Below, one piece after another: positions 1 through 64,000 of a stretch of 64,000 bases of DNA. The DNA lies in contig NW_006920414.1 of NCBI RefSeq assembly GCF_000344685.1, positions 642,714 to 706,713 of the forward strand. The letters run 5' to 3'. The DNA is from Gloeophyllum trabeum ATCC 11539. Taxonomy: Eukaryota; Basidiomycota; Agaricomycetes; Gloeophyllales; Gloeophyllaceae. The notes under the pieces are model-generated. The model saw only the letters and a list, made by a program, of their open reading frames with translations, did not search any database and was not told the origin of the DNA. Both the position numbers and the translations under genes were made by a program. Position 1 is the stretch's first letter. Every line of letters starts with the position of its first letter.

Positions 1-323
1 GTGAGTATTATTTGGTACGGTCAACTCTTTGAACCGACTTCATTGCTGACAATCCGCGGCAGTACCGAGCAAAGGACAAGCCGTGGTACACCCTCGGGCA
101 CGGCATCGTGCTCTTGTACATCGGGCTCGGGCTGCTCTCCTCCGTGCTCATGCTGACCCTCCTGCGCGCGGAGAACGCGCGGCGCGACCGCGGGGAGCGC
201 AACGAGTACATCGAGGGCGTACAGGGCGACGAGCGCACAAAGAAGAACGGCGTGTTTGCGAGCGTGGACGAAGCGCGCCGGGAGAAGGGCGACGAGTGGA
301 GCGGGTACCGATACACTTTGTAG
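1..323 (+). CDS. MFS transporter, allantoate/nicotinate permease-like, 3' end only
   Basis: The window opens inside an intron: GTGAGT at base 1, a CTGAC branch-like site near 46 and CAG at 60-62. The last exon is 63..323 and gives 86 residues before the stop. The exon reads AKDKPWYTLGH, then one hydrophobic segment (GIVLLYIGLGLLSSVLMLTLL region), then a charged tail with ENARRDRGERNE. This arrangement, a final transmembrane helix followed by an Asn/Arg-rich cytosolic tail, is usual for the Dal5/Tna1 anion:cation symporter family, plasma-membrane carriers of allantoate, ureidosuccinate or nicotinate. The substrate cannot be told from this fragment. The body of the gene lies before the window. 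Confidence 0.7.
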
Positions 324-715
324 TTTTAGGATTGGATCTTCTCCCATGACTTAGGATCGCACGACCGAGTGTGTATGTATGATAGAGTTACTGACATAGA
401 TCGGGCCTCGGGATGTATTGCAATGCGACCGAAATGACATCTACTGTATTGGTTCCGCGTGTAGACGATGCACAGACGAAGAAGCATGTGTGGTGGAAAC
501 GTAGCAATGAACAGCATAATGATATCGAACAACAGCGACAACCCCATCAACCCAGACAGTTTTGATACATCCTGCGAGCACAAGCGTCGTAAAACCCTAA
601 GATATGATATATATGGAAAGGACTGGACGTGCGTAGGCGAGCACTGTGGGATAGAATGAACCCGGCCATTTTTTTGTTTCTTCATCTGAGGTTGTTCGAC
701 ATCCTTCCGCGACTA
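324..715. other. Intergenic, convergent 3' ends
   Basis: This 392 bp stretch separates the permease end from the tail of the next gene on the other strand. I see no splice-supported exon or repeat in it. Confidence 0.6.
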
Positions 716-1624
716 TCAGATCCTGATATGACGCGCCTCCACCTGCGTGGGGGCGATGTGGGCGAGCGACATCCTGGCGCTGGTGTTGCCCAGGAGACGC
801 CGGTTGGCGGGGGTAGGGGATACGGGGAAAGGGGCAGGGGCAGGAGACCAGTGATATAGTCTAGGAGTGACGGATGGAGGCGGGGAAGGGGTCATGTAGG
901 CGGCTGGCGTCTGAGGGGCCGGAGGAGGGGTAGTGAGGCGAGGAGGGGGAGTGGGAGGCGTCGCGGGCGCTCGAGCGCGCACGACGATTGGCGTGATGTC
1001 GGACGTTCGAGTGGTGATCGCCCGGTCAATGGCGCGGCTGGGTAGGTTATTTGGCGTATCCAACCTGTCTCTGGCTCGGAACGCCATATTGTACAGGGAA
1101 GGTATATCCCCAGCTCGGTAGGCATGGGGCGCCTCCGGACGGTCGTGTAGCACCCGCGTGCGCGTCAGACCACCGGCAGTACGCTCAGTCTGGTTGACGG
1201 GCACGCGAACAACGAGAGGGACATAGCCGCCGGGATAGTCACCTCTGTCCGACCCTGCATCCTCCGAAGCAGCGCCCTCCATAGGACTTTCCCTGCCGCT
1301 CGCAGTTCCCTCGCTTGATCCAGAACTCACATCACTAGCGTCCTCGATGACCACGACGCCCGCACCAGCGGACGCGTGGCTAGGGGTGGCCCTGCCTGGA
1401 GACGGCGATCTGCTCGAGTTGCTTCCTCCCTCCCTCAACTCCGGCCTCGGCTCCTGGTCCACAAAGGCCTCGTAGACCGCGTCGTCGCTCTCGAACCACT
1501 CCTCCGAGTCAGGGTCGAACGCGTTCTGCGTCCACTTTTCGTACGCAGGATACGCTACGTCGGGTTCGACTCTGACCGCGGGGGCAGAGTCGCGGAAGGC
1601 ACCAGAGAAGAGGGGTCGGCCCAT
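716..1624 (-). CDS. Hypothetical Pro/Ser/Thr-rich protein, 302 aa
   Basis: A single uninterrupted frame of 302 codons with an ATG at 1624. The N-terminus (MGRPLFSGAFRDSAP, then a WFESDDAVYEAF segment) is mildly ordered and acidic. Residues about 65-130 are Ser/Glu/Asp-rich, and residues about 215-285 are dominated by Pro, Thr and Ala (PPTPPPRLTTPPPAPQTP). No domain is recognised and the protein is probably disordered. GC content and codon use match the neighbouring genes, so it is likely a true gene, but no function can be assigned. It converges on the permease fragment. Confidence 0.55.
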   Translation of the reverse strand: MGRPLFSGAFRDSAPAVRVEPDVAYPAYEKWTQNAFDPDSEEWFESDDAVYEAFVDQEPRPELREGGSNSSRSPSPGRATPSHASAGAGVVVIEDASDVSSGSSEGTASGRESPMEGAASEDAGSDRGDYPGGYVPLVVRVPVNQTERTAGGLTRTRVLHDRPEAPHAYRAGDIPSLYNMAFRARDRLDTPNNLPSRAIDRAITTRTSDITPIVVRARAPATPPTPPPRLTTPPPAPQTPAAYMTPSPPPSVTPRLYHWSPAPAPFPVSPTPANRRLLGNTSARMSLAHIAPTQVEARHIRI

Positions 1625-2174
1625 TTTTTTGAGATAGTGATACAGGGAAGACTGACGGGGTATTGAGGGACAGGAAGGGTATTTACGACGCGGTTCGCGG
1701 TTGTGGAGAGGCGATTGCTCGAAGACGCGCCACGCAGTAACCGGACTTTAGGGCAGGCTGCGGCCGAAGAGCGGAGGCTTAAAACTTCAGCTCTTTCCCT
1801 TTCCGGAACAATGTGGCTGCTGTGGCTGTTCATCGCGCATGGCGGGTCCTTGATGAGTGCGATGTGCTGTACAGGGATGACATGTCTTTCGAGCAGCTGT
1901 GGGGAGATGTATAGACGCAAACCATATTTCCACCACCCTTCTGCGGTGGTTGAAGTGCATTCAGAAATTTCTATTCGTCTCCCCTCTACACCCGCAGCGG
2001 CGCTCAAGTGACTTGCATGAGTCAGCCGGCGGTCCGGCTAGAAAGGATACGATAGATGATGGACTCCTATGATTTTGAATACTATGAAACATCATGACGC
2101 CGTGATATGTTGGACCCGACATACATATGTTATATTTCTGGACTGTTCTCAATGACCGACGTCGATTGTGGCAG
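1625..2174. other. Intergenic between the hypothetical gene and RPP40
   Basis: 550 bp holding the promoter of the hypothetical gene (minus strand, upstream of 1624) and the 3' flank of RPP40. Short open frames on both strands have no protein-like features. No repeat was noticed. Confidence 0.5.
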
Positions 2175-3683
2175 CTAGCCCCAGCGCATATCCCACTTGC
2201 TGGCCGTCTCCGCCATCGCCCACGTTGCCTCTCTAACGCCCGTCTCCGGGTCCTCTGGAACGCCCCGGCTTTCTCTGCCTTCGGCGTTCTCGAGAATTAG
2301 GGACCATGTGCATTCCGCGTCTTCTGTGACCACCCGTATCGGCGGTGCCTTGGGAGGGGCCGGCAGGTAACAGACCGGCGAATTATATGGACAGTGTGAT
2401 GTTACGGAAGATAAGGGGGGACGGTGCTCACTTCTCGAGCGTAGCAAAGTAACCGGAGTCATATTAGCTCTCCTGCCGTCCCAAAGCGTTGCAGTAGAAC
2501 TCACACCAAGAAGTTTATCACCGATTGAATAAATTCCGGAGAAAGGAATCCCGTCCATTGCAGGTGGACGACGTTCCCGACGTATGACGGGTCCGGGGGG
2601 CTATATATCGCGACAAAGGGGTCAACCCTGTCGTTTGCTGCCAGCCTGGACCCGCCATTTGCTATATGTCAGGGGGGATCTTCAAATAATTTGGTAAAGA
2701 ATACTATCACCTCTGTGAACCAAGGGACACCAGACCGACCCATTCAAATATTTCGGACATGCCCTCCTCCCAGTCGTCCTTGGCATCCTCGCCTTTCAAA
2801 GGACACGGCGTTATCGAAGGCCTCGGAATATGCACCTGCGTCCGTCTGGTTACTTGAGGCTTCGCATTGGGGGTGCTGTGAGGGAAAGGGGGCTGAAAAC
2901 CTAGGTTCCATTAAAGCGGTGACCAAACTTAGGTTGGTCTACCTTACCTCCTACGGAGCAGCTGAACAAGATATCCCACCCTCCAGCGTTTTCTTCTCTC
3001 CTCTGATCCCAAGCTTTAAGTGCACCCTTGTACCTCTCCCAATTTTTGGGTGTTTCAAGCTGCTTCCGTAACGGTATTCGAATGACTAGGATAACACCTC
3101 AGATAGGCAGTGATGTATTGCCCGCCACAACGCACTGTACTGCTCAGGTGCCTCTCTGAATTTGAAAGGGAGCTTGGAGCCGACGAGCCCTAATGTCTCG
3201 TACGTGTCTTTAGCGACCTGAAGGGTCAGGGTTCCTCGCGGATCGATGCACCAGTAGTCATCTGACAAGGGTGATGGGAGGGGTAGAGCTGAAAAGCTAG
3301 CGCTACTACGTGGACTTTCAGGTGTGTACCTCCCACAATTGACTCCAAGGTTGGAAACAAACCTTTCATGTCCATGGCTGTCGACGAAAGAACTTGCGTA
3401 CTCGAAAACAGGCAGCAAGCCTACCTTGGCCCTATTGTATGATGCTTCTAGGTTCTGTAAGGAGTCCAGGAGGTTGGTCTGGGATCGCTGTGAATCACTG
3501 CCCATGGACACGACTACATCGATCTGCAAGGAATGAGTTATGCCTACTATGCGATGCTTAAAGAAATGACGAACGGACTTGTTGGCTGAAAGGGTAAGCG
3601 GATGCCAACTGTGAAATCTTTGGAGCTGGTAGAGTACCGGTACGTAGCATCGTACGGGATGTGCTAGGAGAGGATAGGTCCAT
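2175..3683 (-). CDS. RPP40: Ribonuclease P/MRP subunit p40 (Rpp40)
   Basis: Model complement(join(2175..2430, 2505..2645, 2711..2835, 2955..3085, 3136..3523, 3579..3683)), 381 residues, phases consistent. It starts at the ATG at 3683. Family landmarks run in the order known for Rpp40: YPFSQQIDVVV at residues about 30-40, a GTLTLQVAKDTYETLGL strand-helix unit, YIIRIPL, WDQRREE, IFEWVGLVSLGSQR, NDRVDPFVAIYSPP, LQWTGFLSPEFIQ and finally SVTSHCPYNSPVCYLP. Human RPP40 has the matching EWLG, GFxxPE and SPVSW landmarks. The protein is part of the nuclear RNase P/MRP particle that trims tRNA 5' ends and processes rRNA. The fourth intron (2836..2954) could instead use the GTAAGG donor at 2947, but that breaks the frame. 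The first intron has an unusual GTCCGT donor. Confidence 0.85.
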
Positions 3684-4328
3684 TCTGTCTCGCGGGGTTC
3701 CTCAAGTAGTGGGTAGTTAATGCACTGGCAGGGCCGAATCGAACCGGAGTCTTCGCCCAGTTCAGACAGTGACTTTTATCTACTAGGAAATGAGCTGTAT
3801 ACGCCGAGTCTCTGTACCACAACGCGTTGTTCCTTACGTTTCAAATGTGATCTTTCACGATCTCGGTCAAATCCTGAGGTTGTTAAAGATGCTTGAGATT
3901 CGCGCGTCAAATGGAAGTCCGGATCGAAGCGTCTCCCAAACCCCAGACTAGGGTCAGTAGTACCGGTCACTTTCTCCGGAGGACCACTGTACTGTGCAAT
4001 CGTAACACGTTGTGATGCGGCTGGGATATAATACAATCACACTCTCAAAATACATATGACAGTCATGGTCAGAGAAAAAATAATACAGGGAGGTAGGTGA
4101 ACTCCTTGGTTGACTGTAGAGTAAGTTCGCGATTGGATATCAAAGAAAGGTATGGCTAGCATTCCATGTCCAATTATGACTAAGAAACGGCGGCATTTGG
4201 CGTCTGGGGCATAGTATCCCCTTCATCAGTACTCCATCTTCACGCCTTCACGTCAAAGACATAGAAGTCGTCATGTTCGCTGGAAGTGCGATTATAGCTA
4301 GACCTGCGAGAGGGGAATAACGGGACGT
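3684..4328. other. Intergenic upstream of RPP40
   Basis: 645 bp between the RPP40 start and the stop of the next minus-strand gene. It contains an isolated GGTTCGATTCGG (reverse strand, near 3731-3742) that resembles a Pol III B box, but no tRNA folds around it. Nothing else is supported. Confidence 0.5.
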
Positions 4329-6077
4329 CTATATTCTGTCGACTGTCTGAATCTGAATACCGTTCACAGCATGGATGAGCGACGAAAAGATACGTTGTGG
4401 ACCGAAGATGAGATGCGCACCGGAACGGCGCCAGTCATGCCATGCGCCCACTGAAACTAGCATGCTGATGATAAACCCGAATAGGGTCGAGTTGTTTCCG
4501 AGGATCATGGTGATCAAGGATAGAGGCTTCTTCCAAGTCTCCGTCCTGATCGTACAAGGATACCCTCCCTCAATATCCTTGTGGTGCAGATCTCTCGACG
4601 CAAGATTCTAGAATGGAACCGCATGAGCTCGACGCGGCAGTCGATGTGACACGAAAAGCCTACCAATACGGTATAGAGGGTATTGAGACTGTGAGCCCTC
4701 ATCTGAGTTATTATCTGCAGTTCATCGAACCAATCGCTTGGTTGAGCTTTTGTGGCCTCGAATGCATCCGCAATATCGATCGTATGCTGTCAGTGTCAGC
4801 TGTAGACCACAACCATCTGATGGGCAGGGCCAAACTCGGCACGATCCGAAGTGGCCACGTTAGGTAAGTACTGGAAGCCATCGAGCCACACAGAGAAGTC
4901 GAATAGTCTGTTCGGATGTATCGACGTATCGTTAGCCGGGCAGCCAGTCACGTCACCGTACGACGGTAAGAAGAGGAAAGGAAATGCGCCATTGGGGAAG
5001 TCTAGTCTGTCGAGGATAGACACTCTGAAGATTGCTATCTGGGAAGGGAGAAGATTAACCTACTGCTGGAAGTATTGCGCCCCCATTCCGAACACCTTGG
5101 CTTGAACCAAGTTTTGGCTCTCTTCGGCCCAAGTGCGTACGGACACGACATTGGTTATTAACGGACCCCTGCCCTGCGTCATGACATTCTGAGGAAGTGG
5201 CGTAAGATCAACTGGCTAACCCTGAGCAATGATGCGACCCACCCAAGTATGTAGGAAGACCGGCATATATAAGGTCCTATGGCAGGCTAGGTAGATCTGG
5301 GCCCCGGTATTAATCATGCTCAATGCACAAACTCCCAGGAACCAGACGGTGAATCGATTTCTGAATGGTTTCGATAGATGATTTCGGCACCGGATATCTT
5401 GAGACCCGCGTGGTTTAGCATCAGCCCCGTAACATAAGCCGCACATAGCTCACGGTACAAACGGCAGGAACCCTGCGAGAGAACTGAAAGCTCTTCCCAT
5501 GGCGTTCCCTGGAGGACTTGGAATGAAGCAGAGAGCACAGGAACCCAAACCCAAGGACAAAGAGAGAAAACGATACTGGGTCCAGACTTCCCGGCGACAT
5601 GATATACAGGTATTTGCCCCTATTGCATCTTCACCCTAAGTGGTGATCGGGGATCATTACCACAAGCTCCAAGCCTAGCATACGGGCAATAGCGCGAAGG
5701 CAATGTTCATGTCCTTCCATAATATAAGTATAAGGGAAAGCAACTTTAACAAGCTCGCCAACCCAAGCTGCATTAATTCCAGAAGAAATAACCGACCATT
5801 TACAACATGGACGAAGAAAAATGCGGACTTCAGGCAAGCCCCTGTCCACGCAGGGAGACTTATGAAACAAGATAGGCTTCCCCATTAGCGGAGTCCTAGT
5901 ACACGCAGCAACAGGTAGCAGCAGCGTCAAACCGTAAAACAGTGTCTAGCATCAATAGTCAAGGGTGACAAATACCATTTATGGAATTTATGACATAGTG
6001 GGTGGTCACGTGCAACGCTGCCACCTCCAGAGAGACGCGACTTGTTCCTTCATGGCCGCGGTTACTCTGAAATCCAT
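4329..6077 (-). CDS. Unrecognised multi-exon membrane protein, about 413 aa
   Basis: Exons complement(4329..4607, 4664..4786, 4859..5024, 5064..5188, 5243..5360, 5454..5586, 5684..5945) keep one reading frame through matching phases. A tentative first exon 6042..6077 (donor GTCGCG) would supply the ATG. The translation has several hydrophobic segments: GLTLLLPVAAC near the N-terminus, SLSLGLGSCALCF, FTVWFLGVCALSMINT and, near the C-terminus, STLFGFIISMLVSVGAWHDW. Soluble landmarks are RTWAEESQNLVQAKVFGM, GAFPFLFLPSYGDVTGCP and HPNRLFDFSVWLDGF. I do not recognise the family. It is divergent from CAX4, with about 120 bp between starts. Individual boundaries, above all the first exon, may be wrong. 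Confidence 0.45.
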
Positions 6078-6195
6078 TGCGTCGTAAGGAATGCTACACT
6101 AGACTCTGATTTTCATAAGGCTGTCGACACCCAACATTACCAATACTCTGGACTTTTGAAACACGAGTAGGAAAGTTCAGTAAATTCCATTTGAT

Positions 6196-7230
6196 ATGTC
6201 GCAAGGCGAGCTGTCCCGAGCGTCTCTGGAACTCACCCATGTTCTATGTGAGACATACGAAGCACCGGGCTCGCGAACCAACCTGACTGGTTGCTCTAGA
6301 TGATCCCTCTTCCACGACATCGTTCCTGCTGGCGCTGCTCACGCTAAGCCCCATTTTATTGATGGTATGATATCTCATTCTCTGCATGATTCTTCCTCAC
6401 GTAAGGATAGGCATCCTACGCTGCCCTTTCGGTGTATACAAGGGAGCTCGTGATTATTGAAATGTGGGCTGGCCAGTTCATCTGCGAAGGATTTAACTGG
6501 GTCCTGAAGCGTCTGATAAAGCAGGATCGTCCCGAAGGTCGGTATATTTTGCTCAACCGGTTTTTCTATAGCCCTTCCTTTACTACGCTTCCATACTGGA
6601 TGATTACTCCATGCTAACTACGCCATTTAGACAGCTTGGGCCATGGCTACGGCTTCCCTTCTTCGCACAGCCAGAATATGGGATACTTCGCCTCGTTCCT
6701 GATGTGCCATATGTACTTCCGGCATAGGTTCGCAACTTCGGGAAACAGGACGTTAGACCGTGCCTGGAGGGTATTCTTATATTTAGCTCTTGCGGCATGG
6801 GCGGGAACAGTAGCGTACTCTCGGTCTGTCAACCCTCATTCCTGACATTCGTCCCCAGTCCGCACTGCTAACGAGGGACGTTGATTTCTTCAGATACCGC
6901 TTGACTTACCACACACCCCACCAGATCTTATGGGGCCTCGGTATCGGAATTTTGTATGGTGTCGTGTTCTACGGCCTCACGGAGTTGATACCGATCCGAA
7001 GACCAGACAGCCTCCTGGGCCGATTCAGGCGCGGTCTGCTGTTGAACCCACTCTCTGAGTGGATTGAGCTCAAGGATGGATGGCTTGTATACCCGGACGG
7101 TGGGCGGGCGGAGGAGTGGAAGGTATGGCGGAACAGGCTACAGAAAGGCGAGAAGGTCGAAGGGCGGATGGAACGTCCGTTACCATGGGTAGCGGATTCA
7201 GGGCTCGACAGAGGCCGTAAAGAACTATAG
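6196..7230 (+). CDS. CAX4: Dolichyldiphosphatase (PAP2 superfamily)
   Basis: Model join(6196..6247, 6300..6364, 6411..6537, 6631..6823, 6894..7230), 257 residues. It hydrolyses dolichyl diphosphate to dolichyl phosphate on the lumenal face of the ER, recycling the lipid carrier used for N-glycosylation. The PAP2 signature is complete: KRLIKQDRP, then GFPSSHSQ, then the SR-YRLTYHTP motif assembled across the 6823/6894 junction. The N-terminus SLELTHVLYDP and the hydrophobic stretch SFLLALLTLSPILLM are typical of DOLPP1/Cax4. Introns 3 and 4 use GTCGGT and GTCTGT donors. Other PAP2 phosphatases are possible, but the length and N-terminus favour Cax4. Confidence 0.88.
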
Positions 7231-7589
7231 GGATATCGGGTCTGAGCTGGTTTATGTTATTTGAAGGTTCTGGCATAGCGATCTTAACAAACTATGCTTG
7301 ATATAAACACAAAAGGATCATGTCCTGATGTGGCATGCACATAGCATGCGATCACCTCGGATTCGACAGCCACAAAAAGCCACAAAGGTCCCAACGGGCT
7401 ATGCCGTAATCACGTGCAGCCCGTGTACTCACCCTCACCGAGGAAAGTGGAAAATACGCCGCAAAGATCGCGATGGTCGACTGATCTCTACCGCTAAACT
7501 TATTGCTTATTATTATGTCTTGGATCTCATTTACTTATACTTCACTTCGGAAAGTTAGGATACCAATATTCACCTTCACTGGCAGGGCT
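7231..7589. other. Intergenic, PAN6 promoter region
   Basis: 359 bp between two genes on the same strand. The PAN6 reading frame stays open up to an earlier ATG at 7503, so a longer N-terminus is possible. No TATA box is clear. Confidence 0.5.
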
Positions 7590-8824
7590 ATGTCTACGGC
7601 GCAGGCACTCGCTCCTGGTGCCAATAATGCAAGCGATCTACCAGCTTCACCTATCCCAATATTTACGACGGTGGCCTCCTTCAGGGAATGGAGGAGGAAG
7701 GCCTTTGATGAAAAGAAAACGGTTGGGTTCGTGCCGACGATGGGGGCCCTGCATGACGGACATCTGTCTTTAGGTACGCGATCATACTTACTGGTATGGG
7801 AGATGGATACTAACACGCCTCATTGATTGGCACGAAGTTAAACACTCTTTGGCGTCGAATGACCTGACAGTCGTTTCAATATTTGTTAACCCGACCCAAT
7901 TCGCTCCTAATGAGGATCTGGCTACGTATCCGAGGACCTTGTCACTCGACTTAGAGCTGCTCTCTGCGATGTCCTATACGCCCGACTCGTCGTCTTCCTC
8001 CTCCAATCCCTCCCCTTCTGGTGTAGTGCGGACCCCTTCTGCGGTCTTCCTCCCCTCTGTGCAGGAAATGTATCCGTCCGGCGTAAGCCAGTCGGTGGAC
8101 GCGCAGAAAGGCACCTTTGTCGAGGTGAAGGGCTACGGCGAGCAAATGGAGGGCAAGAGCCGTCCTACTTTCTTTCGAGGCGTCGCCACTGTTGTCACCA
8201 AGTTGTTTAACGCGATAGAGGTACGTCCCGCCTACTAGCTTTCCCGCTCTTCCAAGGCCTACCGTACCCCCAGAGATATATTTTCTGTGATTTGCGGAAC
8301 CGAATATTAACTTTCACCTTACATAGCCAACAAACGCGTACTTCGGCCAGAAGGATATTCAACAAGGCTTGCTTCTTCGCCGCATGGTCCGAGACACGCT
8401 GCTATCCCATCCCGACCCGGAACATCTCCACATCATGCCAACAGCCCGCGACCCAACAGATGGCTTAGCCCTCTCATCCCGCAACGTATACCTGACTCTC
8501 GCAGAACGGCAATTCGCGCCGACCCTCTACGCTGCTCTCCAAGCCGCTCGGGATGCATGGACCTCCGGGTGGACGAAGGACGAGTCCGTCAGCGCAGCTA
8601 TACAACTGGTCAATAACCGCGCTCAACAGATCGTTAGTGAGGTCGAAGTCAAGGTGGATTATATCGATATGAACGACGCGGAGACGTTCGAGGTGGTGCA
8701 CGGGGCGACTACAGCGCAGAGCGTCGCTGGGAGGCCGGTGATTCTGAGTGGGGCGGTGTGGGTAGGGCGGACGAGACTCATTGACAACCTCATCCTTGGA
8801 GATGAAGCAGCCATCTTGGGTTAA
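7590..8824 (+). CDS. PAN6: Pantoate-beta-alanine ligase (pantothenate synthetase)
   Basis: Model join(7590..7773, 7838..8220, 8327..8824), 354 residues. It condenses pantoate with beta-alanine using ATP to make pantothenate, the CoA precursor. Visible motifs are FVPTMGALHDGHLSL (HIGH-type nucleotide-binding motif) with the last residues spanning intron 1, FVNPTQFAPNEDL, GQKDIQQGLLLRRMV and DGLALSSRNVYL. There is a Ser-rich insertion (about residues 115-130, SSSSSSNPSPSG) relative to bacterial PanC, as is common in fungi. The start was chosen at MSTAQ because the preceding in-frame residues do not look conserved. Intron 1 has an ACTAACA branch site. Confidence 0.92.
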
Positions 8825-9009
8825 TCTGGGTACTGGCTGCAACGTTATTATCCCCTCATGAATTGTCGAATGTTCCGGCTAGGTTCTCTGGCGCTTCCCG
8901 ACCTCGGAAATCGACGAGATCCGACGCTGGGTATACGTCTGTCGTCTATAGCGCATGCCGCGATTATCGGTGGAAGAAGCTGACGGACGTCTCATGCACG
9001 ACTCAATCT

Positions 9010-9770
9010 CCAGTTGTACTGGATAAATATACGTTCGGTGGCCTCGGTTTGAGCGCTGGTATACGGAGAGTTCTTTGTATCAGTAAGCCCGGTCTGCCGA
9101 ATCCATGTATATACGCGGCTCACTTCACGGTTGGTCCACCGGGTGCCAATGCAGTTCCTGCGCGGATCACAGTGCGAGGGAATTCCATGACGCGTTGTCG
9201 TAGGGCTTCTTGGTGGTGTTGCTCGGTATGCTCTTGAGATACGCCTATGGCTATGATTCGGCGGCACCCACAAGACGGTTGATATTCCTGCCGAGCAGAC
9301 GCGATGGCACTGAATTTGCCACGTCTTAAGTGTTCGGAAGACTCGCCGTGGCTGTTCCTTGGCGTATCCGGTATAACTCTTGAGGACAATCCCTGCCGTG
9401 ATTCGGCGTCTCTACAATCCAACATAAAAGTCCACCTCATGGACACGAATCAGTGATATCGTCACTTCATCGAGTACCTTGGACATTTGAGTGACCGTAT
9501 GACATGCCAGCGAGCGGTCCTTGTGTACACGCAACGATTGCGGCACGGGATGAGAATCCACGAGCAAATCATCTTCGATTATATTTAGCGTCCCAAACAT
9601 AGTATATGTTCTATAATGAACGACTCGGAAGACGCTCAGGGTTGTGGCTACGTTACAGGAAAGTAGGTCTGGTGTTCTCTCTCCGGAAGCGTTGACGAGT
9701 GCTGTGACCGCGCCCGTAGCCAGGGCTATGCTTTCGAATTCTCTTCTATGTGACTTTTACGACCATCGAT
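9010..9770 (-). CDS. Possible small gene of unknown function
   Basis: On the minus strand a frame from about 9765 to 9412 reads protein-like (SIALATGAVTALVNASGER, then MSKVLDEVTISLIRVHE). After a possible intron ending at a CTTAAG near 9330, a second frame (KFSAIASARQEYQPSCGC, VMEFPRTVIRAGTALAPGG) runs to a GTGAGC donor near 9123. I could not find a convincing start, and no family is recognised. It may be a decayed gene. Confidence 0.25.
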
Positions 9771-10060
9771 CATCGAGGGAGGCGATGCTCCTAAGACGCC
9801 CTGCGAGGAATTGCCTTTTGGGCATATGTTTGACTCTTTCGTTGTGTAGGATTTTTGAGTCGTATATATCCGAACTGTAAGGGAGAATAAGTCCGTGGCG
9901 TGCACCGTGCCGGATACCCTTGGGCTGTATCGGCAGTGGGCACTACGTTTTCATTCCGGTGCGTGTCTGTCACCATGTCAGATGCACCGCGGGTCAATCA
10001 CACTGTTGTCCGGGGCAGTCCAAGTGAATGCGGCGCAGAATATATGAACCGAGCGCCCAT

Positions 10061-10072
10061 GGGAGCGCTCCC
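10061..10072. promoter_or_regulatory. 12-bp perfect palindrome upstream of the first BCS1-like gene
   Basis: GGGAGCGCTCCC, about 256 bp before the ATG at 10328. A related half (GGGCGCTCCCG, plus strand near 18102) sits about 252 bp before the ATG of the second copy. Its symmetry and conserved distance suggest a transcription factor site; this is inference. Confidence 0.4.
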
Positions 10073-10240
10073 AGGACATAGCATTTGGTCACAACGTCCT
10101 CTCTCGGAACCTTGACGGCAAGAGCGAATTCCGACAGGTGACTCGCCTGGAGAACGATTGGCCCATCATTCGTTCTTGTGAGGCGCACCAGGACCAGGTC
10201 CGGTACCGACGGCGATGGCGATGAACTGAGGGTGAGTTCT

Positions 10241-10248
10241 TATATAAA
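10241..10248 (+). promoter_or_regulatory. TATA box of the first BCS1-like gene
   Basis: TATATAAA, 80 bp upstream of the chosen ATG. The second copy has a similar TATATAA at 17899..17905. Confidence 0.55.
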
Positions 10249-10327
10249 CCATAGGATGTCCAGCATAATTTCAACGGTCAATCGCGACCACCCAAGCCAG
10301 TCGCCCAGTTCAGTTCCTAGAAGCGAG

Positions 10328-11962
10328 ATGGAATATTCACAGCCCAATCTACTGGGCTTCATGCTAGCTAACACAATGAGTGGGCCTTCCATGGACGCTA
10401 CTGCCAACGCCACATCTTCACATAATGCCACATCCACACCCCCGTCCTCGTCCGGGTCCATATACTCCCTGCTCTTCTCTCCCGCCCTTTTAAAGTACGC
10501 TAAATGGGTGCTTATGGGCACCCTCATCCCCTACCTGCAGCAGATCTGCACCTGGCTTTACGGAAACGCCCTCTCCTCCATGTTCGTCTCTGCCTCCTTC
10601 ACTGAATACGACGACGCGTACGAGTGGATGATGACCTGGTTGGCCAAGCACCCCAAGTGGCGGCAGGCGCGGCAGGTCGAGGTGACCACGCGCCACGGGT
10701 GCAACCATTCCGCGCGCCTGATACTCGGCGACGAGACGGACCCAACCGCCAGAAACTTTTCCTACATCCCTGCGTTGACGTCGACGCAGTGGATGTTCTA
10801 CCGGGGCCGGTGGATGACCGTGTGCCGCACGAAGGATACGACGGGGTGGTACGGCAAGGCGGACGAGACGCTGCACGTGCGCCTCCTCTCGTGGGACCAG
10901 CGCGTGCTCACGGCGCTGCTGCGCGACGCGCGCGACCTGTACGAGGCGGACAAGCACAGCACGATCCAGATCTACACGAGCGATGGCGACAACGAGTGGC
11001 GCTGCATCGGGAAGCGCCCAAAGCGGCCCCTGCGCTCGATCGTGCTCGAGCCGGGCGTGAAGGAGGACCTGCTCGCGGACGCGCGCGAGTTTCTCGACAG
11101 CAAGGAGTGGTACAACGACCGCGGGATCCCGTTTCGCCGCGGGTACCTCCTCTACGGCGCGCCCGGGACGGGCAAGACGAGCCTGATACAGAGCCTGGCC
11201 GGTGAGCTCGGCCTGAACGTGTACATCGTCACCCTGAGCCGCAGCGGGATGGACGACTCAGCGCTGTGCCAGCTCGTCGCGGACCTGCCCGAGGAGTGCG
11301 TCGCGATCATGGAGGACATCGACGCCGCGTTCCTGCAGGGCATCAATCGCGAGTCTGCAGCGTCCCCCGATACTAGCGCACCCACCACCCCGAGCTCACT
11401 GCCCCCCACCGGCTCCGCACCGCCGCCGCCGCCGCCGCAGCAGCAGCAGCAGCAAACCCAAGGCGGAAGCAAGGTGACGCTGAGCGGGCTGCTGAACGCG
11501 ATCGACGGTGTGGGCGCGCAGGAAGGGCGCATCCTCTTCGCGACGACGAACAAGTACCACAGTCTCGACCCCGCGCTGTGCCGCCCGGGGCGGATGGACA
11601 AGCACATCGAGTTCCGCTTCGCGAGCCGCTACCAGGCGCGCGAGCTCTTCCTTGCGTTCTATGAGCCGCCGCGGAAGCGCGAGCGTGAGGAGAGGGAGAA
11701 GGAAAAGGAGAGAGAGAAGGACAGGCAGGAGGGGTGGGAAAGGGACAGCGGGTTCGAGGAGAAGCTTGTGTCACCGCCCTCGGAGCTGGATGAGCTCGCG
11801 GAGCAGTTCGCGGCGGCGATGCCCGAGCGCGAGTGCTCGATGGCGACCTTGCAAGGGTACCTGATGCAGTACAAGACGAGCCCGCGCGACGCAGCACTGA
11901 ATGCCGCGGCGTGGGTGGAGGAACAGAGGGAGGAGCAGAAGAGGAGGGAAGCGGGGGCGTGA
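10328..11962 (+). CDS. BCS1-like AAA ATPase, copy A
   Basis: Intronless, 544 residues. The ATG at 10328 aligns with the start of the paralogue at 17850 (MEYSQPN versus MDSAQPN). Bcs1-type proteins are AAA ATPases with an N-terminal membrane anchor and a BCS1 N-domain; yeast Bcs1 inserts the Rieske protein into complex III in the mitochondrial inner membrane. Here a hydrophobic anchor lies near residues 60-80. The N-domain carries WLAKHPKWRQAR and KRPLRSIVL, followed by Walker A GAPGTGKTS, Walker B IMEDIDAAF and the second-region-of-homology motif ATTNKYHSLDPALCRPGRMD. A Pro6/Gln6 tract sits in the loop between Walker B and the SRH, and a Lys/Arg/Glu-rich stretch follows the SRH. Agaricomycetes have many such paralogues, so the true BCS1 role is not implied. 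Confidence 0.88.
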   Translation: MEYSQPNLLGFMLANTMSGPSMDATANATSSHNATSTPPSSSGSIYSLLFSPALLKYAKWVLMGTLIPYLQQICTWLYGNALSSMFVSASFTEYDDAYEWMMTWLAKHPKWRQARQVEVTTRHGCNHSARLILGDETDPTARNFSYIPALTSTQWMFYRGRWMTVCRTKDTTGWYGKADETLHVRLLSWDQRVLTALLRDARDLYEADKHSTIQIYTSDGDNEWRCIGKRPKRPLRSIVLEPGVKEDLLADAREFLDSKEWYNDRGIPFRRGYLLYGAPGTGKTSLIQSLAGELGLNVYIVTLSRSGMDDSALCQLVADLPEECVAIMEDIDAAFLQGINRESAASPDTSAPTTPSSLPPTGSAPPPPPPQQQQQQTQGGSKVTLSGLLNAIDGVGAQEGRILFATTNKYHSLDPALCRPGRMDKHIEFRFASRYQARELFLAFYEPPRKREREEREKEKEREKDRQEGWERDSGFEEKLVSPPSELDELAEQFAAAMPERECSMATLQGYLMQYKTSPRDAALNAAAWVEEQREEQKRREAGA

Positions 11963-13020
11963 TGGGATCAGAGGGTAGGTGGGATAGGATATACCCTGCC
12001 TGGGTGTTGCATGTATGGTGGGATGCCGTCGGTGTCTCCGGTACGGGTACAGCCTGGGCACTCTTCTTGTATCGTTATACCCCGTCAAAAGCAACATGTA
12101 GCACATAGCAACGAAACAATAAATCTCCAATGCTCAGCATTACTCCGCGACCGGTCATGGAATGCGACCAATGGTTACTTGTATTTGACGTATTTGTATC
12201 TGTTCCGAACCACTCCTCGCTGCAGCACCCCGGTCCAATGGCTGCAGCGGCTTTCGAGTGATCGGATCCATCAAGCTTCAAGCCTACGAATGAGTGGTTG
12301 GACAGCTACTGCTATGTTATTATATGCTGTACAACATCCAACTGGACAGTCAGATATTTTTCTGTTCGTCATATTTCAATTAATTCCCCTCTAACACCCC
12401 CAAGTTGGCCGCATCCCGGCGCTCCCCACACGCCACTACCCTGGCCATGTAGGCCGGGGTTCTGCCGGTCGTTTAAGTGAATAGGGAGTGACTCTGTCCC
12501 ATACTAGTATTCACCCTTTGGACGACCGGTAGGTCAAACACCGACGCTCTGAGAGGTCCCTGATGGAGAAAGTGCAATCCTCCCTACAAAGTTAAGGACG
12601 CGAGTCGCTATAAATGGAAGGTCGAGACACTGTGCGGTAACCCCGCAGCGTCGCGAGGGACTTCGTCTGAAGTCGGGGCGACTCGCTTCGGAATGGGAGT
12701 CCTAAGGCGGTGAGGAGGTTGTGTACTCACTGCAAGTCGTTCGTACACCGGTAACACCACCTCCCATGATCATGAGAAGTTGAATGGTTTGTTATATCAG
12801 TACACATGTAGTTTTAATTTTTTCAAACTGAACCCCAAAGTATAATACCAAATGCAGGCTTTGTGTATAGATTGGCCCTTGTCCGGACTCAAAATGCCAC
12901 GATGTCATCAATATCGGCGCCTTGGAATGACGGCATTATGAGACAGAGAACGAAAGAAAATTGTCAAGTTGCGTTATGGAGTGAAGACAACTAAAATCAT
13001 CGCAAGCTTAAAATATCGTC
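11963..13020. other. Intergenic 3' flank of BCS1-like copy A
   Basis: About 1.06 kb. I see no exon with splice support, no repeat unit and no RNA gene in it. Confidence 0.5.
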
Positions 13021-13105
13021 CATGGGTGGGATTGAACCTCGACCTCACATCATTGCATCTGAAATAACCCGTCACACTAACCGCTGCACTAGCGGCACAC
13101 TACCA
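13021..13105 (-). other. tRNA-like element with Pol III boxes (SINE or tRNA relic)
   Basis: Read on the minus strand, it has a box A-like TAGTGCAGCGGTTAGTG, an anticodon-loop-like TTCAGAT and a box B GGTTCAATCCC at standard order. The acceptor strands do not pair, and the T stem has mismatches. It is therefore more likely a tRNA-derived SINE or a decayed tRNA than a working tRNA. Confidence 0.35.
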
Positions 13106-13601
13106 ATATTTAACAATTAGGTAATATGATAGTCGGGCAACCGTCTGGGTGCATGCGCTGCAATGGCTCCGCGCCCACTTTGCGAGCCGCTGCGCGACTC
13201 GCTTACATAATCTGCGTCCTCAACTTTGTAGGGAGGATTGCATTTCGTCCCTGATGGGCATCATTTCATGCGCCTGGTCGATCTTCCGCTGGTTTTCATC
13301 GTTGGTCTCACTCAGAGAGCTGCTGCTGGGACGCGTCGAGTCAATTCATCAGCAAGCCCTGACTGCTGCGCGTATGCGTCGCTGCCTTGTTTTATTGAGT
13401 ACCAATGTTATTCGGGAACCTCATCAAGTGCCGTCATGACTGTTCATCTCTTGAAGTACTGCCTGTTTTCATTCGGCATCTCCACGACCCAACCTCCGAG
13501 AGGCTGGAGCTCGTGCATATACCTTCTGAGTGCAAACGATGATACGGCGAGTGCCAACAATCTAACGCTCGAGAGCGTGCCATGTCGGAAAATCTGGAAA
13601 A

Positions 13602-14245
13602 GACTTATAAGCCCTGACAGAACCTGACGGACTGATCAGGCATTATAATGTTATGTTTCAAGGCTGATAAGCCCTTATCAGATGTTGTCAGGCTTGGATT
13701 AGGTAGGGGCTTCTGGTGGTGCTGTAATATCACAGGAATTCTGTAGTAGACCTGTACGTCGGAAACATCTTGAAATACGGTTGTAGCCTTTACACGGATT
13801 GAGTGTTTTAAAGGTGGCATGTTGACTACGGTAGCATTATAGTCTAAGTCTAAAGTTATGGCGAAATCTACAAGAGCCGTACGTCAGAGGACGTGAGCGC
13901 GAGCGACGGTAATTACGAGTCGCCCGGTAAGGCAGTATGTATGATATATATATACCAAGGTGAGACCCACGCAGCTATTGTTGCGTAGTGTAGTAGTTAT
14001 ATCGTTAGTCTTTACATATATCATCATCGTTCAACTCAAGGCCGCTCGTTCGAATCAAAGTCGAAGTACCTGTATTAAAGTGACGTCTTAGGTAGTGGTG
14101 TCGATGACCATCGGGTGGCGTGAGTGGCTCCTCTTTTTCTCATTTCTGGGACCCATGGCCTTATCCGGGCTTATCATGCCTTATAATGGCTTGTAACCCC
14201 CGTCAGGCCTGATCAGCCTGACGGAGGCTTATACGCGCTTTTCGA
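13602..14245. mobile_element. Possible MITE with imperfect terminal inverted repeats
   Basis: Left end near 13602 reads CTTATAAGCCCTGAC, then CTGACGG, TGATCAGGC and ATTATAATG. The right end, reverse-complemented from about 14245, gives GTATAAGCCTCCGTCAGG, then TGATCAGGC and CATTATAAGG. The interior (about 0.55 kb) has no transposase-like frame. Target-site duplications were not established. Confidence 0.35.
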
Positions 14246-14441
14246 TCATTTCTGAACCCGATAACTCTCCTCGAACCTGATTGACTTATCAGTGCATTAT
14301 CTGGCATTGTATAGCAATATCATGTTTTTCTGATTTTTCCGACACAGGACAAAGACTACTGGACAGCCAATGGGGATCCTGTGTACTACGCAACGATGCG
14401 TAGGTCACCTCCGGAGTACATGCCTCACAACCTAAGTAGTT

Positions 14442-15186
14442 GACTTGGGAAGTATTCGGCGCTGCGCGGCACGCCAGGTCCGATTCCCCCTAAGGTAAAC
14501 GAGTGGCAAGGGTTCTACAAGTAGGTAAATAGTCTTTCTAGCCTCCCGGGCGCTGCGCGGCATCAAGAATACTCCGAGTTATTATATGTTGATCTCAGTG
14601 ATACTAAATCATATAAGTTTGTAACTCTCAAACATAACTGTGTGTGGCTAGAACCTTCAATCATCCTATACTCGGTGTCAAGTACAGTTATTTCAATGCA
14701 CAATACACTATTTACTTCAGTACTACACTCGGGTAGCATTACTATCGAGTCACTGAGTCAGTGCACATGCATACTGTAGCTGAGATGCACGTCGTCAGGC
14801 TGAGGCCTCAATGCTGCCAGTACTATGCCTCGTATGTAACTTACCAATCTTGTGCCGTAGGCAGCAGGGTACTTGCCATCGGCGCAATTCCACACACAGC
14901 CGGGGGATGCCTGACAGTGCCATTGGCCCGAGATCTTGAAAGGATCATGCCGTGCAGAGACCACACTACATATCTGGAATTAGTCCCTATTCACAAATGG
15001 TAATTATTGAGAGGTAATAGCTCCTATTTGCTGATGGTGGTAAGATTTGGATCGGTGGACCTTCCATTTAAGGAGGGTGCTCCCGTTACAGTTAAGGTAA
15101 TTTGGGCTATAAGGGGTATACCCCCTGTTCAACGCTGGCAATTTTCGATCACCAGAGAGCCCTATACAACGACTGAACAGTAAACC
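14442..15186. repeat. Tandem repeat unit, copy 1 (745 bp)
   Basis: Begins GACTTGGGAAGTATTCGGCG and ends ...AACAGTAAACC immediately before copy 2. The two copies differ by scattered substitutions and small indels. There is no coding content, and I saw no LTR-type TG...CA ends. Confidence 0.85.
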
Positions 15187-15921
15187 GACTTGGGAAGTAT
15201 TCGGCGCTGCGCGGCACACCAGGTCCGATTCCTCATAAGGTAAACAAGTGGCAAGGGTTCCACAAGTAGGTAAATAGTCTTTCTAGCCTCCCGGGCGCTG
15301 CGCGGCATCAAGAATACTCCTAGTTATTATATGTTGATCTCAGTGATACTAAATCATATAAGTTCATAACTCTCAAACATAACTGTGTGTGGCTAGAACC
15401 TTCAATCATCCTATACTCAGTGTCAAGTACAGTTATTTAAATACACAATACACTATTTACTTCAGTACTACACTTGGGTAGCATTACTATCGAGTCAGTG
15501 CACATGCATACTGTAGCTGAGATGCATGTCGTCAGGCTGAGGCCTGCCAGTACTATGCCTCATATGTAACTTACCAATCTTGTGCCGTAGGCAGCAGGGT
15601 ACTTGCCATCGGCACAATTCCACACACAGCCGGGGGATGCCTGACAGTGCCATTGGCCCGAGATCTTGAAAGGATCGTGCCGTGCAGAGACCACACTACA
15701 AATCTGGAACTAGTCCCTATTCACAAACGGTAATTATTGACACGAAAGGTAATAGCTCCTATTTGCTGATGGAGGTAAGATTTGGATCGGTAGACCTTCC
15801 ATTTAAGGAGGGTGCTCCCGTTACAGTTGAGGTAATTTGGGCTATAAGGGGTATACCCCCTGTTCAACGCTGGCAATTTTTGATCACCAGAGAGCCCTAT
15901 ACAACGACTGAACAGTAAACC
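15187..15921. repeat. Tandem repeat unit, copy 2 (735 bp)
   Basis: Second head-to-tail copy of the unit at 14442. It lacks about ten bases present in copy 1 (for example near the CACTGAGTCAGTG segment) and carries a short CACGA insertion after the AATTATTGA block. Confidence 0.85.
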
Positions 15922-16242
15922 GATTCTAGGGGAATCGGAATTCTAGGGGAATCGGAATGTCCTTGACCGAAGGCGTTCAGCTTGTGGCGTAACCACTGTC
16001 GGCGTTCGGTATCTCGGAAGCGCTCATAAATCCTACAGGAGCTGCCTAAGGTTGTGTCCGACCGACCTGCTCATGCTTCCGAGTCGTAAATTGTCGTTAT
16101 ACCATTTTACATCAAAATCTGCGTGCAACAGGGTATACAGTAATGTCCGAGTCCACTCGTACCGAAAAGCCACCAAAGCATCCCACCGTACGAGCAAGTG
16201 ACCCAGGCGGGTATATCCTAACCTAACCACTCCCTCATCCCA
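15922..16242. other. Spacer after the tandem repeat
   Basis: Starts with a short direct duplication of ATTCTAGGGGAATCGGA (15924-15958). The remainder is the 3' flank of BCS1-like copy B, with nothing else recognisable. Confidence 0.5.
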
Positions 16243-17850
16243 TCACGCCCCCGCTGCCCTCCTCTTCTGCTCCTCCCTCTGCTCCATCGCCCATGCAGCA
16301 GCATTCAGTGCCGCATCCCGCGGGCTCGTCTTGTATTGCATCAGGTACCCTTGCAAGGTCGCCATCGAGCACTCGCGCTCGGGTATCGCCGTCGCGAACT
16401 GCTCCGCGAGCTCATCCAGCTCCGAGGGCGGCGACACGTCCACAAGCTTCTCCTCGAACCCGCTGTCGCGCTCCCACTTCTCCTGCCCTTCCCTCTCCTT
16501 CTCCTTTTCCCTCTCCTCCCGCTCGCGCTTCCGCGGCGGCTCGTAGAACGCAAGGAAGAGCTCGCGCGCCTGGTAGCGGCTCGCGAGGCGGAACTCGATG
16601 TGCTTGTCCATCCGCCCGGGGCGGCACAGTGCGGGATCGAGGCTGTGGTACTTGTTCGTCGTCGCGAAGAGGATGCGCCCCTCCTGCGCCCCCACACCGT
16701 CGATCGCGTTCAACAGCCCGCTCAGCGTCACTCTGCTCCCGCCCGCCTCCCCCTGCGGCGATCGGGGCGGGGCGGCAGCGGAGGCTGGCTTAGCGGGGTC
16801 AGCGGACTCGCGGTTGATGCCCTGCGTGAAGGCGGCGTCGATGTCCTCCATGATCGCGATGCTCTGGTCGGGCAGGTTGGAGATGAGCTGGCAGAGCGTC
16901 GCGTCGTCCATCCCCGCGCGGCTGAGCGTGATGATATACACGTTCAGCCCGAGCTCGCCGGCCAGACTCTGGATGAGGCTCGTCTTGCCACTCCCGGGCG
17001 CGCCGTAGAGGAGGTACCCGCGGCGGAACGGGATCCCGCGGTCGTTGTACCACTCCTTGCTCGCGAGGAACTCGCGTGCGTCGGCGAGCACGTCCTCCTT
17101 CACGCCCGGAGCCAGTACGATCGAGCGCAGGGGGCGCTTGGGCCGTTTGCCCACCGAGCGCCACTCGTTGTCGCCGTCGGCCGCGTAGATATGGATCGTG
17201 CTGTGCTTGTCGGCGTCGTAGTGCGCACGCGCGTCGTGCAGGAGCGCGGTGAGCACGCGCTGGTCCCACGAGAGAATGCGCACGCGCAGCGTCTCCTCCA
17301 TCTTGCCGTACCAGCCCGTGTTGTCCTTCGAGCGGCACACGGACATCCAGTGCCCGCGGAAGAACATCCACTGCGTCGAGGAGACGCAGGGGATGTAGGA
17401 GAACTTGGTCACGCCGGCCTCGGCGTGCGGGTCGTCGTCGTCGGGCACCGCACGCGCGCCGTCGTTGCACCCATGGCGCGTGGTGACCTCGACTTGGCGG
17501 GCGCGCCGCCACTTGGGGTGCTTCGCGAGCCAGGTCATCATCCAATCATACGCAGCGTCGCCCTCAGTGAAGGAGGCGGAGACGAACATGGAGGAGAGCG
17601 CTTTCTCGTAGAGCCACGTACCGATTTGCTGAAGGTAGGGGATGAGGCTGCCCATGAGCATCCATTTTGCGTACTCGAAGAGGGCGGGCGAGAAGAGGAG
17701 GGAGAAGAAGGACGCAGCGGAGGCTGAGGCTGGGGATGTGGACGTGGATGTGGCATTATGCGAGGAAGTGGCGTTGGCGGACGATGCACCGATCGTATTG
17801 GCCAGGAGGAAACCCAGTATGTTCGGCTGTGCCGAATCCATCTGCACCAT
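16243..17850 (-). CDS. BCS1-like AAA ATPase, copy B
   Basis: Intronless, 535 residues, clearly paralogous to the gene at 10328 but in the opposite orientation, so the pair is tail to tail. It has the N-terminal hydrophobic anchor, the BCS1 N-domain, Walker A GAPGSGKTS, Walker B IMEDIDAAF and ATTNKYHSLDPALCRPGRMD. The Walker B-SRH loop lacks the Pro/Gln tract of copy A and instead has a short Ala/Pro linker. The N-terminal linker is Ala/Ser-rich. The start could be the first Met (17850) or the Met three codons later. A duplication with inversion explains the pair. Confidence 0.88.
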   Translation of the reverse strand: MVQMDSAQPNILGFLLANTIGASSANATSSHNATSTSTSPASASAASFFSLLFSPALFEYAKWMLMGSLIPYLQQIGTWLYEKALSSMFVSASFTEGDAAYDWMMTWLAKHPKWRRARQVEVTTRHGCNDGARAVPDDDDPHAEAGVTKFSYIPCVSSTQWMFFRGHWMSVCRSKDNTGWYGKMEETLRVRILSWDQRVLTALLHDARAHYDADKHSTIHIYAADGDNEWRSVGKRPKRPLRSIVLAPGVKEDVLADAREFLASKEWYNDRGIPFRRGYLLYGAPGSGKTSLIQSLAGELGLNVYIITLSRAGMDDATLCQLISNLPDQSIAIMEDIDAAFTQGINRESADPAKPASAAAPPRSPQGEAGGSRVTLSGLLNAIDGVGAQEGRILFATTNKYHSLDPALCRPGRMDKHIEFRLASRYQARELFLAFYEPPRKREREEREKEKEREGQEKWERDSGFEEKLVDVSPPSELDELAEQFATAIPERECSMATLQGYLMQYKTSPRDAALNAAAWAMEQREEQKRRAAGA

Positions 17851-17898
17851 AGCGATAGGGCTGGAAGACTGAATTTACGCTGGTCATCACAAGGGAAG

Positions 17899-17905
17899 TT
17901 ATATA
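17899..17905 (-). promoter_or_regulatory. TATA box of BCS1-like copy B
   Basis: TATATAA on the minus strand, about 50 bp upstream of the ATG. The block TCCGGTACCGA..GGCGATGGCGATGA just upstream is shared with copy A. Confidence 0.5.
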
Positions 17906-19362
17906 CTGTCCCCTTTCATCGCCATCGGTACCGGAAGAGCCTCATGCTGTAAAAGGGCGAACAATGGACCAGTCATTTGTCTGGACGAGTCACCGGTCGG
18001 ACAGTACTCGGACTTCGTGAACGCCGCGCGCGATTCGCGAAGTTGGAAATGTGTCCGAGAAGGCCACGGGAGTAACGAAATGCTATGCACGACTGTGCCC
18101 TGGGCGCTCCCGGTGTATTCATTCGAGTTACCCTTGAGATTGACTCGCGATGTACTGTATCTGAGATGTCGCACGACGCGCACTAGCGAATCCACACGCA
18201 CCTCCAATACACCTCGACCTCCCGCACCGTGTCCACAACTGTGCGACGCTTACTTACCCTCGGACGCATACCACTTCCGCTTTTCTCGTACGTTACCCCG
18301 AAGACGACCGTGACTCTGAAATTACAGCAGACCACGAAGCGATGAGTCAAAACTCAAGGTCATCCCCAAAGGCAATCCTGTCGTACCGCCACTGGCGTCC
18401 TGGTACAGGACCGGGCACAGCATCCCCCGCCATGGTCGTCCACCGATGGTCGCATCCGTCGCGTCGTACAGGCAACAGAGATGCACTGAGAGTATCGAAA
18501 TTCGAAAACATAGCCTCCGGCGGACTCACACGGCACTTGCAACCGAGAACTCTTACCTGCAAAGTTCGAGTTCGGCCGTTCGTTCGCGTCTTATGTCCTC
18601 ACTAGTGTTCCGGGAGAAAGTCCCTGGCCGGTAAGTTACCCAGATCCTCCTGGAGGTCGTTTCTTACCCATGTAAGTTAGGTACGGTCAGTTACCTTTCT
18701 CGGTAATTGCCGTCCGTAAAGCGGAAATAGTAAACACATCGTTTTCGCCTCGATGCACCAGGAAGACGTCTCGAACACACTAAATACTGGTTCGATACGG
18801 TCTTCTTGCATTCCACCATACCCGGGCAGGGACCCTTATTTGTGCGGTCATTATCTACCCTTTTTTACACCCCTTCCGATGCAGGTGGTAATTTACTTAC
18901 CAGTAATTTACCGGTAAGTCCTCACTCTGTTCCTCTAGACTCTAGCTTGTGAAGCGGGCCTGCCAGTATCAGCCTCCCAAGTTCCCGCGCCTGGGCGCAA
19001 GGACGAAGACGAACCCCACCGCACACTGTCGTCTGGCAAAGGAAGTACTTATTCTGCGTGCGCATGTATCGACAGCTTACGGAGTGTGTCGTGATGTGAG
19101 GGTGCCTGTCAGACGCGCCCATTGCTTCGAATTCATCCTGTAGAGGTGGGAACGGTAGGTGAACGTTGCATGATCCTTGCGCTACATAGTGTCGCGCGAC
19201 CTGCTTTCCGAGCAGGGGCTTCCTCTGTACGGCCCTACTCAAGCCGTGCGAATGGCGTCGGACCAGTAGCGATCGAGCAGCAGCCCCGTTTCTTGCTCTA
19301 TGTTGTACACAATCTAATAGATCTCTGTCTTTCTTCTCTCCCTTTCCGGTCCCTTCATCTCC
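17906..19362. other. Intergenic with promoter of BCS1-like B and a palindromic patch
   Basis: The first 250 bp resemble the promoter of copy A. Between about 18620 and 18925 there are many GGTAA/TTACC words in both orientations (CCGGTAAGTTACC near 18631, TTACTTACCAGTAATTTACC near 18888). The octamer GTCCTCAC occurs just outside each end. No protein-coding exon is supported. Confidence 0.4.
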
Positions 19363-20621
19363 CTACAACACCCCCTTCGCCGCCCCGCCCAGCGCACCCA
19401 ACACCCCACCGCCCTGTCCCTGGTGCTTCGGCCCATGCGCCGCCTCGTGCCCGAAGACCTCCTCGAATGCTTTGCCTATGTCCACAGGGTCAGCATACAG
19501 TCGATGGGAGGGAGGATGTAGGTAAAGGAGAACTAACCGATCTCGGGGACGAGGTCCTCGGTGAGCATCGCGCGGCCCATCTTCTCGAAGCCGCGCCTGC
19601 TGACGGTGCGCGTGACAAGCGAGCCGGCGGTGGCTGCCAGAATGGGGAGCGAGGTCGGGGGGATCGTTTGGTCGCTAAGACTCTTTTCAGCACTGAGCGA
19701 GAACGCGAATGAGAGGGAATCGCTCACCCGAACGCGCGCTCCTCGAAACACTTGCCCCAGGCGAGGAAGGCGCCGACGCTGCCGCTGAGGATGTCGCCCT
19801 GTCCGCCGCAGCGCTTGTACCCGCCCTGGACGTCGACGGTGACGACGAGCTCCTGCTCGCGCTCGCCCTGCGGCACCTGGCTCTTTGCGCGGTCCTCCTC
19901 GCCCGCGCCGAGCGTGTTCGTCGCAATCACGTCAGTGGCGCCCTTCTGGAGGACCGTGAGCCCGCCGAGCTTCTGCGAGAGGAGGCTCGCGACACGCGTG
20001 GGATCCGTCGAGGGGTCGATCTGTACCTGTTCCGAGAGGCGCTTGAACTCCATGACGTTGGGGGTGAGCACCGCGCGGCGGTACCCGCGCACGAGGGAGA
20101 GGTCCTGGCCGACCATCCAGAGCGCGTCGGCGTCGAGGACGAGGAACATGCCGCGCTCTTTCGCGATGGCGAGCGCGAGCTTGGCGTAGTCGAGCATGTA
20201 CGGTTCGCGGCCGAGGCCGGGGCCGATGATGAGGGCGTGCAGACGGCTGAGGAGGGACTGGAGCTCGGACTTGACTGCGTCGGGGGAGGAGGAGGGCGAG
20301 GAGGGCGGGGCGAGGATGGGGTGCACGATGAGGTCGGGGGCGTAGGACTTGATGGCGGGGGCGGCGGTGGGCGCGCAGATGACGTGGGAGAGGTCGCAGC
20401 CGACGCGGAAGGCGGAGATGGCGGCAAAGAACGGCGCGCCGGTGTAGCTGGCGGGGGTTAGCGGGGCGTCGGCGGTGAGAGACGGCGACATACTCCTGGG
20501 CGCCGCCGAGGACGCCGATGCGCCCGCTCTGGCCCTTGTGCAGCGAGCCGTCGAGCGGCGGGATCAGCCGCTTGATCTGGTCAAAGATGTGCTTCGGGAC
20601 GGGCATCGTTGCAGATAACAC
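19363..20621 (-). CDS. ATP/ADP-dependent NAD(P)H-hydrate dehydratase
   Basis: Model complement(join(19363..19475, 19538..19674, 19728..20447, 20494..20621)), 365 residues, phases consistent. The enzyme (eukaryotic NAXD/CARKD, ribokinase fold) dehydrates damaged NADHX and NADPHX back to the coenzymes using a nucleotide. Motifs are [20 protein letters not shown] (spliced across intron 1), [52 protein letters not shown] and the catalytic [11 protein letters not shown]. The last exon adds a Gly-rich tail. It lacks the epimerase domain found in bacterial Nnr fusions, as expected for fungi. The start is the upstream of two in-frame Met codons five residues apart. Confidence 0.9.
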
Positions 20622-22604
20622 AGAAATTCAGCAGTAACTGGTGGATTCGAGAGCGAGTGCAGCATTTGTAGGACGAGTGGGGGACATGACGTCGTGATGT
20701 CATCCCGAATTAGGGCAGACCCTAACCTTAAACGCCTCCGGGGTCGGCGTCGGCAACCCCTCCCAATCAAACTCCGTCTCGCGTGTCACGCTTCAGCCAC
20801 ACCAGCCAAATCCTGGATGCAGCTGCACTCTCAAATGAGGAGGCACAGGAAAATAGAGGAACAGTCTTGATATATTCTCTTATATAGCTTCAAATCAGCC
20901 TTCCGGTTAGAATGTTTGGATGCCCCCAAGAGCCATGCTCGGGATTTGCCGAGACGTGTTTATTACCGCGTTAAGTTGGGCGCGCTTGGAGGGTAGAACG
21001 CGTCACTCCTGGCAGGATTAATGCATCAACATGGATAGCAGCCAGTAATTGGAGGACATATCCTTTCAGTAGTATAGAACACACTCATTAGGTGACACTA
21101 ACCCAGTGTCTGAAGCCTCGGGCAAGGAATCCTCACTCATTCACATCTCCTATACTGCACTAACTACTAGGGGGTTGACTGATGCTTGTTCTCACAGTAC
21201 ATCAGCACTTCCGTAATAGTGGTATCACTTATACCGAGGGAATGGGCTATGCAACCCCAGGTACACTAAAGGCGGCCTCTGGCGCTTCGTTCGAGTGTGC
21301 CAACCATCACGGTTACGCGGACATTTGTCTGGCAGACGTTGCCGACCACATGTCTTGCAATTGCTCAGAGTTGCCCACCTTGACCTTGACCTTGACCTTG
21401 TCATTGTAAAGGCCATGTTGGATTTCGGGAGTCGGGATCGAGCTTGCGAGCTCGCGCCGTGTTGCGCGTGGTCAGGGGGGACCGCCGCAGGCGGGCCCGA
21501 CTGATAAGGTGATAAGAAAATTCATATATATTCGTCCTATCTACTCGATGTCCTGTACGCGATTGCCCCTTCGGGCAACCGACCGCCTGGGGCAAACGCG
21601 CTCGTCTTCCGTTTGCTTGGAATATTTCAACAGGCCAAATATTGGAAAGATTAATCTCTTGATGCCTTCTGGAAGCGTCATAGTGAGTTTGGGTGATTTT
21701 TGCATCATGGGACCCATTGGCCAGGATGCAAGCTGCTCAAACAGCCCTCCACTATTCGATCACTTTTCACTACACGTCCTGAGGTCGCATTTCCAACCCA
21801 GGCGCGTCTTCCCTCAGCCAACCATAGATACCGACAAATCCCTCTCCTCACGGTCCGTGGGACCCTCCCGTCGCCCTTCTTCACTGCGAATATCCTGACA
21901 GCCGATCCCCTCCACATACACACGAGGAAGGGGTCCCCGCCTTTATACAGAGCGGGTAACGGACGACCGCGCAAGGGTGCAACGTTGTAGAGACATCAAG
22001 TGAGGAGCGCCGACGGGGCCTCGCTTGGTACGACAGGGCTGGTCTAGGCGACCTTGCGATGCCCTAGCTATTCACGACGCTCACGACTGCCCAACACGCC
22101 CTTTTCTGTTGTCTTTTCGCTCTTCTACTGAAGTCCCCCAGTGGGCGGAGGACAGCACCGAGCTGATAGACCGCAGAAAGGGACCCCGCGCAGCGTCTCC
22201 CGGACCGTCTCTCACCACTGTCGCGCTATAAACAGATTTCAGCCCAAGTATAGCGCAGTTCTATCCTGCCGCGGCCGTCTGGAGACGCTTTTAGCAGAAC
22301 ACATCAACATTATTTCTTACCAGCTCGATGCGCCGACTCTCTGCACTGAAGCCGAGCACGCAGCGGTCAGTGAGCCTCCCTAGGATATCTATGCTCCCGG
22401 CTCAGGTTTACCAACACTCTGCGGAAAGAACAGCTTTGTCTCCAGCGACATGCGTGGCCGCTCTGGGACAGAACAGTGCTCACTTAACTGCCCTGTGTCA
22501 GATGTGAACGATAACCGGATGGGAACCCAGGAGAAGCACGCTGGGAGAAACTATAACACTGCCTTCCAACACCTCCCGCTCCTCCATCTCAGCACAAACC
22601 CGCG
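20622..22604. other. Long intergenic region with a hexanucleotide microsatellite
   Basis: Almost 2 kb between divergent genes. It holds a (CCTTGA)n-type tract at about 21377-21402 and a TATATAG near 20880. No splice-supported exons were found. Confidence 0.5.
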
Positions 22605-24514
22605 ATGTCCCACGGCAAGCAATTCACCCTCTACACGCACAAGGTACGCTCGCCACCTCTCCCTCCTTGTACTGAGAGCAAAAGGATCCCAGGGCGGACC
22701 GAATGGGTGGAAAGCCGCCCTCCTCCTTTCCGAGCTCGGGCTCTCCTACGAGTCTATTTACCTTGACTTCGAGCGCGGCGAGCAGAAGACTTCGCCGCAT
22801 GTGGACCTGAACCCGAATGGGCGGATACCGACTATCGTGGACCATGGGTGCGTCCTGTGCTCACCCTGCGTTCATGCGGAATGAGATGGTGGATCAAGGA
22901 ACAATGACTTCGTCCTGTGGGAGTCGAACGCGATCTTGCTCTACCTTGCCGAGCGGTACGACCCTGACCACACGCTCAGCGCGAGCACCGACGCGGACAA
23001 GGTGCGTGTTTTCCAGCCCACCCGCCTCCCCTCTCTCCCCTTCTCGCATACAGTGCACCATAATTGATCCTAACGCGCGGACGAAGTACAAACAGCTCCA
23101 ATGGCTCTTCTTCCAAGCCTCGGGCCAGGGCCCCTACTTCGGCCAGCTGGGGTGGTTCAGCTGGTATCATCACGAAAAGTACTTCTCTCCCTTCCCGCCG
23201 TCTATATACTGTGCTGGGTGTGATATGGAGACTAATAAGGACGACTGATAGGGTGCCCTCGGCCATCGAGCGGTACGCAGCCGAGGCCAAGCGCGTGCTG
23301 GGCGTCCTGGACGGGGAGCTCGCCAAGCGAGAATGGCTCGTCGGGGATAAATACACCATTGCCGACTTGGTGAGTGCGTCGCTCCCTCCCTCTCTTCCCT
23401 CCGCCCCCGCCCCCCCCCNCCCCCGCTCTCCTGACATATCGACAGTCCTTCACTCCCCGTGGACGGTNNNNNNNNNNNNNNNNNNNNNNNNNNNNNNNNN
23501 NNNNNNNNNNNNNNNNNNNNNNNNNNNNNNNNNNNNNNNNNNNNNNNNNNNNNNNNNNNNNNNNNNNNNNNNNNNNNNNNNNNNNNNNNNNNNNNNNNNN
23601 NNNNNNNNNNNNNNNNNNNNNNNNNNNNNNNNNNNNNNNNNNNNNNNNNNNNNNNNNNNNNNNNNNNNNNNNNNNNNNNNNNNNNNNNNNNNNNNNNNNN
23701 NNNNNNNNNNNNNNNNNNNNNNNNNNNNNNNNNNNNNNNNNNNNNNNNNNNNNNNNNNNNNNNNNNNNNNNNNNNNNNNNNNNNNNNNNNNNNNNNNNNN
23801 NNNNNNNNNNNNNNNNNNNNNNNNNNNNNNNNNNNNNNNNNNNNNNNNNNNNNNNNNNNNNNNNNNNNNNNNNNNNNNNNNNNNNNNNNNNNNNNNNNNN
23901 NNNNNNNNNNNNNNNNNNNNNNNNNNNNNNNNNNNNNNNNNNNNNNNNNNNNNNNNNNNNNNNNNNNNNNNNNNNNNNNNNNNNNNNNNNNNNNNNNNNN
24001 NNNNNNNNNNNNNNNNNNNNNNNNNNNNNNNNNNNNNNNNNNNNNNNNNNNNNNNNNNNNNNNNNNNNNNNNNNNNNNNNNNNNNNNNNNNNNNNNNNNN
24101 NNNNNNNNNNNNNNNNNNNNNNNNNNNNNNNNNNNNNNNNNNNNNNNNNNNNNNNNNNNNNNNNNNNNNNNNNNNNNNNNNNNNNNNNNNNNNNNNNNNN
24201 NNNNNNNNNNNNNNNNNNNNNNNNNNNNNNNNNNNNNNNNNNNNNNNNNNNNNNNNCCCGCCCGCCCCCCCCCCCCCCCCGCTCTCCTGACATATCGACA
24301 GTCCTTCATCCCCTGGACGGTGACCGGCGCCACCGGCCTCATCCCGGGGTACGACGTCAGCGCGGAAGCGCCGCATGTCGACAAGTGGCTGCAGCGCATG
24401 CTCGCCAGGCCGGCGGTACGAGCGGTGTACAAGGAGAAGGACACGATCAGGGCCGCGAGTGGGGGGACGGCTGTGTGGGACCGGAATTTGGTTCACGGGG
24501 AGAAGGCGGAGTGA
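22605..24514 (+). CDS. Ure2/GstA-type glutathione S-transferase
   Basis: Model join(22605..22643, 22693..22847, 22899..23001, 23087..23178, 23252..23369, 24302..24514), 239 residues, frame intact if the N gap is ignored. The N-terminal thioredoxin fold shows FTLYTHK, GGPNGWKAALLLSELGL, VDLNPNGRIPTIVDHG and the glutathione-binding WESNAILLYLAERYD. The all-alpha C-domain shows LQWLFFQASGQGPYFGQ, YAAEAKRVLGVLDGELA, REWLVGDKYTIADL and WLQRMLARPAV. These cytosolic enzymes conjugate or reduce with glutathione; the Ure2 name denotes the family, not nitrogen control. The 5' part of the last exon appears on both sides of the gap. Confidence 0.88.
23468..24256. other. Assembly gap (789 N) with overlapping flanks
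   Basis: Both flanks contain a poly-C tract followed by the same GCTCTCCTGACATATCGACA intron end and the same start of the last GST exon. One further N lies at 23419. The left flank has one-base insertions (CACTCCCCGTGG versus CATCCCCTGG) typical of poor reads. Confidence 0.9.
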
Positions 24515-24948
24515 GTGGAGGGGGAAGTGGGAGGTGGGAGGTGGGAGTTGGGAGTTGGAAGTTGGTGATGATGGAATGCGGGTTGGGCGCAGCAGAGCGG
24601 TATCGCTGATTGGCAGTAAAGTGAGGTTTCTTGAATGTACTCAACGGTATGTCTACAGACGATGATGTTCAGCAGAATAGGGGATGCTTATGTTTATCTC
24701 GTTCAGGACTGGAGTACCGCTCTGCCGTGGTGCCACCCGGACCAAGGCGCCTCAGCACAGTAATGACCATATCAATAAGGTTGAATTCCACCTTTCGTAA
24801 AGATACATTTTTTGCCATTTGCTTTGTTACTTCTCCGTCACTTCTCTATGTTAGCAACACAGTCCGATACCCAAGTAAATGAAGATGTCTGAGAGCAGGT
24901 GGTAAGCGACGACGAATGACCAGCGACTGACTAGCTAAGTCCTGTACC
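24515..24948. other. Intergenic with a short G-rich minisatellite
   Basis: 434 bp between convergent genes. At about 24520-24565 there are repeats of GGGAGGTG/GGGAGTTG. Nothing else is recognised. Confidence 0.5.
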
Positions 24949-26892
<1,944 letters not shown>

Positions 26893-27539
26893 CGATGGTG
26901 AACGTTCGCTGAGCCGTTCTGGAGCATTGCAGGGCCTCCTATATACTTTCTGCTATCGAGATTCATATCGGTGATGTCACGAGCAACGTGACTTGAAGAA
27001 GCGTTTCACGTGATTGAACGCGTCTGTGGCTTCTGAATTTTTTGCTCTTCTAGATCTTTCCTTCGAGCTGAGCACTTTTGACTCAAAAAAAATTCGCGGT
27101 CGAGTTATGTGGACACATCTGTCAGGCTTGTCATAGCATCAAGCCGACTTAGACTGGTAAGTCTATACCACATGGTTCGCTTCGAAAGGTCACCCTTTTG
27201 ACGATGGAATGAGGAGATAGTCACGCGAACGGTATTGTATGCAGAGTAACATGCACCCTTCCCATGAATATGCTCCAGGATTGCTTGGATTCCTCTGATG
27301 GATCTGAGAAAGTACAGATATATCCGACTTGGAATCGTTCAATTTCTCAGATTTCTATCCGAACATAACCCGAAGCGAACGTGCCAGTGCAACAATAGAG
27401 GAATTTTAGGGAATCGATCTGACCGTAGCCGTGTAAAGAGTACAGAGCGTATACTACCTTCTCAACGCTCAGATTCCTGGACGCTTGACAATCTCCGTTC
27501 CTACTGAAAGTCTATGGTGGCAGCAATCTGCCCTCGTCA
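26893..27539. other. PGM2 promoter and 3' flank of a BTB gene
   Basis: 647 bp. The TATA box of PGM2 is near 26940-26947 (minus strand). No exon or repeat is seen further left. Confidence 0.5.
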
Positions 27540-28514
27540 TCAAACATCGTAAGGGAACTTTCGCCTGAGAAAAATATCAACACTCACCTCTAAAACTGCC
27601 TTGTCAACTCTTGCGGCGAGAATCCGATTGAAGGCCGTCAGGTCTTTAAGGCCTTTGCCGAAATCCCGACAGAAGGAACAGTGACTTGATGCGATATTAT
27701 ATGCCGCGTTAGCAAATAACCGCGGACTGGTCACCTCCATCCCACAAGGAGCCCTCATCAACTCTTGTCCGATGCTGGCCATATAGGTGTCCCACCATGC
27801 TCTGGGCCACACCATGACACCTTGCACATTGATTTCCCTCGAGCTTTGGCTACACTGCGAACAGGAGAAAAAAGCCCAACTCCTCTGGATTGTGTCGCAT
27901 TCCGACATCCATGATAGATTCGTGACGACCGAGCTTGCGGACACTGAAGCTTTATCCTTCAGTTCCCACAAAGCACGGGTCGCTGAGGCGGTGATACTCC
28001 TGAGCTCCCTCACGTTAGGCCCCGGCAGACCCTTGTAGCACGTATACATGGCGGCTACCCTGGTCTCCTCCTCGAAACCGTGATAGCAGGTTATCGCAAA
28101 GACCCGCAGCGGTTCTTCCTCCAGGAAGACCTGCGATACAAGCTTCTTGCGTAACAGCTCCAGCACACTCTCCATTTGGTACTTCACCGCGGCCTCAAGC
28201 ACTGGCTTGAGCGCATCCAATGTTTCCAGGGCCGGCGGAGCGACGGGATAGACAAGCCGGAGCAGCTTGTCGATCGTCTCGCTGTCTTCCGACACTGAAA
28301 TCACCGTGCGGCTCTGAGTCTCTCCACCATGGTCTCCGACTTTGGCATCGGGAGACACTCCCATGCTTTCGGCCTCGGAGGCGTCGTTGTGCAGCGGTGA
28401 TGCGATGGCGAGGATGGCCTTGTGGACCAGGAAGTCGACGCCGTCGGTGGTGCGGAAAATGAGGTCTGCAGAGTCCCTGTCGAAGGGAGGGCTGGCGGTG
28501 CGCATGGTCGACAT
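27540..28514 (-). CDS. BTB/POZ-domain protein 1
   Basis: Intronless as drawn, 324 residues from MSTMRT. The BTB fold starts at PPFDRDSADLIFRTTDG and VDFLVHKAILAIASP. It continues through an acidic Ser-rich loop to TIDKLLRLVYPVAPP and KYQMESVLELLRKKL, the typical layout of the Agaricomycete BTB expansion. BTB domains dimerise and often link substrates to Cul3 ligases; a specific role is unknown. The C-terminal half has CSQC and, about 50 residues later, CSFC. Near the end, GAG is followed by GTGAGT, so a small 3' exon may exist downstream. A frame-preserving choice would be an implausibly short 23-nt intron. Confidence 0.75.
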   Translation of the reverse strand: MSTMRTASPPFDRDSADLIFRTTDGVDFLVHKAILAIASPLHNDASEAESMGVSPDAKVGDHGGETQSRTVISVSEDSETIDKLLRLVYPVAPPALETLDALKPVLEAAVKYQMESVLELLRKKLVSQVFLEEEPLRVFAITCYHGFEEETRVAAMYTCYKGLPGPNVRELRSITASATRALWELKDKASVSASSVVTNLSWMSECDTIQRSWAFFSCSQCSQSSREINVQGVMVWPRAWWDTYMASIGQELMRAPCGMEVTSPRLFANAAYNIASSHCSFCRDFGKGLKDLTAFNRILAARVDKAVLEVSVDIFLRRKFPYDV

Positions 28515-29090
28515 ACGTGCGGATGGCGGATACTGAGTGAAGTGGTTAACAGGCGTGCAGCTTATGGGCATGGCAATCCTGAGGCGATATTTATCTGACT
28601 CGACTTCCACACGTGTACACCCTGAAACCTAATTTTGTCAGCTACATAATGATGGCGGGTAGAAGCGTACGAGACGACCGAGCCTGAGGAGACCGAGATC
28701 CTGAGCGTTGTGCGCTCGATCAAGTCCGTGCTGTGAAATATTAACACAGGATTCGGCCATCTCAGACCAGAAGAGGTACGTTTGTAGGATCCCTGGCTAG
28801 CAAGTAGCAGGGGGCACCGATCATCTGCGACTCGAAGGTTCTACCGCAATGTTCTCTTAGGTCTGACGTGAGACATTCACACCGAGCCTTGCCCCGCAAG
28901 GAGGCGCGACTCTGCAGGCCCAGCCATAGAACAACATGAGGTTCAAGTAAAGGTGCTAAGGACGGGCCGGATTAGAACCAGATCATCGCAACCCCATTAA
29001 CAGAGAGTCGCAGCCAGTATGGATCTCCCTTGCAGGACGGCTCCCACCTCCGTTCCTTCAGGTTCTAAAGAAACCTGTTCGACGATATTT
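28515..29090. other. Intergenic, promoter side of BTB gene 1
   Basis: 576 bp upstream of BTB gene 1 and downstream of the BTB pseudogene. No further exon is supported. Confidence 0.5.
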
Positions 29091-30036
29091 TCATCTATCT
29101 CGAGAGGCAAGAGAGCCAAATGGAATACTCACTTGCGACACAGCATCGTCTATTTTCTGAGATAGCTGAAGGCTCAGAAGGTGGAGATCCCGAGCACTGC
29201 CCGACTCAAAGACCCCACAGCTCACCGCCGACTCCTGAAGAGACCTGTCATGGCAGAAGTCGACGGCTGATTGGCTGCAGGGATGTTCTCGCAACCTTTC
29301 CTTCAGTGCTTTGATGGATTCTACCCACCACTGGCACACCCGCACTACTCGTGACTTACAGGATCGGACCCGTCTCTGGGACTCGCAGTGTCCTTGACAT
29401 GTGAGAAAGTTCGGTCTCAGAGCTCCGGAAGGCAATTCTAGAAAGATATGCGTATCGGCGAGGCTCGCTGCAGAGTCCCCGCAATTCTCGTGGTATTGCA
29501 GGAGTCGTATGTAAGTGGTGGCGGGAATGCCCTCAAGTGCGCTTGGGCTGTCTGGATGCCACAGCTTTCTCCTCTGGAGTTGGAGTGTCGCTCTGGCTGC
29601 CGATCTAGCTTCCTCAGGTAAGTGATACAGGCATGCTAGAGTATACACCCTAAGAGGTGACGCTTCTAGGTGTTTGGGCGACGCCAGCGAGATCTGCGCG
29701 AGCGACATCAGGGGCGCCATCTCTTACTTCGTAATGGCTGCCAACAGTAACTTGATATCATTGATGTCCTCCAAGACCGGCACATGCCCCGGATAGCATA
29801 GTCGAAGTAAGGTATCCACAGTTTTCTGCTCTTCCTCCACTTCAACGACAGGCAAGGCATCTGTCTTGTGTGTATCTTTGACATCTCCAGGCTGGGGTAG
29901 AGTGAACATGCTGCTGAAGAAGGGGGAGGCTACGCTCAACATGATCTTGCAGAAACGGAAGTCGACATTGTCTCTCAACCGTATGATGATGTCTATCGGA
30001 CGCAGGACCCGCAGAGGCAGAACTTGAAGCGTTCAT
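29091..30036 (-). pseudogene. BTB/POZ-domain gene 2, disabled
   Basis: Clear BTB-type sequence in pieces. The ATG frame (30036) gives a short leader, then a one-base shift is needed to enter the DIIIRLRDNVDF segment. The frame then runs through MLSVASPFFSSMF and TVDTLLRLCYP to AAITK. There a TAA (29724..29726) stands where intact relatives have a Tyr codon (KYNM, KYQM). The same frame continues after it with LEASPLRVYTLACLYHLPEEAR to 29091. The CxxC pair of the relatives is degraded. Two independent lesions argue against a sequencing error alone. Its end, CAA followed by GTGAGT, matches the terminal donor position of the relatives. Confidence 0.7.
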
Positions 30037-30530
30037 AGTGGTAAATAGGGCGCTAGTGGGCGGATGGTTAGCTGCCTACAGGCGTAGTTATAGTCCGGCG
30101 GTAAGATACATTCGCTGGTTTTCGTGTCTTCAGAGAGAACGTCGTGCACGAGGTCTGCACGAGGTGTGAACCCACACCTTAAAGCGATTACAAGTACAGG
30201 GATCGCCAATTCATGCAGATGGTCGTCATTGGCCTTTGTATTGCCGCGAGATCAGGTGGCAGTTTGTTCCCACCGCTAATTCTAGGACAGGATGTATGTC
30301 CCTACGCGAGCGAAGCACGGGGTAATATGTGCTAGATGAATGGTCCTCGAGGCGCCGTGATGGAGAGTCTAGTTCCACTGCGGATCCGTGACTTGAATTG
30401 AGCTGAGCAATTGTTGTATTGACAGAACGGCGCAAGGAAACTTACATTTCTGACTGGGTCAGAAGCTTCTGCATCAAAAATTCTAGTTCAAGACTACCTA
30501 GAGGATGCGCATGAATTCTGCACCCTGTCG
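30037..30530. other. Intergenic between BTB genes
   Basis: 494 bp. On the minus strand a CAG near 30472 could begin a short last exon for BTB gene 3 if its GTAAGG donor (after the VVSK codons) is used. Otherwise there is nothing recognisable. Confidence 0.4.
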
Positions 30531-31457
30531 CTAAAGTTTTGCAATGGGAATCCTTACCTTCGAGACGACAGAATCAGCGTACTGAGCGAATTGCTCGGCA
30601 TACTCCACAAGTGTGGTCGTAGCAATGGCGGCTCTGCAGGACTCGCAGGACAGCGGGGTCGACATGAAGTCTTTGTCGAACGCCAAAGTACGGGCTTGCA
30701 GGATTGACGGGTGGTATGCGAGAAAACTGCAAATACTCTTCACGAGGCCAGGAAACCAGCCGTGAACATAACCGATACCCGAAATCTTGAGAGAGTTCGA
30801 CGATCCGTAGCCACACTTCAACTTGGGTAGCACGCTCGACGAAGCTAACCAATCCGTGAAGGCTGGATCAGACAGATTGAGCCCCCCAAGAGCTGTCCCA
30901 CACTTGTAGTGATAATGGAGCAATTGGGCGTACTCTCCCCCCGAAATGCAGGCTAGAGTTGGACGGGAAACGTACAGCTCATGGCGAGGGAGGCGGAGAC
31001 AAGACCGCGCAGCTGTGGCGGCTTCATTCCTGAGCTTGGCGCGCAACGCAACAGCATACACCCCTATAGGATCTTCTTCGACATGGGACATCACATCAAG
31101 TTTCACGGCACAAACCAGCCACTCCATGTTATACTTGGCAGCGAGGTCGAATAGAGCGACAGCGTCCATCAGATTCGCCGGCTCCGACGGACGCCCAGGG
31201 TAACACCACTGTAACAACAGACGGAGCATCATCTTATCCTCTGCCATCTGCACGACTGGAGGCTCTTCCGCCCCGGCCCTGGTGTCATCGGGTTGGGGCA
31301 GAGTGAGCATCCCTTCGAAGAACGGGGATGCGAGGGATAAGACGGATCTGTAGACGCGGAAGTCGACGTCGCATGAACGAAGTATGAGGTCCGCATCCGC
31401 CCTGTCGAAGGGCGGTGCAGCTATCGTGATAGGAGACTGGTGTTCGCTTGCAGCCAT
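30531..31457 (-). CDS. BTB/POZ-domain protein 3
   Basis: 308 residues. The BTB domain covers about residues 15-120: PPFDRADADLILRSCD, VDFRVYRSVLSLASPFF, MLRLLLQWCYPGRPS and AAKYNMEWLVCAVKL. It is followed by VEEDPIGVYAVALRAKLRNE and a helical region with LRLPRHELYV. The C-terminal part has KLKCGYG and CESC. It is closely similar to the gene at 32376 and is likely a local duplicate. The last codons (KVRIPIAKL) follow an AAG|GTAAGG that could be a splice donor, so the true C-terminus may differ. Confidence 0.78.
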   Translation of the reverse strand: MAASEHQSPITIAAPPFDRADADLILRSCDVDFRVYRSVLSLASPFFEGMLTLPQPDDTRAGAEEPPVVQMAEDKMMLRLLLQWCYPGRPSEPANLMDAVALFDLAAKYNMEWLVCAVKLDVMSHVEEDPIGVYAVALRAKLRNEAATAARSCLRLPRHELYVSRPTLACISGGEYAQLLHYHYKCGTALGGLNLSDPAFTDWLASSSVLPKLKCGYGSSNSLKISGIGYVHGWFPGLVKSICSFLAYHPSILQARTLAFDKDFMSTPLSCESCRAAIATTTLVEYAEQFAQYADSVVSKVRIPIAKL

Positions 31458-32375
31458 AGTGCTTGTGTGCGGGATTAGACTCTGTTATTGAGGAAGCCAC
31501 AGTATCGCCGCGCATTTATAGACAGTGGCGAACTGAGGGCACGAGGGGGGCACGAGGACTGTGGCAAGGGAACCATCGGAGTCTGTCTTGCGCGTGGAGG
31601 GAGTTAAGACGGAGGGACGAAGAAATCACTGGGCCTTCTCTGTATCCTTTGGCGGTCAATCAGACGATGCAAGAGCACCTCAGGTTAGCTGGGTTGAGGG
31701 ACCCATCCAAAGCGAGTCCAAGCATAGTCCATCCTTACCTGATCATGACATACGACTTAGCAGCGGGTTCAGATTATATGTCGAACCGTGAACGCTAGAG
31801 CGAGTCTTCCGCCGAGGGGAGACCATGAGGTCAGAAACCAAGGTCTAAGACAACATAACGATCACGCGCTAGGTCATTCCGAGACTCCTCACTAGTAGTG
31901 GTAAAGGACACTGCTCGAAGATAACAGAGTCGGCTTTCTTGGCGAATGCCTTGGCAAATGCGCTCGCAGGGTGCGCGGTATCATCGAGGGGTCTACCACA
32001 GTACGCGCACATCGCACGAGGTGCGCATTCATAAACCGAGTCTCAGGTCAGATCTGCATTGCTATCAGAACCGAATGGGTGGTTGCTCCTACCGTTATTA
32101 TTTGGACATGGTGACAGTCCCTGCGCGAACATGTAGAGGTTGGTAACAATCGCGGAGGTGGAACAGTCAACGAAACAGGCCTGCTACAAACAAGAGACCG
32201 CCAGGCAGCACACTCCTTACCAACCCGCACCTGCAAGCCGAGTAGACCTTGTTCGTAATCGGGCCTTTAGGACATAAGATGATAGATGTCCCTGGACAAG
32301 CAGGGGCACTCCGATATCAAAGGCCCAAGTCTAAGACAATCTACGGAATGGACATGGATTCAGCGCCCAGTCATA
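31458..32375. other. Intergenic with a probable relic of a BTB 3' end
   Basis: Around 31915-31975 the plus strand reads like a decayed version of the 3' ends of the flanking BTB genes (GAAGATAACAGAGTCGGC, TTGGCGAATGCCTTGGC). The block AAGTCTAAGACAA recurs at about 31840 and 32327. This suggests a third, mostly erased unit of the array. Confidence 0.35.
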
Positions 32376-33266
32376 CTATATTCTCGCAACATACACTCTT
32401 TTCTTCGAGACGACGATATCGGCGTACTGGGCGAATTGCTCGGCATATTCCAGAAGTGTGTTCGTCGCGACGGTATCGCCACAACTTTTGCAGGTCATGG
32501 GAGCCGACAGGATGTTCTTATCGAAGGTGAGAGTTCGAACTTTCAGGGTTGATGGCTGGTATTCGAGGTAGCTCGAGATGCTCTGTGCGAAGTCGCGATA
32601 CCAGGTATGATCATAATTGCGGTATGCGCATTTCATTCCGGGCAGCGGGACAGACATGGCCCACCTCATGAACTCTAGTTTGGATGGCCCAAGTTCCCGG
32701 AGTGCTTGCCCGCAATCATAATGGTACTGAAGCAGCTTGGTGTAGACGTTCACGGAAATGTGGCTGAGCATTGGGTGGTAAATGTACAGTTTGTGACGGG
32801 GAAGGCGGAGACATGAACGCGCAGCGGCTACCGCCTCGCTTTTGAGCTTGAAGCGCATCGCAACAGCATATACACCAACGGCATCTTCTTCGGCATGCGA
32901 CACCAAGTCACGCTTCACGCAGGAAACTAGCCACTCCTCGAAGTCGTGCTTCTCAGCGAATTCGAGTAGGGCAACCATGTCCGTCAGATCCTTCAACTCC
33001 AGTCGACGCCCCGGGTAGCAAAACTGCAACACAAGGTAGAGCGTCCGCTCATCTTCTGTCATCTGCACGACAGGAGGCTCACTCGCCCCGACCTTGGGAC
33101 CGGGTTGGGGCAGAGTGAACATCGTCTCGAAGACCGGGGATACGAGGGACAGGACGGACTTGTAGACGCGGAAGTCTATGCCGTCGCACGAACGGAGCAC
33201 GAGGTCCGCATCTGGCCTGTCGAACGGAGGTGAAGCGGTCTTGATCGCGGCCTGTGCTTCAGCCAT
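32376..33266 (-). CDS. BTB/POZ-domain protein 4
   Basis: 296 residues. The BTB domain has PPFDRPDADLVLRSCDGIDF, VYKSVLSLVSPVFETMF, LYLVLQFCYPGRRLE and KHDFEEWLVSCVKRDL. It is followed by AEEDAVGVYAVAMRFKLKSE and LRLPRHKLYIYHP. The C-terminus carries MKCAYRNYD and CKSC, then EYAEQFAQYADIVVSKKR. Unlike its relatives, the codons at the terminal splice position (AAG AAA AGA) offer no GT donor, so this copy probably ends as drawn. Confidence 0.8.
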   Translation of the reverse strand: MAEAQAAIKTASPPFDRPDADLVLRSCDGIDFRVYKSVLSLVSPVFETMFTLPQPGPKVGASEPPVVQMTEDERTLYLVLQFCYPGRRLELKDLTDMVALLEFAEKHDFEEWLVSCVKRDLVSHAEEDAVGVYAVAMRFKLKSEAVAAARSCLRLPRHKLYIYHPMLSHISVNVYTKLLQYHYDCGQALRELGPSKLEFMRWAMSVPLPGMKCAYRNYDHTWYRDFAQSISSYLEYQPSTLKVRTLTFDKNILSAPMTCKSCGDTVATNTLLEYAEQFAQYADIVVSKKRVYVARI

Positions 33267-34304
33267 TGCTGTGATCTGTCGGGTGCGGAATGAAGGGTGC
33301 TTGGTGCTGGGGGACAGAAGTTAACGCAGGAATGGGGGCCTTAAGTACTGGATCCAGCAGCGCAGCTCGGAGGCAGCGGCCTCAGAGAGCTGCAGTGCTG
33401 GATGCTGGTCGAGGAACGAGTCAGGCATTCGAATTCTGGAATTCGAAGACTGGACAAAGCTTCCCCAGATACAGGTGGCAGGTGTATTGGGGCAGATGAC
33501 ACTATTACAGCCTCAGCTTCCGGTATCGGTGGGGTGCCGCCGACCAGCTTAAGCAGACCATCAGTCGCACTTGGTGGTGTTTCCTCGCAGTATAGTTCAA
33601 CTAAGAAGGCCAACAGTCGGGGAATAATAAAAACAATCAGGCTAGGTCCAGGTGGCCAGTACTAGGGGCTCTAAGTCCCTCAGTCATCGGAAGCAATGCA
33701 GCGAGGTCGTGGTTCAAGCTCAAGTTCTGATCAGAGGCTATGGCCATTGATTCGAAACGTATGTACAGTATGCAGTACATCTTCTACTGGACACTCGACC
33801 TATAGCAAGATACAAAGGCGTACGAATGGGCCTAAGAGTTGCATATGGAGGCACTACTATATGAAAGTATGTAAATCCACACCACGCCCCGAGAGGAGAA
33901 CAACACTAGCGACATGCAGCCCGATCGATACATATGTGCAACGGTCCAAATTCAGAAAGAAGAGGGGAGAAACACCAAAGAACCAAAACGCGAGCGACCA
34001 CGGGAAAGTGAGTATAAGTTGAAGAATGTGCAATAAGAGTAGCAGCGTATTCGTGTGCAATTAATTTGGTTGCAATCCTAAGTAATAGGGGAAAGGCGAT
34101 AAGTCATTTGTAAGAAGACAACAACACCAGCAGCAGCGACGAGAAGGGAGAGACGGAGGGATTGTCATATACAGATGACGCGGGAAACTTGAGGTGAATG
34201 GTGACAGGGATGATATGGTGCAGGCGTTATCGTACATCTCAACTTCAAGCAGAGACAGGTGAAAGGACTTGATGGTTGTGATCGCGGCGTATCGTCGTCA
34301 GACA
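33267..34304. other. Intergenic, BTB gene 4 promoter and 3' flank of the Reg1-like gene
   Basis: 1.04 kb without splice-supported exons. A rather A-rich stretch lies at 33880-34150. No repeat was noticed. Confidence 0.5.
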
Positions 34305-37300
34305 TCAATTGGACGCCCAGAACGAGCCAAGGAAACCTTTAGCAGAGGAGACAGCGCGGCCCATGAGACCAGACTGATCTAGCCCATCTGCAGATCCCTT
34401 TCGTTGATGTGTCGGACTAGGCAGAGAACTAGACATAGAGTTCGACTTCGTATGCGCAGGCGTAGACGAGCATTGACCAGATGGTGGCGAGGTCATGGTA
34501 ACAGCACTTGGCAGAGCAGGATTGGGTGGTGCTATAGGAAACGCAGGCTTCAACGAAGACACAGGCGAGCTCGCAGGCGTCGGATTCCGAGATCGCTGCT
34601 CGTCCTCCTCAGGTATAGGCGGCGGCAAATCAATATGCGCAGGTTTCGCCAGGGAAGACCCGGACGAGTCCTTGCCATGCCCACTGGACGACGCCTCCGC
34701 CCTGTCACCGAAATGGCTAGACGAAGGCACCTGGGGACTAGGCGGGCTTAGACTCTCATTGAGTCTGCGGCCCGTGCGATCCCGGCCCCGCTCTCGTCCG
34801 CTGATAGAGTCCTCGCTCCCGGCTCTCGAAGGCGTGCGCGGGTAGCTTCCCCTTCCTTCCCGCCCTCGCGAATCCCTTCCGTAGTGGCCTGCCCCGATAG
34901 CAGCGCTCGACCCGCAAGGGGATATGCTGCCCATCGGCGAGTCCGTACTGCGACTGCCTCTCGACCCTGACCGCCCACGATCCGAATACGACGAACTGCG
35001 AGTGACCGACCGCCCGCGCAGCTCACCGCCCGAGACAACCTGGGGCGAGCGCCCTCTACTTGGCGGTATTTCCGGGGGCGACAACAGATTGGGCGACGGC
35101 GGCTGGACATGCGCCGAGCTAACGCGGGGCACCGGCACGGGCGTCGAGACCGACTTCGGTTGGACAGGACTAGCACTCTCGTCTCCCTCCCCCGACTGGT
35201 CCACGCCCACCATGGGCTCGGACACGAGCTCCGTGCGCTCCTCCATGACCACGTCCTCGTCGCGCTCACTACTCCGCCCGATCGGCACGCTCGACGCGCC
35301 ACCCTGCGCATACCTCAGGACACCGCCCGGCGTGTGCCCCGCGTCCTCCGACGAGCGCGGGAAGCGCACGCGCCGCGACGCGTACTCTTCCCCGTAACTC
35401 GCGCCCTCAAAGTAATCATACGCGTCCACCTCCGCCCCGTCCACCTCGTGCCGCGGCGACTCCACGACGGGCACCGCGTGCGTCGCGTACACGCTCCGCG
35501 GCTGCGCCGAGGGCACGATGCCCACGCTCGGTATATTCCTGGGCGACGTCGACGGCGAGGAGACGGACGACGACGACTGCGAGCCGGTGCCGACGCTGAG
35601 GTACGCCTCGCGGTGCTGGTACACGTCCTCGACGCTGCTCCGCCGGCTCACCGTGCGCGAGCCCGGCAGGGAGTTGCTGTAGTTGCTCCCGATCGGGGGC
35701 ACGTACACAAGGTCGACCTTCCGCGGCGAGCTGTCGCCACTCCGGGAGTCGCTGTCGTACTCGGATCCGTTGACGCCGGTGGTTTTCAGGATGGTCGGGG
35801 CGATGGGTGCGATCGTGACGTGCTCCTTGTCGAGCGAGTCCATGCGGATGAGCGCCGGGCGGCCGCCGCGCGAGGAGTGGGAGGAGGAGGAGCGCGATCT
35901 CGACGAACGCATCTCGAGCACCTCGTCGTCTTCTTCGTCCGATTCCGACGAATTGCGCCCGTGCGGGAACCACGCCGGCTCCTCGTAGAAGTCCTCGTAA
36001 TGAATATCCTCCATGTCTGCGTCCTCATCGTACCTAAGTAGTAGCAGTCAGATATCATTCCAAAAAGGCAGGGTCAAATATCGACGCACCCCTCGTCAAA
36101 CTCTGGCTGGTAAAACCGCACGCTGCCACCCGTGGGCCCCCGCTTCAACGTGGGCTTCTCGATGGCAATGCACTGCTCCACGAACGTATTGAAGGTGATG
36201 TGCTTCTTCTTACCGCCATTCGCTCCTGCACCCGTGCTATGCGAATCGCGGTCGCTTCCAGGGGTATCCCCCGCTGCACTTGTGCTCGAGACGTCGCTGT
36301 GTGCGTCTGCATGACTGAGGGCCTGTCCGGCTTCCTCCATGGGATTCTCGACCGGAGCAATTATTCGCGGGGGGCTGTCCTTTCTGAACTCTGGGTGATT
36401 CTTCCGGAGGCGGACGATATGCGTGTCGCTCTTCGTATGGAGTAGAGGGGGTCGGCTCGGAGAATCTGTACCTGTCCGCTGCCCCTGCCCGTGCTGTTTC
36501 CTCTCCTCCTCCTCTTCCTCATCGTCATGGGGGAACTCGGCGCTGGGAAATCGGGGAGAAGAGGGTAGTGATAGCAGCTCGCCAATACTGCGGTGCTTTA
36601 ATATAGGTTTCTTGCCTGCCAAAGAGGCGCTCGAGTTACACCTCTGCATCGTCGCTAGCGAACCCGTCGAGTCTCGTCGAGCCCGTTGAGAAAGGCCATC
36701 GGATTTGGGTGGTGAGCCCGATGGTGGTGACCAGTCTTGGCCAATGTGCAGAGGTCCGTACAGCCAAGTAACATCCGAATCTTTCAGCCTGAGGGAGTGA
36801 ACACGGTTAGCGGGGTGAAGGGTATGATACGTAAAGTGAAAGAGCAGAAGCAGATCTGTCGCTACAGGACGAGTGCCTGGACGAGAATGCGATGTCAATG
36901 TTATCAAGCAATACAGACATCTTGTATCATCACAGCGTGCCTGCAGGCGCACAGCGCGCTATCGGCTACCTGCGCGCCACTCGTATATCACACAACGAAT
37001 CACACATGACGAGCTCCCGCAAATACGATAACAAGTATGAAAGACGATAATGGCGCAGGACGACTCACCAATTAAGCGATTCAGGGCTGATCGTCTTCAA
37101 CCCATTTCTTTGCTTCCACCACGTCCGCCAGCTCGCATTTTCGAGCCTGGCGCCGTTGGCGATCGCGTTTCTCTGCTTGGTCATGCTCCGCCATGACCGC
37201 CAAACGTCCTCCTCGCGCCACTGATGAGAAAGGTAGTCTACTTGTCCGCTGGGAACGGTGTCGAAGGACGAGTCGTCGGGGAAGGCATTAGTCGTGACTG

Positions 37301-37337
37301 AAACGAGGAGCGCGGGTAGATAGTTGGCCATCAACAA
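34305..37337 (-). CDS. Reg1-like protein phosphatase 1 regulatory subunit
   Basis: Model complement(join(34305..36033, 36090..36788, 37069..37337)), 898 residues. The N-terminus has the conserved DUF1752 (areA GATA-like) block: VDYLSHQWREEDVWRSW, ASWRTWWKQR and SPESLNWLKDSDVTWLYGP across intron 1. Mid-protein there is KKPILKHRSIGELL, then KKKHITFNTFVEQCIAIEKP, whose KHITF fits the RVxF docking motif for PP1. The FxxxVEQCIA pattern is that of yeast Reg1, which directs Glc7 to Snf1/Mig1 in glucose repression. The remainder is Ser/Pro/Arg-rich and probably disordered, with an acidic patch (DDEEEEEE). The assigned role rests on these two motifs. Confidence 0.75.
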
Positions 37338-39879
37338 CAGCGCGCGTGCGGTGACCAGCAGCTAGCTGTGTCGAAGATGCGCAAGACAGCGCCGGGGAAA
37401 GAGTCGCGGTGAAAGGAACGGGCAAAGGGCGAGGGAAAAAGGCGAGAAAGGCACAAGACGCGGCTGGTTCGTTCGTCCCGGACGGCCGAAGCAGGCTTGT
37501 CGATGGGGAAAGGGGCGAGTACGCTGTCGGGCACGACGTGCGGGCGCGTAAGTGTCGAGTGATGGATAGCTAGCAAGGCTAGAGTGGCATGGTGCCCCGT
37601 CGGTGTGATGACGATTTTGTTGGTGGGGTGGCCATAATTCCTGTTCTGCCCGCCCCTTCACATGACCGGCCCGACCTGCACGCCTACTGCCCCCGGCGGC
37701 TGCTGCCCCCGGCGTCCCCGGCCGCCCGGCCTTGCCCCTTTTGGTTTTCCTCGCCAGAAACCAGCCAGTCCTCGCCCATCCGGTGCAGCAAAAACATATC
37801 GCCTCTGCATGATTTCTGAAATTTTTTTGCCAGGTCCGATTGCATGTTCATACACGGCGCAAAGTGCCTGAGGAGATTCTTTCTCCCGCCGACGCCCACA
37901 ACGCCTTCGCTTGCGCCCGGCCTGGCTTCGCTCCCGCCCAACCCGGCCTCTTTTGGCCCATATGCTTCCCCCGCCCGCCGTATCAACAGCCACGACCAGG
38001 CGAGCCTACTGCCTACTGTAGCCGTCCTTGTTGGCAGCAACCGGCCGGGTCCCTCCCTGCGCCGTCTGCCAATTCTGCCATCTGGTGAAGTCTCGCCTTG
38101 CAATTGACTCACATGTACTCAGAAATATCGGCCTCTGGTAGACTGGTGCATTTGCACTCGGATCCCGGAAGGACCTTGTATACTGCACAGCCATCGCTGA
38201 GAACCATCATCTATCACAGCACCGAGTCTGCAGCGGGCGGACGCATGCCGTACCACGGAAGCTACCGCGGCACCTTCACAGCGTCCTCCAATTGGACTGC
38301 CCTCTCGTCCTGGCTGTAGGAACAGAATGGTACGTAGATCCGAAGTAAACGCGGACAGCTGAGGGTCCGTGGTTGCCAGTAACCACGGAACACCGTCAAA
38401 TGAGCCGCCCAGGTATGTGTCCCCGTCAATATGAATACGTTACCCTGACATTGAAACCGCACAGAACACTGCGGACCTTGGACCGAGAATCAGGTGGCAA
38501 CATATCTTTCGTGGTACCGTTTCATGTCCCGCCCAGGAGCCGTCCACCCGGCTACTCCCTGCTACAAAGAAACTAATATTCAAACGGAGCGGATGCGGGG
38601 TAAATGAACGCGGGGAAACGTTCTTTGACCCAACTTAGCCTGACTTCCCCAACACGCCCAAATACGGCTAGGCATGTCCTTGATTCCCTGCCCATGTCAC
38701 CCCCGCCTGTCGCGGAGCCAGACACGGCCGACGCGGATATGTCGCTATGCTTGTTATCGTAAAGAGCGCCCCCTTGTCCTATTACTGTGTCCCTCTCTGG
38801 ACCCAACTCCACGGTAAGGAAGATGTTGTGGTAGGCACTGCGCGCGGAACAGCGGGGGAGCCGTCTGCTATGATGCGTGGAACCAACAATAGCCTGAGCC
38901 GCGCCAATATTCCACCTCAAATCCACATTCATGCATATTGGAGGCGCCGCCCCCACTGCATATCCACTGGCAGGAAACCGGAATGCAAAACGGCTCGCTT
39001 AGCGTCCTTGTGACCATACTTGAGCGAGCAATCGTTTACCGAGAACATATCACGGGCTCGGGCGCGACAAACGACATGCGATCCACCGGCGTGGATCCTG
39101 TCAGACATTCCATGATCCCTCCAACATTCAGCAGCATAATACTTGCTTCAGACAACATTCGGCACCCAGCTGCAGTACTTCCAGAGATATACACCGCTCC
39201 CTGTGGTCCACCCGGACCCACAGTCCTTGGCCCTTCGCGTCTCCGGAGCACCTGGCACTTGCCGCGGTTACACCGATCCGTTGCATGCCCCGATCCGAGG
39301 CTTCCATCTGGGCTGGGATCTCTGATCAGTCCACGTGAGCCTCCTCGATCACATACGGGATCAGGTGGCCCTTTGCTATCTTGCGTTAAGACGCGAGACG
39401 CCTTCTGCCCCGCACGACGGTCGAGGGTGGCGCTTCTCCTGGGCAGCGTCGGGGATGGTCGGAAACGTCTGGTTTCACATGGATCGCACCCGGCGTACTA
39501 CTCATGAGTCGTCAGCCTTCCTCCAGGTTACTCAGCGTACTGGCAAGCCCCGGAACTGTACGACTTCGTCTCAGCTTTGATTCGGTTGGCTGGCTAGATC
39601 GCTCGCAGAATCTGCAAGTTTCATGTTCGACTTCGCTCCTTTACTCGGGAACATTCGCGAAAGGACGAACACTAAGCTACCTACCGAGGACGACCTTGGT
39701 CGAACAGCGGGCACGTTCGTCGACGCTCCTATCCCCTACCAGGACCCTCGAGGCTTCCTCAGACTGGTCTTCCTTCCGAAACCGCAGCTTCTGAAGCTCA
39801 GTACCTGACGAAACGAACAAGCGCCCCTCCGACGGGACCTTTGCACGATCTGGGCCCGCGGCGACGATAGCATCCCAAG

Positions 39880-40120
39880 GTTAACGATTCGACATCTTAG
39901 GTTATCTGCGCAGTGCATCTGTTCTGGACCAGGCCAACCCTCTATCTTTAGTCGTGTTCCACCGGTGTCCAATATATGAACGTTGAGAACGGTAACCAGG
40001 ACCGTGAACGCAGCTGGTCCTGTACTCGAGGCAGACGATTCAGCCCCACTGGCCCGCCTCGTTGCACGGCTGTTTGATTTGCAGACGGTAGGATACCTTC
40101 GCCTGTCTCCCGACGACGGG
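39880..40120. repeat. Diverged repeat, copy 1
   Basis: Contains CTTAGGTTATCTGCGCAG, CTATCTTTAGTCGTG, TCCACC and a CTGTACTCGAGGCAGACGA block in the same order as the copies at about 41120 and 41480. Confidence 0.55.
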
Positions 40121-41119
40121 CCGAATTCGCTGTGCGGACATCTTTCAAGACTGGTAGGGCATCCTCTTTAAGCTTGGATCAGGAACCAGGAGCAGCTGCG
40201 GTGTCATGCCCTCTCCATGACATCAACTCGCGCGACACTACCAGCGCAATATTAACGGTTTACGGTTGCCGAGCAGCACCAGGTCTATTTCGCGAATGCC
40301 ATTGCTCAAGTGCACGATCTTACGTATCCGGACCCCGGAAATACAATACTGATCTCGGCGGTGTGGGACCCGGAGACCCTCCTTTCGCAGCTCCTCATGC
40401 CTACTTGAATTTGCCCTCCAGCTATGCTCCGGGTCAAGAGCAGTGATAGAAGACTGAAGCCAGTAATTAATTTTGCTGCTGTATTGTTGAAGGACCCTTA
40501 CTATCCGAGATCCAAGTTTCTGCGTGCCGGTTGCACTTGCTGGGCGAGCTGAAGTCCATTGACCCGCACCCCGAGTCCGGCGCCTTCGGGAGTTCACGAA
40601 AGTCGGACCCGTAGAAGTTGCAAATTCTAGCAAAATTAAAGTACAGTAATACAGTAGCGCAGCATAGTATGGTATAATATGCTATTGCTAAAGGATTGGG
40701 ACTCGCTGACAAGTTACGACAAGTACAGATCCAAATCAAGTGTCACCATAGATCTCGCTTGAAAAGCAGAGAGTCGAGAAGCTCTTCAGTTCCCGGCTAC
40801 GGATGTTCCTGGACTTCCCGGAGTCTCACTGGGACCCCCATGATACTTGCTCTACGCCTCAAGCGCTCTCTAGAGCAGTCATGCACACTTTCTGTATTCT
40901 GTAGCTGTGTCTTATACTTTAGCAAGTCATACATAGGCCATACACAGTAGAGAAATGCTCAGAAACTGTGCTGGAGAAGGAGTCCGGCGATGCAGTCAGG
41001 GGACTGACCAGACCTCGCACAGCCACTCATGGACCCCAGCGGGATGTAAAGGCACCCTGACGAAGTGAAATGCACTTTGGAAAATAGACCTGGTGCTGCT
41101 CGGCAACCGTACGGTTCGG

Positions 41120-41340
41120 CGTTCTTCGGTTATCTGTGCGTGCGTTGCGACCTGCAGCCGGCGCGTCTATCTTTAGTCGTGCTCCACTCGTCCAATAACG
41201 AGAAGCTTCGGAAGGGGGAGCTGGAGCGCCGCGAACCGTAAACGCATCCCCGAAAAAATTGGTCGACTCTGATTACTATGCTGCAGGCTCTGTGCTCGAG
41301 GCGGACGAGCCAGCAACGCTGCGGCGTACCGACGTTTTGT
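41120..41340. repeat. Diverged repeat, copy 2
   Basis: Order: TTCGGTTATCTGTGCGTG, GTCTATCTTTAGTCGTGC, TCCACTCGTCCAATAACG, GCTGCAGGCTCTGTGCTCGA, GGCGGACGAGCCAGC. Confidence 0.55.
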
Positions 41341-41479
41341 CAGCAGACGGCAGCACCTCGTTAAGTCTGAGTCACTACTCAGGAAGAGCAAGCTACTTCC
41401 CTGATCACCCTTGCCGCTGCGGTGCTTATACCCTTCGATGAGAGTCGCGGCCACTCTACCAGTGTAAGACTAACGATTC

Positions 41480-41700
41480 GGCTTCACAGGTTATCTGCAC
41501 AGCATCCGTTCTAGCCTCCCATCGAATACCTCCATCTTTGCTCCACCAGAATCCAATACGCGAAGGTTAAGAAGGGGAAGCTGCACTGCGTATAAGCACT
41601 GCCATGAATTGGTTGACAGTTGACTGCGATTGCTATGCTGCTGGCTCTGGACTTTGCTCGCCGTTCACCAGTTCCTCGATGATACAGCTCCCCCCAGGTC
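41480..41700. repeat. Diverged repeat, copy 3
   Basis: Order: CACAGGTTATCTGCACAGCA, TCCATCTTTGCTCCACCAG, AATCCAATACGCG, GCTGCTGGCTCTGGACTTTG. It adjoins copy 2, so copies 2 and 3 are nearly tandem. Confidence 0.5.
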
Positions 41701-42064
41701 TGCTTCGTTGTTCGGCCATTTTATTTCAAGACGCAGATGGACAGGACACCCTCGCAAGTTCCGGAGCAGTACTGCCCTCTGAATAGGTGACCACCTTGGG
41801 GGGCGAACCTTGCGAGTGCGGTGCCTACGCCACGATCGATCCGGTCTGCCTGCTACGGACGTGTACAAGCACTACTTGTGTTTTTCCTCATGGGTGTGAT
41901 CAGCACGTAAAGGTGAAGGCAATCGCCGAATAACGGCATGCTGCCGTTGCTCGAGGCCCCAGACTTCTTGCGTCCCAAGTATAACTATGACAGCTTCAAG
42001 CAATGCGTCCTCTCGCACGCAAGCTTCGCCTTCAGGCCCCCATTTCAGAAAAAAAGCAGCAAAC

Positions 42065-43069
42065 ATGCAAGCCACGGACAGCAAGGAAGCTGGGCCGCCC
42101 TTCGACAAGGCGACCGCAGACGTCGTCATCCGCTCTTCCGACAACATCCATTTCCGTGTTCACACACTCATCCTGTCCATGGTATCCGACTTCTTCTCCG
42201 CCATGTTCACTCTCCCCCAATCGGATCAATTCGAAACGTGGAAGGGCCTCCCGGTCGTGACCGTCGAGGAAGACAGCCACGCCATCGAGCTGTTGCTTCT
42301 GACATTGTATCCCGCGTGCTCCCCCTCCCTAAACAAGCTCGCCGACGTGCACGCCGTTCTGAAGGCTGCTATGAAATACCAAATGGACGCCCTGGTGCCT
42401 CGCATAAAAGAGGCGCTTGTAGCAACACAGCATCTCGAGGCAAGCCCCGTCGCGGTCTTTGCTATTGCCTATAGCCAAGGTCTCGAGGAAGAAGCTGTGA
42501 AGGCTGCGAGGGCCACGCTCCGGCTTCCGATGCGTGACTTGTATCTCACTCGTACGTCGGAGCTTGGCTTGATCCCAGCAGACGCATTCCAGCGGCTCCT
42601 GGAGTATCACGACGAGTGCGGCAGAGTCGTTAACAGGCTCTTCCCAGGCGCCGATTTCACTCCATGGCTCCCCTGGGCGGTTGAAACCCAGTATATATTC
42701 TTCCTTTGCACGAACAACAAATGCTTCGGTAAGGTTCTGCCCAACTTCTTCACGAACGGTCATGCCGTGTATGCAAAGGACTGGTGGTCGGGCTTTATGG
42801 AAGACGCGGCCAGCGTACTGCGCGAGGAACCGCGCAGCACCGCGCTGACGGACCACAGCTTCCTTGAGAAATACATTCTGAAGGCCATGAAGTGCGAGCA
42901 ATGTCGTCTCGCTGCCGCAGCAGAATTGTGGAGATTCAGTTCTGTTCTCGTGGATAAGATTGAAGACGACATATCCAAGGCAATATCGCATTATTGCTTG
43001 ATAGCGACCAGAGCGAAGCTAACCAAAACGCGTATACAGGTTCGGCTCGGTATCCGGTTCTCCGGGTAG
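42065..43069 (+). CDS. BTB/POZ-domain protein 5
   Basis: Start at MQATDSKEAG (42065); an in-frame Met at 41987 exists but the extra residues are not BTB-like. The BTB domain covers PPFDKATADVVIRSSDN, IHFRVHTLILSMVSDFF, AIELLLLTLYP and KYQMDALVPRIKEAL. It continues with LEASPVAVFAIAYSQGLEEE and LRLPMRDLYLTR. C-terminal cysteines are FFLCTNNKCF and KCEQC. The end can be read straight through (as drawn, ...GIRFSG) or with a 60-nt GC-AG intron at 42980..43039. The latter gives ISK followed by VRLGIRFSG, which aligns with SKVRIPIAKL of gene 3. Confidence 0.78.
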   Translation: MQATDSKEAGPPFDKATADVVIRSSDNIHFRVHTLILSMVSDFFSAMFTLPQSDQFETWKGLPVVTVEEDSHAIELLLLTLYPACSPSLNKLADVHAVLKAAMKYQMDALVPRIKEALVATQHLEASPVAVFAIAYSQGLEEEAVKAARATLRLPMRDLYLTRTSELGLIPADAFQRLLEYHDECGRVVNRLFPGADFTPWLPWAVETQYIFFLCTNNKCFGKVLPNFFTNGHAVYAKDWWSGFMEDAASVLREEPRSTALTDHSFLEKYILKAMKCEQCRLAAAAELWRFSSVLVDKIEDDISKAISHYCLIATRAKLTKTRIQVRLGIRFSG

Positions 43070-44607
43070 GCGCTATTGAAGCTGCTACTAGGATCATGTT
43101 ATGTTTTTTTGGATTGGACACACCCATGTAGGCTAGTGCATATTTCCGATACAGCATAGGGAAGTCCCCCCTTAGCCCGCTTTTGGAAGTGAACCCCACC
43201 CAAACGAGTAGCTGGGCGCCGCAGCAGTGGTAAACCACGTGCGTGGACCTTGCCGAATATACGGCAAGGAATAAGGCGGTAGGGCCGTGCGAGCACGGCA
43301 GAGCCCGCTACCGTAGATATAGATGATATTTGGTAGCAAGCTGAACACTTTACCTCCTGAGCAGTGTCATATATATCTATTTTGCGAAAGCAGCTGTGTT
43401 CCAGCAATTATTTCAGACTGAGCATTCAACTCAATGGTCAGAGATGTCCACTCATCCCTCCCTCAGATTCGAGAATACAAGTTACATATGCAAAACAACT
43501 GACATCGGAGTATTCTGATTTCACCTTGAGACCGCAAGGTCCAAGGCCCCAAGCAAGGTCAGTTCTGTCTCTGAGTCCCTTGACATTCATCCGCCACCTT
43601 GGCTATAAAGGGGAAGAGAAATGACACGTGGCATGACTATCGGGGTCCTTTAAGGACCCCATCTTTGATTGGTCCAAAGCCCTGTCCCGCTCTTGCCGTT
43701 CACCATATACGGTTAAGCGCCAAATAGTGTCAAATAAATCGCGTAGATCTTGAAACGATCGCAGGAAACCTGCGAACGGCCGGGGGGTCCAAGACCCACT
43801 ACCTACGGTAGCGGGAACTTCGTGCTGTTGACTCCTCGTTGTGCTCGCAGTACTATAACCTAGTAGTTGTAATTTGTCCTGTAGATAATGTACCAGGGGA
43901 AGCTACTGAGCTTTGGGACTCCCCATTGACAGTAGGAGACAGTCTGAAAAGCTACAGTTCTCTCAGCGTGATTTTTGATCCCAGTAAGGCTTCTACTGGG
44001 CCACATTTAGTGCCTCGACCCCCCCACTTTAAAGGAATTGTGTACATGAGGTTCTATGCGCTCTTGCGCATTCAGCGCGTATGTTATAGGCAGTATAACC
44101 CTCGGTGTAGGGTAGAGGAACCGTTGAAGAGGTCGAGACTATATACGTGCCGAGGCCCGGCAGATGCCAACCATGTGCATCTGCCATTTTGGGCGGAGAA
44201 TCCTGCCTTTTTGAGCACGCGCGAGAGCCTGGGGGGGACTTCTGCGACGCTGATACTAAACGGGTACAAGCCTCCATTAAAGACAGTTGCTCGTCTACTA
44301 AGTCTTTTTTAAGAGGCGCAGGATCAAGCCTACACCCATGGATCTGTTCCGTAATGGATCAAGCCTGGTGCTCGGGCACTCACTATATTGTAGAAGGGTC
44401 GTGAGCGAGCTGTGGCAGCGCGTGCTAGCTCGGGGGTAGGCTATGCGCAATACTATTATTCAATACCATTATTGAATATAGCTAAGTATCTTAATGGTAT
44501 CTTAGTTGTAAAATGGGACTCCGAGACGTGGAATGTGGCTTGAAGCGGCTTCGATGGATGCCGAGTAGGATGCGCCACCTGCGCGTCGCGACTGCATACT
44601 CTTTACC
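43070..44607. other. Intergenic upstream of cardiolipin synthase
   Basis: 1.5 kb. Short protein-like frames are not supported by splice signals. A small symmetric AT-rich patch (ATTATTCAATACCATTATTGAAT) lies near 44452-44475. Confidence 0.5.
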
Positions 44608-45746
44608 ATGTCCTTGCATTTCCCCACTTCCTTGTCCTTTGCGCGTTCACTGCGCGTACGTACTCCGGTATATGGATGCAGACGGCTTGGACTGTTTCGA
44701 GGGAAGTCGACGGTTAAACAGCATTTCCGTCCGTTTTCTGTGTACACAGCACTTCGCTCTGATCGGGATAATAAGCCAAACTCCACCCGACTTGAAGAGA
44801 GACGCAGCAAACCTATTCGCGAGAACGTATACACATGGCCGAATCTCTTGACGATGTCTCGCATCGCTGCCTGTCCCGTCTTAGGCTATGCCATCGTTAA
44901 AGGCGACTTCTACATCGCGACGTCCCTGCTCGTGTATGCCGGGTTAACGGACTTCGTACGTGCTCTGGTCGACCTTCTATTATTGACGCATTCACATAAC
45001 TCAAGGTTTGTCGCCGGGAAGGTAGATGGGTTCCTTGCTCGACGGTATAACATGCGTTCCGTCCTGGGCACCATCCTCGATCCCGCCGCAGACAAGACGC
45101 TGATGACTACACTCACCATCACTTTGGCGGTCAAGGGAATGCTCCCTGGTCGGTAGACTCCTTACTTGTGTATACTTTGGCTCGCCGACCGAGGGGGGGT
45201 TGTTGCTCGTACAGTCCCACTTGCCGTGATCATCCTAGGTCGAGACGTCGCGCTGTCTCTATCCGCCTTCTACATCCGCTATACGTCTCTTCCCGCACCT
45301 GTACGTCCTATGTTGCTCTCATCCTTCATCATCTGATTTTTGTAAAGAAAACATGGGCTCGCTACTGGGACTTCTCCCTGCCGTCTGCAGAAGTGCGACC
45401 CACTGAAATAAGCAAGGTGGGATGACTGCCGTCATGATACTTAACGTTGTAATCCTCTTGGCGGCCTAGGTCAATACTGCTCTTCAACTGGTCTTGATGG
45501 GGACTACCACGATTTCACCGCTTCTGCCTACGGATATTTCGTTACCTTTGCAGGGACTACAGTACGTATCATGCTGTCCTGCTGCATCCGCACTGACACT
45601 TGCGTCGTGTTGAACGTAGATGGATCGTCGCAGCCACGACGATATGGTCGGGTCTCTCCTACGTCTTTTCTAAAGACGCTGTAAGGATCATCGCACAACA
45701 CAGAGTGCGTCGCAAAGGGCCTTCTGATGGTGGACCGCAGAAATGA
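44608..45746 (+). CDS. CRD1: Cardiolipin synthase (CDP-alcohol phosphatidyltransferase)
   Basis: Model join(44608..44955, 45022..45148, 45215..45300, 45348..45416, 45470..45561, 45620..45746), 282 residues. It makes cardiolipin from CDP-diacylglycerol and phosphatidylglycerol in the mitochondrial inner membrane. The first 60 residues are rich in Arg, Ser and hydroxyl residues (MSLHFPTSLSFARSLRVRT), as expected of a targeting presequence. NVYTWPNLLTMSRI precedes the catalytic CAPT motif, split by intron 1: LTDF then VDGFLARRYNMRSVLG and TILDPAADK. Later hydrophobic exons give PLAVIILGRDVALSLSAFY and ISPLLP. Intron 2 uses a GTCGGT donor. The last exon ends in a basic tail, HRVRRKGPSDG. Confidence 0.88.
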
Positions 45747-46001
45747 ATGCAAAGAGCATGCAAGTCCAAACCGGCCAACGCCTCGCTTGGATGATACTTC
45801 ATTCCAGGATTTGCACTGGCTAAGGCTACCTGGCGTCTCCGTGCAACATTAGGGGGTTACAGGGCGGTACATATGCAAAGAAACTCTCATAAGAATGATA
45901 CAGTAAGATATTACATGACCAACGCGAATAGCCTAAATATCATGGGAAATTACAACATGTCCCCTACATTCCACTGTGTATCATATAATCTTAGGCGCAT
46001 G

Positions 46002-49000
46002 CTATGAAGGTTGCACTCGTCTTCTTCTGACCTCCTCTAGTGCTTCTGTCACAGCTTGCCTGGAAGAACACTCCGCTCTCCATTTGTCACTCGCTCGCCT
46101 GCAAACCACCGGTGAGTATGGGGAACACCATAGGCAGCTGAGCATGCTTACTTCACTCTAGAGGCGAAGATGACTGAAAGCGCAACGCTCTTCAGTGACC
46201 TCTGTCTCGCCCTTGGAGGTTCAGGAGGAGCGGCAAAGCCCACTCGAGCTATAGCTGCTAGTATCCTTTGCTCGCTGCCGTAAGATCCTCCGTAGTCAGT
46301 GCAACCCTGTAATTTCGAGCGGAGGATCAACTCACCTCTTTTCGAACTTAGCCAGAAGAACTAATAAGTAACGCTTCTGATACCCGAGGTCGCATCTCAA
46401 CGCTGACTCGCGGGTGAACTTGGCCTTGAGATATCGGATCTGGACGATGAGACCTTTGCATTCTTTATTATGCCGGAGTTTCAGTGCGGACAGTTGCTCT
46501 TCGTCACTAAGGATGGAGATACACGTTAGTATGTCACTGAACCGTGCCGCGGGAAGACTCACATCGCGCAGACATGACCTTGCCACTTATCGCATGCCGT
46601 CTTTGCTTTATCCAACTGCTCTCCGAGCACTTTGGCTTTGGCCTCAACTTGCTTCTCCCTTCGCCGCGCTTTTCCAATCTCGTCTTCCATCTTGACCTTT
46701 TCTGCGCGCAGCTGCTTAAGGTCTCTGCCAAATGCTTCGGCCTCTTTCTTAACCCGGCGCAGGTCTTCCTCCAGCGCGGCAATGGCAGCAGCTGCAGAGC
46801 GGTTGTTCTCGGCCTGGGCGCGATGGTGTTCAAGTTCTGAAGCTTGAGCAGACAGAGCTTGGCGAAGATCATCCACTTCATGCAAAGCCATGTCCAGTTG
46901 ATGACGCCGACTCTCGTGGGATGTTTGCGAAGCGGCGTACTCGTCACGCAACTGGTTGAGATGCTATGTCCCTATGTGAGCATTGCAATGGGCACAACCA
47001 GAAATTTCCTCACCTCAGAGACCTCGGTAAACTGGCGCTGCAGTTTCTTGTGGTCGGCAACCAAGAGAGAGCGCTCTTCTCGCAACTGCTGGATAGTCTC
47101 CGCATTCTGCGCCACTTTCACGTCCAGCAGCCTTGCCTTCTGTTCCGACGTGGCGTTGGCTGTACCACGGTCAATTCATGAAGTCGCTTGATTGACCGGA
47201 GTGAGTCTTACCTCGCAACTCGGCTTCAAGCTGGTGGTTCTCTTCCTTTGCGTCTTGCAATTGTCGTTTGACATCATCCATGTCCTGTGTCCAACCGTTT
47301 AACCACAAAGGAGGATCGGAAGAACGTGCGCCAACGTACTGATTCTGTCCTCTGTAGTTGAAGGAGAATGTCATCTTTCTCCCGTTCAATTCGACCACGC
47401 TCGGACGTCAAACCACGGAGGCGGGAGCGTTCTGCCTTCAACTCTTGTTCAAGCTCAGATACAACTCTCTTGGTCTTGTCAAGTTCCTAAGAAACGCCAT
47501 GAAACTGATCAATGAAAGCTCTCACAACGATCGAAAGTAGCGCACAGTCTGGAGACTATATTTCGCCTGCTCGTTAGCACGATGGTCCTGTTTGACCTTC
47601 TTGGCCTCACTGCTGGCCTCTGCCACTTGTAGGTTAAGCCTGTTGGCTGCATCTTGAAGGACGGCTTTCTCCCCAAGGAGCTGCCTTTTCTCTTCTGCCC
47701 ATTGCTTCTTCATGGACTCCAGCTCCTGGTTCACAGCACGCAAATTGGCACGCAGGGCATCGCTCGTCTTCGTCGGTGGAGTAGGGGGGTCCGTTGCAAA
47801 GCTGGCCATTGATATGTCCACGGAACTAGAAGGCGCCATGTCAGCCGCATGCCATAACAAAGATGCAGGTGAGCATCATACCTGTCGTTACCCTCCGCTG
47901 CCCTATTCAAGCTACGTAGGTCCAATTTGTGGTGACATTTCGTGCATCGTACGCGCTGCAAGCGGCGAAGTCTCCTCTCATCCCTCCGGGAGAGTCTACC
48001 GATCTCGTCTTCCAGATTGATTATCCGGTTCCGGGCGTCGTCTAGTCTCTTGGTAAGCTCGACAACGCCCAATCCAGCGTCTTCGAGTTTCTCGATCTTC
48101 TCGTCGATGCTTTCATTCGCTCGATCGAGTTCGTCCTGCAAACGCGAGATTTCTGCTAGCAACGGTGCGACAGATTGCTCGATCTCGGTACTTTGCAGCC
48201 AAGACAACTTAAGAATTTGGGAAAATATGTCACTCCTCTGCTAAAGCTACAAAAGATAGCCGTACCTCTCTCAGAGGACCGCCAGGGGTCTTTGGACTCT
48301 TGAACGACAGGACGTGCCTCCGCATGGGGGACACTCCAGACATGTTGCTAAGATTAGCGAACCTGCTTGGAGTCGTAGCAGCGTTCATGGCGCTCTTCAA
48401 CGATTTGATTCGCTCGAGCAACTCCTCCTTCTCATTTTCGAGAAGCTCAATCTTAGCGTCCTTGGCCTTCTCTATCGCCTTCCGCGCCGGAGACTGTTGT
48501 GTCGTCGCTTTGAGCTTAGCAATCTCTTTATGGGCCTCCTGTAGCTCAGCTTCAAGAGCGTCTACATCCGCGTCGGGCTCGCCGAATCTGATGCTCTTAG
48601 AGGGATCAGCCCGATTCCTCGCGTCCTCGAGCTCCCACTCCAAGGAGGCAATCTTAGCCTTGAGGTTGGCGGTCTGCGTCTCGTCTTCTAGCATCCTGGT
48701 TTCGGCCGCTTCGAGGGCGTCCTCCATCTGCCTGGCTAGTTCGCCAGCGCGTTCTGCCTGGCCTTCGAGCTCCTCGACGTCCTTCTCGAGGGATTCTATA
48801 GCACCGTGGGCGTGTTCCAAGTCTGCTTCGGCCTGGTGCAGCTTCTCATTTGCTTCAGCGAGTTCCCGCTCCCGGGCAGCTCTTTCGGCCTCTGCCTCCG
48901 CAAGGCGGGCCTGGGCGTCATGCAGCTGCTGCACGGTCTGCACATGCTCTTCCTCCAACTCAGCGAAGCGCCCCTCGGCGTCATCGGCGTCCGTGTACAT

Positions 49001-51645
49001 CCGCTGCATGTCTTCCGCAGACTCCTTGGCGGCGTGTTTCTCCTCTGCGAGTTGGTGCTGAAGGGCGTCCAACCGCTCATTGCTGAGGATAACGTCCTCC
49101 TCGAGCTGCTTGATCTGCATATTCGCACCGCGGAGGTCTGCCATAGCTTGGGCTAGCCTGTCGTTAGCATGCCTCAGCTCGCTGCCCAACTCCTTCCCGC
49201 TCTCGAGGACCTGCTCCGCTTTCTCAGCCCTTTGCAGAGCCATGTCTCGTTCGTCCTCGACAGCGGCCAGCATCGCCTGTAGGCTTCGGAGCTCCCTCTG
49301 CATGTTGCTCTCCACAGCCTTGGCATTGCCCTCCGCCTCGCGGACTTGACGCTCTAGTTCCTTGACGATGTCGCTCACGCCTTTCTCCACCTCGCCCATC
49401 TTCTCCTTCCACCGCTCCTTGTCCTTCGCCCGCTCCTCCTTCTCCTCCTGCAAGCCGCGCTCGAGCTGCTCCTTCTCCGCCGTCACGCCCTGCAGCTTGT
49501 CCTTCAGTTCCTCGACCATGTCCTCCAGCACCGCCTTCTCCTCGCCGCCCTCGCTGACGTCGCCCAGGGAGCTAACTGCGCTCACCCGCCTCCCCCCACT
49601 TACCCTCCTGGCCGTCAGCCCAGACCCACCCCCACCGCCATCCGACCCCGTCCCCCGCTCCTCCTCCAGCTGCCGCAGCCTCTGCACGAGCACCTCGTTC
49701 TCCTCCTGCAGCCGCCGATTCAACCCATGCAAATACGTGTTCAACTTCGTCGCATTGAACCGCCCGACGCCGTGGCCCTCCCTCCCGAGGCCCACTACAG
49801 GGTCGAAGGAGGTGTTCGCGCGTGCGTGCGTCGTGAGGTCGTGCGAGGAGGCGGTGGAGATGAACGACGCGCGCTCGCCGGCGGAGTCGTACGGGGACTG
49901 CGAGAGCACCTCGTCGGACCCCGACGCCTCCTCCGCGACCCACCCCTGCGCGAGCGGGTGCGATAACCGGCCCCCGGCGCGCGGGCGCGGGCGGGGCGTC
50001 ACCCCCGCGAACAGCTTCGCCCCGGGTGCGGGCGTCAGTAGGTTCTGGGAGACGCTGCTTGCATCCGCAACGCCGCGGTTGGGATGCGGAGTGGCCTTGA
50101 TCCGCGGGCGCGCGGTGGAGTTAATCACGGAGAGGAGGAACGAGCGTTTGTGCGCGACGGGTGTGAGCGGATCGTCTGCGCCTCGCAGGTTCTGCTGCTG
50201 ATCGTCGGCATCTTCTTCGTCTTCGTCCTCTCCGATATAGGCAGAAACGCTCAGAGGCGTCTCAGGCGCTGTGGGGAGGCTGAACCGCGCGCGGGGGCGG
50301 GGGCGCGCCTGGAACGCGGGGGTGGGGGTGAACGTGATCGACGGCGCGGGGGAGGAGAACGCGACGGAGAGAGGGGCGGGGGAGTGCAGGTTGCTTTGTG
50401 GGTTCCTCGCGGTCAGGCCTTCCTCTGAGGAGAACGTCGGCTCTCTTTCGTCCTGGCTCTGGCTTTGGGTTTCACTCTGGCCAGCTCGAGATTCGCCAGT
50501 TTGAGACCCGTCAATATTGAGATCCGAATATTGTTGGAACTGCTGGGTGTGATTGGGCTGCGACAGGGACAGGTCGGCTTCGGAGTCCGTCGGGAGGTCG
50601 GGGTGTTCCAAACCAGATATGCCCTCGTGTTGTGGGACTCCAGGCGCGTACTCGGTCACATCCACGTCGTTCGTCGTTTCCTGCTCACGCGCCCACGAGT
50701 TCTCGTGCGCTCTCCCCCTTTGAGCACCACCGACAGCGGGCGATGCATTGGCTGAGCGCTGTAGCGGGATGTTCGTGGCCGAGGCGGGGTGGGGCGAGGC
50801 GGAGCCAGCGCGCGAGAGGTTGACGGAGTTTCCGCTGCGTGGGGTAGAGTTACTGGGAGACGATTCGGGTGAGGGCGTCGTGCGCGAGAGGGAGGGTGTC
50901 CGCGTGCGAGCGGCCGGTCGGCGGAACGAGACGTTCTTCAGCTTGTCGAAGGGGGAAGGCTGCAGTATAGTATAATCAGTCGGAAGCTGAGTGTGCCAGC
51001 GTTTTGAGGGGAGCGTACCTTAGGCTCCGACCGTAAGCTGACGGAGTAGTCATAGTTCTTCTTTGGGGTCGGCTTTCCGCTGGGTGCGTGTGTAGGACGC
51101 GGGGAGTTGCTGCGACTCACAGGTTCGAGAGCGTCGGAGAGCGACAAGTCCTGTAGTTCGTCTTCCTCAGCGTTACTAGTAGCAGCGCCGGACTTGAAGT
51201 TTCTGTGCCTTTCCGCAACGTCTTCCTCCTCCATGTCTCTCTCCGCCGCCTCCCGTGTCACGTTAGGGATGCTAGGAATGATACTGACGTCAAAGCTGTC
51301 CTGGTCTTGTCGATGGCTAGAGCTCGCTCTGGACACAGAGAGCGCAGACTTGGTCGCAGTGGACCGAGAGGCAATCGAATTCGCGAAACGTTGGGTACTA
51401 GACGTGCTGGACGGCGGGCGGATGGTAGAACGGGTTGCGCCATGGACTGACGAGACGGCGGGCGTCGAGTGTATGGGCAAAAAGTCTCCGCTATCGTTGG
51501 CGTCGTCCTGACTTTCCGACTGCGAGTCGCTGGCAGCAGAGTCTTCGAACACGGGCAGAGATGGCAGGGACGGCATTTCTTCGTTTTCGACGGCCTGTAT
51601 ACGCCGCCATATCCTGGACGGCGTCTCCAGCTGCACGCCCTGCAT
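46002..51645 (-). CDS. Pericentrin-like spindle pole body coiled-coil protein (Pcp1/Spc110 type)
   Basis: Eleven exons: complement(join(46002..46098, 46152..46274, 46336..46506, 46563..46963, 47014..47159, 47212..47284, 47340..47486, 47546..47825, 47882..48207, 48266..50959, 51019..51645)), 1694 residues with all phases consistent. The N-terminal 500 residues are Ser/Pro-rich and include PFDKLKNVSFRRPA, resembling the centrosomin motif 1 that recruits gamma-tubulin complexes. A central coiled coil of more than 1000 residues follows. The C-terminus has a PACT domain, LIVQIRYLKAKFTRESALR, then YQKRYLLVLLAKFEKSEQR and ARVGF, which in Pcp1/Spc110 binds calmodulin and anchors to the pole body. It ends KWRAECSSRQAV and an Arg-rich tail. 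It converges with CRD1, 255 bp apart. Confidence 0.88.
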
Positions 51646-52533
51646 TATTCTTTGTTTGTTTCCAAAGCACGGTGTTTTCAGAGGTGCAGGACGAGCGAAG
51701 GAAGCGAGATGGTGGCAGGTTTCAGAACTCAACGCGACGCGACGCGTCGGGCTCAACGGCACGTGACAGGTGACATTGCGTCTCAATCACTGGCAACTCT
51801 GCTGCTGCGCTCTCGCAGTCGGGGACCGTTAGCTGCAAGTGCAGCAACCCTTTTGATACTGTGTTTTACACGGCATATCTAGGGCTTCTAGGGCTGCTTG
51901 CGAATATGACTTACCAGGCTCATATGCGGTTTGCAGCACGTCTGCCCAGGCGGAAGGTCGCGCGAGAATAATTCTTGTCTCACAGATGGGCCAGTAGCCT
52001 CAGGGTCGGATATCCTTTGTGCAGCGTCGGCGTCTAGCTGCGTTTTACCAGTCAGTCAGCGCCATGTCTCGGGTAAGGCTTCTCCACTGTCGACTCGACA
52101 GCGCATTCGGTGCTTAACGAGCGAGGCGCCTATCAGATTCTGTCCAGCCTACCGTCAAGTCTTGACATGGCCAGCAAATGACATGTCTACTTATGCCGTA
52201 TCTATGTAGCAGTTCGCAAAGCGATTTGTCTGCTATTCGCCGCGCCGCGCAAGTCGAACATTTGCCCGGCATGCCGTCCTCGTACATCTGCTCGTTGACG
52301 GGCGGTGTTCCCTGTGTGCCCGCTAGGCTATATCAAATGTGATTATCACTACGCACGTCCTGGTCCTTTAGCCAAAGATTCGGAGGTGCGAGTTTCTTTT
52401 GCTTTAGAAAGCACACTCCGGCTTCACCGGTGTTTGGACGGGCGCTGACAGCAATAACCTGACAATCCATCCAATTGTTGAACCCCGACTCCCTGCACCC
52501 GATCATGCATCTACGTCGATTGAGCTCTGCGTA
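51646..52533. other. Intergenic between the SPB gene and the UstYa pair
   Basis: 0.9 kb with the SPB gene promoter on the right of its ATG and the 3' flank of the first UstYa-like gene. I looked for small signal-peptide genes with Lys-Arg sites here and saw none. Confidence 0.45.
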
Positions 52534-53181
52534 CTACTTATTCCATCGCCAGGCCCTGTACTCTGCCATATTCTTTCCCAACCAATCATACAACTCCTCC
52601 CGGTCCCGACACGTCCGTTCCCGGCCCCAGGCCACCGTCCCGTCCTCTCTCACTGGCTCCAGCTGTATATTTGCGTGGCACAGGATCATCTGGCGCAGAT
52701 AATTGAGACAGTGCTGTACATGCCCGTCCCCATGGCCCTCTTGGACGAGCGCCCGCCGGACGCTCTGCATGCAGTGCATCTCGTGGAACGCGGACAGCGC
52801 GAAGAGGCGCTTGGAAGGGCCGAGGCGGACGAAGCCGTTGCCGTCGGGGAACACCGACGCCCAGTCGTGTTCGTCTTCCTCGGAGCTGATCCCGAAGTGA
52901 GTCGTGTTCTCGTGGAGTGTCCATGTCGATTTGCTCAGCGTCAGAGGCAAGTAATCCGGGAAATCGAGGTCGTCGTATGCTGTCGTCCAGGGTATACGTT
53001 AGTGTTCTGCTGCGGGTCGAAGAGCATTATTCTCACTATAGTGATGAGACTTTGCCCAACTCGAAATATTCTTGAACAGATACCACAAGTTCATTGCGGT
53101 CAGGGATGCGATTATGGCGATACAGATAGCTGGGAATATGGGCCAATTGCCCTGCCGAGTGGCTTTCGTGTGTTGTCCCAT
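52534..53181 (-). CDS. UstYa-family (DUF3328) oxidase-like protein 1
   Basis: Model complement(join(52534..52979, 53037..53181)), 196 residues. One transmembrane segment lies near residues 15-35 (FPAICIAIIASLTAMNLWYLF), so it is a type II membrane protein with a lumenal domain. The DUF3328 landmarks are DWASVFPDGNGFVRLG, the metal-type motif HEMHC (residues 114-118) and HC (138-139) followed by LNYLRQMILC. UstYa/UstYb and relatives carry out oxidative macrocyclisation in fungal RiPP pathways. The intron is 57 nt with an ACTAAC branch site. It is divergently transcribed from the second UstYa-like gene. Confidence 0.85.
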
Positions 53182-53667
53182 CAGCGGTCTGCTATGCTAC
53201 CAGGGATCGTAGTTGTCCTCGAACCTTCTCCATTATGAAGGTTGGGTGGGCGATCGGCTCACTGTGAAGTGCGTCTTCTGGAGTCAGACACCGCACAGTG
53301 CCTCCAACGGCACGCATGATCAGAAGGTCGTCTCTAGAAGCTGGCGGGTCCTGTTCTGGTCATCGGGGTGCTAATGTCGGAGCCTTGGGATATGTGCCGA
53401 ATCGAATTGGTAACGTTGTCCCGTAATGGTAGGCAGCTATGTTTAGGTATGATGGTCCCTCGGGCATGAGCGACTCGTGCTGATTATCTCCAGTTAGGTG
53501 GATCATTTGAGAAGGGGGGGGCCTAGGGAGTTCCACAGGCAATGATAAGTACCAGAGAGTGTCTATGATCAGTGAGGCCTATGGTCATCGGTGAGAAACC
53601 TATCGGATGCCTCGAATGTCACGTTCAACCAGGTCTGTACAGGAGACGTACCCTCGCAGAGGTCAAC
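53182..53667. other. Shared divergent promoter of the two UstYa-like genes
   Basis: 486 bp between the two start codons. A run of G (GGGGGGG near 53515) is present. No exon is seen. Confidence 0.5.
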
Positions 53668-54416
53668 ATGTCCTTGAGCACCACGTCTCTCGAAGACAAC
53701 GGGCGTCAAGAAAACCGTCGGGACTACGGGACGGCGCAGCTTGTCTGGCTCGGTGCTCTCGTTGTGCTTACGAATTTATTGGTGTTTCGCTTCAAGATGG
53801 GTAACATGGCAGACGCGTGGTTCACAAGCTTCTACTCGTACGGTACGTAGATTCAGATGAGAGCCAGGCTCCTGGCACACGAAACATTTAGTTGATTTAA
53901 ACCTCCCACTCAGACTACGCCGCCGATGATTTTCCCGAATCATATCCCATCGGACCACTCCCTGAGGCGCAGCTGATCATTGAAGACACCGTCCACTACC
54001 AAATCAACACAGAGGACGCAGACGAACACTGGGCCTCCATGTTTCCGAGCGGGGGCGGATTCGTGCACCTCGGTCCCCACTACCGCGCGTTCGGCATATC
54101 GATGTTCCACCAGCTCGCGTGTCTCAATGACATCCGCCAGACGCTTGCAACCCCCTTGGCGGACCGGACTGCCGCCCAGCTGGAGAGCAATCATCGCTGC
54201 TTCAATTACTTAAGGCAGACGCTGCTGTGCGAGCCGGAGCTGAGGCTGGAGCCGGAGAGCGATAAGCTGAATGAGCTGGGCCTCAATGAGGTTGTTGACG
54301 GGTTGGGGATGAAGCATTCGTGCAGGGATTGGACGGTGGTCTACGAAGCGATGGAGAGCAACTATAATGACACGAAAGAACATGACCAATCGGTACATAC
54401 TTTTATTCTTCCATAG
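53668..54416 (+). CDS. UstYa-family (DUF3328) protein 2 with altered HxxHC motif
   Basis: Model join(53668..53842, 53914..54416), 225 residues. The transmembrane helix is near residues 24-41 (AQLVWLGALVVLTNLLVF). The lumenal domain has HWASMFPSGGGFVHLGP, then FHQLACLNDIR at 124-128 where HxxHC would be expected (the second His is Ala127). At 152-159 it reads HRCFNYLR in place of the usual HC...YLR (a residue separates His and Cys). Family membership is clear from order and spacing. It may be a non-catalytic partner or have changed chemistry. Its 3' end faces the 3' end of the precursor gene, 236 bp away. Confidence 0.82.
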
Positions 54417-54652
54417 ACGACCTGAAAAGGTGTGCATCTGAGGGATCACGATGTAATAATCTTGCGGATAGTATTGAATCGAACCATGTCAGCGTAAGTG
54501 TGCAGCAGCTACATACACACTATCACGATTTCATTATGACTGAAATCCTTTATGGAGTTTTCGCACTTCAATTTATACCTAATTTGACTGGAACTCGACG
54601 CTTAGGGCACGGCTAGATCTAAATTCTTTCAGGCTTGACTCTGCAAACTATT

Positions 54653-55262
54653 TCACCTAGTACCCTGACCTCCGTCTGCACCATCGCCCGCATCTACGGT
54701 GACATGAGAATCGACGACAGCGTCGGGTGCAGAATAACGGCAACCTACATGTTTCGATGGCCCAAGCTGCAGTGACTGGAGGATCTGCTAGAAGGACGTA
54801 AGTGACCACAACCATCAACAGATAATTAAACACACCACGCTTGTTGGCACCCGCGCCAGGGTCTGGGTGTGATTTTAGGCATGCCCCAACAGAAATAAAG
54901 TGAAATGACGCACAGGCCACCAGTCTCCAGTCACTACCGTGAGCTAGGAGAATATTAGCAGACGCAATAACGAGCACCTGTTGGACAAACCGCGTTTCTC
55001 TGCCCCCTGAGGTCCGTCCGCGTCAGACGTTTCGTCTACATATACATCCATATTGAGCTGTTTATAGTGGCCCCGTAGCTGTCAACATACATTCCGCTGC
55101 AGCCCATTTAGCAGGAACATCAGCTCCTAGAGGCAGGATCGCCTTCAGTAACTCATGTCACGGACTCATGGGCTTACCAGTGATTGCCGCAGCTGTAGCC
55201 CTCATGAAGCATAATGACGCCATGGTGGCCGCAACGAAGGCAGTCAAAGCAAGACGAACCAT
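54653..55262 (-). CDS. Secreted repeat precursor with Lys-Arg sites, candidate dikaritin-type RiPP
   Basis: Model complement(join(54653..54693, 54749..54787, 54836..54862, 54914..54943, 54991..55035, 55091..55126, 55178..55262)), 303 nt, 100 residues. All six introns are 47-55 nt and phase 1. Residues 1-26 form a signal peptide (MVRLALTAFVAATMASLC, then Ala-rich). Three units follow, beginning at Ala30, Ala56 and Ala75. Units 1 and 2 end in Lys-Arg (54-55, 73-74) and unit 3 ends in Thr-Arg at the C-terminus. Each unit holds Trp-x4-Tyr: WAAAEY (36-41), WRLVAY (61-66), WAIETY (83-88). After Tyr come Gly/Asp/Ala-rich spacers. Kex2 cleavage after Lys-Arg and UstY-dependent modification of repeated Tyr-containing cores define dikaritin precursors. 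A TATAAAT lies 65-72 bp upstream. The product and chemistry are inferred. Confidence 0.75.
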
Positions 55263-56303
55263 GGTAGAAGATGGGTTCTACAGTTCTTCTGTAGTACTTA
55301 TACCAGAGGTCGTAATCGAAGAGCGAATTTATACTTCCTCCCGAGAGAAGATCAGCGACCGGACGATGGGTATCAGGGTACCGAACATAAGCTCAATACC
55401 CTTCTCGGTCTGTGGCTTGTAATAGATGGAGAAGAAGAGAACTCAGGCTGATTCTGGCTCTCAAACCAGCACCGGAGGTAAACTCGGCCGGATGTGAACA
55501 TTGAAAATGGTACGAACAACAACACAATGCGGTATAGGTATTTTTTTCGTATGGCTTCCACGGAGAACATTACAGAGCGTATGCCAACAACGTCATCATG
55601 TGCCATGCTGGCATATCTACTACCCTGAAGTAAGTACTATGCCCGCAGGTGTCGGCATGTTCTGTCATGAGCGCCTTGGTGGCGCACATTTTCATAGCCG
55701 CATTGTGACGTTAGGTCACCAGGTGATAGCGTTCTGGAAAAACAGACCTGCCAATTGCCGCCAACCTGTCGTCAAATCAACACATGCTTGATGTTTCGAT
55801 GAACTCCGGTGAGGGCAGTATACTCAAACCTTACTAAAGCAGATGTCAGGAACAAGCTCTGAACAAATCCCAAAGAGAGATTCCCCATGCCCACGTAGGT
55901 TCCCATTGTTTGCTATGTATATGCAGGAACTCGAATTCATGGCAATGGTATTAATGATGTGGACCTTAGTCCTCAGACCGCCTAAGTATATCTTGCCGGG
56001 CGGCTCCGATGCCGCTTTCATTGTCCGGTTACCTCCGATCTGGATCCTTTCATCAGATTCTGACATTCATCAAGTCCAAGTCGAACCTGACAGCCTGCGA
56101 GTCTTGGTCGAATATGTCGAATGACTGGCCGCGACTGTAAGCCAGTGAATGGGAATGCTCGGTGTCCTGGGGAACTACTGGGTTCGCCGTTTATGCTGCG
56201 CATCGTACTGGGATACAAGTCAACCTGGCGAATCAAGACTTAGTTAATACTGGCAGTCATCCTGGTCTCCCTTTGTTAACAACCTTGGAATCCTGCTATC
56301 TCC
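55263..56303. other. Intergenic with the precursor TATA box
   Basis: 1.04 kb between divergent starts of the precursor and the MFS gene. TATAAAT (minus strand, 55327..55334 region) is the precursor's likely core promoter. No other exon with splice support was found. Confidence 0.5.
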
Positions 56304-58492
56304 ATGTCTGACGACTCGGAATCTCGGCCCTTGCTCGCGGAAAGGTTCCATGACACCACCTCTAGTAATGACACCGATGTTCAGATCCAAGGGAGTTGCC
56401 TGGCAGACCGCCGGAGCGTGCTCTCCATAGTAAGTGGTCGTTCCGAATGAAAAGACATGTAGTTGTATGCTGTATGCAACGATTGGAAACCCAATGCCTC
56501 CACGGGTCTCGCTAGGAGTTCAGGTTTGGCATTCTAACTCGGTTCTTCTAGGTTCTTCCCCTGGCTATCGGTGTCTTCCTGACTGCGCTGGACACCACCA
56601 TCGTCGTGTCTTCATATGCGTCCATTGGCAGCCAATTCAACCAACTAGAAAATACTAGTTGGATTGCAAGTGGATATGTGCTTACGGTAACCAGTTTTCA
56701 GTGAGCCATTCCATCGTGCTTCTCCATAGCGGCTCTGCGAATTGTAAAATAGACCTTTGTACGGGAAGTTGAGCGACATCTTCGGACGCAAGCCATGCTT
56801 GCTGACAGCCTACGTGTTCTTTGGCGTCGGATGTTTGCTCTGTGGAGTTGCGAAAGACATGTATTGGTTAATTGCTGCCCGAGCAATGTCGGGCATAGGC
56901 GGCGGAGGTATATTGACGTAAGTGGCAAACAACGTGACATTGACAGAATACGTCTCTGACTAGTGCGAATGCAGGGTTGGGTCCATCATAGTGTCTGATG
57001 TAGTTCCATTACGCTCAAGGGGTACCTGGCAAGGTATCGCCCTCTTTAGGGACCGTTCATCACTGGAGCTGACACGGGTCCTCAGGTATTCTCAATATCA
57101 TCTTTGCTACTGGGCAAGTCACTGGCTCTCCGCTAGGCGGGGCTTTTGCCGATAGTATAGGCTGGAGATGGTCAGTAACATTGCGGTCCCTTCCCACTCT
57201 GTGTCCCATTGTTTCCCCATCGGACAGGGTGTTCCTCCTTCAAGTTCCCTTAACTGCAGCGGCCTTTTTGTCAGTCAGCCTGGTCCTGAAGCTTCCTACG
57301 AAAGCTTCGGAAGAGGACTTCTACTCCCGACTCAAGCGGGTGGATTTTGCTGGTGCAGCGGCCCTCATATCCTCGATCTTCTTCCTCCTGCTGGGTCTTG
57401 ATAGAGGCGGTAATATCGCCTGGTTAGACTCAGTTACAGTCTCTTGCCTCGTTATATCCCTCATTTCATTCTGCTTCCTCGCCATCGTCGAGTTCAAGCT
57501 AGCTCGGGAACCCTTCGCACCGGCACGCATCATGCTGTCATCGTCCCTCTCCAGCCCGTTTATGTGCAACTTCTTTGGTACCATGTCCTTCATGTGTCTC
57601 TTCTACCAGCTACCCTTATACTTCCAGGTGGTACAAAGTATGACTGCCTCGCAAGCTGGCTTGGGACTGTTGCCCACTATCTTTGCCGGGACGCTCGGTA
57701 GTTTGACCGGGGGGCTGATCATCCAGGCCACTGGAAAATACTATATCCTCACTGTGTGCATGTACGGCACAATGTTGGTGGGAACGGTTCTCATAGCGTT
57801 AATCACCGGTCACATTGGCTATTCACTGGTTGGGATTATAGTTGGTGAGGCCACCGCTCTCCCGTGCCTCGACCTTCTTTTTTGATGGCTACGCTCGACT
57901 ACAGGTTTGGTTCTCATGTCCCTTGGCAATGGTAAGTTTACACTATGAACTCCCCTTCGTTAGCCTATTCACTGCCTCAGGCACCGGTGTCACTACAACT
58001 CTAGTCGCCCTAATAGCGAATGCTGGGCCTCAAGACCAAGCTGTCGCGATCGCCGGTACATGCTTGGCCTCCCTGTGAAGAGAAGATGGTTCACTGACTT
58101 CCACCAGTATCGTACCTTTATCGGTCTTTGGGCCAGGTGATCGGGATATCAGTGGGCAGTACTCTTATCCAGAACGAACTTCGACATCTCTTGGGGCAAC
58201 GCCTGACCGGGTATGACCTGGATGTGGAACAGGTACGCAGCATATCTTCCAGCGCGTGATTCTCGAATACAGAGACGTTTAGGTTGCACGGCGAGTTCGA
58301 GAATCTCTGGAATACATCAATGGACTCGATCCCGAGGTACGGGCGGTTGTGAGACAGTCATATGGCGATGCTTTTCCTTTCGCCTTCTCTTTTTCGGTCG
58401 CTACGGCTGTAGCTGCGTTATGCGCCGCCTTCTTTGTTAAGGAGAAGAGTCTTTCGAAACCACGTCCGTCCCAGGAGTCATCTGATGAATAA
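56304..58492 (+). CDS. MFS transporter, DHA2 (14-TM) drug/toxin or basic amino acid exporter type
   Basis: Ten exons: join(56304..56429, 56552..56700, 56753..56917, 56975..57033, 57086..57170, 57228..57844, 57905..57931, 57981..58055, 58108..58232, 58283..58492), 545 residues, phases consistent. Landmarks are LAIGVFLTALDTTIVVSS in TM1, motif A-like GKLSDIFGRKPCLL, ARAMSGIGGGGI, VPLRSRGTWQG and motif C-like GQVTGSPLGGAFADSIGW. FFGTMSFMCLFYQLPLYFQ and a C-terminal hydrophobic segment ending in a Ser/Lys tail follow. Family members export secondary metabolites or load basic amino acids into vacuoles (Vba type). Its place beside the RiPP-like genes favours export, but that is inference. Confidence 0.85.
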
Positions 58493-59443
58493 GTCTGTTT
58501 TGGAAGGACGTTATTACCGCTTGGAAGGGGTGAGAAGATGAAGATAGGGGTAAAGGAAATGGGTAAGTATGTTGTACTTCCGTGCATGACATACACAAGT
58601 GCTTTACCACCTCTTCGCGAGTTGAGCCTCTATGTGCACCTAAGGTAGCTATCGTTAACTCTGTTTCATGAATCAGCGGTCTGCTATCTGAGACGGACGC
58701 CCTACATGAACTGTGATTGATTTCTTTCTGTTCACAGGTAACCGTAACCCAATGTAAGCACATTTCCCTCACAGGGTTCGAGGCGCAGTTCACAAACCCC
58801 GGCTACATCTGATGGCGACTCTGATCGACAGATCCTTCGCAGGCCCGGGGTCCTGTCAACCTACTTATCGCGGCTCCTAGATTTCTGCAACGTCTCATCT
58901 GTTTCCAACTGCCCCTGCCGATCTAACTTATTCTTGCACCACCTGCTAATCCGCACACCTTTCACAGGACAAATGGGTTGTCACTGACTTAACGAATACC
59001 CGCTGTTAGTGAGACGCAGGTCATAGCCAAACCAGATATCTCGTTCCCATCATGGGGCGCTCATCACGACCTCGGCATATTATGTCCCGTGTTGGTCCAG
59101 AGCTGGAACACCGGAACAATGCGCTCAAAGATAGTGGTCTGGGAAACAAAAGCAATCTCTCCTGCCAAAGGAGCCGGCCCGCAGGGTTTTGCATTGCTTA
59201 CTGGCAGGCACGTCAGTACGTCTCATGAACTTTGATGTCTAAGTATAGAATCGGGTCCGCAGATACAGCTTAATGCAGGGCTGTCATCGTCGTGAATGAT
59301 CATATCTTTCATACGTGGGTGACGGACAATTGAGTTCTCTGCGAATCACCGCAAAAAGAGAGCAAGGCAGCGATAAATAAGTATGCATGGCGTGCTGAGA
59401 TTGAGCCGTATCCTTGTGAGCACGCTTCGAAGACTTGTTTGCG
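58493..59443. other. Intergenic between the MFS and 7TM genes
   Basis: 0.95 kb. No splice-supported exon, Lys-Arg repeat or RNA gene was recognised. Confidence 0.45.
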
Positions 59444-60738
59444 ATGGCTTACCCTGTAGACAAAGCCTGGCTGGTGGGAATTTTGGTGGAAGGTGTCCTA
59501 TACGGTGAAACCATTGCGGCCCTCCTGTGCTCGATAGAGCTGACTGCTCAACGAAGGAATCCACATCGTCCTGTTTGGGTTCTCCCTGACTTTCCTCGTC
59601 TGGCGAAGGGGCAAAACTAACATTAATTGGCTCATGCTTCTGTCGACCTGCGTTATATTCTGCGCCTCGACTGCTCACTTCGGTGTAGCGTTCAATAACC
59701 TCGTCACTGCATTTGTGAGCTTCGTTGTATCCATCCCTTCTGCTACTAAGCTTGCATCCATAACTTCTGTCCCCATGGCAGATCACTAAACGAGACGAAC
59801 CTGGAGGGCCTGCAGCCGTCATCAACAGTGCAGACCTTGTGTTTCCAATAAATCTCATGTTCAGTATCAACAACTTCTTGGGAGATTGTATCCTGGTTCG
59901 CTTTCCTAGAAATTTATCGCTTACTTCTGCTCATTGATGCGCCTCCAGACATATCGGTGCTGGGTAGTGTGGCAAAAAGACTTACGTGTCGCACTGGTCC
60001 CTATCCTCCTTCTACTCGTCTACGTCGGTGAGTGATCAAATACTCTAAGCTTTTCATATCCTCACCAGGTCAAGCACAGCTTCCGCTATTGTGGGGTTGT
60101 ACAACTTTCATCAAGAGGCAAAATATGGCAATCACTTCACCGCTGGCATCGCCGATTTTGGCACTGCTTCTTTTGCTATCTCTCTCGCTCTTAACATTCT
60201 CATGACGTCCCTCATCGCTGGAAGAATCTATTCTCTCGCTCGGCAGAATAGGATTGCTCTCTCGGCTCGCCACACGAAACAATACATGTCGATCATAGGC
60301 ATCATCCTCGAATCTGGTGCTCTGTTCACTGCGGCTCAAGTCGTCTTCCTGGCGATATGGCATCAAAGCACTATCCATCATGCAACAGGTGCCGATGCGA
60401 TCACGGCAGTCATGGTGGCACAAGTATATGTGAGTGTTTGCGCAGTTGCTAGGTACCATCATATTCACAAGACTTCTGGGATATAGTGCATCGTGCCCAC
60501 TCTTATAATCGTTCGAGTGGGGTCGGGATCGTCGTACGACAACACTTCAGCCCTCGGGGGCTCTCAAAAGCCCGTTAGCACTATCAAGTTCAGCACCAGG
60601 TCGCCTGCAGCAGAAGATAGCAAAGCAGGAACGGATTCACAGACAGCAGTTAGTTCAATGTACTATGCCTCTCGTTCAGTTACCGAGGCCGACGTCAACG
60701 ACCTGTCACTTGTACGAGTTAAAGCTGAAAATGTGTAG
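59444..60738 (+). CDS. Basidiomycete 7TM integral membrane protein
   Basis: Model join(59444..59504, 59557..59714, 59782..59895, 59949..60027, 60080..60429, 60487..60738), 337 residues. Hydrophobic segments appear in order: LVGILVEGVLYGIHIVLF, MLLSTCVIFCASTAHFGVAF, the DLVFPINLMFSIN segment, VALVPILLLLVYV, ADFGTASFAISLALNILMTS, ILESGALFTAAQVVFLAI and VAQVYCIVPTLIIVRVG. GDCILTYRCWVVWQKD marks the cytosolic loop typical of a large Agaricomycete family of seven-helix proteins without known ligand. The tail is Ser/Thr-rich. No GPCR signature is certain. It follows the MFS gene in the same direction. Confidence 0.78.
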
Positions 60739-60938
60739 CATCGGTGCGTATTCTAGTTATGTAAGTGCGTAGACCCCCGCATGTCGTATTACTATTTCTC
60801 GGAAAGACGGTCACTTTTAATTTCCCCTGTAATACTTTCGGTCACTGCGAATCGAGTCTGGCGGTGTTCTGACAATAATGTGTAATGAGTGGAAGAACAA
60901 AATACTACTACGTCGGTGGCATATGTAGCTTTAGCGCC

Positions 60939-63406
60939 TTAATGCCCAGCATGCATCCCGTTCCACAACCTACCAGGCAAGCCGAACATTCCTCCCCTCC
61001 GGCAAATCTCCTCCATGGCGTCCTGGCTTAACTCGCTTTCCATCGCACCGACAGCACTTACATTTACTGCAACACCTTTTTCCTTCTCCGGCTCGTACCT
61101 CACTGTAACCTCCAAGAGACCCGATATGGGTGGCTTTTCAGGAGAAGTCATGATTATGGTTGGACGGGAGGAAGAGAAAGTGGACAGGGATGAGTCGAAG
61201 AGAGGATGATGCGCTGGATCGGGGTCGGCTGAAGAGGCAATATAGACGTTCACGGGGATCTTCCGGGGCGTAATGGAGCCTGCCAAGTTACACTGGAGTT
61301 GGTAATCAATACAGGAGAGAATTGAAAATACACCGACCACTCAGTACGGCGTGCAGGTCTTCTTCCGTTACATCAGCATCTTCGTCTTCCGGTGGCGCTC
61401 CCGTCGGGCGGTCTTTAATATTCGCCAAACCCTCCGGCAACCATTGGCAACCGAGAAGAGTCTGGTTGAGCCATGCTTGTTCTTTCACTATCTGGTAGAC
61501 AAGGTCAGCAAGCACGATCAAGTTTGACCAAGTCCCATACCTCCAAAATTCCCCAAACTTCTTTCATGTTTCTTACCTGCACCCGTTCCAGGAAGAAACC
61601 TGGTTCCTCTGGGGCAGTCAGACGGAGTTGAAGGTCCGGATGTGATGCAGTGGGGGATGTCTGGAGGTAACTCAGTAATCAGGCTGCTTAATATATTACT
61701 GTTGTGTACACACGTAGACAGCGGTGTACCTTTCAGGAGAGACCAGGTTCGAGGCATCGGGATTCAACTGTTCCGTGACGAAAGCGAACAGCACGTGAGT
61801 AAGGATTTCGATACTGCTGTACCAAGAGACGTCATAAACACGCACTAACAAGTCCACCCAGCTCCCCCCTCCGAAGCTCATCATTCCACCCATTCCACCC
61901 GCTGTCATACCCCCGAACGGATTCACGATGATTTCGATCTCATGCATCCGACTCTGAGCCATGACCATGCCCCTCGACCTCCCACCCTCCGTGAAGTCTA
62001 AGTCCCACCTATATCTCAGCGTCTCCGCCGATTCCTCACCTTGAGATTGGGGTTGAGACTGAGGGCCAGGAAAAGCATAGCCCGTCTCCTCCGGCGTGGA
62101 GAGCAAAGGGAACGTCGGCCGAGTACTCAGTGGGGGCATTTCCATCGAGTCCTCCGACATGTGGATTTGGGACTGCGCCTGCTGAACGAGGTGGAGGCTA
62201 GCTAACGTGACCCCCGGTGGCTTCGGGTGGGAGTTGAGGTAAGTGCGGAGATGAGGGACGGGTATGTCGATTGAGCTTCCTGAGGAAGACTGGCGGGTTT
62301 GGGAGGGGGAGGAGCGGAGGAGCGTGAGGTATGAAAGCGGGGAGATGTGGATGAGGAAGGACATCGTAGGAGAGTTAGTGTAAGGTAATGGCAGTGAGTG
62401 CGCACGCATGAGATAGATATCAAGGGGCGTTGGATCCAAGGATAACGATCTTCCTCGAAGGATGCTACCTGAGATCTACCGCCATGAATATGACAATGGC
62501 AATACTCACCTTGATATAGCCTCCGTCTCGCTCTTGGTTACTCCCTGAATAGAAGAAGCCAACCGATCGACCTCACCGAACCACCGTAAGCCAGAGTCTC
62601 CTTCCTTTGCAGCCAAGCTATCCAAGCTCATAAGGTACTCTAAACTCTTCGCGACGACCTTGGCCAGCCTCGCGGCTTCCGCGCAGTCCTGTGTCTCCTC
62701 GGATCTCTGCGCTTCGTCTAAGAATCGCCGAATCACTTCCATCAGGAAGATGTCGAGAGATGTCGAGCCGACAGCGTTGCTCGCCCCTGCACTCGCACTG
62801 GGCACAGCATAGCTCGTCTTCACGTTCGTCAGCGTTAACTTGGGGCCGGCCGCATCGTTCCTATCCAGAGCAACCTCGACGTCCACTACGAGGACCTTCC
62901 CTCCAAGGACCAGCAAAATCCTCCCATCGCGCTCTTCTTCTCGGAAGCACTCCATCCCCGCTGAGGTCCCCCATGTCTCCAGTCGTGAGAGACAGTAGAG
63001 AGGTATGAGAGCTCGGTCCAGAGGAATGTCTTCGATGTATTCTGTCTTATAGTGTGCTTTGCGAAGCTCTGATATCGTGTGGGCGATGCCTGTCTCCGAC
63101 TACTAAATAGCACATGGGCACCTCAGCCTGACTTCTGGTAAAGCCTTGTGATCTTACCGAATGCAAAGTACTCTGGATAGCGGCATGTTGTCGCAAAGTG
63201 GATACTAGCTTAGGGTTTGAGTAAGGAAGCGACAAGTGAAGATTTAGTGATTGCGAGAGGATGCTCGTCGCATCGAGCAAGCTCCTCAATTCAGCTGTCG
63301 ATGTCTCGGATGAGGAAGCGAATGGGTGGAGGGTGTTTGTTGGCAACGCGTCCGGCGAAGCGTACTTGTACAAAGTCGTCAGCAGACTGTCCGTTCCGTC
63401 CATCAC
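60939..63406 (-). CDS. MED1: Mediator complex subunit 1
   Basis: Model complement(join(60939..61279, 61338..61491, 61541..61660, 61714..61767, 61846..62449, 62510..63099, 63158..63406)), 703 residues. The conserved part lies in exon 2: TGIAHTISELRKAHY, IPLDRALIPLYCLSRLETWG, then RILLVLGGKVLVVDVEVAL and LTLTNVKTSYAV, the pattern of fungal Med1 (a middle-module subunit contacting activators). SLDIFLMEVIRRFLD and ALDPTPLDIYLMR-type segments follow. Later exons give SWVDLLLNPDASN, SPERYTAVY, RLTAPEEPGFFLERV and a C-terminal GGMFGLPGRLWNG. The acceptor of intron 1 is chosen among several nearby AGs by frame. Intron 6 has a GTCGGT donor. Confidence 0.72.
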
Positions 63407-64000
63407 GTACGTGGAAGAGAGCAGTTATGGGAGTTAAATCTGTAACAGAAACGCGGGAGTCGTTGTGGCAGAGTTCAAGTAAGGGCGTGTGAGGATTCGG
63501 CCCGGGAACGGGGGCTATAGGCGGTCCAGGCGTGGGGAGACTCGCGTGCCGTGCCGATTGTGGCTGAGGATCGGGCTGTGGCTTAGGGATCGAGCAGCCA
63601 CAGTATTCAGTATCGCTGTATCCCTCATTATTTTCCTTACCCTCTTACTCAGCGTTCAGGAAGTTTTCCATTGTCTAGACCCTACTGTTATCATATAAAA
63701 GACCTAGTATTGTACCGTGTAGAGACAGGCGTTCTACAATCGAGACTTTACCACTGTCTACGAGCGTGTGAACATTTGCCTACCCTATTCGTCGTGTGCG
63801 GTATCGGACTACGCCGAAACCTCACATATTTTTGACAGAACCAAAGCTCTCGCTCTAGTCTCTGCTTAGTATTATTCGTCTGGGCGACTCTTGGGCTGAT
63901 CACCCGTGACCTCCGACGGCTTCTACTTCGACAGCGACACTCGACTTTGACTTCGATTCCGATTTCGACTCCGACTCAACTCCGACCATCGCCACTCAAT
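63407..64000. other. MED1 promoter and edge of an unseen gene
   Basis: The last 70 bases contain an Asp/Phe/Ser-coding low-complexity run (GACTTTGAC, GATTCCGATTTCGAC) that may be the start of a gene beyond the window. Nothing else is supported. Confidence 0.35.

Follow-up and report, generated by a model that had tools for sequence, protein, structure and literature searches.

The locus and the anatomy of the candidate precursor gene

The 64-kb stretch of agaricomycete DNA analyzed here (the window) contains a candidate RiPP precursor gene that sits between a pair of UstYa genes and an MFS transporter gene, neighbors that commonly accompany dikaritin precursors. The two UstYa genes are arranged head to head and both lie within 2.5 kb of the precursor, which is convergent with UstYa-B at a distance of 236 bp. 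The features of the locus are as follows.

52534..53181, minus strand: UstYa-A, a DUF3328 protein (Pfam UstYa, E 5.6e-15) with an intact copper motif, HEMHC..HVQHC (4/4 His)
53668..54416, plus strand: UstYa-B, a DUF3328 protein (Pfam UstYa, E 1.5e-11) with a degenerate copper motif, HQLAC..SNHRC (1/4 His)
54653..55262, minus strand: candidate RiPP precursor gene, seven exons encoding 100 aa, with consensus splice signals and introns all in phase 1
55178..55262, minus strand: exon 1, signal-peptide-like start MVRLALTAFVAATMASLCFMRATAAAIT (by hydropathy and by eye)
55091..55126, minus strand: unit 1 core exon, W at 55106-55104, the last base being base 1 of the Tyr codon
54991..55035, minus strand: unit 1 spacer exon, remainder of the Tyr codon, acidic/Gly spacer, KR at 54997-54992
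54914..54943, minus strand: unit 2 core exon, W at 54929-54927
54836..54862, minus strand: unit 2 spacer exon, KR at 54842-54837
54749..54787, minus strand: unit 3 core exon, W at 54764-54762
54653..54693, minus strand: unit 3 spacer exon, last residues TR, then stop
56754..57882, plus strand: MFS transporter, matched exons with the gene ends unmodelled (PF07690, 36.4 bits, one frame)
60049..60483, plus strand: hydrophobic, probably multi-span membrane-protein exon (by eye), from a family enriched near UstYa genes

The joined exons encode, in order, MVRLALTAFVAATMASLCFMRATAAAIT, GADVPAKWAAAEYETSDADGPQGAEKR, AHGSDWRLVAYPGAGANKR and ADPPVTAAWAIETYAGDGADGGQGTR: a start that hydropathy marks as signal-peptide-like, then repeat units separated by Kex2 sites, with unit 3 ending in TR and a stop instead of KR. 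Each unit is encoded by a core exon followed by a spacer exon, both micro-exons of 27-45 nt. The six introns (51, 55, 47, 51, 48 and 55 nt in order) are all in phase 1, and all have GTNNG[CT] at the donor, [CT]AG at the acceptor and, close to the 3' end, a CTNAN site. Introns 1, 3 and 5 mark the start of a unit, introns 3 and 5 falling immediately after KR plus one base, and introns 2, 4 and 6 cut the Tyr codon of the W-x4-Y core. Because every exon boundary is in phase 1, insertion or deletion of a complete unit would preserve the reading frame. Exons have a GC content of 58% versus 47% for the introns.

The cores of units 1, 2 and 3 are WAAAEY, WRLVAY and WAIETY, and no position of the inner residues AAAE, RLVA and AIET is identical across the three. 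An earlier note on this DNA had described a signal peptide, three W-x4-Y units and six introns, and the exons and motifs indeed lie at the coordinates it gave, on the minus strand. Its Lys-Arg after units 1 and 2 and its C-terminal Thr-Arg are exact in the joined sequence, and its remark that the cores vary around a fixed Trp and Tyr holds, these two being the sole core positions identical in 3/3 units. The observation is thus confirmed for the exons, both KR sites, all three W-x4-Y motifs and the terminal TR. The dipeptides after the two KR sites, AH and AD, do not fit the XA/XP Ste13 signature of alpha-pheromone-type KEPs. The joined precursor matched no Pfam family at E <= 5.

Intact and degenerate UstYa proteins and the other neighbors

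Both UstYa genes are two-exon models with a hydrophobic N-terminal stretch. An exon-wise search of the genome (35.5 Mb, 34 contigs) gave at least 13 UstYa matches at eight loci. Both motif Cys are present in 13/13 of these ORFs, and all four His of HxxHC..HxxHC in 8/13, the other 5/13 having one or two; UstYa-B has a further His one place off the motif. Tight UstYa pairs, all divergent, are found on contigs C5 (that of the window), C6 (576-579 kb), C7 and C14, and in all four one protein is intact (4/4 His) and one degenerate (1-2/4 His). The looser pair on C1, 8 kb apart and on the same strand, is intact-intact. Lone genes comprise two on C4 (intact) and one at C6:217 kb (degenerate). The closest domains in the genome are those of the C7 locus, with 50% identity to UstYa-A and 53% to UstYa-B; UstYa-B also shares 50% identity with C1:3942417. 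AlphaFold2 models of the two domains were poor (mean pLDDT 55.4 for UstYa-A and 63.5 for UstYa-B), the two motif helices of UstYa-B nevertheless being formed (block means 66-95).

Work on the DUF3328 protein CctR reports that two copper ions are bound through HxxHC(x)nHxxHC, whose four His make up a binuclear copper site within a homodimer, and that mutation of the His or Cys abolishes activity (PMC12435403). Since UstYa-B retains one of the four His and such CctR mutants are inactive, it is unlikely to bind copper in the CctR manner, and a role as partner is the simplest reading. The pairing of an intact with a degenerate protein offers a concrete hypothesis for the presence of two UstY proteins in some pathways, e.g., that of ustiloxin. 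DUF3328 and heterodimer were not found together in the open-licence literature.

Dikaritin clusters are expected to include a transporter or peptidase, and this one has an MFS gene at 56.8-57.9 kb, where one frame scores above the PF07690 cut-off of 33.4 (36.4 bits) and an ORF scores below it (26.2 bits). A six-frame search of 56.2-64 kb gave no Pfam match for tyrosinase, P450, methyltransferase or peptidase, and neither tyrosinase nor methyltransferase was found among 20 long ORFs sampled from 34.3-63.1 kb; introns or unsampled ORFs could hide one, and the 44-52 kb side is covered by sampling only. On that side, a 929-aa open frame at 48233-51019 (minus strand) has a weak tropomyosin match under the Pfam cut-off. 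The protein encoded at 60049-60483 matches no Pfam family over the cut-off; its family has at least 15 members in the genome, and of the 15 listed, five (counting the window's) are no more than 8 kb from a UstYa gene. With the query removed, 4/14 listed members lie within 8 kb (a zone of 143,915 of 35,486,548 bases; binomial 2.6e-7) and 5/14 within 15 kb, both distances having been set after the list was seen, and 10/14 are beyond 8 kb. Elsewhere in the window, 790 bases (23419 and 23468-24256) are N, and Rfam gave no matches in the window.

Proposed biosynthesis and its alternatives

The described dikaritins (ustiloxin, phomopsin, asperipin-2a and victorin) share with the candidate a signal peptide, Kex2-site repeats and adjacent DUF3328/UstYa genes, and most share Tyr in the core. 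The candidate differs from them in its W-x4-Y core, in having just three diverged units, in the two micro-exons per unit, and in coming from an agaricomycete, whereas the described dikaritins are reported from ascomycetes (PMC10512285, PMC12048977); the five named as of 2022 in one account are all ascomycete (PMC10512285), and the Basidiomycota RiPPs given in the other are amatoxins, phallotoxins and borosins (PMC12048977). No tyrosinase or methyltransferase was matched in 56.2-64 kb or in the sampled ORFs of the candidate cluster, unlike the early definition of dikaritins, which included both; later clusters lacking them are described as accepted (PMC12048977). The epichloecyclins (GigA) resemble the candidate in their imperfect repeats, which give several related cyclic peptides, and in a Tyr inside the core, and differ in their Tyr-Ile link, nonapeptide size and ascomycete source (PMC9233826). 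Going by its description, type P-3 of a KEP survey also has W in its repeats, accompanied by P, and is partly basidiomycete (Galerina, Psilocybe, Coprinellus, Fonsecaea, Cladophialophora), with DUF3328 neighbors in 4/7 members, but is classed among the types without Tyr (PMC7329392). A works-like comparison can be made with the plant burpitides, whose side-chain macrocycles are closed by copper-dependent BURP cyclases. The DUF3328 site, planar and with four His, has been likened to that of these cyclases (PMC12435403), although the enzyme family and kingdom are different.

The earlier note knew of no described family with a W-x4-Y core, and we likewise found no such precursor among the listed titles and opening lines of abstracts in the open-licence literature. 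Basidiomycete candidates are already present in surveys, given the 103 of 1680 basidiomycete KEPs with DUF3328 neighbors (PMC7329392) and the 16 UstYa-like genes of Pleurotus (PMC8893723).

The best explanation, to which we assign a probability of about two in three, is a dikaritin-like RiPP precursor whose Tyr, and perhaps Trp, is most likely crosslinked by UstYa-A in partnership with UstYa-B, and whose product is cut out by Kex2 and exported by the MFS protein. The earlier note's reading of the gene as a dikaritin-style repeat precursor cut by Kex2 is well supported, above all because two UstYa genes, which that note did not cite, lie within 2.5 kb. A DUF3328 neighbor accompanies 22% of the 7878 KEPs in the survey, the number of such neighbors being highest at the immediately adjacent gene, and repeats holding Tyr make up 65.6% with such neighbors versus 38.2% without (PMC7329392). 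What can be seen directly is the anatomy of the gene, its neighbors and the state of the copper motifs; the steps that follow are inference. The precursor, once spliced, would enter the ER via its signal peptide, and UstYa-A, as a membrane-anchored binuclear-copper DUF3328 oxidase, would modify each W-x4-Y core in the ER lumen. The modification would most likely be an oxidative crosslink via Tyr, perhaps also involving Trp; the choice of these two as the modified or joined residues comes from the three units of one gene, and a macrocycle closed between Trp and Tyr would be the boldest form of the proposal. UstYa-B, without most of the copper ligands, would be a partner subunit, serving as heterodimer scaffold or substrate binder. 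Kex2 would cleave after KR, other peptidases would trim the spacer and the MFS protein would export the product.

A real rival, quite possible though not our favored choice, is that the core is modified by UstYa without Trp and Tyr being joined together, with Tyr bonded instead to one of the inner residues or with hydroxylation or desaturation of the core. A Tyr-Ile link occurs in ustiloxins, phomopsins and probably epichloecyclins, asperipin carries two links formed by the side chains of inner Tyr residues and victorin has a Phe-Leu link (PMC9233826), and DUF3328 proteins are also reported to hydroxylate and halogenate (PMC12435403). The W content of KEP repeats is not raised by DUF3328 neighbors (20.5% with versus 24.5% without; PMC7329392), which is what makes Tyr-only chemistry a serious contender. 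Against a link to an inner residue, AAAE, RLVA and AIET share no position and so provide no common partner.

We consider it unlikely that the gene is an ordinary KEP yielding linear secreted peptides while the UstYa pair acts on something else. The low proportion of basidiomycete KEPs with DUF3328 neighbors noted above would favor such a reading, as would the linear peptides obtained from Coprinopsis KEPs in Pichia (PMC9769878); yet UstYa genes are scarce, with at least 13 matches at eight loci in 35.5 Mb, and two of them adjoin the precursor, and the AH and AD after KR are not the Ste13 signature.

The bearing of chance was assessed with patterns defined after the gene had been seen, so that the rarity figures are guides, not p-values: the unit pattern (W-x4-T, GTNNG intron, AY, then K/T-R) has five matches in 408,000 strand-bases (the 64-kb window plus seven other UstYa loci), of which three are the precursor's own units, all inside 350 bp, and two are single sites in the same window at 63323 (plus) and 5109 (minus). 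In 60 simulated windows, the unit pattern occurred 0.05 times per window and a looser core gave no triples inside 600 bp; with two real single sites against 0.05 simulated, the simulation underrates the real background. In 54.3 Mb of simulated sequence (one strand), a signal-like start followed by at least five all-phase-1 exons appeared once, as did a chain from a signal-like start with at least two introns directly after [KR]R. At least three all-phase-1 exons followed 364 simulated starts, and the precursor's start is the sole one in the real window with even three. Across the genome, the bare DNA pattern for W-x4-Y-x-KR is not a rare one (31 matches, versus 48 for its reversed control), so the motif alone carries no weight and it is the exon structure that counts. 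The likeness score of units 1 and 3 was reached by 4/5000 shuffles; likeness is weaker for units 1 and 2 (41/5000) and units 2 and 3 (79/5000), there being three diverged units only, with unit 2 shorter and more diverged than the others.

The codon usage of the precursor is not coding-like, scoring 0.006 in frame versus 0.043 in the next frame, with 329 of 2000 random 303-nt frames reaching the in-frame score, and its GC3 is 0.47 versus 0.58-0.76 in six neighboring coding stretches. A short, Ala/Gly-rich, fast-changing precursor may show neutral codon usage, which we count as no support. Introns 4 and 5 lack an in-frame stop, so that an unspliced reading is possible (ORF 54660-55022), and splice-chain searches favor precursor variants with different internal or 3' exon ends. 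Two alternative ORFs, 54660-55022 (minus) and 55057-55419 (plus), were rejected with codon-use scores of -0.154 and -0.044, below that of the precursor. A further reading, in which the exon chain arose by chance or is a decayed gene (a pseudogene) flanked by genuine UstYa and MFS genes, would fit the codon usage, low GC3, stop-free introns, alternative exon ends and single unit-pattern sites. It is nevertheless very improbable, given that comparable chains appeared just once or twice in 54.3 Mb simulated, that the 408,000 real strand-bases hold one unit triple and the 60 simulated windows hold none, that phase and unit structure are regular, and that GC is higher in exons than in introns.

Sister loci and significance for mushroom-forming fungi

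No sister precursor of the same design was detected at the seven other UstYa loci, including the C7 locus. The unit-pattern search returned 13 rows, three of them the precursor and ten single, unclustered sites (five in the window, five elsewhere) judged to be chance. Of the 14 rows from the KR-intron chain search, six were the precursor and eight, elsewhere, were dismissed by eye. One splice-chain search gave no candidate at the other UstYa loci, a second gave a best repeat score of at most 45 there versus 78 at the precursor, and a third gave two 3-exon chains in these loci (20 kb each), both without repeats. A split-aromatic search of the C7 and C1 loci found no repeated unit, a six-frame listing of KR repeats contained no KEP recognized by eye, and inspection by eye of part of the C7 flank (395330-398400) found nothing. 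The best lead from low-stringency tblastn, C14:694134-694093, falls within a longer frame that includes a membrane stretch and was rejected. The joined precursor matched itself and one chance site (E 0.77) in the whole genome. A PDB search gave three matches at chance level (E 0.36 or worse).

Around the lone UstYa gene at C4:2601974 there are signal-peptide-like starts at C4:2597883, 2605421 and 2607731, with basic residues soon after, and these could be secreted precursors of a different design. The genome has 38 DUF6533 and 20 DUF6534 matches (15/20 of the latter over the cut-off), counts that suit an agaricomycete, as we take both to be agaricomycete marker families.

A more speculative and, as a whole, doubtful proposal is that mushroom-forming fungi have their own UstYa branch, with an intact plus His-depleted DUF3328 heterodimer, a dedicated membrane protein, Trp-Tyr macrocycles and micro-exon precursors. 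If true, micro-exon precursors would evade gene predictors and could explain why basidiomycete KEPs seem to be without UstYa partners; exons of 27-45 nt are one way in which such precursor genes could hide. The KEP survey proposed that the cyclization factor of Basidiomycota differs, or that KEP cyclization "might hardly occur" there (PMC7329392). A precursor beside a UstYa pair in an agaricomycete makes this proposal directly testable, and the candidate dikaritin-like precursor would extend the peptide class to mushroom-forming fungi.
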